The notes beneath the pieces were generated by a model, which worked only from the letters and a program-made list of their open reading frames with translations, searched no databases and had not been told where the DNA came from. Position numbers and translations under genes: made by a program. A DNA stretch of 44,280 nucleotides from Deltaproteobacteria bacterium (GTDB lineage Bacteria > Desulfobacterota > DSM-4660 > Desulfatiglandales > Desulfatiglandaceae). Numbering within the stretch: position 1 is the first letter of the stretch; every line of letters starts with the position of its first letter. Positions 1-44,280 of the stretch are shown here, piece by piece. The stretch lies in assembly GCA_019309145.1 (NCBI GenBank), contig JAFDGR010000005.1:1-44280 (forward strand). Reading direction: 5' to 3'.

Positions 1-30
1 AAGGTATCAGATTATAAATATGCTGAGTAG

Positions 31-108
31 GGTCATCGATGTCTTGGACTTTTCGACCCTTAAGGTCACCGATGTCTTGAGCCTTTTGGGTCATCGATGT
101 CCTGAGCC
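31..108. repeat. three degenerate short direct repeats
   Basis: Three copies of a roughly 20-bp unit beginning GGTCAtCGATGTC start at 31, 64 and 89. The copies differ at two to four positions and are 33 and 25 bp apart. They lie upstream of the TPR lipoprotein gene in a stretch with no coding signal. The spacing is too irregular and the unit too degenerate for a CRISPR array. They may be remnants of a tandem duplication or part of a repeat that continues left of the window. Confidence 0.5.
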
Positions 109-202
109 TTATCATTAAGGCTTTAGAAAATCTGAAAAGGATGAACAGTGAACCTTGAACTTAGAACCTGATAACCCGAACGAGATATAGAGTGAAACTT
201 CT

Positions 203-1968
203 ATGAACCACCAAAGACAAATCATATTGAGAGCCCTCGAGAATCTGAGCATTTTTGTTCTCTCGGCACTTCTCCTCTCATCGTGCGCCAGCCTTTCTCA
301 GAAACCCATCACAAGGCCACCGGTGAAAGAGAAACAAACCTTTGCCGTTCCCGGGCTGAAAAAGGAAAAAGATGCACTATCCAAGGCGTACACGGATTTT
401 ACCATGGCTATGCTGGCCATTGCCGATCGCCGGTATGAAAAGGCCCGGAGCTATCTCACAAAAGCAATTGAAAGAGACCCCGAAAGCATTTATCTGAACC
501 GCACCATGGCCCTGGTGCTCAAAAAATTGAAGGATTTGTCCTGTTTGCCAAGAAATGTGTTGCACTGGATAAAAAGGACGTCCGGCACCACATTCTGCTC
601 GCGGATCTCTACACGCTTGCCGGGAAAGATGACCTTGCCCTGAAAGAATACGAAGAAATACTGAAGGTAAAACCCCTGGACCAAAGAGCGAGGCTCATCC
701 TGGCCACCATCCTGATCAGGAAGCAGCGTTTCAAAGAAGCCTTGCCTCAACTCGACAGGCTCCTCCAGCAGAACTCCGACCTGGTGATCGCCTATTATTA
801 CCGCGGCCGAATTTATCTGGAATTGAAGCAATATGACAACGCCGAAAAGGCCTACCAGGATGCTCTTGACCGAAACGAGAGCCTTGAACCGGCGCTCTTT
901 GATTTGGGGACCCTCTATCAAATGACAAAAAAACCCCAGAAAGCGGTGGAAATCTATAAGAAACTGATCTCTTTCTATCCCGACAACCTGGTAACCAGAG
1001 AAAGGCTCGTGAACCTGTATCTGAAAATGGGACGCAAGAAGGAGGCCGAGAAAGAGACCCAGGAGATCAAAAACCATTCAAAACCAGGCGAACCCGGAAG
1101 GCAGGCCCTCGGACTGATCTACCTCCGGGAAGGAAAACTGGACGAATCTATTGAAGAACTTGAACTCATTGTCAAGGCATGGCCGAATGACTACAAGTCA
1201 AGGTATTACCTTGCCTCCGCGTATGAAAAAAGGGGGGATACAGACAAGGCATTAGAGCACTTCGGAATGATCAACCCCACTTCGGACTATTACACCAATG
1301 CCAGGTTGCACATGGCCTATCTGCTGCAGAGCCAGGAAAAATATGATGAGGCTATCAAGATTCTGAAAAAAATCATCATTGCAATACCGGAAAAAGCTGA
1401 AGCATCGCTCATGCTGGCGTCGATCTATGAAACGCAAGAAAAGTACGATAATGCTATTCCCATTGTCAAAAAAGGGCTTCGTCACGCCCCGAAAAATGTT
1501 GATCTTCTCTTCCGTTTGGGCGTGCTGTATGACAAGAAAGGAGACAAACCATCCTGTATTCAAGAGATGAAAGAAATACTGAAGATAGACCCAAATCACG
1601 CGGAGGCGCTCAATTACATCGCATATACCTATGCAGAAGCGGGCATCAATCTGGACGAGGCCCTCGCCATGCTCCAGAAGGCCCTTCAAATCAGGCCGAA
1701 CAGCGGCTATATCATTGACAGCCTCGGGTGGGTTTATTATCAGAAAGGGCTCTTTGACAAGGCATTGGAGTTATTGAAAAAGGCTGCAGAGTTGACCCCC
1801 GATGACCCGACCATAAATGAACACCTGGGCGATGTTTTCGTAAAAAAGGAAAGGTACGCTGCCGCACTCACGCGCTACAAAAAGGCCCTTTCTTTACATC
1901 ACCCCCATGAGGAGCAAATCAAAGAAAAAATCAGGGACCTTGAAAAGACCATGGAGCGCCTGAAATGA
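203..1968 (+). CDS. TPR-repeat outer-membrane lipoprotein, interrupted by a frameshift
   Basis: An N-terminal signal with the lipobox-like LLSSCAS (Cys near residue 28) points to a lipoprotein. Many tandem tetratricopeptide repeats follow, about ten by eye, including YYRGRIYLELKQYDNAEKA and ALNYIAYTYAEAG, which usually act as a protein-protein scaffold. The reading frame changes between about 520 and 545: frame 2 (start 203) runs through VLKKLK and then loses TPR character, whereas frame 1 resumes it at FAKKCVALDKKD and continues to the stop at 1968. A run of six A (521-526) sits at the junction. The defect may be a sequencing error, a real pseudogene or slippage. Without it the protein would be about 588 residues. 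Its stop overlaps the next start by four bases (ATGA), so the two genes are translationally coupled. The partner of this scaffold cannot be read from the sequence. Confidence 0.75.
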
Positions 1969-2777
1969 AAATGGTTCGGGAAGGCAGCCGCGTCTTGCTG
2001 CTCCTTTTCTGCCTTTCAGCGGTCGTTTTGTCGCAGGCCTGTATCCCCCCTGCATTCCTCGGTCCCCCGGCACCTCCGTACAGTGAAGATGTGATACACA
2101 CGATCCTGAACCGGGTAACCGCCCAGGGAAATCTCGTAAATACGCTTTTCTGCACGGGATCATTGATTTCAAAACAGGGGGAAATAGAACAGGAAGCAAA
2201 TATAGCAATCGTGGGGCAGAGGAGCCCTTTGCGGGTGAAAATGGAAATAACCCACCCGTGGGGCTCACCCATTGCCAATCTCCTTGTCGATGATGATCAC
2301 TTTACGCTCGTATTTTTTCCTGAAAAACGGATCTTCCTGGGATCGGTGAAAAAGGGAAAACCGACGCGTTCTTTCCCGGTTCCGCTGGACCCATCAGCCA
2401 TGTGGGCCTTTATCAGAGGGTACCCCCTGGTTCCGGTCTATAAAAAGGCCGACTCCCCGAAAAAAGGGGTCATTCGTCTCCTTGATGCCGGGAATATCCT
2501 GCTCCGGCGTCTTGACTTTGATCTCTCCCCGATCAGGCCGCAGGCATGCTATTTCCCTGCAATCGGGATGACCCAATATTACGAATCATTTGAAAAAGAT
2601 GACGCGGTCGAATACGCCCGGAAGGTGGTTTTAAAGGATACCTCGAAGCGAAAATCCCTCATCCTGCGGATCAAGCACGCCCTCTTTAATCCTCGCCTCC
2701 CTTCCGGTGTCTTTCAAGTGGCAAAACCGGAAAAATTCAAAACCATTATGCTTTCCCGGGAAACGAAACAACAGTAA
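1965..2777 (+). CDS. lipoprotein of LolA/LolB-like fold (DUF4292-type)
   Basis: This 270-residue protein has an N-terminal hydrophobic signal (VLLLLFCLSAVVLSQAC) ending in a likely lipidated Cys26. The body alternates short beta strands with the pattern seen in LolB and DUF4292 proteins: an N-terminal helix, then GSLISKQGEIEQEANIAI and a strand-rich domain with HPWGSPIANLLVDDD. LolA/LolB-fold proteins bind lipid or lipoprotein acyl chains at the outer membrane. The gene starts inside the stop of the TPR lipoprotein gene, so the two are probably made together as an envelope pair. The family call rests on fold-like pattern and lipobox, so the exact role is inferred. Confidence 0.7.
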   Translation: MKMVREGSRVLLLLFCLSAVVLSQACIPPAFLGPPAPPYSEDVIHTILNRVTAQGNLVNTLFCTGSLISKQGEIEQEANIAIVGQRSPLRVKMEITHPWGSPIANLLVDDDHFTLVFFPEKRIFLGSVKKGKPTRSFPVPLDPSAMWAFIRGYPLVPVYKKADSPKKGVIRLLDAGNILLRRLDFDLSPIRPQACYFPAIGMTQYYESFEKDDAVEYARKVVLKDTSKRKSLILRIKHALFNPRLPSGVFQVAKPEKFKTIMLSRETKQQ

Positions 2778-2830
2778 AAAAACCAAAAAGGCCCTTCTTT
2801 TGCGCCAAGCTTCCCGAACCGGTCTTTTTC

Positions 2831-3715
2831 TCACTCTTTGAACACGATCTCGTGGAATTCGACAGTCTCAAGATCGACCCGAAGCATCCTGTTCCTGAGA
2901 AGCTTTCCCCTGTCCAGGAGGATCTTAAGGACTTCCATGACCTGCAAGGTTGCTATGAGGCAAGGGGCGACCGCAGGAACACCAAAGACCGCCTCCGGAC
3001 GTTTTTCCGGCTCCCGTGTGGTCCTGTCCTTTCCATAGAGGAGTTCGAGACCCTGGTCGCCCGGAAAGATGGACATAATCTGCCCCTCAAAGCCGGCAAC
3101 CGCACCGTGGACCAGAGGAATGTTCAGATCCCTTGTGATCTCTTCAGCAATGAAGCGATCCGCCACATTATCAAGGGCATCCACCACCACCTGGCATCCC
3201 ACGAGGATTTCCTGCCCGTTCACGGCATCCAGGCGTACCTGATGCGCAATAACTTCCACCCCAGGATTTACTGAAGCCACTGCAGAACGTGCCTCCAGGG
3301 CCTTGCTCAATCCCCTGTTCTTGATGGTTGAGAGGGCCTGGCGGTTCTGATTGGTTTCATCAAAGGCGTCTCCATCCACAACCACGAGGCTGCCGATCCC
3401 CAACCGTGCAAGGAGGAGGATGATATGCCCTCCCAGACCACCCGCTCCTATAACAGCGACCCGGGATTCTGCCAGCTTCAATTGCATGGCCGGCGTGACT
3501 GAATCCCGATTTCGAAGGTACCGATAAGGAAGTATCCCCTGCCTGAGCGCGGTGACATAGACATTCGCATGCCTCTGTCCATGCATGGAGCACAACCGCT
3601 CAACATCCTCCTCCTGCAGCACTTTTACCTCACGCCCTGCGGGGTCTTTCACGCTTCGGGCAAATGCCTGAACCGCCTCCTCCGGCAAGGTGGTATTTTT
3701 CTCATTCCCTGTCAA
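2831..3715 (-). CDS. ThiF/MoeB-family adenylyltransferase of the AOR locus
   Basis: This is an E1-like enzyme expected to adenylate the C-terminus of a ubiquitin-like sulfur carrier (MoaD type) for pterin cofactor synthesis. The Rossmann ATP-binding motif GAGGLGG lies near residue 95, followed by VVVDGDAFDETNQNRQ with the conserved Asp and Arg, then DALDNVADR. The two zinc-binding CxxC pairs of classical MoeB are not visible. I take the TTG at 3715 as the start because GGGGGAGGA lies just upstream; the frame stays open to 3928, but that part overlaps moaD and is not MoeB-like. The result is 294 residues, overlapping the upstream MoaD gene by 14 bp. It is the last gene of the leftward moaD-moaD-moeB operon opposite aor, so it probably serves the tungstopterin cofactor of AOR. 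Confidence 0.85.
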   Translation of the reverse strand: MTGNEKNTTLPEEAVQAFARSVKDPAGREVKVLQEEDVERLCSMHGQRHANVYVTALRQGILPYRYLRNRDSVTPAMQLKLAESRVAVIGAGGLGGHIILLLARLGIGSLVVVDGDAFDETNQNRQALSTIKNRGLSKALEARSAVASVNPGVEVIAHQVRLDAVNGQEILVGCQVVVDALDNVADRFIAEEITRDLNIPLVHGAVAGFEGQIMSIFPGDQGLELLYGKDRTTREPEKRPEAVFGVPAVAPCLIATLQVMEVLKILLDRGKLLRNRMLRVDLETVEFHEIVFKE

Positions 3716-4055
3716 CGGTTCCTCCCCCCTCTTTTTTTCTTTTTGCCGCTGCCTTTCGCCCCTCCTTCCATATGCCGAGAAATGCCCTGTAAGGTCCGGG
3801 AGTACCATAAGGCAGAAACGCGAGGCGGTCCCCCGGATGAACCGGATCATAGATATTCTGCACGTGCCCATTGCAGAAAACCGCTTCCACGTCTGCCGGA
3901 GGAAGGCCCAGTTCACGGGCAAGGTCAAAGGCCCGGCTTTGATCCTGTTTCACGGGCATTTCCATAACCGCGGGCAGTCCTTGCTCCTCCAGGTGGCGGC
4001 GCAGGTTCCCAAACACTCTGACTTCAATTGTTTTTTCATTCACATCAGTTTTCAT
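3702..4055 (-). CDS. MoaD/Mut7-C-like ubiquitin-fold protein with extended C-terminus
   Basis: This 117-residue beta-grasp protein reads IEVRVFGNLRRHLEEQG, then LGLPPADVEAVFCNG and the end-of-fold motif HPGDRLAFLPYGTPGPYR. True MoaD proteins stop at a Gly-Gly at this point. This one continues through a Lys/Arg-rich tail and has no terminal diglycine, although GGG occurs eight residues from the end. It therefore resembles the ubiquitin-like Mut7-C group more than a standard sulfur carrier. The ATG at 4055 follows the preceding MoaD stop by one base, and its ribosome site GGCGGAGGA is made from the Gly codons that end that MoaD. A specificity or targeting role in cofactor delivery to AOR is inferred from position only. 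Confidence 0.75.
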   Translation of the reverse strand: MKTDVNEKTIEVRVFGNLRRHLEEQGLPAVMEMPVKQDQSRAFDLARELGLPPADVEAVFCNGHVQNIYDPVHPGDRLAFLPYGTPGPYRAFLGIWKEGRKAAAKRKKEGGGTVDRE

Positions 4056-4056
4056 G

Positions 4057-4296
4057 TCATCCTCCGCCGACCGGGGGGAAAAGAGCAACCCGGTCGCCTT
4101 CCTCCACGTGGTGATCCATCCCAACCCTTTTCCCGTTGATCATGGCAATCTTCACGGCTTCAGCGGGTATTTTCAGCTCTTCGCAAAGATCTTTCACAGA
4201 AATTGGGTGTTCAATTGTTCTCTGAACCCCTGCAAGGGGATCATAGTGCGGCACATATTTCCGCAGTGATGAACTGAGCAAGATCCTGATGGACAT
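4057..4296 (-). CDS. MoaD-type ubiquitin-like sulfur carrier
   Basis: This 79-residue protein has the MoaD/ThiS beta-grasp pattern (MSIRILLSSSLRKYV, then AINGKRVGMDHHVEEGDRV in outline) and ends ALFPPVGGG. The terminal Gly-Gly is the site that MoeB-like enzymes adenylate and then thiocarboxylate to supply dithiolene sulfur. The ATG at 4296 is chosen because GGAGGG lies seven bases upstream; the frame extends to 4380 but without a ribosome site. It is the first gene of the leftward AOR accessory operon and lies about 30 bp from a strong promoter. The codons for its final glycines double as the ribosome site of the next gene. Confidence 0.88.
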   Translation of the reverse strand: MSIRILLSSSLRKYVPHYDPLAGVQRTIEHPISVKDLCEELKIPAEAVKIAMINGKRVGMDHHVEEGDRVALFPPVGGG

Positions 4297-4323
4297 AGCC
4301 CACCCTCCGAATACATCCGGCCC

Positions 4324-4352
4324 ATTATCCCTGACCATCCAGGGAGTGTCAA
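4324..4352 (-). promoter_or_regulatory. sigma70-type promoter of the moaD-moaD-moeB operon
   Basis: Read on the minus strand, TTGACA (4352-4347) is followed after exactly 17 bases by GATAAT (4329-4324). The start codon at 4296 is 27 bases below the -10 box, which leaves a leader of about 20 nt. This is the best promoter match in the divergent region. Confidence 0.65.
4328..4345. promoter_or_regulatory. palindromic operator candidate in the moaD promoter spacer
   Basis: The perfect inverted repeat TCCCTG-N6-CAGGGA fills the spacer between the -35 and -10 boxes of the moaD promoter. A dimeric repressor bound here would exclude RNA polymerase, as in classical operators. The regulator is unknown; tungstate or molybdate control is only a guess from the neighbouring genes. 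Confidence 0.45.
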
Positions 4353-4690
4353 TAGCTTCCTCGGAAACGGCTTGTGTCAAATTTGATCTAACCTCTTGAT
4401 TATCTATTAAAAAACGCCTTGAAAGACCTATTTTTTTATGCCATTATGAAACAGAAAAGGTCAAAGGTGAAAGGCTGACCGTTAGCGGCTGAATGCCAAT
4501 TGCCGAAAACATACTGAGTATCGGTTTGAAAGAATTCAATATTATATTATTACACTCTTGTCCAAAATCGGTGTTCCCTGCTTGCGTGGTCTCAATATGT
4601 TCATATTGTTGTGTATCGAGGCACCTCGTGCGAATCGGTTTGAAAGGATTTAATATATTATTAACAGGGTAACTATGAAAGGAGGCAGCT
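4353..4690. promoter_or_regulatory. aor upstream region with a palindrome and duplicated 30-bp element
   Basis: No gene is supported here; a minus-strand frame at 4444-4734 has no family features and overlaps aor. Two near-identical AT-rich elements beginning TCGGTTTGAAAG lie at 4520-4551 and 4635-4663, 115 bp apart. Between them is a perfect 16-bp palindrome, CAATATG-TT-CATATTG (4593-4608). The downstream copy ends 27 bp before the aor start. The arrangement suggests paired activator sites or duplicated promoters for aor; no convincing -10/-35 pair could be fixed for the rightward direction. Confidence 0.5.
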
Positions 4691-6421
4691 ATGTTCAAAA
4701 TCATTCGCGTCAACATGTCTGATCTTTCAATCAAGACCGAGGATATCCCCGAGGCCTACCAGGGACTCGGCGGAAGAGGACTTACTTCGGCCGTCGTGGC
4801 AAACGAGGTGGACCCCACCTGCTCCCCTATCGGCCCCAACAACAAGCTCGTCTTTGCACCGGGTCTCCTGGGCGGGACGAACTGTGCGAATTCAGGCCGT
4901 ATTTCCGTTGGTGCCAAGAGTCCCCTCACCGGGGGCATCAAGGAGTCAAATTCAGGCGGCCAGGCCGGTGGATATCTTTCCCGGCTGGGCATTGCCGCCA
5001 TCATTATCGAAGGCATGGCTGAAGAGGGAAAACTCTACAAGCTTTACGTGGGCAAGGACAAACAGGAGCTCTCAGCGGCAGACGATCTCAAGGGACTGGG
5101 CAACTATGCCACGGTGGACAAATTGAAAAGGGCATTCGGGGACAAGGCCGGCTTCGTAAGCATCGGCCAGGCAGGAGAAATGAAGCTTCCTGCCGCCAGC
5201 GTGGCCTTTACCGACCGGGAAGTCAGACCCACCCGGCACGCGGGTCGCGGGGGACTCGGTGCGGTGATGGGCTCCAAGGGACTCAAGGCAATCGTAATCG
5301 ATCCTGCCGAGGGTGAACTGGCCCCGCTGGTGGACAAGGAAGCCTTCAAGGCTGCTGCCAAACGGTTTGCCAAGGCCCTGCAGGACCACCCGGTCACGAG
5401 CCAGGGTCTCACCAACTACGGCACTGATATCCTTATCAACATCATCAATGAGGCAGGTGCTTTACCCACCCGCAATTTCAGTTCCGGCCGGTTTGAAACT
5501 GCTGACAAGGTGGGAGGGGAATCACTCAATAAAATCACCGTGGAACGGAAGGGAAATCCCACCCGTGGCTGCATGTCAGGATGCATCATCCGCTGCTCCG
5601 GTGACTACCTGGACAAAAACGGCGACTTTCTCTCCAAATGGCCCGAATATGAGACGGTCTGGGCCTGGGGCCCCAACTGCGAGATTGACGACCTGGATGC
5701 CATCGCGAGGATGGACCGCGCTTGTGATGATTTTGGGCTGGATACCATTGAAACGGGCAATGCCATTGCGGTTGCCATGGAAGGCGGCGTCAAGCCATTC
5801 GGTGATGTTGCCGGGGCAGAAGAACTCCTTGCCGAAATCGGCAAAGGAAGCCCCCTGGGTCGTCTCTTAGGTTCCGGGGCGGGCGCCGTGGGCAAGGCCT
5901 TTGGCGTAAGGAGGGTGCCCGTGGTCAAAAACCAGGCATTACCGGCCTATGACCCACGGGCGGTGAAGGGTGTCGGCGTCACGTATGCCACCTCTACCAT
6001 GGGCGCGGATCACACGGCCGGATACGCGGTCGCGACCAATATCATGAACGTCGGAGGAAGCCTGGATCCCTTGAAACCTGAAGGTCAGGTAGAACTTTCC
6101 AAAGGCCTCCAGGTGGCCACCGCGGCCATTGACACTGCCGGTCTGTGTCTGTTTGTGGCCTTCCCGGTCATGGACATGCCCGATGCCCTGATCGCCATCG
6201 TGGACATGCTGAATGCCAAGTACGGGCTTTCCATGACCGCGGATGACGTCACGGCCCTTGGCCAGAAGGTCCTGCAGATCGAACGGGATTTCAATGCCCG
6301 AGCGGGCTTTACCGCGGCGGATGACCGGCTGCCGGAATTCTTTTGCCAGGAAAAGCTCCCGCCCCATGACGTGGTCTTTGATGTGCCGGACGAGGAACTG
6401 GACACGGTCTTCAAATTCTAA
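4691..6421 (+). CDS. aor: tungsten-dependent aldehyde:ferredoxin oxidoreductase
   Basis: This 576-residue enzyme oxidises aldehydes to carboxylic acids with ferredoxin, or reduces acids in reverse, using a tungsten bis-pyranopterin and one [4Fe-4S] cluster in the cytoplasm. Domain 1 holds GLGGRGLTS and GRISVGAKSPLTGG, typical of the pterin-binding AOR N-terminal domain, and HAGRGGLGAVMGSKGLKAI. The cluster cysteines are Cys294, Cys298 and Cys302 (RGCMSGCIIRC) with the distant fourth at about Cys486 (GLCLF). The pterin signature DTIETGN is near residue 351. Length fits the family (about 600). The start is supported by AAAGGAGG five bases upstream. The divergent moaD/moeB genes supply cofactor functions. 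The natural aldehyde cannot be told from sequence. Confidence 0.95.
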   Translation: MFKIIRVNMSDLSIKTEDIPEAYQGLGGRGLTSAVVANEVDPTCSPIGPNNKLVFAPGLLGGTNCANSGRISVGAKSPLTGGIKESNSGGQAGGYLSRLGIAAIIIEGMAEEGKLYKLYVGKDKQELSAADDLKGLGNYATVDKLKRAFGDKAGFVSIGQAGEMKLPAASVAFTDREVRPTRHAGRGGLGAVMGSKGLKAIVIDPAEGELAPLVDKEAFKAAAKRFAKALQDHPVTSQGLTNYGTDILINIINEAGALPTRNFSSGRFETADKVGGESLNKITVERKGNPTRGCMSGCIIRCSGDYLDKNGDFLSKWPEYETVWAWGPNCEIDDLDAIARMDRACDDFGLDTIETGNAIAVAMEGGVKPFGDVAGAEELLAEIGKGSPLGRLLGSGAGAVGKAFGVRRVPVVKNQALPAYDPRAVKGVGVTYATSTMGADHTAGYAVATNIMNVGGSLDPLKPEGQVELSKGLQVATAAIDTAGLCLFVAFPVMDMPDALIAIVDMLNAKYGLSMTADDVTALGQKVLQIERDFNARAGFTAADDRLPEFFCQEKLPPHDVVFDVPDEELDTVFKF

Positions 6422-6434
6422 CTCAAATGTTCCT

Positions 6435-6473
6435 GTTTCCCCCGCCCGTGTATCTCAGCGGGGCAGGGGAAAC
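6435..6473 (+). terminator. hairpin terminator candidate after aor
   Basis: Arms GTTTCCCCCGCCC (6435-6447) and the matching GGGGCAGGGGAAAC (6460-6473) pair over 12 to 13 positions with one mismatch, starting 13 bases after the aor stop. There is no T-run downstream, so the mode of termination is uncertain; it may instead protect the mRNA 3' end. Confidence 0.5.
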
Positions 6474-6649
6474 CCAACAATCCACTACCAGCCAGAGTCT
6501 CATTCTGCTGAAGAGGGTCGGGCTCAGAAAAGGAATTGACAAGCCCCCCGACCGCCTTGCTGAGCAGCTATTGCCGCCGCAAGTGCACCATTGTGCTCGC
6601 AAAAAGATTGCTGTGTCCCTTGTTTTTTCTCCTCTAGTACGAGACACGC

Positions 6650-7192
6650 TTAGAACTTCCCTTCGTGGGTGAACTCTCCTATGGCACGCCGTTTCGGGGC
6701 GGATGATCCCTTGGCTGGATAGCCGAGGGGAATCAGACTGACCAGCTCATACCCGTCAGGCACCCCCAACACCCCCTTTGCCTTGTCATGATCCAGGAGT
6801 CCTATCACCACGGTTCCTAAGCCCTGTGCATACGCGGCCAGGCAGATGGACTGTGTCGCGATTCCCAGGTCATACATGAACCAGTCTCCGAACTTGGTGG
6901 TGACCTGGTCCTTGTAATACCCTGAACTCTGGAGTTTCCCGCACAGGGCAAGCACGACCGGCGCCTGGACGAGCGCCTTTGCACCCGGATTTGTCGGCGG
7001 CAGGGTCTCTTTCAACCGTTCTTTTGTGTCGCCGTCCCTCACCACCACAACTTCCCAGCACTGGGTATTGGCCCAGGAAGGTGACCATTGCACAGCTTCC
7101 AGGACCTGGTTCAGGATCCCCTCCGGAATTTCCTTTTCCTCGTATCTCCGTATACTCCTTCTTCCTTTCAAAATTTCCATAAAATCAGTCAT
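6650..7192 (-). CDS. nitroreductase-family flavoprotein
   Basis: This 180-residue protein has the nitroreductase fold signature: FMEILKGRRSIRRYEEKEIP at the N-terminus, with the Arg-Arg-Ser-Ile-Arg FMN phosphate contacts, then AVQWSPSWANTQCWEVVVV and GLGTVVIGL. Members bind FMN and reduce nitro groups, quinones or other small electrophiles with NAD(P)H. Length is normal for the short subfamily. A ribosome site AAGGAG lies six bases upstream of the ATG. It is the last gene of a leftward tlpA-amidohydrolase-nitroreductase operon, 25 bp after the amidohydrolase. The substrate is unknown. Confidence 0.88.
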   Translation of the reverse strand: MTDFMEILKGRRSIRRYEEKEIPEGILNQVLEAVQWSPSWANTQCWEVVVVRDGDTKERLKETLPPTNPGAKALVQAPVVLALCGKLQSSGYYKDQVTTKFGDWFMYDLGIATQSICLAAYAQGLGTVVIGLLDHDKAKGVLGVPDGYELVSLIPLGYPAKGSSAPKRRAIGEFTHEGKF

Positions 7193-7217
7193 ATTTTTCT
7201 CCTTCCTTTGAACTCAA

Positions 7218-8063
7218 CTATTCTTCCAGATGCAGCAGCAGCGCTGCATTATTCCCTGAAACCTGATCAAATTCCTCCCCTGACAATCCCGCCTTCTCCA
7301 TCTCTTCGAAATATCTTGAGGGGCCCAGGAGCGGATAATCGCTGCCCAAAAGAATCTTCTCAAAACCCACAATACTCCCCACCACAGGATAAATTTCCGG
7401 GTCATAGAGATAGGGTGATGCCGCCGTGTCAAACCACACGTTTTCGAGTGCTCCTTTCACTTCCCGCTTCATGAGCGCGTAGAAAGGCAGCCCGCCACCC
7501 CAGTGCGCAAGGATAATCCGGTTTGAGGAATACCTCTTGATGAACCCGTAGATCTGCCCGAGCGTCATGGGCGTTTTGCCTGGATACTGGTGGCCGACTG
7601 GCTCGTTGGTGTGCAGGAGGACAATCGCGTCACGATCAAGGGTGATTGCCATGACCTCTTTCAGCATGTCGGAGATTTCCGCAGTGAGCCCATCGCCGTA
7701 TACAGCCAGCTCTCCAACGCCGGCAAGTCCCGCGTTGAGGCAGCGCTCAGTCTCTTTCGCCGCCTCCCGCAGAAGGGGAGAAAAACAACCCAAACCAACC
7801 AGGCGACCCGGATACCGGTGAACCGCGTCCAGCACGTAATCGTTATGGCGCCTTACTCGATCAGCGTCCTCCCAGGGAAATCCGAAAATAACCGCCTTAT
7901 CGATCCCTGCCTCGTCCATGTGTTGCAGCAGCTCTGAAACACCGGCAAGTCTCGCCCGGGGTGAATCATACAGTGTCCTGAAGGCTGGTTCGCCGGAGAA
8001 GTATCGTGATCGTTCCTGCCTGAAGGGAGGAGGAAAAACATGGGTATGAACGTCTATTTTCAT
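7218..8063 (-). CDS. amidohydrolase-family TIM-barrel metal-dependent hydrolase
   Basis: This 281-residue protein belongs to the amidohydrolase_2 group (PF04909 type). MKIDVHTHVFPP provides the HxH metal ligands on strand 1, LLHTNEP a middle-barrel His, ILAHWGGG the strand-6 His and ILLGSDYP the strand-8 Asp. Family members hydrolyse or decarboxylate ring or acid substrates; the reaction here cannot be told. The start overlaps the stop of tlpA by four bases, so the two are translationally coupled. Confidence 0.85.
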   Translation of the reverse strand: MKIDVHTHVFPPPFRQERSRYFSGEPAFRTLYDSPRARLAGVSELLQHMDEAGIDKAVIFGFPWEDADRVRRHNDYVLDAVHRYPGRLVGLGCFSPLLREAAKETERCLNAGLAGVGELAVYGDGLTAEISDMLKEVMAITLDRDAIVLLHTNEPVGHQYPGKTPMTLGQIYGFIKRYSSNRIILAHWGGGLPFYALMKREVKGALENVWFDTAASPYLYDPEIYPVVGSIVGFEKILLGSDYPLLGPSRYFEEMEKAGLSGEEFDQVSGNNAALLLHLEE

Positions 8064-8575
8064 TGCAGCAGTGCTTCAATGGATTTCTTCAGGATGCCGT
8101 GGCGGTAGCCCACAATCTTGTTCCGTATCTTTCCCTCGCGGTCAATGAGAAACATGGTGGGTATGGCCGGACTCTCCGTTCCAAAATAGTCTTTCATAAT
8201 CTTCATGTCATAGCGCAGTACCGTATAATTCATATCGAATTTTTCCATAAATGCCTTGAGGAAAAGATCCGAGGCCTGTATGGGATCATCCAGAGACACC
8301 CCGATGATGACCACGCCCTGGCCCCGGTATTCTTTCTGCAACCCGGTAAGTTCCGGGATCGACATGCGGCAGGGAGGGCACCACGTTGCCCAGAAATCAA
8401 GGACAACAATCCGGCCCTTGAACTGGGAAAGTGATATTTCGTTTCCGTTCACATCTTTCAGGCTGAAATCAGGTGCCTCTTGCAAGGCGTCCACCTTACT
8501 CTGGCATCCAAAAGTAAAAAACAGCAGTGCGACAATCGCACAACCCACATAGAGCATTGTTTTCCGTAATACCAT
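8060..8575 (-). CDS. TlpA/ResA-like thioredoxin-fold lipoprotein
   Basis: This 171-residue protein starts with a hydrophobic signal ending in the lipobox FTFGC (Cys24), so it is probably anchored outside the inner membrane. The thioredoxin domain follows: DFSLKDVNGNEISLSQFKG, then the redox site DFWATWCPPC, GVSLDD and the cis-proline region AIPTMFLID. Such proteins reduce disulfides in periplasmic partners, often cytochrome c apoproteins. The ATG at 8575 has GGGAG six bases upstream. It heads the operon with the amidohydrolase and the nitroreductase. The actual partner is unknown. Confidence 0.9.
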   Translation of the reverse strand: MVLRKTMLYVGCAIVALLFFTFGCQSKVDALQEAPDFSLKDVNGNEISLSQFKGRIVVLDFWATWCPPCRMSIPELTGLQKEYRGQGVVIIGVSLDDPIQASDLFLKAFMEKFDMNYTVLRYDMKIMKDYFGTESPAIPTMFLIDREGKIRNKIVGYRHGILKKSIEALLQ

Positions 8576-8592
8576 GATAACTCCCTGGTTCC

Positions 8593-8610
8593 TTTGCCCC
8601 CGCGGGCAAA
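8593..8610. promoter_or_regulatory. perfect inverted repeat in the tlpA leader
   Basis: TTTGCCC-CCGC-GGGCAAA is a perfect 7+4+7 hairpin directly upstream of the tlpA ribosome site and 39 bp before the -10 box of the divergent memo gene. It could be an operator serving both genes or an mRNA structure that limits access to the tlpA ribosome site. Confidence 0.4.
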
Positions 8611-8649
8611 TGAATTCAAAAAAAGACTTTTATTTTTATCCCATCTCCC

Positions 8650-8655
8650 TATAAT
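8650..8655 (+). promoter_or_regulatory. -10 box of the memo-like gene
   Basis: A consensus TATAAT lies 22 bases upstream of the ATG at 8678, with only a poor -35 element near 8628. Its position supports the downstream ATG over the in-frame codon at 8594, which lies upstream of the promoter. Confidence 0.5.
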
Positions 8656-8677
8656 AAAGCAAGGGATTTCAGGCCAC

Positions 8678-9601
8678 ATGCAGCCAAAAATCACCATATT
8701 CTTCTTTCTCGCTTTGCTTTTCTGTATCATCGGGGCAATGCTCCCCTCCCCTCTTGCCGCGGACAAGGCAGACATCCATCATTCGGTTATTGCCGGAACC
8801 TGGTACCCAGGAGACAGGCATCAACTTTCAGCCACCATCCAAAAATACCTGTCTTGCTCCAGAAAGGTTCCCCTGGGAGGGACCCCTCGTGCTCTTATTG
8901 TCCCCCACGCCGGATATAGATACTCAGGCGCGGTTGCCGCCCACGCCTATCGGCAGCTCAAAGGATCCGGGTTCAGCCGGATCATTCTCGTGGGTCCCAG
9001 TCACTACCTCGCCTTCGACGGCGTTTCCGTCAACCTTCAATCTGCGTATGAAACACCCTTGGGCTCGGTTCCCGTGGACCTGGACCTCGCGAGAAAAATC
9101 ATCAGCGCCCGGCCCGATTTTCGATGGATCAGGCAGGCCCATGCCAGGGAGCACGCACTGGAAATCCAGCTTCCCTTTCTCCAGACGGTCCTGGGGAATT
9201 TTCAGATCATTCCCATTGTCATAGGGAGGCAGGACTATGCAACCGCGGAGCGGTTGGCCCGCATCCTTGCGGCACTGATCCGCGGAAGGAGAGACACGCT
9301 CCTCCTCGCTTCCAGCGATCTTTCCCATTACCATTCCTCCCAGCAGGCCAGGATGCTTGATGCGTGTTTTGCCTCCCACGTGCTCGCCCTTGACGCCAAA
9401 GGACTTGCCCGGGACCTGGCGGCAGGAAAGACCGAAGCGTGCGGGGGCGGCCCTGTCATGACCGTCCTCCTTGCCGCGAAACGGCTGGGAGCCACCAAGG
9501 CAATCATCCTGGGGCAGGCCAACTCCGGGGATGTTACCGGGGATCAAGGCCGCGTGGTGGGCTATCTTTCCGCTGTCCTCATCGCCCCGTTTCCGAAATA
9601 A
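8678..9601 (+). CDS. Memo-family protein (AmmeMemoRadiSam system protein B) with a signal peptide
   Basis: This 307-residue protein has the Memo fold, related to class III extradiol dioxygenases. IAGTWYPGD opens the domain, followed by IVPHAGYRYSG with the conserved His, ILVGPSHY, HALEIQLPFLQ, LASSDLSHY and a final GYLSAVL. Cytosolic Memo proteins start directly at the domain. Here an N-terminal stretch (ITIFFFLALLFCIIGAMLP, then LAA) looks like a signal peptide, so the protein is probably exported or membrane-anchored. The start at 8678 is chosen because a TATAAT lies just upstream. AMMECR1 and radical-SAM partners are not adjacent in this window. Confidence 0.88.
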   Translation: MQPKITIFFFLALLFCIIGAMLPSPLAADKADIHHSVIAGTWYPGDRHQLSATIQKYLSCSRKVPLGGTPRALIVPHAGYRYSGAVAAHAYRQLKGSGFSRIILVGPSHYLAFDGVSVNLQSAYETPLGSVPVDLDLARKIISARPDFRWIRQAHAREHALEIQLPFLQTVLGNFQIIPIVIGRQDYATAERLARILAALIRGRRDTLLLASSDLSHYHSSQQARMLDACFASHVLALDAKGLARDLAAGKTEACGGGPVMTVLLAAKRLGATKAIILGQANSGDVTGDQGRVVGYLSAVLIAPFPK

Positions 9602-9629
9602 CCATGCAAACCGGCATCATGCTCCCGGA

Positions 9630-9656
9630 GAAGGGCTGGGTGAGAAAGCCTTTTTT
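9630..9656 (+). terminator. terminator candidate after the memo-like gene
   Basis: AAGG(G)CT at 9631-9637 pairs with AGCCTT about eight bases later, with one bulged G, and is followed by a run of T (9651-9656). It lies 30 bp after the stop and before the convergent priA. Confidence 0.4.
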
Positions 9657-9711
9657 CCCCAGACCGGTGGAAGCTGTCCTAGTCCTCCCGAGGTGAAGAG
9701 TTTCATCACGA

Positions 9712-12216
9712 CTAATTCATCTGATAAAAATCCACATCCACACTCAGCTCAACCCCCTTTGACTGCAACCTCCCCTTGAACAAACGATCCACTGCCTCCA
9801 CCAGGTGATTGACCAGTGCAACCTTTCCGCCTTTGACCAGTATTTGCCATCGATACTTCCCCTTCACCCGGAACAGGGGGGCCTCCGCCGGGCCGAGGAT
9901 CTTGATCTCCTTGCCCCTCCTGGGCCATCCGGCAATAATTTCTTTCATTGCTTCACCCAGGAAACGGGCGGCTTCAGCTGTTTTCTCCTTGCTGTTTCCC
10001 TTGATCCTCAAGCACGTCATGTGAGAGAAAGGAGGGTATCCCAGGGCCTCTCGAAGCCCTCTTTCTTTCTCGAAAAAAGCGTCATAATCATGGGTTATCG
10101 CCGTCTTGATGGCATAATGGTCAATATTAAATGTCTGCACGATAACCCTTCCTTTTTTTGTCCCGCGACCTGCCCTGCCGGCCACCTGAGACAAGATATG
10201 AAAGGTCCTTTCCCCTGCCCTGAAATCAGGGAAACCAAGAGACAAATCGGCAGCGATGACCCCTACCAGCGTCACATTCGGAAAATCATACCCCTTGGTG
10301 ATCATCTGGGTCCCAACCAGGATATCGATTTCGCCCGCGCCGAATTTCCTCAGTATCTGAACAGCGCTTCCCTTCTTCCTTGTGCTGTCGGTATCCATTC
10401 TCGCCACGCATGCGCCTGGGAATACTTTCCGAAGCTCATCTTCCAATCGCTCGGTCCCGAATCCATAGGGTTTCAGCCGTTTGCCATGGCAGGAAGGACA
10501 TTCCGCAGACAGCGCACTGTGAAAGCCGCAATAGTGGCACCTCAAACGGTTATCCTGATGATGTATGAGCGCAACATCGCAGTTCGGGCACTGCATTGTC
10601 TTGCCACAGGTCAGGCACACATACAGACGGTGAAAACCCCGGCGATTCAAAAAAAGAAGGGCCTGATTTCCGTCCCGTATTTCACTGCGGAGGGCCTCTT
10701 TGAGCCGCCGGCTGAGGATCTGCCCTTTTCCGCCATATTCGGTTTCCGATCTCATATCCACCATTTCGATTTCCGGGAAAGGCCGCTTCTCCACTCGCTC
10801 GGGCATGCGAACAAGATGATACCGTCCACTGAGGGAATGATGGTAGGATTGAATGGACGGGGTACCGGAACCAAGCAGGGCCACCGCTTTTTCCATCTTC
10901 GCCCGGACCACCGCAGCGTCCCTTGCCTGATACCGCGGGGGATTTTCCTGTTTGTAGGCGGTGTCATGCTCTTCGTCCACGATGATGAGCCCCGGATCCG
11001 GAACTGGCGCCCAGATGGCTGACCGGGGGCCAATGACCAGATCCACGTCCCCCTTTGCCAGCCGAATCCACTGGTCATACCTTTCCCCCCGGCTCAACGC
11101 GCTATGATATATGGAGATCCTTTCACCCAGTCTGGAACTGAAAATCCCAAACATATAGGAAGCCAGGGAAATTTCGGGAACCATGAGAATTGCCTGTCTG
11201 CCGTTCCTGATCACCTCTTCAACAGCCCTGAGATAAACCTCGGTCTTCCCGCTCCCGGTGACCCCATAAAGCAGGCAGGGAGAAAATCGCCGTCGCCTTA
11301 AACGCTGTTTGATATCTTCCAGTGCGGATGCCTGCTGTTCAAGGAGGACCTCTGGAGTAATGGATGGACTGAGAAGTCCTCCTGCCGGATTCCGGTAGAC
11401 AGGGGCCACAAAACCTTCCACGATTCCTTTTTTCACCCATTTCTCCACCAGATATCTGCCGTTCGGAAACTCCTTACAGATTTCCGATTGCAGAATAGCC
11501 CCTTTCGAAAGGACCCGCGTGAGAAACGCCGCCTCATTCCTCGCTCCTGATCGTGCCGAGTCCAGGGAGGCCACAATCTCTCTCAGGTGCACTTCGTCTT
11601 TTGCCTTGATGAATCGACGGAGCAGCGGGCCGGTTGGGTTTCTCGGCGCACGGTCAATGAACGTGAGGAATCCCCTTTCCCGGAGGCGGTATATCGTGTG
11701 GAGAGGGCGGGGAAGCCGTGCGCCGGGATGATCCCTTACCCAGAGGAGACGCTCTTTTTCCTGAGGGGGAAGTCCTCCTTTTTCCAGGGCCTCCGTCCCT
11801 TTACGGGTCAATCCGGCGCTCTTATAGGTGTCCATGTTGATCCCGCCTGGCAGAGCGTTCCGAATGACCAGGCCCAGAGGATAAAGATAGTACCTGGAAA
11901 CCCATTCAAAAAAAGGGACCATATTTTTGTGAAACAAGGGAAGCGGGTCCAGAACGTCTGTAATTTCCTTCAACGATTGTGCAATATCCGGAAAAGGAAT
12001 CACTTCCAACACATAGCCCGTAACTGTTCTTTTCCCGAAGGGAACCCTCACCCGCATTCCAATAGCAACCTGCCCTGTCAGGAAATCCGGTACAGCATAC
12101 GTATAGGTTCCCTCCACCGGCAGGGAGACGGCAACTCTCAGACAGGTCTGTTTTTTCGGCTCGGTCAATGTGTACCCATCGGCAAAGGATTCTCTGATGC
12201 AGTCGCCCGCAAACAC
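9712..12216 (-). CDS. priA: primosomal protein N' (replication restart helicase PriA)
   Basis: PriA reloads the replicative helicase at stalled forks. The 834-residue protein has the N-terminal DNA-binding domain (VPFGKRTVTGYV), Walker A GVTGSGKTE at about 318-325, DEEH at 414-417, GSGTPS, the zinc-binding insert with four CxxC pairs between about 534 and 577 (CLTCGKTMQCPNC, CHYCG, CPSCHG), and the helicase C-terminal motifs ILVGTQMITKGYDFP and QVAGRAGRG. The GTG at 12216 has no clear ribosome site and lies five bases from a terminator; an in-frame TTG at 12168 is an alternative start closer to the family's usual N-terminus. Confidence 0.95.
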   Translation of the reverse strand: MFAGDCIRESFADGYTLTEPKKQTCLRVAVSLPVEGTYTYAVPDFLTGQVAIGMRVRVPFGKRTVTGYVLEVIPFPDIAQSLKEITDVLDPLPLFHKNMVPFFEWVSRYYLYPLGLVIRNALPGGINMDTYKSAGLTRKGTEALEKGGLPPQEKERLLWVRDHPGARLPRPLHTIYRLRERGFLTFIDRAPRNPTGPLLRRFIKAKDEVHLREIVASLDSARSGARNEAAFLTRVLSKGAILQSEICKEFPNGRYLVEKWVKKGIVEGFVAPVYRNPAGGLLSPSITPEVLLEQQASALEDIKQRLRRRRFSPCLLYGVTGSGKTEVYLRAVEEVIRNGRQAILMVPEISLASYMFGIFSSRLGERISIYHSALSRGERYDQWIRLAKGDVDLVIGPRSAIWAPVPDPGLIIVDEEHDTAYKQENPPRYQARDAAVVRAKMEKAVALLGSGTPSIQSYHHSLSGRYHLVRMPERVEKRPFPEIEMVDMRSETEYGGKGQILSRRLKEALRSEIRDGNQALLFLNRRGFHRLYVCLTCGKTMQCPNCDVALIHHQDNRLRCHYCGFHSALSAECPSCHGKRLKPYGFGTERLEDELRKVFPGACVARMDTDSTRKKGSAVQILRKFGAGEIDILVGTQMITKGYDFPNVTLVGVIAADLSLGFPDFRAGERTFHILSQVAGRAGRGTKKGRVIVQTFNIDHYAIKTAITHDYDAFFEKERGLREALGYPPFSHMTCLRIKGNSKEKTAEAARFLGEAMKEIIAGWPRRGKEIKILGPAEAPLFRVKGKYRWQILVKGGKVALVNHLVEAVDRLFKGRLQSKGVELSVDVDFYQMN

Positions 12217-12220
12217 GTGG

Positions 12221-12259
12221 AATAAAAAAGAGGCACGGGCATCTTGCTGTGCCCCTTTT
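12221..12259 (-). terminator. rho-independent terminator after the LolA-like gene
   Basis: Read on the minus strand, AAAAGGGGCAC pairs with GTGCCTCTTTT over 11 bp with one G-T wobble around a 12-base loop, followed by TTTTTTATT. It starts seven bases after the stop of the LolA-like gene and ends just before priA, so priA probably depends on readthrough or a promoter not recognised here. Confidence 0.75.
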
Positions 12260-12265
12260 CACAAC

Positions 12266-12982
12266 TCATTGGAGGTCATTTTTGATGAGGCCCAAGGGAA
12301 GGGAAACATTGAAGTCTGCGTCGAGAATAAGATACGTTTCAGCCGGTTCCCCATCCAGGAAATATTCAATCGTGAATGGGAACCATCCATTCCGTACTTT
12401 CCTGTAATCCTTGAAGCGCACTTCAATCATTCTTGTTTGCGCACCGAAAACAGTCTTGTAGTTCAGGAGGAGAGGAAGAAACCGTTCTTTTTCTATGAGG
12501 AGGCGGGGACCTTCCCTTGGGGCCGCTCCAATACAGAACGCGATCACTCCGTTCAAGCGGGTGAACGACACGGTCTCCAAGTCAATGTCCCATTCCATGA
12601 GGTAGGTGGCCAGGTTGTTGGGCGTATTTGCCACCAGCAGTTTCCGGTACGCGGAATCGATATCAAGCCGGAGCGTCTGGATATCTTCCGGCGACATGTC
12701 CTGCCCCACGATCTCAGGCACAACCAGGGAACCATAAAACCCGGGAGACTTTATCCAAACCTTCTCTTCAAAGGTGATGGCCTGGTCCTCGTCTTGTTCG
12801 GTGGTCATCAATCGTGTGGATTGAGTCAAAAGTACCGTGTGAAACCGGGAAAAACGCGAGGACATGAGATCAAGCAGTTGTTCGGCAGGCATGATGTAGG
12901 CATGTCCATTCCGGCACGTACCCACAGATCCTCCTGTCACCAACACAACCACAATGGCTGCAACGCTCCTTTTTATCCACAT
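12266..12982 (-). CDS. LolA-like secreted protein
   Basis: This 238-residue protein has a signal-like hydrophobic N-terminus (SVAAIVVVLVTGGSVG). The mature part opens with a helix (AEQLLDLMSSRFSRFHTV) and then alternates strands ending VRFKDYRKVRNGWFPFTIEY, the layout of the outer-membrane lipoprotein carrier fold (LolA). I see no lipobox. The ATG at 12982 has AAAGGAGGAG upstream; the frame also opens at a TTG at 13006 that would overlap plsC. It follows plsC and may share its transcript. A role in lipid or lipoprotein handling is inferred from fold pattern and neighbour. Confidence 0.6.
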   Translation of the reverse strand: MWIKRSVAAIVVVLVTGGSVGTCRNGHAYIMPAEQLLDLMSSRFSRFHTVLLTQSTRLMTTEQDEDQAITFEEKVWIKSPGFYGSLVVPEIVGQDMSPEDIQTLRLDIDSAYRKLLVANTPNNLATYLMEWDIDLETVSFTRLNGVIAFCIGAAPREGPRLLIEKERFLPLLLNYKTVFGAQTRMIEVRFKDYRKVRNGWFPFTIEYFLDGEPAETYLILDADFNVSLPLGLIKNDLQ

Positions 12983-13002
12983 GTGCAACAAAACTCCTCC
13001 TT

Positions 13003-13719
13003 TCAAGATACGGGGGCCCCCTCAAGTTCTTGCAGCATTTCCTCCCGCACCCGGGCCATTAATGCGGCAATATCCCTCGCTGAATAGTCACCAACGGCAA
13101 TCGGTTTTCCAACCGAAAGGGTGAAATGGCCTCGCCGTATGGTAAAACTCCCTTTCGGCATAATACGGCGGCTTCCTTGTATCACCACGGGAACAATATC
13201 GCACCTCGATTTCAGGGCCAACTTGAATCCACCGCGCTTGAATTCCTGTAACCGGCCATCCACACTTCGGGTCCCCTCGGGAAAAATCAGGACGGAAGCG
13301 CCGTTTCTGATCCTCTCGGCCGCGTGCTGCATACTTTTCACGGCCTTCCTGGGATCATTTCTTTCTATCCCAATATAACCGGCTCGCTTCATCGCGAACC
13401 CAAAAAGAGGAATCCTCATCAATTCCTGTTTCATGAGAAACTTGAAGTCCACGGGAAGATATGCCAGAAGTCCGAGAATATCAAAGTAGCTTTGATGATT
13501 CGTCATGTAAATCCTGGGAATCCGGCTATCAACCTGCTCGCAGCCCTTTGCGGTAACCTTGACCCGGGAGAGCCAGAGGATCACTCGTGCCCATGGTTTT
13601 GCCACATAAAAATGGATAACCCTGCTCCTGCTTCCGAACAGGGTCAGCAGGGCCGCCCAGAGACAAAAAACAATCGTGTGCAAAATGATGAGGCTGTTCA
13701 GGCCAATAAATCTCAACAT
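13003..13719 (-). CDS. plsC: 1-acyl-sn-glycerol-3-phosphate acyltransferase
   Basis: This 238-residue membrane enzyme transfers the second acyl chain to lysophosphatidic acid to give phosphatidic acid. The catalytic motif is NHQSYFD (NHx4D), followed by FKFLMKQEL and GYIGIERND, the substrate motif FPEGTRS, and VPVVIQGSRR. An N-terminal hydrophobic segment (SLIILHTIVFCLWAALLTL) anchors it. The ATG at 13719 is chosen because GGGAG lies six bases upstream; an in-frame codon at 13755 lacks this. The start lies opposite the promoter of the small Cys-rich gene. Confidence 0.93.
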   Translation of the reverse strand: MLRFIGLNSLIILHTIVFCLWAALLTLFGSRSRVIHFYVAKPWARVILWLSRVKVTAKGCEQVDSRIPRIYMTNHQSYFDILGLLAYLPVDFKFLMKQELMRIPLFGFAMKRAGYIGIERNDPRKAVKSMQHAAERIRNGASVLIFPEGTRSVDGRLQEFKRGGFKLALKSRCDIVPVVIQGSRRIMPKGSFTIRRGHFTLSVGKPIAVGDYSARDIAALMARVREEMLQELEGAPVS

Positions 13720-13762
13720 GTGGCACTCCCTGAGCGGGTCCAAATTAATTACCATTAATTGA

Positions 13763-13791
13763 TTGACACATAAAACTATTTATGCTATGAA
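13763..13791 (+). promoter_or_regulatory. sigma70-type promoter of the small Cys-rich protein gene
   Basis: TTGACA (13763-13768), a 17-bp AT-rich spacer and TATGAA (13786-13791) form a good promoter about 55 bp upstream of the ATG at 13846. It lies in the plsC divergent gap and supports this small gene being real. Confidence 0.6.
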
Positions 13792-13845
13792 AGTTGATAA
13801 TTCACATATAATTAAACATAACTTCTCGCAACGATGGAGAACATG

Positions 13846-14031
13846 ATGGCCGACTATATTGTGTGTCCGAACAAGCGAAACGCCCCCCGGGTGAATGTGC
13901 TGGTCTGCCGGGAACGGTGTCCCATGAACAAGGAATGCCAGGCGTATGCCGCGCATTTTTCAATTTCCCTGACGGAAAAGTCCCTTTCTCTGCCTTTAAA
14001 GGCACAAAAGGTACCTGCCGTTGCACCCTAG
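13846..14031 (+). CDS. small cysteine-rich protein of unknown function
   Basis: This 61-residue protein starts MADYIVCPNKRNAPRV and carries four cysteines, Cys7, Cys21, Cys25 and Cys31 (VCRERCPMNKEC), which could bind zinc or an Fe-S cluster. The C-terminal half is basic and hydrophobic with no clear motif. The ATG at 13846 has GGAGA six bases upstream; in-frame ATGs at 13834 and 13843 are less well placed. A promoter lies upstream, and the gene is convergent with the histidine kinase, seven bases away. I do not recognise the family. Confidence 0.6.
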   Translation: MADYIVCPNKRNAPRVNVLVCRERCPMNKECQAYAAHFSISLTEKSLSLPLKAQKVPAVAP

Positions 14032-14037
14032 GGGCGG

Positions 14038-16281
14038 CTACCCCTGAAATACCGGCGAACGGACCGGCAATACCACCTTTACCATGATCATGTCTCCCTC
14101 CTCCCGGAAGACATCTATTCTCCCCCCATGTTTGTTCACGATAATCCTTGAAAGCGGGAGGTCAAGTACTTTTGAAGATTCCTTGAACGGCAGACGGGGA
14201 AGAAAAAACTGCTCCAGGTCTTCCTCAGAGATCCCCTCGGCATGATGTCGGAAGACAATCAGTATCCAATCCTGTTCTCTCTGAAGTGTGACAAAAAGCG
14301 GATTCCCTTCCGGTGTCGAGAGAATGCAGTGCCCGATCAGGCCGTCCAGGGCCTTTGATAAGAGATCCTCATCCCCGGTCATTGAAGGCACATCGCCAGA
14401 GACAGATTTCACGAGTTTGATCTCTCTGGTTGAAAGTTCCGACGCATGTTCAGCGAGAATTGAATCCACAACAGAAACAACATCCACTTCGTCAACCTGC
14501 ATCGTTACTGGTTCGATGGACCGCAACATTATCCCCAGGATTTCTTCCAGCCTGGCCACTTCCTCCACAATGATGCGGGCGGCCTTTCCATTGGGATCTC
14601 CCTCGGGCAGCTTCTCGGCAAGCCTCCTGGCGAACCCTCCTGCGGTGGTGAGTGGATTTCTAATCTCATGGGCAAGCCGTGCGGATATCTCTCCAAGCAC
14701 CCTGATTTCTTCGGTCTGCAACGCCCGTTCCTGGTAAACCTTGAGTTCGGTGATATCCATCATGATCCCATCTATCCAGCGGATGCTTCCGTTACTGTCA
14801 AGAGAGGGAATAGCCTGATCAATGAGGGTGAACATCTTTCCATCCCTGGATCTGACCATTCTCTCCATCCTGAATTCCCTCTCCTTTCCCCAGCAGGCCT
14901 CCAGGATATCCTCTCCGTCTTTCTCATCCTGCCCACAGATTTTTTCACGCCAGAAATACCGATCTCCCACTACTTCATCCGGGGTATATCCCAGCTTGTC
15001 GGTAAAATAGGGATTGATAAATTCCGTGGTTCCATCGATCAAAATACGATACACGATAAGGGGGACATTTTCCACAAATGTCCTGTATTTTTCTTCTGAT
15101 TCCACCAGATCAGCAGTTCTTTCCCGAACCTTCTCCTCCAGGGTCTGGGCATACTCCTCTATCTTTTCCCGCCTTTCCTTCAATGCCCCAAGCATGGCAT
15201 TCAACGATTTCGTCAGGCTGCCTATTTCGTCATCAGGCCTGGATTGCAGGCGGCTTTCTCTCTTTCCTTCCGCGATCTCCTCAGCCTCCTTGACAATTTC
15301 CGTAATGGGCTTCACAAATCGTATTGCAACAAGCCAGGTGAGACAGAAGGACACAATGACTCCACCGATGGCAATAAAAAGCATCAGGTTTCTTCTTTCA
15401 GCAAGGCGTGCAGCGGCGTCCGAACGATCAAGTGCTATAAGGACAACGGCAACCACATCACCGTAATAGTCCTTCAAGGGGCCGAGCAGAATCGAGCGAG
15501 CCGGGAGATTTTCCGGCGCCACCATAATGATAGGCTCGGTTTCCTTTCTCTTCGTGAAGTAACGGGCCGGAGAAAATTTCATGCAATTCCGGTCCGTACA
15601 GGCCAACAAAGCATACTCGCCTTTTCCCCGCTTTTCATATATCCCGAAATCAGCCTTCCATTCCCTTTTCAGTTCGGTCAGGAGCCTGCTGTCAAAAGGG
15701 TATCCTACTTCAACACTTCCAACCAGGTTTCCCTCGTGCATGATGGGCGCAACTCCTCTGAGCCCCAGGCCGGATCTCCCCCATTCCAACCCTGATACCC
15801 CGTTTCGGGACCGCATTGCTTCAACCACGGTCTTTCGATAGGCCATCATCTCACCCTGTTTGCCTCTCCTGTGAAGGCGGAGGAATGACCTTCCCGGCGG
15901 CAGATGGAAATGAAATTGCTCTATGCCGAATTTCTTTTTCAGGACTTTAAAAATAGGTGCAGCATATTTCTCCAGTGCCTTTCTGTCCCTTCGCGCCACC
16001 AGTTTCCTGATTTCCGGATTTTCGGCAATTACAGATGCCATGGCCAAAACCACGCGCTCTTTCTGGTGAGTATTATACAGAAACAGGCGGTAGAGCTGTT
16101 CCATCTGACGGGCGCTTTCCTGGTTGATGAGTGTCTGCTGGGAATTCAGGCCCAGATAGACCAGGGAAGTTGTCCCGATAAAGGCAAAGGCCAGGAAGGG
16201 AATCAAAAGCTTCCAGATGAGACTGATGCTGCGTATCCTGTAAAGAATTCCAGACCACATTGTCTTGTGAATAAATCTCAT
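14038..16281 (-). CDS. dCache-HAMP-PAS sensor histidine kinase with degenerate ATPase domain
   Basis: This 747-residue membrane sensor has a first TM segment near residues 20-43, then an extracytoplasmic double-Cache domain of the dCache_3 kind (FHFHLPPGRSFLRLH, SGLGLRG). A second TM segment lies near 299-322, with HAMP, a coiled coil, a PAS domain (about 395-515) and a HisKA helix with LAHEIRNPLT (His about 538). The C-terminal HATPase-like part has lost the usual residues: the N-box region reads KALDGLIGHC, the G1 region HHAEGI lacks the DxG, and the G2 region reads SKVLDLPLSR. It may be a pseudokinase or phosphatase-only sensor. No receiver is adjacent. The ATG at 16281 is a tentative start; TTG at 16302 is possible. 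Confidence 0.85.
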   Translation of the reverse strand: MRFIHKTMWSGILYRIRSISLIWKLLIPFLAFAFIGTTSLVYLGLNSQQTLINQESARQMEQLYRLFLYNTHQKERVVLAMASVIAENPEIRKLVARRDRKALEKYAAPIFKVLKKKFGIEQFHFHLPPGRSFLRLHRRGKQGEMMAYRKTVVEAMRSRNGVSGLEWGRSGLGLRGVAPIMHEGNLVGSVEVGYPFDSRLLTELKREWKADFGIYEKRGKGEYALLACTDRNCMKFSPARYFTKRKETEPIIMVAPENLPARSILLGPLKDYYGDVVAVVLIALDRSDAAARLAERRNLMLFIAIGGVIVSFCLTWLVAIRFVKPITEIVKEAEEIAEGKRESRLQSRPDDEIGSLTKSLNAMLGALKERREKIEEYAQTLEEKVRERTADLVESEEKYRTFVENVPLIVYRILIDGTTEFINPYFTDKLGYTPDEVVGDRYFWREKICGQDEKDGEDILEACWGKEREFRMERMVRSRDGKMFTLIDQAIPSLDSNGSIRWIDGIMMDITELKVYQERALQTEEIRVLGEISARLAHEIRNPLTTAGGFARRLAEKLPEGDPNGKAARIIVEEVARLEEILGIMLRSIEPVTMQVDEVDVVSVVDSILAEHASELSTREIKLVKSVSGDVPSMTGDEDLLSKALDGLIGHCILSTPEGNPLFVTLQREQDWILIVFRHHAEGISEEDLEQFFLPRLPFKESSKVLDLPLSRIIVNKHGGRIDVFREEGDMIMVKVVLPVRSPVFQG

Positions 16282-16311
16282 TCTCCCGGCCAACCGGCTC
16301 AACCGGTTAAC

Positions 16312-17016
16312 CTAGTGTACGCCGACCAGCGGCATTTTCCCCATATCTCTCAGGATCCTTTGCTGCCTCAGTCTCACAGAAGCGTTCGGCCGCTTCACGG
16401 ACCACCGGTGAGGACTTGGCAAAACAGCAGCGAGTAACGCTGCCTGTGATGCAGACAGGCTTGAAGAAGGTATATGGAAGTACTTTTGAGACGCTGCCTC
16501 TACACCCCTGACGCCGGCTCCCCAGTCCACCGTGTTCAAATAGAGTTCCAGGATCCTCTGCTTGCTTAAAAATGTTTCCAGGAGCAGTGTATAGTAAGCC
16601 TCCGCCATTTTTCTCGACCAGCTCCTCGAGGGCCACAGGAAAACGGTTCGAGCCACCTGCATGGTAATGGTGCTCGCACCCCGCTTCCTTTTTCTGCGGA
16701 ATATATCCTTCATTGCATGAGACATTTCCACGAAATCAAAACCGTGGTGCCAGAGAAACCGCTGATCCTCGGCAGCCAGCACGGCCTTTCTTACATGTGG
16801 AGAGATATGACTGAGCGCTTTCCATCTCCTGCCGCGCCCCCTCGCCGGGTGAGCACCCGATCCGGGCAACAACCTGGCCATCGCCCCCAACAAAGGAGGA
16901 TTAATGAAACGAGTCGCAAGTACCTGGGCACTCGAAAAAACCAGGAGAAACAGGAGGGTTATCAGCACCCATCTCGTGATTTTCCTGCCGAGACTTCGCT
17001 TCCGCTTCCGGGCCAC
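16312..17016 (-). CDS. mtgA: monofunctional peptidoglycan glycosyltransferase
   Basis: This 234-residue protein polymerises lipid II into glycan strands at the inner membrane. It has a basic N-terminus, one TM helix (WVLITLLFLLVFSSAQVLA) and a family 51 glycosyltransferase domain: catalytic Glu in AAEDQRFLWHHGFDF, GASTITMQVARTVFLWPSRS, RKMAEAYYTLLLE, ILELYLNTVDWG and SASQAALLAAVLP. Length is normal for MtgA. The GTG start at 17016 has GAGAGG upstream, which overlaps the end of mazG, six bases away, so they are co-transcribed. Confidence 0.95.
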   Translation of the reverse strand: MARKRKRSLGRKITRWVLITLLFLLVFSSAQVLATRFINPPLLGAMARLLPGSGAHPARGRGRRWKALSHISPHVRKAVLAAEDQRFLWHHGFDFVEMSHAMKDIFRRKRKRGASTITMQVARTVFLWPSRSWSRKMAEAYYTLLLETFLSKQRILELYLNTVDWGAGVRGVEAASQKYFHIPSSSLSASQAALLAAVLPSPHRWSVKRPNASVRLRQQRILRDMGKMPLVGVH

Positions 17017-17022
17017 CTTTTT

Positions 17023-17820
17023 CTACCTCTCATCCTGCTTGATCTTGTTCCACGCATCGTCCATTTCATCCGGCGTGGCCTCTCTGAGCCCCTTCCCTGC
17101 AATTGATAACTTCTCTTCCATCAACAGAAATCTTCGGATGAATTTTCTGTTCGCCATCCTCAAAAGATCTTCCGCATTGAGACCCCAGTGCCTCGCGAGG
17201 TTGACGAGGGAAAAAAGCAGATCTCCGAGCTCTTCCCCCACCATTCGGGGATCCTGCTTTTCAACGGCCTCACTCAATTCACCGATCTCCTCGGTGACTT
17301 TTTTCCAAACGGCGTTCCTGTCCTCCCAGTCAAAGCCCGCTTTTGAGGCTCGCTCACTCAGCCGATGGGCCCGTTGAAGGGCCGGAAGTGCAACAGGAAC
17401 CTGCTCCAGAAAGGATCCGTCCTTTTCTGCACCATTTCTTTCACGTTCCTTTATCTTCGCCCAATTGGCCGCTACTTCTGCAACGTCTTTTACCCGGGTA
17501 TTTCCAAAGACGTGCGGATGACGCCGGATCATTTTCTCAATGATCTTTTCCAGGACGTTGACCAGATCAAACGCACCTTTTTCCTCTCCCAGGTAGGCAA
17601 TGAAAACCACCTGAAAAAGAAGGTCACCCAGTTCTCCGCACACTTCTTCGGGCAGGTTCCGCTCAATGGCGTCCAGGACCTCATAGGCCTCTTCCAGCAG
17701 GTACATCCGTACGGTATACATGGTCTGCTTTGCATCCCACGGACAACCATCCGGTGCCCTGAGCCGCTCCACCAGATCAACAAGCCTGCTTATCGCGCTC
17801 GCCAGTGACTTATGGTCCAT
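17023..17820 (-). CDS. mazG: nucleoside triphosphate pyrophosphohydrolase MazG
   Basis: This 265-residue all-alpha NTP pyrophosphatase contains two MazG domains. The first has RLRAPDGCPWDAKQT and the metal-binding EEAYEVLDAI and EELGD-like CGELGDLLFQVVF. The second, nearer the C-terminus, has EIGELSEAVEK and EELGDLLFSLVNLARH. MazG hydrolyses non-canonical or surplus (d)NTPs. The length matches the E. coli protein (263). It lies directly before mtgA, with cvpA upstream on the same strand. Confidence 0.95.
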   Translation of the reverse strand: MDHKSLASAISRLVDLVERLRAPDGCPWDAKQTMYTVRMYLLEEAYEVLDAIERNLPEEVCGELGDLLFQVVFIAYLGEEKGAFDLVNVLEKIIEKMIRRHPHVFGNTRVKDVAEVAANWAKIKERERNGAEKDGSFLEQVPVALPALQRAHRLSERASKAGFDWEDRNAVWKKVTEEIGELSEAVEKQDPRMVGEELGDLLFSLVNLARHWGLNAEDLLRMANRKFIRRFLLMEEKLSIAGKGLREATPDEMDDAWNKIKQDER

Positions 17821-17863
17821 CGGAAATATCCAGGTTATCAGGTCTACGGTTCACGGTCCATTC

Positions 17864-18418
17864 TTAAAGAGAACTCTGAGACTTTCTTGGTGTGTTTTTG
17901 TCAATCCTTCCGGATCGTCCGAGCCATTTTTTCCTCTTCCACCGGTCAGAGGCTCCTGGAGAAAGAAACCCCGCAAGAGACTGATATGACGACACGATCA
18001 CCGGTGCCAGTCTGGACCCGGCAATCAATGGCGCCTTGGCGGGCAGGAAAAAGGTGAGCAAAACAATAACAAGATAGGTGAGAATAATGCCCTTCAGAAC
18101 GGCCAGAGCGGCTCCCAGTCCCTTGTCTGCCCAACCCAGGAAGGCTTTTTTTACCAATAGCTTCAGTCCCCATCCGGCCAGGTTACAGCCAACCAGAACA
18201 ACAAAAAAAATGCCTGCGAAACTGATCAATGAAAGGAATCTGCTGGAAGAGAGGTGTGATTTCAGGAACAAGGTCAATTGAGGTTGTAGTTTGACAGCGA
18301 GCCATATGCCCAGGATCACGCCGGCAAGGGAACCCATCTCCTTGAAGAACCCTCGCCAGATCCCCCGTACGATGAAAAAAATCATCGCACCTATAATAAT
18401 CATATCCAGGATATTCAT
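17864..18418 (-). CDS. CvpA family membrane protein
   Basis: This 184-residue protein has the CvpA pattern: MNILDMIIIGAMIFFIVRGI, GFFKEMGSLAGVILGIWLA, then SLISFAGIFFVVLVGCNLAG and ALAVLKGIILTYLVIVL, giving four likely TM helices. The basic C-terminal tail is soluble. CvpA was first linked to colicin V export; its general role is unclear. It lies 43 bp upstream of mazG on the same strand and is divergent from the HD-GYP gene. Confidence 0.88.
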   Translation of the reverse strand: MNILDMIIIGAMIFFIVRGIWRGFFKEMGSLAGVILGIWLAVKLQPQLTLFLKSHLSSSRFLSLISFAGIFFVVLVGCNLAGWGLKLLVKKAFLGWADKGLGAALAVLKGIILTYLVIVLLTFFLPAKAPLIAGSRLAPVIVSSYQSLAGFLSPGASDRWKRKKWLGRSGRIDKNTPRKSQSSL

Positions 18419-18577
18419 TCAGATATTTTTATCAAAGGTCTCAAGCCCCCGTCAAGGTGATTGTCAAGGCCATGGAGACAGCAGGGCCCCTTTTCAGGAA
18501 GGCATGCCTTGTTTTCTCCAACTTCCTGTGTTAGAAAAATGGAACATTCTTCTCTTTTGCGATAGGACGCCCTGAAC

Positions 18578-19804
18578 ATGCTGAGCGAAAAGGAAAAAAT
18601 CGATCTGATTACCCGGATCAGCCTCGACATCAATCAGGTGAAAGATATTGATATGCTCCTTGAAAGGATCCTGAGCAATATTCGAAAGTTTTTCAATGCT
18701 GATGCCGGATCCATGTACCTCAAACACCGGAACATGCTTCGATTCAGCTTCACCCAAAACAACACCCTCCAGAAAAGGCTTGAACCGGGCAAAAAGCTCA
18801 TTTACAGCACCTTCTCTATTCCCATAAACAATAATTCTATCTCCGGCTACGTGGCCAAAAACCGGAAGCTGGTCAATATCCCCGATGTTTATGACCTGGG
18901 CGGTGAACCCTACACCTTTGATGCCGAGTTTGATCAACTTTCTGATTATCGCTGCAAATCAATGCTGGCCGTTCCCATGACCAACCAGCGGGGCGATGTA
19001 CTGGGGGTGATCCAAATCATCAATGCCCAGGATGAAAAAGGGAATGTCATCCCTTTTTCCCCGGCTGATGAACTCGCGATCACGCATTTTGCCACCAGCG
19101 CTGCACTCGCCATTGAACGCGCCCAGATGACCAGGAGCATCATCCTCAGGATGATCAGCATGGCGGAGTTGCGGGACCCAACGGAAACAGGGGCCCACGC
19201 AAACCGGGTTGCTGCATTTTCCGTGGAAATTTTCGAGGCCTGGGCCAGAAAAAATGGTCTCCCGCCCGATGAAATCAACCGGCAGAAAGATATCCTTCGT
19301 ATGGCGGCCATGCTCCACGACGTGGGAAAGGTGGCCATCAGTGACCTCATATTAAAAAAACCCGGAAAACTCACCATGAAAGAGTTTGAGACCGTGAAAA
19401 GCCATACCTACCTCGGGGCTCGCCTCTTCAGCGAAAACCGATCGGAGTTGGATGAGATGGCCGTCCAGGTAGCCTTGAATCACCACGAAAAGTGGGACGG
19501 GACCGGTTATCCCGGGCACGTGGATCCCCTCTCCGGGAAGCCCTTTCCGGAGCATGTGGGACCGGGAGGCGAACCACTCCCCAAACAAGGTGAGGATATT
19601 CCGCTTTTTGGAAGGATCGTGGCGGTTGCGGATGTCTATGACGCCCTTTGCTCACGACGGGTATATAAGGAACCCTGGGATGAGGGCCGGACCCTGGAAG
19701 CCATGCATCTGGGGGCAGGCACCCATTTTGATCCGGCAATCATCGAGGCCTTTTTCTCCGCCCTGGACGTCCTCAAATCCATTGTGGAGCGGTATCCCGA
19801 ATAG
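18578..19804 (+). CDS. GAF-HD-GYP cyclic-di-GMP phosphodiesterase
   Basis: This 408-residue soluble protein has an N-terminal GAF sensor (about 20-180: ADAGSMYLKH, SISGYVAKNRKLVNIPDVY, SMLAVPM) and an HD-GYP domain (about 190-400). The metal site HDVGK, the HH pair in LNHHEKWDGTGYP and VADVYDAL are intact, so hydrolysis of cyclic-di-GMP is likely. A short insertion follows the GYP motif (PFPEHVGPGGEPLPKQGED). The gene is monocistronic between divergent cvpA and the convergent histidine kinase. The GAF ligand is unknown. Confidence 0.92.
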   Translation: MLSEKEKIDLITRISLDINQVKDIDMLLERILSNIRKFFNADAGSMYLKHRNMLRFSFTQNNTLQKRLEPGKKLIYSTFSIPINNNSISGYVAKNRKLVNIPDVYDLGGEPYTFDAEFDQLSDYRCKSMLAVPMTNQRGDVLGVIQIINAQDEKGNVIPFSPADELAITHFATSAALAIERAQMTRSIILRMISMAELRDPTETGAHANRVAAFSVEIFEAWARKNGLPPDEINRQKDILRMAAMLHDVGKVAISDLILKKPGKLTMKEFETVKSHTYLGARLFSENRSELDEMAVQVALNHHEKWDGTGYPGHVDPLSGKPFPEHVGPGGEPLPKQGEDIPLFGRIVAVADVYDALCSRRVYKEPWDEGRTLEAMHLGAGTHFDPAIIEAFFSALDVLKSIVERYPE

Positions 19805-19920
19805 CCGAAGGTTTCGGGAGAAACTTCCCCAGGAGTCTGTTCCTATTTAGGTGGTCACATACAATCAATATTGCTTCCACGTTTCAAAATACTTCAGACT
19901 TCAGTCTTCAGCCTAAACAG

Positions 19921-21744
19921 CTAACCCCCTTGTTTGCGGGGAAGCCTGATCGTAAATGTTGTCCCCTTGTTCGGCCGGCTCTCCACCGTGATCTCGCCAC
20001 CGTGCTTTGCGATGATCCCGTGACTGACCGAAAGCCCGAGGCCCGTCCCGTTCTTTTCGGATTTCGTGGTAAAAAACGGTTCAAATATATTTTCCATCCG
20101 CTCCCTCGGTATCCCGCACCCCGTGTCCTCGAAGGTAATCTTGATAGCATCCTTGTTCTGCAACGACCGGATGGTCAGGATCCCGCCATCTTCCATGGCA
20201 TCTGCTGCGTTCAATGCCAGATTAATAAACACCTCCTGTAACTGGCTCTTGTCTCCCTCAATGGGAGGGAGGAGCGGGTCCAGTTCTTTCCTGATTTCTA
20301 TGTCTTGAAATACCGACTGAATTTCCATGAGTTCGAATATTTCCTTTACAGCCTTGTTCAAATCAAGCGTCTCCACATGACGTTTGCGCTGTCGTGAAAA
20401 ATCGAGGAGTCCCTGGACGATCTTTTTGCATCGCTCAGCCTGATTGACCACTCTTTTCAAGTTTGCATACGGGACGGTGTCCTCAGATAGTTCTTCCAGT
20501 GCCAGTAAGCCGTACATCATGATAGCCCCAAGGGGGTTATTCAGTTCATGGGCGACGCCCGCCGCCAGTCTCCCGATGGATGCCAGTTTTTCCGAATGAA
20601 ATAACTGTTTTTGGGTTTCAAGCAATTTTCGCTCCATTTGCAGTCTTTCCTTCAGGTCCACGAATATCCCCACGGTCGCAATTTCTTTCCCGTTTGCATC
20701 ATAGAGGAGAGCTGCTGAAAGATTTCCTTCTACAATATTGCCATCCCTCCTCTCATAAGACATGGGGTAGGACCTGAGCTTTCCAGGGCCCCCGTACTCT
20801 TTTCCCCGTATCATCTTCATGATTTCCCTGGCCACGCCGTCAGGATAGATGTCCCGAATATTGATCTTTCCGATCACCTCCCCGGCCGAATACCCGAGAA
20901 TCTCTTCTGCCGCCTTATTCCAAATGATAATCTCCCCTTTCATATCCGCTGCCATGATGGCATTGGGAGAACTCATGATGATGTTGTTCATGAAATCATT
21001 CGCTTTTGCCAGTTCCCTTTCCAGCCGTCTCCGCTCAGTCAGGTCAATAACGATTCCCTCATACCCGACAATGGATCCTTCTTCATTGCGCCGTAAATGG
21101 CACGTAAACGCCACCGGAAAAACGCTCCCGTCTTTGCGCACCATCTCCACCTCATATTCAACCAGGCGTCCTTCCCGGGAAAGGCGTTTTTGCAGTTCCT
21201 CTGCATTTTTGGGATAGGCGTAAAGATCTTTTGTCATATCTATGCCGGAGAGTTCTTCCTTGGTCTCATATCCCAATAAATCAAGAAAACGGTTGTTTGC
21301 TTCAATGAGAGCTCCATCGTGCGTGCAAACGAACACTCCACAGTAAATATTGTCGAATAATCTCTTGAACTCGCCTTCAGACGTCTTGGCCCTGTTTTCA
21401 AACTTTTTCTTTTCAGTGACGTCACGATAAATGAATACCACATTCCTCACCGGATCTGAGCCAGGAGGCAACGGCATTCCGATCACGTCAAAGAACTTGT
21501 TCAGATGAGAAAGAGGGCGTTCAAACCGTATTATCTCTCCTGCAAACACTTGATTCATCAGGCACCACGGACACCGGTCATCCCGGTGACTGACGGCCTG
21601 ATAGCATTTCCGCCCGTGCCCTTCCCCGACATATGCAATCATCACCCGATTCATGTATTGAATGGTCTCCCGGGCATCGATGACGAACGCGCCGTCTCTT
21701 ATGGCCTCAAGAAAGGGGTATATTTTTTGATTCACCGTTTTCAT
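19921..21744 (-). CDS. soluble triple-PAS sensor histidine kinase
   Basis: This 607-residue protein lacks TM segments. PAS1 (about 10-115) carries three cysteines, Cys47, Cys58 and Cys61 (RKCYQAVSHRDDRCPWC), a motif shared by some PAS domains and suggestive of metal, Fe-S or redox sensing. PAS2 (about 125-240) and PAS3 (about 250-370) follow, each ending DLTERR or DLKERL. HisKA has GVAHELNNPLGAI, and the HATPase domain is intact (NLALNAADAM, FEDTGCGIP, NGTGLGLSVSHGI). Its start overlaps the receiver gene upstream by four bases, so they are a cognate pair at the end of the formate dehydrogenase operon strand. Confidence 0.93.
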   Translation of the reverse strand: MKTVNQKIYPFLEAIRDGAFVIDARETIQYMNRVMIAYVGEGHGRKCYQAVSHRDDRCPWCLMNQVFAGEIIRFERPLSHLNKFFDVIGMPLPPGSDPVRNVVFIYRDVTEKKKFENRAKTSEGEFKRLFDNIYCGVFVCTHDGALIEANNRFLDLLGYETKEELSGIDMTKDLYAYPKNAEELQKRLSREGRLVEYEVEMVRKDGSVFPVAFTCHLRRNEEGSIVGYEGIVIDLTERRRLERELAKANDFMNNIIMSSPNAIMAADMKGEIIIWNKAAEEILGYSAGEVIGKINIRDIYPDGVAREIMKMIRGKEYGGPGKLRSYPMSYERRDGNIVEGNLSAALLYDANGKEIATVGIFVDLKERLQMERKLLETQKQLFHSEKLASIGRLAAGVAHELNNPLGAIMMYGLLALEELSEDTVPYANLKRVVNQAERCKKIVQGLLDFSRQRKRHVETLDLNKAVKEIFELMEIQSVFQDIEIRKELDPLLPPIEGDKSQLQEVFINLALNAADAMEDGGILTIRSLQNKDAIKITFEDTGCGIPRERMENIFEPFFTTKSEKNGTGLGLSVSHGIIAKHGGEITVESRPNKGTTFTIRLPRKQGG

Positions 21745-22133
21745 GCTCTCCCCAGGGCCCTGTTCACGTACTTTAAGAGGTCAGTAGGAGAAACAGGTTT
21801 CTGGAGGACAAAATCACATGGCATCCAATCATCTTCCGGATAACTGTCCCAGGGGCCTTTCAGGTCCACGGAGGTTATCATGATCCTCGGCTTTTCTTTT
21901 GTTTCTTCATCATCAGTCAAGGCTTGCACCACATTCGACCCTTCACTATAGGTCTCCATCATCAGATCTATGATGTACAGGTCCGGCTTCTCGGTCTTGG
22001 ATTTTTCCAATCCTTCTTTCCCGCTGTATGCCTCCAGCACCTCATAGCCTCCTGATCTGAGAACGGTGCCTGTGGATTTCACAAAATCGGGATCATCATC
22101 AATAATGAGAATTTTTCTGCCTTTTTCTCCCAT
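21741..22133 (-). CDS. single-domain response regulator
   Basis: This 130-residue CheY-like receiver has the acidic pocket IIDDDPDF, phospho-acceptor Asp in YIIDLMMETYSEG and the Lys in LQKPVSP. The stretch before the Lys (VDLKGPWDSYPEDDWMPCD) is longer than in CheY. The same MME-x-Y-x-x-G pattern and long loop occur in the receiver at 27492-27878, so the two are paralogues. There is no output domain. A ribosome site AAAGGAGGGAG precedes the ATG, and the stop overlaps the kinase start. Confidence 0.92.
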   Translation of the reverse strand: MGEKGRKILIIDDDPDFVKSTGTVLRSGGYEVLEAYSGKEGLEKSKTEKPDLYIIDLMMETYSEGSNVVQALTDDEETKEKPRIMITSVDLKGPWDSYPEDDWMPCDFVLQKPVSPTDLLKYVNRALGRA

Positions 22134-22187
22134 TTTCTCTCCCTCCTTTCGCTCCCTGGATCATAGGATATGCAACCGTAAGCAACT

Positions 22188-23213
22188 TTACCTTTTCCTG
22201 GACTCCTGTACTTTGTTGATTGCATCAATGATCTCAATGGCGCCCAACCCAACCGGGCAGACATCAGAACACCGCCCACATCCGACACATCCTGTCTCAT
22301 GGTAATTCATCAGGTCGAACTTGAGCTTGTGTTCGTACCTCCGGGCCAGCCTGGCCCCTTGGGTCGTCCTGGGGTTATGCCCGCTTGTCTCCCTGGTAAA
22401 CCCGGAAAAGAGACATGCATCCCAGTTCCTGCATCGGAGATACCCTGCATCACCGGGATAATCGTACACATTGAAACAGGTACATGTCGGGCAGACATAG
22501 GTGCAACCACCACACTTGATACAGCGCTCTGCCAGGAGCTCCCAGAAGGAATCATCCACCTTATTTGCAAGGAGTTTTTCAGTGGCGCTCTGTACCCCGT
22601 TTGTAGCCATCCCGGCATGTGCCGCCCTCTCTTCTATTGCCGCAAGTTTTTGCCTGTCCTCTTCGCCAGCCGAGTCAAAAAAGCCGTTTCCAAGAATGGC
22701 TTTTCCCCTCTCGCTCCCTGCCATGGCGATAAAATAACTCCCCGCATCGAACAACTGGACATCATGGGGTATATCAGTAAGAAAGAGTTCACCTCCTGTT
22801 GCCTTGCAGAAACAGGTCTCGCTCGGCGGTTCGTTACAGGCGACCACAATACAGGTCACCGCGTACCTCCTCGCGAAGTAATGGGGGTCAACCAGGTTGT
22901 CCCTCCTCATAAACCTGTCCGTAAACGCGATGGCCCTCATGTCGCAGGGCCTCACGCCAAAGACAATCGTTTTCTCGTGCTCGGTTATCTTTGTAATCGT
23001 CCCCTGTCCAAACAGCAGGAGGTTTTCTGTCTGGGGGAAGAGAACCGTCTTTGCAGAGAAGGGTGCCTTGCCGACCTCACCTGTATAAGTCCCGTCCCCA
23101 AGGGGCAAAAGCAGCATGTCCCCATTTTCGGTGCGTTGGGGGCAGTAAACCTGTGCCTCCCTGTTCATCCCGCGAAGAAAGTCCTGGACCTTTTCTTTCG
23201 CCAGTATCTTCAT
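22188..23213 (-). CDS. iron-sulfur subunit, sulfhydrogenase beta/HydB type
   Basis: This 341-residue protein resembles the beta subunit of group 3b [NiFe] hydrogenase/sulfur reductase. FGVRPCDMRAI lies near residue 85, a Cys pair ETCFC follows, and two ferredoxin motifs lie at the C-terminus: CIKCGGCTYVCPTCTC and CVGCGRCSDVCPVG. It should carry electrons between a catalytic subunit and the flavin subunit. Here the catalytic partner is FdhA, whose stop overlaps this start in TGATG; no hydrogenase gene is present. It therefore probably acts as the electron relay of an NAD(P)-linked formate dehydrogenase complex. Confidence 0.87.
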   Translation of the reverse strand: MKILAKEKVQDFLRGMNREAQVYCPQRTENGDMLLLPLGDGTYTGEVGKAPFSAKTVLFPQTENLLLFGQGTITKITEHEKTIVFGVRPCDMRAIAFTDRFMRRDNLVDPHYFARRYAVTCIVVACNEPPSETCFCKATGGELFLTDIPHDVQLFDAGSYFIAMAGSERGKAILGNGFFDSAGEEDRQKLAAIEERAAHAGMATNGVQSATEKLLANKVDDSFWELLAERCIKCGGCTYVCPTCTCFNVYDYPGDAGYLRCRNWDACLFSGFTRETSGHNPRTTQGARLARRYEHKLKFDLMNYHETGCVGCGRCSDVCPVGLGAIEIIDAINKVQESRKR

Positions 23214-25249
23214 CAGACCCTCCTGATACTGACTGCACAGCTCTTGTATTCCGGGATCTTGGCCACAGGATCAAGCGCACAAATGGTTAATTCATTGATA
23301 TTGCCTTCACCATAATGGAACGTGCCGAACACATTGCGCTCGGGAATATCCAGGGTTACATGCACGGGGAGCCGCAGTTCCCCCCGCCTTGATTCCACGG
23401 CAACCACGCTCCCCTCTCGTATTCTCAAAGCCCTGGCATCTTCCGGGTTCATTTCAAGCACGGACCGGGGAGCCTCCCTTTCCAGTATGGATACCTTCCT
23501 TGTCATGGTTCCGGTATGAAATTGGGGCCCCACCCTGCCGGTCGTCAGGAGAAAAGGATATTCGTCATCAGGGATTTCTGCCGGTGGAATATACTCCTTT
23601 GGCTCGAAGTGCCCGAGTCCCCTGGCGAAACCATTTTTATGGAGAAAGGGTGTCCCCGGATGATGTTCGTCAGGACAGGGCCACGGGAGGCCCCATGAGG
23701 TCTCGAGCCGCTTCCAGGTAATGCCGCCGTATGAAGGCGTGAGGGTATTGATTTCATCCAGGATCTCTTCCGGGCTTTCATAGCGCATCGGGTATCCTGC
23801 CCGGGTGGATATTTCGCAGAAGACCTTCCACTCCTCCATGCATCCCTTCAATGGACTCATCGCCTGCCTTGAAAGTTGCACCCTCCTCTCAGTATTTGTA
23901 AAGGTCCCCGCTTTTTCGGCAAAGCTCAATGCCGGGAGAATGACCTGTGCATAGTGTGCTGTCTCGGTCATAAAAATATCCTGCACCACAAGAAATTCCA
24001 GTTTTTTCAGAGACCTCGCCGCATGTCTTGCGTCCGGCTCGCTGATCGCCGGGTTCTCACCCAGGATGTAGAGTCCCTTCACTTCGCCTGCTTCGGCGCC
24101 ATGCACCATTTCCGTGACGGTCAGCCCCGGCTCCCTGCTGAGGCCACCTACCTCCCAGGCTTTTTCAAACTTCCGGGTGACAGCCTCATCATGCACATGC
24201 TGATAGCCGGTGTACACATTGGGTAGCGCGCCCATATCGCAGGCCCCCTGGACGTTGTTCTGCCCTCTCAGGGGATTGACGCCCGTGGAAGGAAATCCCA
24301 CGTGCCCGGTAAGCATGGCCAGGTTGGCGAGCGTCTTCACATTATCCGTTCCCGTAATGTGTTGAGTAATACCCATGGCGTACAGGATCATGGCCTTCTT
24401 CGACTTTGCATACATTTCTGCGGCTTTTCTCAATAATTCTTCATCTACACCGCACAATCCGGTTACTCTCTTCGGATTATAGGCGGCGACAATTGCCTTC
24501 AATGCGTCGATGTTTTCCGTCCGCTGTGCGATAAAAGGAACATCTTCCCACCCCTCCTCCAGGATGATATGCATCATCCCATTCAAGAGGGGAACATCTG
24601 TACCCACCCGGTGCTGCAAGTGGACGGCCGCCAGTTTCGCCAGGCCTATCCTCCTCGGATCGGCCACGACGAGTCCGGCATTTTTCCGATGGACTGCTTC
24701 AATAATCCTTGCGGCTATGAGGGGATGCTGTTCCGTGGTATTGGAGCCGATAACGAAAAAGGTTTCAGCATCATCCATTTCCCGGATTGCATTGGTCATG
24801 GCACCGCTGCCGAAGGAGGCGGCAAGACCTGCCACCGTGGAGGAGTGTCAGAGACGAGCGCAATGATCAATGTTATTCGTCCTGAATGCCGCCCGTGCCA
24901 TTTTCATGAACACATAATTCTCCTCGTTGGTCACCTTTGCGGAAGAGAAAAAACCGAGAGCGCCGCTTCCATACCGCTCGCCAATATCCCCCAGCTTTTT
25001 CGCGACAAGGTCGAGGGCCTCATCCCAGGTGGCCTCCCGCACGATCCCGTGCTCCCGGATGAGCGGGGTCCTTATGCGCGCCGGGTGGTTGACGAATTCG
25101 TGGGCCCTCCACCCCTTGATACACAGGGAACCCCTGCTCACCGGATGCCCACGGCTCGGTATCACCCCAACCGCTCTCCCCTCTTTTACTTCCAGATAGA
25201 AATTGCACCCACACCCGCAAAAGGGACAGACAACCAGTGTGCTGGACAT
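23213..25249 (-). CDS. fdhA: selenocysteine-containing formate dehydrogenase alpha subunit
   Basis: This 678-residue molybdo- or tungstopterin enzyme interconverts formate and CO2. The [4Fe-4S] ligands are Cys8, Cys11, Cys15 and Cys43 (CPFCGCGC, SLCIKG). An in-frame TGA at 24848-24850 sits in HCARLUHSSTVAGL, the family's active-site motif with selenocysteine (residue 134; position 140 in E. coli FdhF). A SECIS hairpin follows. The rest is canonical: GSGAMTNAI, GVNPLRGQNNVQGACDMG, GENPAISEPD, NTERRVQLSR, and a C-terminal pterin domain with TTGRVGPQFHTGTMTR. Conceptual translation that stops at TGA splits it into 133- and 540-residue pieces. Both ends overlap neighbours in TGATG, which implies a tightly coupled three-gene operon. 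Sec insertion requires selABCD elsewhere in the genome. Confidence 0.95.
24818..24850 (-). promoter_or_regulatory. UGA selenocysteine codon and bacterial SECIS element of fdhA
   Basis: After TGA (24850-24848) an 11-base spacer leads to GGTGGCA-GGTCT-TGCCGCC, a 7-bp stem (one G-T pair) with a GGTCT apical loop. The loop starts 18 bases after TGA and begins with GG, as in the E. coli fdhF SECIS recognised by SelB. Confidence 0.9.
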
Positions 25250-26115
25250 CAGAGGGCCTCCTTGACATGACGGATTTCTGCATAATTAAAGACAGGTCCG
25301 TCCGTGCAGCAATAAAACTCTCCCATGGCGCAGTGACCGCATTTGCCCACTCCGCACTTCATCATCCGTTCCAGGGACACGAAAATACGGTCCAGAGGAA
25401 TATTTTTCTTCAGGATCTCATTGAGAACAAAACGATACATGATTGGCGGCCCACACAGAGCACAGTACGTGGTTTCAGGATCAAGCTCCACTTTGTCAAA
25501 AAGACCGGTTACCACGCCCACATACTGGCGCCAGATTCCCTCTTCATCCGTATCAACACTCAGAAGATATCTCATATCCGTTCTATTCATCAGGCTCAGG
25601 AGTTCATACTTGAAAAGCACATCATCAGGGCTCCTCGAACCATACATCAGGAACAGGTTCCCATATTCCGCCCGGTTATCCAGCACCGTCCACAAAAGTG
25701 ACCGCAGCGGGGCCAGGCCAAGGCCTCCTGCCACCAGGAGAAGGTCCTGTCCCTGCAGGAGTCTAACAGGAAAACCCGTGCCAAACGGCCCCCGCAATGC
25801 TATCAGATCCCCTTTCTGCAATCGGAACAGGGCACTGGTGACCAGGCCGGCTTTCCTTACACATATTTCTATAATGCCGGGACGCGTGGGCGGTGATGAT
25901 ATGGATAGGGGGGCTTCACCCACTCCAGGGACACTGACCTCAACAAACTGCCCGGGACCGTGCGAAAACAGCTCTGCGGCGTTCTCGTTCACAAACCGGA
26001 GCTGAAAAAGCCGGTGCCCTTCCATTTGAGGGAGAATCCTCTCGATCCTTGCCGGATTCGGCTGAAAGATCAAATCGACCTCTGCCGCGTTTTCTCTTGC
26101 CATTTCCACTGTCAC
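25249..26115 (-). CDS. FAD/NAD(P)-binding oxidoreductase, sulfhydrogenase gamma/HydG type
   Basis: This 288-residue ferredoxin reductase-like protein has FAD binding at APLSISSPPTRPG, NAD(P) binding at LLLVAGGLGLAPLRSLL, CGPPIMYRFV and a C-terminal [2Fe-2S] motif CGVGKCGHCAMGEFYCC. It belongs to the family of the gamma subunit of group 3b hydrogenase and dihydroorotate dehydrogenase electron-transfer subunits. As first gene of the operon with fdhA and the HydB-like subunit, it should link formate oxidation to NAD(P)H. The GTG at 26115 sits too close to GGGAGGGGT; the GTG at 26109 or ATG at 26103 may be the real start. Confidence 0.88.
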   Translation of the reverse strand: MTVEMARENAAEVDLIFQPNPARIERILPQMEGHRLFQLRFVNENAAELFSHGPGQFVEVSVPGVGEAPLSISSPPTRPGIIEICVRKAGLVTSALFRLQKGDLIALRGPFGTGFPVRLLQGQDLLLVAGGLGLAPLRSLLWTVLDNRAEYGNLFLMYGSRSPDDVLFKYELLSLMNRTDMRYLLSVDTDEEGIWRQYVGVVTGLFDKVELDPETTYCALCGPPIMYRFVLNEILKKNIPLDRIFVSLERMMKCGVGKCGHCAMGEFYCCTDGPVFNYAEIRHVKEAL

Positions 26116-26165
26116 ACCCCTCCCGTTCCTGAATCAATATCTCGGTCTTGAATACCCTTCCCTTC

Positions 26166-26232
26166 GCAACGTAGACGTTGCTCCTCCAGGCCGTTTTCCC
26201 ATTGATCTCTGCAAGAGCGACCTCCCGGTCGC
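26166..26232. repeat. two perfect small hairpins upstream of the formate dehydrogenase operon
   Basis: GCAACG-TAGA-CGTTGC (26166-26181) and GCGACC-TCCC-GGTCGC (26217-26232) are perfect 6+4+6 inverted repeats in the 144-bp gap between the receiver-kinase gene and the flavin subunit. Neither is followed by a T-run. They may shape mRNA stability or bind a regulator; no promoter was found in the gap. Confidence 0.4.
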
Positions 26233-26259
26233 GTCCATGCGTTGTCTGAATTGCGCTAT

Positions 26260-27441
26260 TTATTGAACTGATACATGCGACGTGCCCATGGATTCCTTCG
26301 GCCTTTTTGGAATCCTGACGGTAAAGGTGCTCCCCTCACCCACTTTGCTCTCCAGGGCGATGCTCCCGCCATGGGCGTTCACAAGCGTTCGGACAATAGA
26401 CAGGCCAAGCCCGGAACCTTTCACGGGGGCGTTCCTTCGGCCGTCAACCCGATAAAATTCATCAAAGATCCTCGACACATGTTCCTCGCTGATTCCGATG
26501 CCGTTGTCGCATACTTCTATCCTTATTTCCTCGCCATCCTCCAAAAGAGTGACCTTCACCCATCCCCCATCCCTGTTATACTTGATGGCGTTACTGATAA
26601 GGTTGTTAAAGACTTCCTTGAGCGCAACCTGACTTCCCTGGATGGAGGGCAAATCCTCCGGACTTTCCATAATAATTTGTATGTTCCTTTTTTTTGCAAC
26701 AGGATCCAGGATCGCCACGCTTTCCTCCATGAGGTCAGCCAGATGCAACGCCTCAAAATATTCCGCCATCCTGAGCGGGTCAAATGTCGCGAGATTGAGC
26801 CATCTCCCGATCAGGTCCAGCATCTCCCGGAGCCGCTGATTTGACCGGTCTATCATCTCCGTAGCTTCTTTCGACACCTGGCCGGCCATGCCGCCGAGAA
26901 TGATCTCCAGGTACTGGACAGTAGCCGCAAGGGGCGCTCTCAGCTCATGGGAAACCAGAGAGATCATATTGCGCCTGATCCTCTCCTGCGCGATCTTCAA
27001 CGCTTCGCTTTCCAGAATCAAATGTCTTTTTTCCAATCCTCTGTCTACGACAGCTCGTATTTCATCCGGTGTAGACGGTTTTGTAATAAAATCATAGGTG
27101 CCCTTCTTCATGGCGTCCACGGCGGAGGCTATTGTCGCAAAACCGGTAAGCACAATCTTCACCACCGTGGGGTCCGTTTTTTCGATTTCTTCAAGGACAT
27201 CCAGTCCGCTCATACCAGGCATCTTGAGGTCCACCAGGACCAAATCTGGAGAGAATGATTCCAGTGCCTCAAGCCCGGTTTCGCCGTCCTCGGCGGTCTC
27301 CACGACACACCCTTCCTTTCTGAGGGCCTGTGCGCAGGCATCGCGGATCATCTCCTCATCATCAATGACGAGCACCCGCCCACCATCGAGAAAGGGGAAA
27401 AACCCCTTTATCCTCTTTCTATCCCTCCGTTCAGCGTCCAT
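26260..27441 (-). CDS. hybrid receiver-histidine kinase
   Basis: This 393-residue soluble protein has an N-terminal receiver (VLVIDDEEMI, phospho-Asp in LVLVDLKMPGMSG, Lys in FITKPSTP), then HisKA with LVSHELRAPLAAT and an intact HATPase (NNLISNAIKYN, VCDNGIGIS, GSGLGLSIVRT). The receiver in front of the kinase suggests control of the kinase by another kinase, which is common in phosphorelays. The ATG at 27441 has GGGGAAGGT upstream; a TTG at 27495 would overlap the receiver gene by four bases. The neighbouring receivers are candidate partners. Confidence 0.9.
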   Translation of the reverse strand: MDAERRDRKRIKGFFPFLDGGRVLVIDDEEMIRDACAQALRKEGCVVETAEDGETGLEALESFSPDLVLVDLKMPGMSGLDVLEEIEKTDPTVVKIVLTGFATIASAVDAMKKGTYDFITKPSTPDEIRAVVDRGLEKRHLILESEALKIAQERIRRNMISLVSHELRAPLAATVQYLEIILGGMAGQVSKEATEMIDRSNQRLREMLDLIGRWLNLATFDPLRMAEYFEALHLADLMEESVAILDPVAKKRNIQIIMESPEDLPSIQGSQVALKEVFNNLISNAIKYNRDGGWVKVTLLEDGEEIRIEVCDNGIGISEEHVSRIFDEFYRVDGRRNAPVKGSGLGLSIVRTLVNAHGGSIALESKVGEGSTFTVRIPKRPKESMGTSHVSVQ

Positions 27442-27491
27442 TTCATACCTTCCCCGGGTCTCTGCCACATGCGGTGCTTGAACGCTCCGAT

Positions 27492-27878
27492 TCAAAGCAG
27501 TTCTTCTATCTTCTTCAGCAGGTCATCCGGGGTGATGGGTTTCTGAAACAGGGCCTCGGCTTCCAGGTATTCTCCATCGGTCTCCGGGTCGAATTTCAGT
27601 CCCGTCACCTCTGTGACCGCCGTCACGATAATAACCGGAATCTCCTTGAAACGGTCATCATGCTTGATACTGGAACACAGATTGAATCCGTCATCATAGT
27701 GTTCCATCATCACATCCAGCAAAATCAGGTCCGGGAGAGCGGTTTCGAGGGCTGTCATGCCCTCTTTTGCGTCTCCCGCCGTACGCACCTCATACCCGGC
27801 TGCCATGAGGATCTTCCTGATGGCTGACGCAAAATCGGGGTCATCATCAATGATGAGTATCGTCTTCCCTTTGCTCAT
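27492..27878 (-). CDS. single-domain response regulator
   Basis: This 128-residue receiver has IIDDDPDF, phospho-Asp in LILLDVMMEHYDDGF and Lys in FQKPITPDD, with a long loop before the Lys (LKFDPETDGEYLEAEA). It is a close paralogue in layout of the receiver at 21741-22133. No output domain is present. It is the first gene downstream of the strong leftward promoter at 28287-28316, separated from it by a leader of about 400 nt. Confidence 0.92.
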   Translation of the reverse strand: MSKGKTILIIDDDPDFASAIRKILMAAGYEVRTAGDAKEGMTALETALPDLILLDVMMEHYDDGFNLCSSIKHDDRFKEIPVIIVTAVTEVTGLKFDPETDGEYLEAEALFQKPITPDDLLKKIEELL

Positions 27879-28286
27879 GCCTCACCCTCTCTCATTGAGT
27901 TCAGTGGTCTTCCGGCTGCAGAGCGGGTGGCTTCCGGGGAGACCCCGAGAAGAAGCCCTGATTGCCACGAAATGCTCTTGGAACATGAAAGGGCCATCAT
28001 TGTTTTCCCTGGACGCCCGGAGCGGAAAGAAATGGAGAGAAAATGGAGAGAAAGGGAGAAAGGAGGAGGAGAAAAAAGAATCCTCAGAAGGAAGCTTCCA
28101 TAATGATAAACGAGAACAGGTTCAGCATCGGACAACAGGCATTTTCAGAGGCATATCCCCGGAACGCCCTGCTCATTTTATCCCCGAAATCATAAGCTCT
28201 TTGGAAACGAGCTTCATTTGTCGATTCTGGAGAAAAAATAAGCAACCGAAAGAAGTAAAACGAAACTTTTCCCTTATTAATGCATT
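27879..28286 (-). promoter_or_regulatory. long untranslated leader of the leftward signalling operon
   Basis: No family-supported gene lies here. On the plus strand it holds a purine-rich tract (about 28018-28090, mostly G and A); a 30-codon minus-strand frame at 28084-28176 and an 86-codon one at 27875-28135 have no ribosome site or motif. If the promoter at 28287-28316 is used, the transcript has a 5' leader of about 400 nt with a pyrimidine-rich segment. No known riboswitch was recognised. Confidence 0.4.
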
Positions 28287-28316
28287 ATTATAGAACTCGA
28301 ACCAGTTGTATGTCAA
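28287..28316 (-). promoter_or_regulatory. consensus sigma70 promoter, leftward
   Basis: On the minus strand TTGACA (28316-28311) is followed after 18 bases by a perfect TATAAT (28292-28287). It would drive the receiver, hybrid kinase and possibly the whole formate dehydrogenase and kinase set. Confidence 0.7.
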
Positions 28317-28356
28317 GACGGAATCAGGTGCCCTTGCGTCCCGTGGGGAAAATGCC

Positions 28357-28385
28357 TTGACAGGAAGGGACCGGCAAAGTATAAA
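28357..28385 (+). promoter_or_regulatory. consensus sigma70 promoter, rightward
   Basis: TTGACA (28357-28362), a 17-bp spacer and TATAAA (28380-28385) lie 55 bp upstream of the receiver ATG at 28441. The -35 box is 40 bp from that of the divergent leftward promoter, so one regulator could control both. Confidence 0.72.
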
Positions 28386-28440
28386 TCTGACGAATATAAA
28401 ATCCTGCCAATAAATTCTTATGAATACCAAGGAGCTGGCT

Positions 28441-28935
28441 ATGAGCGACACGCCCGATATCAAGGTCCTTCTTATTGATGACGAACAAACCCTTCTGGAG
28501 TATCTCTCAAAACGACTCCTCAAAGAAGGCTTTACCGTAAAGGCCACTTTTTCAGGGGAAGAGGCCCTGGAAGTGGCTGCGAACAACTTCTTTGACGTGG
28601 CCGTTGTAGACCTGAAGATGCCGGGAATGGACGGTGTTGAAACACAGAAACGGCTCAAAGAAATTCAACCACTCATTCAATGTATTGTCCTTACCGGCCA
28701 CGGCTCTATAGACACGGCTCTTGAAAGTGGGCAGCAGGATGCCTTTAAGTATCTCCTCAAACCCATTGATTACGAAAATCTTGTTGAAACGATAAAGGAA
28801 GCCGCCAAGAAAAAGGAAGAAGTGCAAGCCACCAAGTTCAAAGAGCAGGTGGAAGAAATTTATCGGTCGGGCATGGGAGCCAAAGGTATAAAAAAGGCAA
28901 TCAAAGAGCTCCGAAAAATTTACGGGATCGAGTGA
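28441..28935 (+). CDS. response regulator with short helical C-terminal extension
   Basis: This 164-residue receiver has LLIDDEQTLL, phospho-Asp in VAVVDLKMPGMDG, Thr in VLTGHGS and Lys in LLKPIDYE. It is followed by about 40 residues predicted helical and Lys/Glu-rich (FKEQVEEIYRSGMGAKGIKK) with no DNA-binding motif. The ATG at 28441 has AAGGAG six bases upstream. It is co-oriented with the PAS kinase 268 bp downstream and is probably its partner. Confidence 0.92.
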   Translation: MSDTPDIKVLLIDDEQTLLEYLSKRLLKEGFTVKATFSGEEALEVAANNFFDVAVVDLKMPGMDGVETQKRLKEIQPLIQCIVLTGHGSIDTALESGQQDAFKYLLKPIDYENLVETIKEAAKKKEEVQATKFKEQVEEIYRSGMGAKGIKKAIKELRKIYGIE

Positions 28936-29084
28936 TTCCACTCCAAAATATTTCTCTTGGAGCCTATAGAAACCGGGAGAAGTTTCCCAACGGCTGCCCT
29001 GTTGTAAAAAATCGAGACGTTTCTGGATATTGTTGACTTTGTCACTCATTCGCGAGAGCTTTTCCTGTTCAAAATGCCACGTTC

Positions 29085-29234
29085 GTGTGTGCTGATCAGG
29101 AAAAATGTTCACACTGTGTTCTTCCCCTGGAATGTTGCGAAAAGAATCGGTTGTTCCTGCTGCTTGAAGAAAAACCAGAAGGGATGGGAATCCTAATTGA
29201 AAGATGGGTAGCGCCGGGCGGAAATCTTTCATAG
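29085..29234 (+). CDS. possible small cysteine-rich protein
   Basis: A 49-codon frame from GTG at 29085 contains five cysteines in the order C-x6-C-x2-C-x6-CC (KCSHCVLPLECCEKN), followed by LFLLLEEKPEGMGILIERW, which reads like protein rather than noise. It overlaps the kinase start by 31 bp in another frame. No ribosome site was found and no family is known to me, so it may be a remnant or chance. Confidence 0.22.
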   Translation: MCADQEKCSHCVLPLECCEKNRLFLLLEEKPEGMGILIERWVAPGGNLS

Positions 29235-30403
29235 AAAGGCTCAAAACGGCTCTCCTGCTCGGAATGGGCGGTCGTTCCAGGAGGAGGAAGTATCGGGAAA
29301 AAGGGAGGACCGAATTTGACATCCTTCGCGCCCATGATTTCCTCCGTTCCGTCCTGCAGCATTCCCATGATATGATCTTCGTAACGGATGTCCACGGCTT
29401 TCTCGTCTCATTCAACAAAGGCGGTGAGCAGGCACTGGGATACACCCAGGAAGAAATTGTTGGACGCCTTCTCAAAGAATTTGCCCAAGATTCCCAAGAG
29501 CTGTTAAGACTTCTTGAAGATTCCCGGACACAGAGCAGTGCGGTCGGCATGGATTTTTCCTTTCTCCATAAAGAAGGATACCCTGTCTATTTCAATCTTT
29601 CACTCATCGATCTGAAAAATGCCGACGGGAAGAGCATTGGGACAGTGGGTATTTGCCACGATATTACCCGCTGGAAAAAACTTGAGGAAAACCTGATCCG
29701 GGTGGACAGGCTGGCGGAAATGGGCCGTATTGCCGCAGGAGTAGCCCATGAACTGAACAACCCCCTGGCGGTCATCAGTGAGGCAGCCGGATGGGGCGCG
29801 GTGGTAGCGAAGGACGCCAAAGGGCTCGGAAATGAAGACCGGGAAGAACTGGAAAAGGTATTCAACGATGTTATTGAGCAGACACGACGTTGCAGGAGCA
29901 GAACCAAACAGGTCCTCGGGTTTGCCAGAGATTCGGAACCAACAAAGAAAGAAATAGATATCCACGAGTTGCTCAAGGAAACAGTGGCTTTTCTGAGCCC
30001 CGAGCTGAAATATAAACAAATAGACATCCTGTATCAATTTGCCGAAGGCCAGCTCATCCTGAAATCCGATCCCAAGCAGTTGGAACAGGTCTTCGTGAAC
30101 CTGCTGACAAACGCCATCTATGCGATTAAGGAAAAAGGGGAAGGAAAGGGACAAATAACCCTGCACACATCGGCCTCCGACACAGACGCTGAAATCCGGG
30201 TCTCGGATACGGGTACCGGCATGAACGAAGAGGTTCGAGCAAAAATTTTCGATCTTTTTTTTACCACCAAGCCGACCGGCAAGGGGACCGGGCTCGGGCT
30301 TCCCATCTGCCACAACATTGTGAAAAAACTCGGGGGTGAGATGACCTGTGATAGCCGTTTGGGGGAAGGCACAACCTTTACGATCCGTATTCCTTTGGCA
30401 TAG
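29204..30403 (+). CDS. PAS sensor histidine kinase
   Basis: This 399-residue soluble kinase has a basic N-terminus, one PAS domain (about 45-160: HSHDMIFVTDVHGFLVSFN, GICHDITRWK), HisKA with GVAHELNNPLAVI and a complete HATPase domain (NLLTNAIYAI, SDTGTGM, GKGTGLGLPICHN). The ATG at 29204 lacks a clear ribosome site; ATG at 29264 is a possible alternative. It follows the receiver at 28441, which is the likely partner, and precedes the antiporter cluster by 80 bp. Confidence 0.92.
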   Translation: MGSAGRKSFIERLKTALLLGMGGRSRRRKYREKGRTEFDILRAHDFLRSVLQHSHDMIFVTDVHGFLVSFNKGGEQALGYTQEEIVGRLLKEFAQDSQELLRLLEDSRTQSSAVGMDFSFLHKEGYPVYFNLSLIDLKNADGKSIGTVGICHDITRWKKLEENLIRVDRLAEMGRIAAGVAHELNNPLAVISEAAGWGAVVAKDAKGLGNEDREELEKVFNDVIEQTRRCRSRTKQVLGFARDSEPTKKEIDIHELLKETVAFLSPELKYKQIDILYQFAEGQLILKSDPKQLEQVFVNLLTNAIYAIKEKGEGKGQITLHTSASDTDAEIRVSDTGTGMNEEVRAKIFDLFFTTKPTGKGTGLGLPICHNIVKKLGGEMTCDSRLGEGTTFTIRIPLA

Positions 30404-30482
30404 CTACGCAGGAGAATTGGCTGAAGGGGGAAGGCTAAAGAAAAAAATGAAAACAATGCTGTATTTTGAGAGGGACTGAATC

Positions 30483-31049
30483 TTGGCTGAGATGAACTCA
30501 AAGGGAACCGCCCTGGAATCCCTTGGAAAGGGTTCCGGATCCTCTTCGCTGAAGAAAGCAAAGGTATTTCCGTTTCTGGCCACCTTCACTGCTCTTTTTG
30601 GCCTGTGGATTGTTCTCTCAGGGAAATTTGACGCCTTGCATGTGATCCTCGGCCTGCTCTCCTGCGCGCTTGTTGCATATATCTCCAGTGATCTCCTGTT
30701 CCCCGAAGGCAAACCGGAAGGTCTTTCGCTTTCCGTGTGGCGTTTTCTGAAGTATGTCCCATGGCTCCTCTATCAGATCTGGCTGGCCAATCTGCATGTT
30801 CTGTACCTGACCTTTCACCCGAGGATGATCGAGCTCATTGATCCGCAGATCATCCGTTTTCAAAGCAAATTATCGAAGGATTTATCGCTCGTCACTTTTG
30901 CCAATTCCATCACCCTGACCCCGGGGACTATTACTGTTTCCGTGTCAGTTGGTGGTGATTTCAAGGTTCATGCTATTGACAAAATATCTGCTGAAGCCCT
31001 TCCCGGAGAAATGGAAGAAAGGGTTGCAAAGGCATTCGGAGAAGAATAA
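30483..31049 (+). CDS. Mrp/Mnh antiporter subunit E
   Basis: This 188-residue membrane protein has the MnhE pattern: a hydrophobic hairpin (FLATFTALFGLWIVLSG, VILGLLSCALVAYIS), VPWLLYQIWLANLHVL, and the hallmark TFANSITLTPGTITVSV followed by a cytoplasmic domain. The N-terminal 28 residues are an additional Ser/Lys-rich extension. TTG at 30483 is preferred because GAGAGG lies eight bases upstream. It is the first gene of the antiporter operon. Confidence 0.88.
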   Translation: MAEMNSKGTALESLGKGSGSSSLKKAKVFPFLATFTALFGLWIVLSGKFDALHVILGLLSCALVAYISSDLLFPEGKPEGLSLSVWRFLKYVPWLLYQIWLANLHVLYLTFHPRMIELIDPQIIRFQSKLSKDLSLVTFANSITLTPGTITVSVSVGGDFKVHAIDKISAEALPGEMEERVAKAFGEE

Positions 31050-31336
31050 TGCACACCTTTTTCCTTACTGTCGGTCTTTACCTCTGCTTTTTGATGCTCT
31101 TTTCGCTCTATCGCGCTGTTTTTGGCCCGACAGTACTGGACCGCCTGATCGGAGTAAATGCCATCGGAAGCAAGACAGTGGTGTTGCTCTTGATCATCGG
31201 TGTGCTGTATGAACGCGTTGACATGTTTGTAGATATCGCCCTGGCGTATGCCATGCTCAATTTTATTGCGGTCCTTGCGGGATCACGATATTTCCAGAAA
31301 CGCAAGGGGCTCTATGAAGAACCACCCTATAAATAG
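31049..31336 (+). CDS. Mrp/Mnh antiporter subunit F
   Basis: This 95-residue protein has three TM helices with the MnhF signature YRAVFGPTVLDRLIGVNAIG and a final ALAYAMLNFIAVLAGSRY. The start overlaps the subunit E stop by one base (TAATG). Subunit F is a small structural part of the Mrp cation/proton antiporter and of membrane-bound hydrogenase relatives. Confidence 0.9.
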   Translation: MHTFFLTVGLYLCFLMLFSLYRAVFGPTVLDRLIGVNAIGSKTVVLLLIIGVLYERVDMFVDIALAYAMLNFIAVLAGSRYFQKRKGLYEEPPYK

Positions 31337-31380
31337 GTTGGGCCGTTTGCGGGTTAGTTCGTCGCGAGGAGACACATAAT

Positions 31381-31719
31381 ATGGACTTTGTTGTTGCCTT
31401 TTTGCTCTTGTTCGGGCTTGTTTTTTTTACCGGGGGCGGTGTTGGGATCCTCCGATTTCCCGATTTCTACTCACGCCTCCACCCTGCAGGCAAACTGGAT
31501 ACGCTGGGCTCACTCTTGATGATAGCGGGGTTGGCCCTCTACCATCTTCACCACCTGGACCTGTCGTCCATCCTGGTCAGCGCAAAGATGATCCTTATCG
31601 TCGTCTTTATTTTCCTGTCAAGCCCCACCGCAACCCATTCCATTGTTGATGCGGGCATGCGGGCCGGTCTCAGGCCATGGACAAGAAAAATTCTTGACAA
31701 AGAGGGGAAAGGCTCATGA
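31381..31719 (+). CDS. Mrp/Mnh antiporter subunit G
   Basis: This 112-residue membrane protein shows the MnhG pattern: FFTGGGVGILRFPDFYSRLHPAGKLDT in outline, then LGSLLMIAGLALY and a third TM helix ending SPTATHSI. A ribosome site GAGGAG is nine bases upstream. Its stop overlaps the next start by four bases. Confidence 0.9.
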   Translation: MDFVVAFLLLFGLVFFTGGGVGILRFPDFYSRLHPAGKLDTLGSLLMIAGLALYHLHHLDLSSILVSAKMILIVVFIFLSSPTATHSIVDAGMRAGLRPWTRKILDKEGKGS

Positions 31720-31961
31720 TACCGCAACTGGATATTTTTATCTTGGCACTCGTTATCGTATGCGCCGTCGGAGCTATCACGGTAAAAGATCTTCTTGGCT
31801 GCGCGATTCTTTTCGGGGCCTATAGTTTCATGATGTGTCTCCTCTGGGCTATTATGGGGTCTGTGGATGTGGCTTTCACTGAGGCGTCGGTTGGCGCCGG
31901 TGTCAGTACCGTCTTTTTTGTGGCTGCGGTATTCAGAACAACGAGGAGGACAAAAGATTGA
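31716..31961 (+). CDS. DUF4040/MbhD-like subunit
   Basis: This 81-residue protein matches the DUF4040 segment normally found at the C-terminal end of MrpA or as stand-alone MbhD: AITVKDLLGCAILFGAYSFM, MGSVDVAFTEASVGAGVST, with three TM helices. The acidic and hydroxyl residues in VDVAFTEASVG are conserved and belong to the ion path in the family. Its separate form means the MrpA subunit is split here. Confidence 0.85.
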   Translation: MIPQLDIFILALVIVCAVGAITVKDLLGCAILFGAYSFMMCLLWAIMGSVDVAFTEASVGAGVSTVFFVAAVFRTTRRTKD

Positions 31962-32785
31962 AAAAGATCGGTTTTATTATCGTTTGTCTGAGCGGTGCGC
32001 TCCTCCTTTATGCCACGCAGGATTTCCCGCGCTGGGGGGATCCAAATTCCCCTGCCAGCACCCACGTATCACCGCGGTATATTCTGAAAACCCTGGAGGA
32101 AACCGACGTTCCGAATGCGGTGACCTCCATTCTGGCTGATTACCGTGGCTATGACACCATGTTTGAGACTACCGTCATTTTTGCGGCGGGCATGAGCTGC
32201 CTCATCCTCCTGAGGGTATTCAGGAGAAAAGAGGAAGACCGGTATTACCGGCACATTTCGACCGGTATCACCCTTCACGTGAAAGGAGAAAAGACCATCC
32301 CTGATCGTTCAAAGGAATTCGAAAGAATTGATACCATGTGGACCCCTTACGACCTGATCATCAAGACAGTCGCTCGTTTTCTCGTCCCTTTCATACAGCT
32401 TTTCGCCCTGTATGTTCTCGCGCACGGCCACGAGAGCCCGGGAGGCGGATTTCAGGGCGGCGTCATTTTCGGCGCAAGCCTTATCATTATTGCCATTGCC
32501 TTTGATTTACGGACGGCCATACGGCGATTCAAGGAAAAAATCGATGGCCTGTTTTCAGCCCTGGGCGTCTTTATTTATGCGGGTATCGGGGCTTTCTGTC
32601 TCCTCCTGGGAGGCAATTTTCTGGATTACAAGGAACTGGCGATCATATTTCCATTCGACCGGATTGAGGCACGAGCATATGGAATCCTCGGTGTTGAAAT
32701 CGGGGTATTCATTGCGGTCATGGCCGTGATGGTATGCATCTACGTCAATATCGCCTCAGAAGGAAGGCACGACGAGGGGCTCTGA
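31958..32785 (+). CDS. MbhE-MnhB fusion subunit
   Basis: This 275-residue protein joins an N-terminal MbhE-like part (about 1-95; ILKTLEETDVPNAVTSIL, YRGYDTMFETTVIF) to a C-terminal MnhB domain (about 130-270; VPFIQLFALYVLAHGHESPG, GGGFQGGVIFGASLIII). In classical Mrp the first part is the end of MrpA and the second is MrpB, a separate gene. The ATG overlaps the DUF4040 stop by four bases. Confidence 0.87.
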   Translation: MKKIGFIIVCLSGALLLYATQDFPRWGDPNSPASTHVSPRYILKTLEETDVPNAVTSILADYRGYDTMFETTVIFAAGMSCLILLRVFRRKEEDRYYRHISTGITLHVKGEKTIPDRSKEFERIDTMWTPYDLIIKTVARFLVPFIQLFALYVLAHGHESPGGGFQGGVIFGASLIIIAIAFDLRTAIRRFKEKIDGLFSALGVFIYAGIGAFCLLLGGNFLDYKELAIIFPFDRIEARAYGILGVEIGVFIAVMAVMVCIYVNIASEGRHDEGL

Positions 32786-32788
32786 GAT

Positions 32789-33187
32789 ATGGAAGCGTTG
32801 ATCCATCACATTGTCGCCCATTACAACTACTGGCTGTACATCATCCTGATGATGATCGGTCTCTACGCCATGATTGCGAAAAACAATCTCATTAAAAAAT
32901 TGGTGGGGATGAATATTTTCCAGACAGCCATCATCCTCTTTTACGTCTCCATCGGATGTAAAAAGGGGGCTACCATTCCCATTCTGGAAGAACATGGCAC
33001 GGGCATGGGTGAACACATCATCAAAGTGGCCGACTACATTAACCCCCTTCCCCATGTCCTGATGCTTACGGCGATCGTCGTCTCTGTTTCCACCTTTGGA
33101 GTTGCCCTGGCACTTGCAGTGAAGATCTACCAGCATTACCAGACCCTGGAAGAAGATGAAATCCTTATGCGCCTGAGAGAGAAATGA
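32789..33187 (+). CDS. Mrp/Mnh antiporter subunit C
   Basis: This 132-residue protein is the NuoK homologue of the complex, with three TM helices: YYNYWLYIIL-like HYNYWLYIILMMIGLYAMI, NLIKKLVGMNIFQTAIILF and DYINPLPHVLMLTAIVVSVS. The conserved motif NPLPHVLMLTAIVV is diagnostic. The insert KKGATIPILEEHGTG is typical of the Mbh branch. Its stop overlaps subunit D by four bases. Confidence 0.92.
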   Translation: MEALIHHIVAHYNYWLYIILMMIGLYAMIAKNNLIKKLVGMNIFQTAIILFYVSIGCKKGATIPILEEHGTGMGEHIIKVADYINPLPHVLMLTAIVVSVSTFGVALALAVKIYQHYQTLEEDEILMRLREK

Positions 33188-34677
33188 GTCAGCACTATCC
33201 TGTTCTGCTTGTCACGGTTCCCCTCCTCTCCGCCTTCATTATCAGCGGGCTGAGCTGGGTAAAGAAGTCGCTCTGTTTTCCAATGGCCTTTCTGGCCCTC
33301 GGCACTTCTGTATTCTGTGCCATTGGGCTCCTTTTCAGGGTCCTTGATCTGGGTCTTATTGAATACCACCTGGGAGGGTGGATGCCTCCCTGGGGTATTG
33401 CCTACCGCGTCGACCTCCTGAACGCTCTGGTCCTGGTAGCCGTTTCATCAGTGGCCTTTTTAAACCTCTTTGCCACGTACAAGACCGTTCAAAGAGACCT
33501 GCCCGAAAAGAAGGGCATCTTCTATGCCCTTTACGTCCTTTTTGTCACGGGTTTGATGGGCATTACCGTCACCGGGGATGTGTTCAATCTTTATGTTCTC
33601 CTGGAGATTGCCTCCCTCACGGCCTATGCCCTCATTGGCCTTGGCAACCCCGACAGGGCACCCCTGGCCAGTCTGAACTACGTCTTTATCGGGACCATCG
33701 GCGCCTGTTTCTATCTCCTGGGCATCGGGTACCTTTATATCATGACCGGCTCCCTCAATATGGCGGATATCGCCTCTCTTCTCCCTCCCATCTATCATTC
33801 AAAGGCCGTGCTCGTGGCATTCATATTCTGTATGGTGGGAGTCTGCATAAAAATGGCCTTTTTCCCCCTCCATGCATGGCTTCCAAACGCATATACTTTT
33901 GCTCCCGATCCGGCCAGCAGTGTCATCGCACCCCTGATGACCAAGGTCATGGTCTATGTGATGATTCGCCTGATCTTCTCAGTATTTCTGCCGGACTTCA
34001 GCTTCCACGTGCTCCATATAGACCATGCTATTGTGTGGCTGGCGTGCCTCGCCATTGTCATGGGATCGCTCCTGGCCCTTGCCCAGACAAATCTGAAAAG
34101 GATGCTCACGTACATCATTGTTTCCGAGATCGGCTACATGGTCGGCGGGGTCTGGCTTGGAAATCGACTCGGGATGAGCGGCGCGATCCTTCATATCCTC
34201 AATGATGCGATTATGACCCTGTGCCTTTTTCTCGCTGTGGGCAATATCGCCTACAAGCTTCAAAGAGTTGATTTCCAACACCTCAAGGGACTGTTTCGGA
34301 AGATGCCCGTGACCATGGCTGCGTTTGTGACCGGAGCGCTCAGTGTTATCGGCGTGCCTCCTACCTGTGGTTTTTTCAGCAAGTGGTACCTCATTTCCGG
34401 CGCCATCCACGCGGGACAGTATGGCTTCATGGGCGCCCTCCTTTTCAGCAGTCTTGTAAACGTCGTGCTTTTTTTCAGGGTCATTGAAATTGCCTACTTC
34501 GAACCTATGAATACGCACCATGGCGCTGTTTCGGGAAAAGGTGTCATGGAAGAAGCCCCGCTTTCCATGCTGGTCCCTTTGCTGATTGTAGCGGTGAGCC
34601 TGCTCGTGGTCGGCATCTATAGCGGCACTATCGTGAACCACCTGATCGTCCCTGTCCTGCCGAAAGGAATCGGTTAA
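33184..34677 (+). CDS. Mrp/Mnh antiporter subunit D (first copy)
   Basis: This 497-residue protein of about 14 TM helices belongs to the proton-pumping NADH-quinone oxidoreductase M/N/L family. VFNLYVLLEIASLTAYALIG contains the conserved Glu of TM5; MAFFPLHAWLPNAYTFAPDP and MLTYIIVSEIGYM-like segments match MrpD. It should conduct ions across the inner membrane. It is the first of three D-type subunits in the operon. Confidence 0.92.
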   Translation: MSQHYPVLLVTVPLLSAFIISGLSWVKKSLCFPMAFLALGTSVFCAIGLLFRVLDLGLIEYHLGGWMPPWGIAYRVDLLNALVLVAVSSVAFLNLFATYKTVQRDLPEKKGIFYALYVLFVTGLMGITVTGDVFNLYVLLEIASLTAYALIGLGNPDRAPLASLNYVFIGTIGACFYLLGIGYLYIMTGSLNMADIASLLPPIYHSKAVLVAFIFCMVGVCIKMAFFPLHAWLPNAYTFAPDPASSVIAPLMTKVMVYVMIRLIFSVFLPDFSFHVLHIDHAIVWLACLAIVMGSLLALAQTNLKRMLTYIIVSEIGYMVGGVWLGNRLGMSGAILHILNDAIMTLCLFLAVGNIAYKLQRVDFQHLKGLFRKMPVTMAAFVTGALSVIGVPPTCGFFSKWYLISGAIHAGQYGFMGALLFSSLVNVVLFFRVIEIAYFEPMNTHHGAVSGKGVMEEAPLSMLVPLLIVAVSLLVVGIYSGTIVNHLIVPVLPKGIG

Positions 34678-36143
34678 TGGAGGCCATTCATTCCATAAGA
34701 CCATTGCTGGCCGTACTGGTATCCATCTGCGCGGTCCCACTGATCGCCTCGAGCCGCAAAGCAAACACCCGCGAAGGGTGGACCTTTGCCGCGGCAATAC
34801 TCAAATTTGTCATTGTCGTGTCCATGCTTCCTGCCGTGCTCCGGGGAGCCCAATTCACTTTTACGCTCTGGGAATTTCTCCCCGGGGCATCTATAGCGTT
34901 CAAGGTCGATTCACTGGGTATGCTGTTCGGGTTGGTAGCCTCTTCTTTATGGATTATCACCAGCGCTTACTCGGTTGGTTACATGCGCGGCCTCAAAGAA
35001 CACAGCCAGTCCCGGTATTTCTGCTTCTTTGCCCTGGCCCTTTCCGCAACCATCGGTGCAGCCTTTTCCGCGAACCTGCTCACCCTCTATCTCTTTTACG
35101 AGATGCTCTCCCTGGCCACCTATCCTCTGGTGACTCATCACCAGGACCAGGAGGCCAGGCGGTCAGGACGGAAGTACCTGACCTATATTCTCGGCACCTC
35201 CATCGGACTGGTCCTCCCTGCCATGCTGATCGTATACCATCTCACCGGCAGCCTGGAATTTACGGCCCAAGGCCTCCTCGCGGGCAAGGCTTCCAAGGGT
35301 CTTATAACACTGCTTCTTTTCATGCTTCTTTTTGGTTTTGCCAAGGCCGCCATCATGCCGTTTCATGCCTGGCTTCCCGCTGCCATGGTTGCCCCAACAC
35401 CCGTGAGCGCATTACTCCACGCGGTCGCCGTGGTGAAAGTGGGAGTCTTCAGTATTGTGCGGATCCTAACGGGTGTCTTCGGCGTAGAGCTCCTTTCTTC
35501 GTTTCACCTTGGCACCGCTGTCTGTTACATCGCATCTTTTACCATCCTGGTTGGGTCTCTTATTGCCCTGTCTCAAGATGAATTGAAGAGACGCCTTGCC
35601 TTTTCAACCATTAGTCAACTCTCTTATATCGTGCTCGGTGTCGCCCTTCTTTCCCCGAAAGGCATGACTGGAGGGATCGTCCACATCGCCATGCATGCCT
35701 TTGGAAAAATCACCCTCTTCTTCTGCGCGGGCGCCATCTTTGTGGGCACTGGGAAAAAATATATCAGTGAAATGGTAGGGATAGGCAGGAGAATGCCGGT
35801 AACCATGGCCGCTTTTTTCGTCGGTTCCCTCAGCGTTATCGGGCTCCCGCCCACGGGCGGCTTTTTCAGCAAATGGTACCTGGTTCTCGGAACGCTCCAG
35901 GGAAATCAATGGCCGATGCTCGTCGTGTTGCTCCTGAGTTCTCTCCTGAACGCGGCCTATTTTCTGCCCGTGGTTTACAAAGCCTTTTTCTGTACGGAGG
36001 AAGAGGCTCAGTTTGAAAACAAGATGCAGGAAGGCCCCCTTTGGTGTGTCGCACCGCTCGTTTTAACGGCTGTTCTCTCTGTCTTCTTGTTCTTTTATCC
36101 TGACATCTTTTTCCGGCTTGCTAAAATGGCCATTGGGATGTAA
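34677..36143 (+). CDS. Mrp/Mnh antiporter D-type subunit (second copy)
   Basis: This 488-residue homologue of MrpD/NuoM has LFYEMLSLATYPLV with the key Glu, AIMPFHAWLPAAMVAPTP with the Lys-and-His-containing broken helix region upstream, and RRLAFSTISQLSYIV. Its start shares a base with the previous stop (TAATGG). It differs clearly from the first copy, so it is not a recent duplicate, and probably forms a second ion channel. Confidence 0.92.
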   Translation: MEAIHSIRPLLAVLVSICAVPLIASSRKANTREGWTFAAAILKFVIVVSMLPAVLRGAQFTFTLWEFLPGASIAFKVDSLGMLFGLVASSLWIITSAYSVGYMRGLKEHSQSRYFCFFALALSATIGAAFSANLLTLYLFYEMLSLATYPLVTHHQDQEARRSGRKYLTYILGTSIGLVLPAMLIVYHLTGSLEFTAQGLLAGKASKGLITLLLFMLLFGFAKAAIMPFHAWLPAAMVAPTPVSALLHAVAVVKVGVFSIVRILTGVFGVELLSSFHLGTAVCYIASFTILVGSLIALSQDELKRRLAFSTISQLSYIVLGVALLSPKGMTGGIVHIAMHAFGKITLFFCAGAIFVGTGKKYISEMVGIGRRMPVTMAAFFVGSLSVIGLPPTGGFFSKWYLVLGTLQGNQWPMLVVLLLSSLLNAAYFLPVVYKAFFCTEEEAQFENKMQEGPLWCVAPLVLTAVLSVFLFFYPDIFFRLAKMAIGM

Positions 36144-36203
36144 GAGAGGCGTCTTCTTGAAAATTGATTGGTACTCCCTGACGAATTCTGCACTGGAGGT
36201 AAC

Positions 36204-36455
36204 ATGGAACAAAAAAAGGAATTCGATTTTTTTGACCGGCCTGAAACTATCAGGAAGCTCTGGATTTTGCTGTATGTTTTTTGCGGGCTTACGCTCGTAC
36301 CTGACTTTTTTACCCACAGGGAGGCACACTTCGGAGTAGACGGTTTCTTCGGCTTTTACGGATTCCTCGGCTTCATTTCCTGTGTCGTCCTTATCCTGTT
36401 TTCAAAGCTGGTCGGATTGTTCCTCAAGGTAAAAGAGAACTACTATGACAAGTAA
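36204..36455 (+). CDS. small two-helix membrane protein of the antiporter operon
   Basis: This 83-residue protein starts MEQKKEFDFFDRPETIRK, has two hydrophobic helices (LWILLYVFCGLTLVPDFF and FGFLGFISCVVLILFSKLVG approximately) and a short charged tail. The ATG at 36204 has GGAGG four bases upstream. It overlaps the next antiporter gene by 11 bp. I do not recognise a named family; its place between two D-type subunits suggests an accessory subunit. Confidence 0.75.
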   Translation: MEQKKEFDFFDRPETIRKLWILLYVFCGLTLVPDFFTHREAHFGVDGFFGFYGFLGFISCVVLILFSKLVGLFLKVKENYYDK

Positions 36456-38208
36456 TGTTCCCCCTGCAGCATTATTGATCCTGGGTGCCCTGCTCGTGCC
36501 CTTTTTCAGAGGAAAGGCGAAATCCTATTACGTGATACTCCTGCCTGCTGCCGCCTTCTTCCTTATCTTCCAACTGGAACCCGGTTCCTCGTGGCATACC
36601 CACTTTTTCGGCTTTGATCTCACCTTCCTGAGGGTCGATAAACTGAGCAAGGTCTTCGGCTACATCTTTACCTTGAACGCCTTTGCCGCCTTCATTTATG
36701 CCTTTTACCTCAAGGACAACACCCAGCACATGGCAGCCCTTTTTTATATCGGGAGTTCTCTTGGTGTTGTATTCGCAGGAGACCTGGTTTCCCTCTATTT
36801 TTTCTGGGAGGGAATGGCGGTTGCATCCACCTTCCTCATCCTGGCGAGAAAAACAGTCAAGGCACAGGCAGCGGGCATGCGTTATATCATGGTCCATGTC
36901 TTTGGAGGGTTGTGCCTCCTCGCAGGTATCGTGCTCTTTATTTCTGAAACCGGATCTATCGCCTTTAACGGCATGGGAGACAGGAATTTGGGCACCTACC
37001 TGATCCTGATCGGTTTCCTGGTGAATGCCGCGGCTCCACCCTTTTCTGCATGGCTCCCGGATGCCTACCCTGAGGCCACGGTCACCGGAGGAGTCATCCT
37101 GAGCGCTTACACCACGAAAACGGCCGTCTATACCCTGGTGCGCGGGTTTCCCGGTTGGGAAATCCTGATCTGGATCGGCTGTATCATGACCATTTACGGC
37201 ATCATCTATGCCTTGTTGGAAAATGACGCGAGGAGGATCCTCGCCTATAGCATCATCAACCAGGTGGGTTTTATGATCACGGGCGTGGGAATAGGGACCA
37301 TGATGTCGCTGAACGGCACGGTTGCACATGCCTTCTGCCACATCATCTATAAGGCGCTTCTGTGGATGTCCGCCGGATCGGTGCTCTATATGACGGGAAA
37401 GAGTAAGTGCACGGACCTGGGCGGCCTTTACAAGACCATGCCGTGGACCCTCATATTCGGAGCGGTTGGTGCTCTTTCTATTTCCGCTTTCCCTGCAACC
37501 AGTGGCTTTACCAGCAAGTCCCTTATCATTGATGGTGCAATCCATGAACACCTGGCATGGGCATGGCTGGTCCTCGAAATAGCATCTGCAGGTGTCTTCC
37601 TGCACGCAGGGATAAAGTTTCCTTACTTTGTCTTTTTCGCAAAGGATAAGGGTTTACGGCCAGGTGAAACCAATAAATCAATGCTCCTCGCCATGGCCTT
37701 CATGTCCTTTTTATGCATCTTCCTGGGAGTATTTCCCCGGCCCCTGTACAATATCCTGCCCTTTCCGGTCCATTACAATGCGTACACATTCGTGCATGTC
37801 ATCTCCCAGCTTCAGCTTCTCATCTTTTCGGCCCTGGTATTTTTCCTCTTTCTGCCCCTTCTCAAGAGAACAGAAACCATCTCCATTGATACGGATTGGT
37901 TTTACCGGAAAGGTGGCCGCCTGGTTTATCAGATCATGGATCTGGGCCTGAACGGCATCAACAGATACTCCGACCGCATTTTTGTGAAAGGGGTTGCAGG
38001 TATCTTGGGACGTTTTGCCAGAGACGGTATTGCAAGGCTCACCCTTCTTCCCTTTGTCACGTACTGGTACCTGAAGGGTATTCGCTATAAAAGGCTTGAA
38101 ATCAAGAAGGCCAGCCTTTATTACAATATTGAAAGGGGCGTCATACCGGCGGGAATCGGGGCAGGCATGGCAGCCCTATTCCTGGTCATTATTTTTCTCT
38201 TAAGTTAA
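36445..38208 (+). CDS. Mrp/Mnh antiporter D-type subunit (third copy, long)
   Basis: This 587-residue protein again has the NuoL/M/N core: LYFFWEGMAVASTFLILARK with the conserved Glu, APPFSAWLPDAYPEATVTGG, RRILAYSIINQVGFM. A C-terminal extension of about 150 residues after the core has a soluble segment (IDTDWFYRKGGRLVYQIMD) and a terminal TM helix, as in NuoL/MrpA-like subunits. It ends the operon. Confidence 0.92.
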   Translation: MTSNVPPAALLILGALLVPFFRGKAKSYYVILLPAAAFFLIFQLEPGSSWHTHFFGFDLTFLRVDKLSKVFGYIFTLNAFAAFIYAFYLKDNTQHMAALFYIGSSLGVVFAGDLVSLYFFWEGMAVASTFLILARKTVKAQAAGMRYIMVHVFGGLCLLAGIVLFISETGSIAFNGMGDRNLGTYLILIGFLVNAAAPPFSAWLPDAYPEATVTGGVILSAYTTKTAVYTLVRGFPGWEILIWIGCIMTIYGIIYALLENDARRILAYSIINQVGFMITGVGIGTMMSLNGTVAHAFCHIIYKALLWMSAGSVLYMTGKSKCTDLGGLYKTMPWTLIFGAVGALSISAFPATSGFTSKSLIIDGAIHEHLAWAWLVLEIASAGVFLHAGIKFPYFVFFAKDKGLRPGETNKSMLLAMAFMSFLCIFLGVFPRPLYNILPFPVHYNAYTFVHVISQLQLLIFSALVFFLFLPLLKRTETISIDTDWFYRKGGRLVYQIMDLGLNGINRYSDRIFVKGVAGILGRFARDGIARLTLLPFVTYWYLKGIRYKRLEIKKASLYYNIERGVIPAGIGAGMAALFLVIIFLLS

Positions 38209-38255
38209 TATATTCACTCGGATGTGACATTTCTTCGGCAACAGGAGGGAATTGT

Positions 38256-38741
38256 ATGGTTTCGCTGAATGATCTCAAGAAAATCTGGCTGATGGCTTCT
38301 CTCGAAGAGCCGCTGCTGGAAAAACTGCGGCCGTTGGCTCAACTCCGCCTGTTTGGCGAAAAAGCCGTACTCTTTGAAGAAGGTCAGGAAGCCGAAACCT
38401 TGTACATGCTCCTGACCGGCAAGGTGCTTTTGGAACTAAAGGCATCTGACACCATTATGATCTCTCTTGAAGCAATGAAACCGGGTGACCCTTTTGGCTG
38501 GTCGGCGATTGTGCCAGGCTCATTATACACGGCCAATGCAACGTGCTCCGAGCCTTGTGAATTAATTACCATACCGGGGAAAGAATTGCGGAAAATCATG
38601 GACGAAAACCATCTGCTTGGTTACCGGATTATGGAGGGTATTTCAAAAATTCTCCAAACACGGCTCTTGACGAGAACAGACCAATTCCTCAAGACCTTTC
38701 AGCAACTTCCTGACATGGCAAAATTATTTCACAAGGAATGA
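38256..38741 (+). CDS. stand-alone cyclic nucleotide-binding domain protein
   Basis: This 161-residue protein matches the cNMP-binding fold of Crp/Fnr proteins: EKAVLFEEGQEAETLYMLLTG, GDPFGWSAIVPG and a C-terminal dimer-like helix. No helix-turn-helix follows. The phosphate-binding cassette is not the classical RAA type, so ligand binding is uncertain. CAGGAGGG lies six bases upstream of the ATG. It follows the antiporter operon by 47 bp and may regulate it or another protein. Confidence 0.85.
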   Translation: MVSLNDLKKIWLMASLEEPLLEKLRPLAQLRLFGEKAVLFEEGQEAETLYMLLTGKVLLELKASDTIMISLEAMKPGDPFGWSAIVPGSLYTANATCSEPCELITIPGKELRKIMDENHLLGYRIMEGISKILQTRLLTRTDQFLKTFQQLPDMAKLFHKE

Positions 38742-38767
38742 CACTCAGGGCGGCCCGGCAGATTCCC

Positions 38768-40069
38768 TCAATCAGGCAGCATGTCATAGAAATAGCGCAT
38801 GGTATCGGACCGCGTGACAATACCGATTAAATCCCCGTTTTCTACGACCGGGAGGCGGCCGATATCGTGCTTGATCATTATGCGGGCGGCTTGAAGCACA
38901 CTGCTTTCCGGTGGGATATCAAAGACTTTTCCTGACATGAATGCCTTGGCAGGGGCCTTCAGTTGTGACGCCTTCTTCACCTTCCTGAAATCTCTCCGGG
39001 AGATAATCCCGGCGATCTTCTTTCCCTCCACCACCGGCACTCCCGTATACCCGGTTTTCCGCAAAATGGCTGCCACCTCTTCCATCGGCGTTTCCAGTGA
39101 AACCGTCATGACCGGGAAGGACATGAGATCACCGATCCGGACTGAAGACTGCTGATTGCCTTTGATCAGTTCAACAATCCATTCTTCCACCGCATCCGGA
39201 TTGACCTTCCTGAGCAACGCCGATCCCGCACCAGGGTGACCGCCTCCTCCCATACTTCGCATGATCATCCCCATATTCAGTCCTGCAACTTCACTCCTGC
39301 CGATGACCATGGTGCGGGCCTTGCCACGATCGGTAAAAATCCCGAACGCGGCATCCACGTTGACGATATCCTGGTACATGTCCACCACCACCGCAAGCCC
39401 CGGGGTATGCCCTTCAATGGGGACCTTGTTGATACTGATATGATAGCCGTTCAGCTTTGTTCTCCTGGAGTGCTGCAGCATTTCAAAGAGGATCTGTTTC
39501 TGCTTGAGGCCATATGCCGGCCGCAGGAAATTCTTCAGAACATTGAGATCAGCCTGCTGTTCCAGGAGATATGCTGCCGCTCTGGCATCCTTTGCAGTGG
39601 TGTTGGAAAAAGTCAAATTACCGGTATCTTCGTAAATGCCTGCCAGGAAAAGAGTTGCCTGGATGGGAGATATCCTGGCTTCCCCCTTCTCCATCTCCGC
39701 CACAAGCAGCGTGGTGGCGGATCCAACATTTTCCTGATACAGCACGGTCGCCTGAATATCATCGCTCCGGTGCTCATGATGATCCCAGACATGGATCTCC
39801 ACACCTGGTCTTGCAAGAAGATCACTTATTCCTTCCACCCTGGCGCGTTGTGCCGTATCTACGACAACCAGCCTTGTCACCTTTTCCAGGTCAATAGCGC
39901 CCAAATCTAACAATGGAAAAAGGTCTTTATGAATGGACAGGAACGCACGTACATTCGGGTTGAGGGTCTTCGGCACGATGGGTGTGGCGTGGGGATAAAT
40001 GATGGAAGCTGCCACAAGGGATGACAGCGCATCGAAATCGGCGTTCTTGTGGGTGACTATTATTTCCAT
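38768..40069 (-). CDS. DHH-DHHA1-CBS-CBS protein
   Basis: This 433-residue protein has a DHH phosphoesterase domain (THKNADFDALSS, VVVDTA, WDHHEHR, EDTGNL), a DHHA1 domain with GGGGHPGAGSALL, and two CBS domains (SFPVMTVSLETPMEEVA, FDIPPESSVLQAARIM). In many Deltaproteobacteria this set is fused to a CCA-adding nucleotidyltransferase of about 400 more residues. Here the gene stops after CBS2 with no such domain. The ATG at 40069 fits the family's start; the frame opens earlier at 40126. A role in nanoRNA or cyclic dinucleotide hydrolysis with adenine-nucleotide sensing is inferred. Confidence 0.9.
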   Translation of the reverse strand: MEIIVTHKNADFDALSSLVAASIIYPHATPIVPKTLNPNVRAFLSIHKDLFPLLDLGAIDLEKVTRLVVVDTAQRARVEGISDLLARPGVEIHVWDHHEHRSDDIQATVLYQENVGSATTLLVAEMEKGEARISPIQATLFLAGIYEDTGNLTFSNTTAKDARAAAYLLEQQADLNVLKNFLRPAYGLKQKQILFEMLQHSRRTKLNGYHISINKVPIEGHTPGLAVVVDMYQDIVNVDAAFGIFTDRGKARTMVIGRSEVAGLNMGMIMRSMGGGGHPGAGSALLRKVNPDAVEEWIVELIKGNQQSSVRIGDLMSFPVMTVSLETPMEEVAAILRKTGYTGVPVVEGKKIAGIISRRDFRKVKKASQLKAPAKAFMSGKVFDIPPESSVLQAARIMIKHDIGRLPVVENGDLIGIVTRSDTMRYFYDMLPD

Positions 40070-40168
40070 GGCTCCTCTTTTTTCCCCTTCCCTTTGAGCC
40101 TCCATAGCAATCATGAATTCACCCAAATCAAGGAGCCGGAGAGAATTTCCAGGTGGAATAATTTCTTC

Positions 40169-41140
40169 TCATTCACCTGTATCCGCGAAAAGGGCATTCA
40201 CTCTCTTTTCAAGTGCATCCCTGATCTCACGCATAAAGGCAATCCCTTTTCCCGCAGGATCGGGGATATCCCACTCCTCCGCCCTGACGCCGGGGAACAG
40301 GGGGCAGGCGTCTTCACAACCCATGGATACCATCAATGCAGGATCAAAAACTCCCTGGATTGCCTCCAATGATGTGGGCTTCCGGTAGGCCATATCAATA
40401 CCCTTTTCGCTCATGGCCTTGATCATGTCCGCATTGATTTCTGCTGCCGGTGCACTCCCCGCACTTTCAACATCAAGTCGATCCCCGAAATAGAATTGCG
40501 CAAAACCACTCGCCATCTGGCTTCGGCAGGCATTTTCCCTGCAGACGAAGAGGACCTGTTTTCTCCTCAGTTCCGGTTCGATAAGCTCGGCCGCTTTTTC
40601 CCTTGCATCGGCAAACGCGGTAGGATGGTGATCTATATCTCCCACGTGCTCTATCATTCTATATCCCAGGGTTCCCTCAAAATGAGCACCGACCGCGTCG
40701 AAAAAATACTTGGCTGTCATCTGCGTTCCTTCAAAAAGGTTTTTCCCTTTTGTGGCGCCTACCGCCAGCAGGAAGCCTTTACGCCACTTGCGTCCCGGAT
40801 CAGTGAGTTTATGGGTATATTTCCTGGCCCACAGGGCCTGGGACCGGTCGATCAGGGCCTTCAACTGGGCCGTAGGGCCGTAGAAAAACATGGGGGTTGC
40901 CATGACGATGAGGTCGGCTTTCCAGAGCAGGTGATATACCTCCTGCATATCATCTTCCAACGGGCAAAACCCCTTCCGGTCACAAGTCCCACATTCCTGG
41001 CACGGATCGATATGCATTCGCGCCACATCCAGTTGCCGGGTGTGGGCACCCCGTTTCGCCGCCTCTTCGAGGAAGGTAGAAAGCAGAGATGCAGTGTTTC
41101 CCTTTTTTCGTGGACTTCCCTGTAATCCGAGAACAAACAT
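40169..41140 (-). CDS. NADPH-dependent FMN reductase fused to arsenate reductase-type LMW phosphatase
   Basis: This 323-residue fusion has an N-terminal flavodoxin-like domain (GLQGSPRKKGNT, then Cys47, Cys50, Cys53 and Cys59 in CQECGTC, and ATPMFFYGPTAQLKALIDR) of the iron-sulfur flavoprotein family. The C-terminal domain (about 194-320) has the CX5R loop Cys200-Arg206 (FVCRENACRSQMA), the later Cys in SMGCEDACP, and WDIPDPAGK, as in thioredoxin-linked ArsC. The ArsC-like part should reduce arsenate with a thiol donor; the flavin domain may supply electrons. The adjacent Grx-FTR gene offers a thiol-reducing partner. This pairing in one chain is unusual. Confidence 0.9.
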   Translation of the reverse strand: MFVLGLQGSPRKKGNTASLLSTFLEEAAKRGAHTRQLDVARMHIDPCQECGTCDRKGFCPLEDDMQEVYHLLWKADLIVMATPMFFYGPTAQLKALIDRSQALWARKYTHKLTDPGRKWRKGFLLAVGATKGKNLFEGTQMTAKYFFDAVGAHFEGTLGYRMIEHVGDIDHHPTAFADAREKAAELIEPELRRKQVLFVCRENACRSQMASGFAQFYFGDRLDVESAGSAPAAEINADMIKAMSEKGIDMAYRKPTSLEAIQGVFDPALMVSMGCEDACPLFPGVRAEEWDIPDPAGKGIAFMREIRDALEKRVNALFADTGE

Positions 41141-41154
41141 CCGTCATGCTCCTT

Positions 41155-41730
41155 TTAAAAAGATGATTTTCTTCTTTCCGGGACATACACATGCGGAATC
41201 TTGTCCTCGTTCCACTCCTTTGAAACATAAAGATTGCAGTAGCAACTGCCATACTCCTTCACATCGGCCTCCCGATACACGCACGGACAGATAATATCCT
41301 TATCTTTTTCACGATCACCCGATGCCAGCCGGCAGGGGCAGGCCATGTATCCATACCGTTCTTTATTCACAAGGAGGGCTTCCAGGAGTTGAATGACGCG
41401 TTCCTTGTCCTTGTTGAAATAGTAGCCTTTTGGCTCCTGGATCTTTTTGAATGTCTCAAAAAGCAGTTCAACGTTGTTAGTAAGCCCGAGCGCCTCCCTG
41501 AGCTCGTCCTCTTTGTATCCCACAATGACTTTATCCCCGATAATGATGGTTGGAAACGAACAATTCGGGTTCCATTTTCTCACCTCTTCCAGGATGGCCG
41601 CCCGCTCTTCTCCTTCCAGCAAATCCACGTCCGTAAATTCATATTTCACCATGCAGTCATTCAAGAACCGTTTCGTGGCCTTGCAATGGCCGCAGGTGCT
41701 CAGCGAATACATTTTAACCGATTTTTCCAT
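41155..41730 (-). CDS. glutaredoxin fused to ferredoxin:thioredoxin reductase catalytic subunit
   Basis: This 191-residue protein has a glutaredoxin domain (redox site Cys13-Cys16 in STCGHCK, then FPTIIIGDK) followed by the FTR beta domain (about 100-185) with the ligands and redox cysteines Cys131, Cys133, Cys148, Cys150, Cys163 and Cys165 (ACPCRLAS, CPCVYR, CYC). FTR reduces thioredoxin-like disulfides with ferredoxin electrons through a [4Fe-4S] cluster, so the chain can reduce its own Grx domain. No FTR alpha subunit is present. The ATG at 41730 has GAGGG upstream. It sits between the YeeE pair and the ArsC fusion. Confidence 0.9.
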   Translation of the reverse strand: MEKSVKMYSLSTCGHCKATKRFLNDCMVKYEFTDVDLLEGEERAAILEEVRKWNPNCSFPTIIIGDKVIVGYKEDELREALGLTNNVELLFETFKKIQEPKGYYFNKDKERVIQLLEALLVNKERYGYMACPCRLASGDREKDKDIICPCVYREADVKEYGSCYCNLYVSKEWNEDKIPHVYVPERRKSSF

Positions 41731-41839
41731 GTCCCTCTCCCTTCTGTTCGTGCTGCGCATCACTCTCTCCCCTGAGTTGTTAGGAATAGACTGAAAGATT
41801 CATTTTGGCCATTGGTATTTGTCTCGAATTTCGGATTTC

Positions 41840-42649
41840 TTAACATCCCTCGTCTTCAACAACCACGGCCCCGGAGGGTTCTTCAGATGCAGCCGGTTTT
41901 GGAGGGGCCTTTTGAACTGCTTCTGTTTTTGGTTTCTCTTTGACAGCCGCAGCCGTCTTTTTCGCCGCAATTCGGTCAGGGTTGACAATGGCCAGGACAA
42001 GGCCAAGGGCCACAAGAAGCGCGGCCGCCCATTGTTTCGCTTTTCTTGAACCGACAGGCAGGGTCTCCGGGTCGCCCAGCTTGTTTTCCACCTTTTCCAC
42101 CAGCCAGTATACACCCACGGCCATGAGGCCTACCAGGAGGGCTATAACACCTGAGTTGATCTTCAGCACATCCGACAGACGCACTGCCCCCATGCTTCCC
42201 GAAGAGTAAAATGGTTCAATGAGCGGGAACAGCTCTGCAAAAATAATCGATCCCAGGATCATCCCCACGATAAATAGCAATCCGTCCAGTTTCCCCGAAA
42301 CTGTTGACACGACCGATGTGGTCGGTCAGTAACCGCCGATCACAAAGCCTATCCCGAGAACGAATCCCCCGACTATCTGGGGCCAGATATAAGTCGGCAG
42401 GAGGTATACTTTCGAAAGATCGATCCACCCGAATACCGAAAAGAAAAGCAGTCCCAGTATACATACCACGATGGCCGTAAACATGACCTTCAGCACCGCG
42501 AAGTCCCTGAGGTAAAAAATGCCTACCAGCTTCCTCGCGTTTCCAAAGCCGGCCCTTTCCAGGAGAAAGCCGAAGAGAACGCCGGTCAATCCGGCAAGCT
42601 GGAGGCTGTACGCGAAATCAAACCATCCGAACTTGTAAAGCGGTCCCAT
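41840..42649 (-). CDS. YeeE/YedE-family membrane transporter half, probable selenoprotein (in-frame TGA)
   Basis: This 269-residue protein, read through TGA at 42326-42328, is the second half of a two-gene YeeE/YedE transporter, the family that imports thiosulfate or related sulfur anions. It starts MGPLYKFGWFDFAYSLQ, with TM helices and FGFLLERAGFGNARK. At residue 108 the family's GYCPGT-like motif reads GFVIGGY-U-PTTSVV, and the sequence continues normally as SGKLDGLLFIVGMILG and IIFAELFP. A stop here would leave two pieces, neither complete, although the frame stays intact on both sides. A downstream hairpin fits a bacterial SECIS. The C-terminus is Ala/Pro/Lys-rich and ends EDEGC. Sec or a disrupted gene are the alternatives; Sec is favoured because the TGA sits at the Cys position and the genome uses Sec in fdhA. 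Confidence 0.82.
42287..42328 (-). promoter_or_regulatory. candidate SECIS element of the YeeE-like selenoprotein gene
   Basis: After TGA (42328-42326), 22 bases lead to CAGTTTC-GGG-GAAACTG (42303-42287), a perfect 7-bp stem with GGG loop. The loop begins 29 bases after TGA with G first, within the 16-37 range reported for bacterial SECIS elements. A second hairpin, GACCGA-CCACA-TCGGTC (42327-42311), overlaps the TGA itself. Confidence 0.55.
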
Positions 42650-43158
42650 CACAGCCACTCCTTTCTCAGGAAATACGCTGTCGCGTATGCTCCCGCAAAG
42701 ATGCAGAACATGAAGACCCAACTCCCAAAGGCCAGCTCCGAGGCCCCGGTCAGGGCCTGTCCGCTGGTACAGCCGCGGGCAAGCCTGGCCGCAAATCCCG
42801 AAAGGATCCCTCCAAACAGGGCGAGCCAGAGACGCGCGCTCACCCTTATGTTCGGGCCGCGGATAACCTCTCCTTTGACCCGGTTGGAGATGAAGGCGGA
42901 GAACAGACCTCCCAGACCTGCTCCCATGGTAAGAAAAACCAGCCACGCCATGAGTGGTGATCTTCCACCCGCCAGATATTTTGCATAATATGTGTTTGCA
43001 GCCGCATGTCCAGGGGCTACCAGGTTTACACCGGCCGTGGCGATCCTTGCGAAGGAAGAGGATGAACCAAGCCCTCTTCCCATGGTGTAAAAGCTGAACA
43101 GCAGGACCAGTCCCAGCAATGCACCAATGAGATACGGATTAGCATAACGAATCTTCAT
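42649..43158 (-). CDS. YeeE/YedE-family membrane transporter, first half
   Basis: This 169-residue membrane protein matches the N-terminal half of YeeE/YedE transporters. ARLARGCTSGQALTG carries the conserved Cys130 used for substrate passage in the family, flanked by several TM helices. The start has GGGAG upstream. Its stop and the next gene's start share a base (TGATG), so the two halves are coupled and probably assemble together. Thiosulfate, sulfur or selenium species are possible substrates. Confidence 0.9.
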   Translation of the reverse strand: MKIRYANPYLIGALLGLVLLFSFYTMGRGLGSSSSFARIATAGVNLVAPGHAAANTYYAKYLAGGRSPLMAWLVFLTMGAGLGGLFSAFISNRVKGEVIRGPNIRVSARLWLALFGGILSGFAARLARGCTSGQALTGASELAFGSWVFMFCIFAGAYATAYFLRKEWL

Positions 43159-43213
43159 AGCATCACTCCCTTTCCTTTATGTTTTTGAAGCACAAACCCA
43201 ACCATGCCAACAC

Positions 43214-43918
43214 TCAAGTATCGGGATGCTTCATTTTCTCCAAGGCCTGTTCTGCCATTTGTTTTACAGAACATTGAACCAGTGTGCCATCAAGGTACGT
43301 TGTAAATGGACTTTCATCATCACTGAGGCGTAAAACCGGTTCTCGTGCTTCCCCACAACACAGCAACCCCATGATCCGGGCTGCAAGTCCCCGCTTTGCG
43401 GGGTCGGGCGAGGCCAGGAACGGCATTATGTGAGGAACTGCATCCAGGGCAAGCTCCGGCCTTGCCTGCGCGAGTCGAGCAATTCCCCAGAGGACTCCGC
43501 GCTGCATCAGCCCGTGCTCCTGAAAATTGCCGTCCTCCTGGATGTACGATAGTAGGATATTTGCGTACTCTGTTGCAAGACCTTTGTGGCATGCCAGAAT
43601 CTCGCCCAGGGCCTCAGCAGACCCCCAACCGATGCCTCCGGACTCATCATTCAGGTTCCACATGAGCCGACGCAGGATGACCCGCGCTGATTCCATATCC
43701 TTTTCCGCAAGGTCCGCGACAACGATCCCCATCGTCGTAACGGCGTGCCATCTCACCTGGTCATTTGTATGATAAAGGAAAGAAAAAAGGGGGTTGATGA
43801 CTTTCCTGGGAGGGACGTCCCTGAGCTCCTGGAGCGACGCAGGAAAATCGGAGGATTCAAGGAGTTTCTTGACCCGTTGTTTGAGGTTGCGGCCCTTCAA
43901 CTCCTGCATGCCCACCAT
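43214..43918 (-). CDS. HEAT-repeat protein of a ferredoxin-associated family
   Basis: This 234-residue all-helical protein shows HEAT-like repeats: VRWHAVTTMGIVVADLAEKD, GWGSAEALGEILACHK, ARLAQARPELALDAVPHI and RGLAARIMGLLCCGEAREP. No signal or TM segment is seen. It lies 10 bp after a small ferredoxin gene. I recall the same pairing in Desulfovibrio (DVU0298-type protein), but this needs checking. Function is unknown; a scaffold is likely. Confidence 0.8.
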   Translation of the reverse strand: MVGMQELKGRNLKQRVKKLLESSDFPASLQELRDVPPRKVINPLFSFLYHTNDQVRWHAVTTMGIVVADLAEKDMESARVILRRLMWNLNDESGGIGWGSAEALGEILACHKGLATEYANILLSYIQEDGNFQEHGLMQRGVLWGIARLAQARPELALDAVPHIMPFLASPDPAKRGLAARIMGLLCCGEAREPVLRLSDDESPFTTYLDGTLVQCSVKQMAEQALEKMKHPDT

Positions 43919-43928
43919 AACCTTTATT

Positions 43929-44129
43929 TCACGCGTCTTCTGAGAATGAAATACAATCCTGCGGACAGAAACTCATGACCTCGTAAATCTTTTCTTCGGG
44001 GTATTCCTCTATATCTTGAATCTCGATAAAGCCGGTTTCCGTGTTTCGTACAAAAACAGCGGGGCACAATGCAAGGCATGTTTCACAATCAGAACACTCG
44101 CTGAGGTCAATGGCCGGTACCTTTTTCAT
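43929..44129 (-). CDS. small [4Fe-4S] ferredoxin
   Basis: This 66-residue ferredoxin has one complete cluster motif, CSDCETCLALC, and a partner Cys set in FCPQDC at the C-terminus. It resembles the short monocluster ferredoxins of sulfate reducers. The ATG at 44129 has GGAAGG five bases upstream; the frame extends to 44267 but without a start signal. It overlaps the end of the upstream Cys-rich gene by 23 bp and may donate electrons to the FTR or ArsC fusions. Confidence 0.88.
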   Translation of the reverse strand: MKKVPAIDLSECSDCETCLALCPAVFVRNTETGFIEIQDIEEYPEEKIYEVMSFCPQDCISFSEDA

Positions 44130-44280
44130 TCGTGCCTTCCGCCCTTTTCCGCTTCCACGCCAAATACTCGGCATAGCTGAACCCGCTGCCCAGCTCGGAA
44201 AGGCCATTCCCATGACCGCACTTTCTACAAACTCGGCAACGGGTTTCACCGCATCTCTGGCATTCAAAACAATCAGGGCA
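44107..44280 (-). CDS. cysteine-rich protein, C-terminal fragment cut by the window edge
   Basis: An open frame enters from the right edge and ends at TGA 44109-44107. The visible 57 residues begin CPDCFECQRCGETRCRVC and contain eight cysteines in CxxC-type pairs in the first 24 residues, then GSGFSYAEYLAWKRKR and a charged tail. This looks like a zinc ribbon or rubredoxin-like domain. The 5' end lies outside the window. It is the first visible gene of the leftward ferredoxin-HEAT-YeeE cluster. Confidence 0.6.
   Translation of the reverse strand, partial: CPDCFECQRCGETRCRVCRKCGHGNGLSELGSGFSYAEYLAWKRKRAEGTNEKGTGH

Follow-up and report, generated by a model that had tools for sequence, protein, structure and literature searches.

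Introduction

The two-part form of the YeeE sulfur transporter, PmpA/PmpB, was reportedly first described in Serratia. Its two short proteins match the C- and N-terminal halves of YeeE, PmpA being equated with the C-terminal half and PmpB with the N-terminal half, and each carries one conserved cysteine (PMC11582611). The transporter is also known as a single chain, TsuA/YeeE of Spirochaeta thermophila (6LEO, 8J4C, 8K1R), with three pore cysteines and no selenocysteine (Sec). Two of its residues, Cys91 and Cys293, have both been called indispensable (PMC11582611), and the idea of a relay through pore residues, on which we draw below, is taken from work on TsuA and SoxT (PMC11582611, PMC11073785).

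A selenoprotein of the same Pfam family (PF04143), WP_012471001.1, is listed in reviews from 2022 (PMC9312934) and 2026 (PMC13188914). The table of the 2026 review covers 119 families and subfamilies and gives the motif of this protein as GUxSG; only one of the entries is for YeeE, and the motif of the PmpB described here does not occur among them. The same review treats forms that differ in Sec position as subfamilies of their own, and notes that several transporters are predicted selenoproteins whose precise roles are open (PMC13188914).

Here we describe a pmpA/pmpB-type gene pair from a draft genome of the Desulfatiglandaceae, in which an in-frame TGA at the presumed pore cysteine of PmpB is, in our judgement, very probably read as selenocysteine.

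Results

A two-part YeeE-type transporter with an in-frame TGA

The window is the whole stretch of DNA that was analysed, 44,280 nt of contig JAFDGR010000005.1 (assembly GCA_019309145.1). The features of the pair and its surroundings are as follows, in order of transcription.

42649..43158, minus strand: pmpA-type partner half-gene, 169 aa, immediately upstream of pmpB
42771..42769, minus strand: codon (TGT) of the pmpA pore residue Cys130 in RGCTSG, a Cys in the window
42658..42661, minus strand: GGAG, ribosome-site-like, 8 nt before the pmpB ATG, found by reading the sequence
42649..41840, minus strand: pmpB-type half-gene of a YeeE/YedE transporter, 269 codons if the TGA is read as selenocysteine
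42328..42326, minus strand: in-frame TGA, codon 108, in GGY-U-PTT, at the position of TsuA Cys91
42305..42328, minus strand: second predicted hairpin, beginning at the TGA itself, loop CCACA
42287..42303, minus strand: SECIS-like hairpin, 7 bp, loop GGG, 29 nt after the TGA
41843..41854, minus strand: C-terminal DEGC of the read-through product, common to 19/19 orthologues with an intact end
41155..41763, minus strand: glutaredoxin/ferredoxin-thioredoxin reductase beta chain (FtrB) fusion, Cys form, next gene after pmpB

The pmpB frame begins at an ATG (42649..42647) that overlaps the stop of pmpA, itself a TGA, in the sequence TGATG, and its final stop ends at 41840; between them lies a single internal TGA, with 107 codons before it and 161 after. 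An initial annotation, made from the letters alone, had described just such an open frame behind a start with a good ribosome site, and this is confirmed, with GGAG standing 8 nt upstream. It had also placed the TGA exactly at the conserved cysteine of the family, and indeed column 108 is an invariant Cys in an alignment of 35 rows (with U written as C). As a standard reading-frame call splits pmpB at this codon, the pore residue is hidden from view.

PmpB matches Sulf_transp (PF04143; E 7.6e-18, 65.5 bits vs a cut-off of 27) over positions 2-193 of the 310 in the profile, and also DUF6691 (29.7 bits vs 27); PmpA takes the other half of the Sulf_transp profile (177-309, E 6.5e-16). Aligned to TsuA, U108 of PmpB falls on Cys91 and Cys130 of PmpA on Cys293, and the position of Cys22 is Gly36 in PmpB. 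The phmmer E-values of these alignments are weak (0.078 and 0.046), but the NCBIfam TsuA model matches both proteins over these halves with E 7.4e-08 and 2.9e-07; scores against the TsuA models NF052577 (32.1 vs 400) and NF041049 (21.8 vs 645) stayed below their curated cut-offs. Two NCBIfam YedE models match PmpA and PmpB in the reverse order, and given this and the internal repeat in the family, the assignment of the halves is likely rather than certain. The AlphaFold model of PmpB (mean pLDDT 78.5, pTM 0.68) found no match in the PDB better than E 3.7; together with the reversed YedE order, this leaves the TsuA and Pfam alignments and published work (PMC11582611) as the basis for the assignment to Cys91 and Cys293. 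The pair resembles the described PmpA/PmpB in consisting of two proteins that match the two halves of YeeE, and differs in that its PmpB carries the probable Sec, has 269 aa rather than about 130, and ends in a DEGC tail.

A possible sulfur relay and its genomic setting

Read-through of the TGA would give a complete PmpB-type half of 269 residues, and we suggest that this half and the PmpA encoded upstream make up a single pore. Through it thiosulfate, polysulfide or sulfane sulfur would cross the membrane, touching first the PmpA cysteine (TsuA Cys293); the PmpB residue (TsuA Cys91), here presumably a selenol, would make the second transient contact. By analogy with TsuA, we favour such a relay as the role of the PmpA/PmpB pair, if by a modest margin. 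A selenol is ionised at neutral pH and is more nucleophilic than a thiol; perhaps it speeds or redirects the relay.

Neighbouring genes were compared across 85 loci, namely the best 80 of 581 matches from a contig scan and five from Sec genomes. Nearby genes included NrfD in 55, a ferredoxin-like subunit in 52 and a rhodanese in 61, counts for which some contigs were too short. In the other two lineages with a TGA-containing pmpB, introduced below, the pair is flanked by a ferredoxin-like subunit plus NrfD and, at its other end, by a rhodanese, with a molybdopterin-binding protein further upstream in one genome (G133). Neighbours such as NrfD and rhodanese tie the pair to polysulfide or thiosulfate metabolism.

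It is conceivable, if unlikely, that the Sec-containing PmpB serves selenium uptake or a redox function instead of sulfur import. Relatives of YedE have been linked to selenium metabolism (PMC5322559), and the gene that follows pmpB in the window, the glutaredoxin/FtrB fusion, could be taken to point the same way; however, PmpB scores 31.5 bits against the selenium-linked YedE model TIGR04112, whose cut-off of 200 is not reached, and the place of the pair between NrfD and rhodanese in the two other Sec lineages is a setting of sulfur metabolism. A role in sulfur transport is plausible, and the initial annotation's idea that Sec could suit selenium substrates remains a conjecture.

In the 15 contigs of the window's own family (L107-L121) among the best 80 of 581 matches, no NrfD match was seen, and a HEAT-repeat gene lies nearby in the window and in 8 of those 15. 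The glutaredoxin/FtrB fusion also follows the Sec-type pmpB in the other genome of the window's genus (G001), and is found in no other of the 85 loci (best 80 of 581 plus five).

Several further observations concern these surroundings. Among the matches listed, the order ferredoxin-like subunit, NrfD, pmpA, pmpB, rhodanese recurs in L122-L186 and L267-L270, on contigs named Calditrichota, Bacteroidota, Ignavibacteriota, Acidobacteriota and Verrucomicrobiota, which suggests a module that combines a polysulfide reductase with a dedicated sulfur transporter. The best NCBIfam match of the fusion at 41155-41763 is a double-selenoprotein family, below cut-off, and the gene has Cys here. Beyond it, at 40169-41140 on the minus strand, lies a fusion of NADPH-dependent FMN reductase and low-molecular-weight phosphatase/arsenate reductase domains.

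Constraint beyond the TGA

Were the TGA a true stop in a gene that is decaying or has been split, the product would be the first 107 residues. Such a reading would sit well with the pmpB copy of G001, which is frameshifted by a 1-nt deletion near codon 56, upstream of its TGA (either the assembly is wrong there or the copy is decaying), yet a 107-residue product would be left without its pore residue, and stops arising at random would not hit the invariant Cys in three separate families. Beyond the TGA the frame retains its DEGC end, and its dN/dS is near the values of intact Cys genes. After codon 108 this ratio stands at 0.163 for the window and G001, and at 0.150 and 0.135 for two Cys/Cys pairs; before codon 108 the values are 0.095 (50 codons) for the former and 0.035 and 0.032 (100 codons) for the latter. 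Within g78, a genus of another lineage with the TGA, the range is 0.195-0.334 after it vs 0.043-0.049 before. The part after the TGA is under constraint, weaker than that on the first part, in Sec and Cys genes alike, and we regard termination at codon 108 as very improbable.

DEGC closes all 19 of the 20 orthologues whose end lies on the contig (2 Sec, 17 Cys); of four further named contigs, L109, L117 and L118 share this end, and L120, with a match length not divisible by three, lacks it. In the 19 orthologues with an intact end, DEGC follows a long, variable stretch rich in Lys, Pro and Ala; the tail has the look of a flexible arm with a cysteine at its tip.

Codon 108 exchanges cysteine and TGA across lineages

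The set of close relatives comprised 61 genomes (the window's own and 60 others), of which 26 held a pmpB match at E 1e-6 or better. Among the 20 orthologues with at least 61% identity, codon 108 is TGC or TGT in 18 and TGA in two, the window and G001 (79% protein identity); Cys or TGA at residue 108, the pattern that the initial annotation proposed to look for in homologues, is therefore what they carry. In a sample of 395 genomes of the phylum (cut-off E 1e-10), 129 held a match and five had TGA at codon 108: the window's own, G098, G133, G219 and G173. Three of these (G098, G133 and G219) form the genus g78, at 47-48% identity, and G173 belongs to another family, at 38%, so that the codon is seen beyond the window's family in four genomes of two other families. 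Eight other matches in the phylum sample carry stops, and all have Cys at 108.

On a tree of 137 rows, three changes are needed for the six Sec rows, and well-supported branches force at least two of these; the placement of G173, on a long branch, is unsure. Three other genomes of its family were without a match, so that the case of G173 stands alone, and a search around it (148 genomes, 29 with a match) gave no new TGA at codon 108. A class search around G098 (8 genomes) matched only the three genomes already known, and plasmid records gave three matches, all below 60% identity. In the contig scan (591 stretches, 581 confirmed), the best 80 of the 581 had Cys at codon 108 in 80/80 and Cys at PmpA codon 130 in all 79 with a PmpA match, although the scan was biased against Sec, one of its two patterns having required Cys at residue 108.

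That TGA recurs at the exact codon in G001, from the same genus, and in two further families makes chance very unlikely. This recurrence also bears on the thought that the TGA is a sequencing or assembly error for TGC or TGT: the window comes from a draft of 404 contigs and the Cys codons are one substitution away from TGA, but the same error would have to have struck G001, at 79% identity, and four genomes of two other families, and we give this explanation hardly any credence. Least probable of all is a changed genetic code in which TGA stands for another amino acid, for which we found nothing in favour, and against which speak the 138 rows compared, with only TGC, TGT or TGA at codon 108, the TGA that ends pmpA in the window and pmpB in several Cys relatives, and the matches to tRNA-Sec, selA and selB in the genome. 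The candidate selenoprotein at a conserved Cys, as first proposed, is upheld by its Cys orthologues, the TGA orthologue within the genus, the Sec machinery and selection after the TGA, and we are highly confident, from these comparisons of sequence, that codon 108 is read as selenocysteine.

Selenocysteine machinery

The initial annotation had suggested looking for selA and selB in the same genome, and both are there above cut-off, as partial matches: selA just over its cut-off at a contig end (224-454 of 455), and two selB matches, the best of them covering 1-357 of 581. A tRNA-Sec match of 73.6 bits is likewise over cut-off. The genome is a draft (404 contigs, 94% complete, 6% contamination), and with 6% contamination the machinery contigs could be foreign.

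Across 24 genomes, selA was over cut-off in 22, selB in 22 and tRNA-Sec in 20 (18 above 70 bits). All three were present in the Sec genomes G000 (the window's own), G001 and G133; G098 was without selB over cut-off, G173 was without tRNA-Sec over cut-off and its selB carries an internal TAA, and G219 (73% complete) had none of selA, selB and tRNA-Sec over cut-off. The 18 Cys relatives had selA in 17, selB in 18 and tRNA-Sec above 70 bits in 14. Since Cys relatives mostly have the machinery too, it permits Sec and does not predict the gene that uses it.

A second in-frame TGA lies in the window at 24850..24848, in the frame 23213-25270 (minus strand), which we take to be the formate dehydrogenase alpha subunit (fdhA) and whose context, HCARL-U-HSST, is presumably typical for Sec. 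This frame is probably a second selenoprotein gene in the window.

The hairpin after the TGA

Published limits for bacterial SECIS elements are a loop of 3-9 nt with a G in its first two positions, a stem of 4-16 bp, a spacing of 16-37 nt and an MFE of at most -7.5 kcal/mol (PMC13188914). The hairpin with a G-rich loop that had been put forward at the right distance from the TGA holds up in its geometry, as the hairpins of the window and G001 lie inside the limits for stem (7 bp), loop (GGG) and spacing (29); its stability is another matter, for at -5.2 kcal/mol the window hairpin alone misses the energy limit, and only the surrounding stretch, at -10.0, falls within it. When the same stretch was folded throughout, the six Sec forms ranged from -5.4 to -12.5 and 128 Cys rows (duplicates included) had a median of -9.8, and the criteria for the hairpin alone were passed by 31/128 Cys PmpB rows and by 11/41 PmpA Sec rows. 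Cys homologues thus fold just as stably, and as energy does not tell Sec from Cys forms we rejected it as a SECIS test; a stable hairpin by itself does not speak for a SECIS.

Conservation of the stem was compared in turn. Both Sec genomes of the genus form the full set of seven Watson-Crick pairs, and the 18 Cys relatives form 2-5 of 7, or 3-6 of 7 once G-U is allowed; as the Sec form served to define the stem, part of this contrast is built in. The hairpin loop is UAGGUCU or UGGGUCU in g78 and GGUC in G173; in a plain fold, two of the three g78 genomes have the loop UAGGUCU, with no G in the first two positions. The Sec pair shows few silent changes over codons 109-125 (1/16 vs 35/97 elsewhere), but two of six Cys pairs are equally low (1/17 and 0/15), which makes this weak support. 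The Rfam SECIS_1 model had no match in the window's own genome and none in 14 control genomes, and being silent in all of these controls it is uninformative here; within the window, no match to an Rfam family came up to the gathering score.

Probable selenocysteine in one half or the other

To place the PmpB codon beside its partner, 131 loci were fetched, after dropping four duplicates, as a subset of the phylum matches. Sec was found in PmpA only in 38, in PmpB only in 6, in both in 0 and in neither in 83, with one half unseen in 4; outside the 131, G268 has a PmpA match with TGA, its PmpB being on another contig. In the 38 PmpA-Sec loci, codon 130 is TGA in GG-U-PSG, DG-U-PSG or GG-U-TSG and PmpB has Cys; the window's family is represented among these 38 by G031. 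Conversely, all six PmpB-Sec loci have Cys at PmpA codon 130. If the two were independent, about 1.8 loci with Sec in both halves would be expected among the 127 complete pairs, and none was seen (P 0.11, a value that ignores the relatedness of the loci); statistically, the exclusion of double Sec is not strong.

How does this relate to the selenoprotein already listed? WP_012471001.1 is of the same Pfam family, and there too Sec replaces a pore cysteine. Within the phylum, however, its GUxSG motif belongs to the PmpA half (TsuA Cys293), from which we infer that the protein is PmpA-type; in the window, Sec would lie in PmpB (Cys91) and PmpA has Cys, so the PmpB position is a different one. By the rule of the 2026 review, the PmpB Sec would count as a subfamily of its own, new within a selenoprotein family already known. 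The main texts of PMC2398784 and PMC5029168, that review's sources for YeeE, make no mention of YeeE, YedE or COG2391, and our literature search found no paper linking selenocysteine with DUF6691. Thus the initial annotation's belief that no Sec version of the transporter had been described fails for the family, given the GUxSG entry, and stands for the PmpB position as far as the literature is searchable; on that literature we consider the selenoprotein family known and the Sec position new; an unpublished GenBank annotation of this form may exist.

Tentatively, we could imagine that the pore contacts of PmpA and PmpB are alternative Sec sites, arrived at independently and never occupied both at once, giving a relay of one selenol and one thiol. 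In the window's family the DEGC arm might add another contact, and in the window's genus the glutaredoxin/FtrB fusion encoded next might service it. On the Sec reading, one two-part pore exists in three natural states, Cys/Cys, Sec/Cys and Cys/Sec, and with these the effect of selenium on rate, substrate choice and direction becomes testable for each pore position.

A last TGA is of another kind. In L074 (G196:C85), which resembles PmpB, the TGA falls outside the position of the conserved Cys (GMLUVHLL) and is probably due to mutation or error; the contig also holds a second pair with Sec in PmpA (L189).
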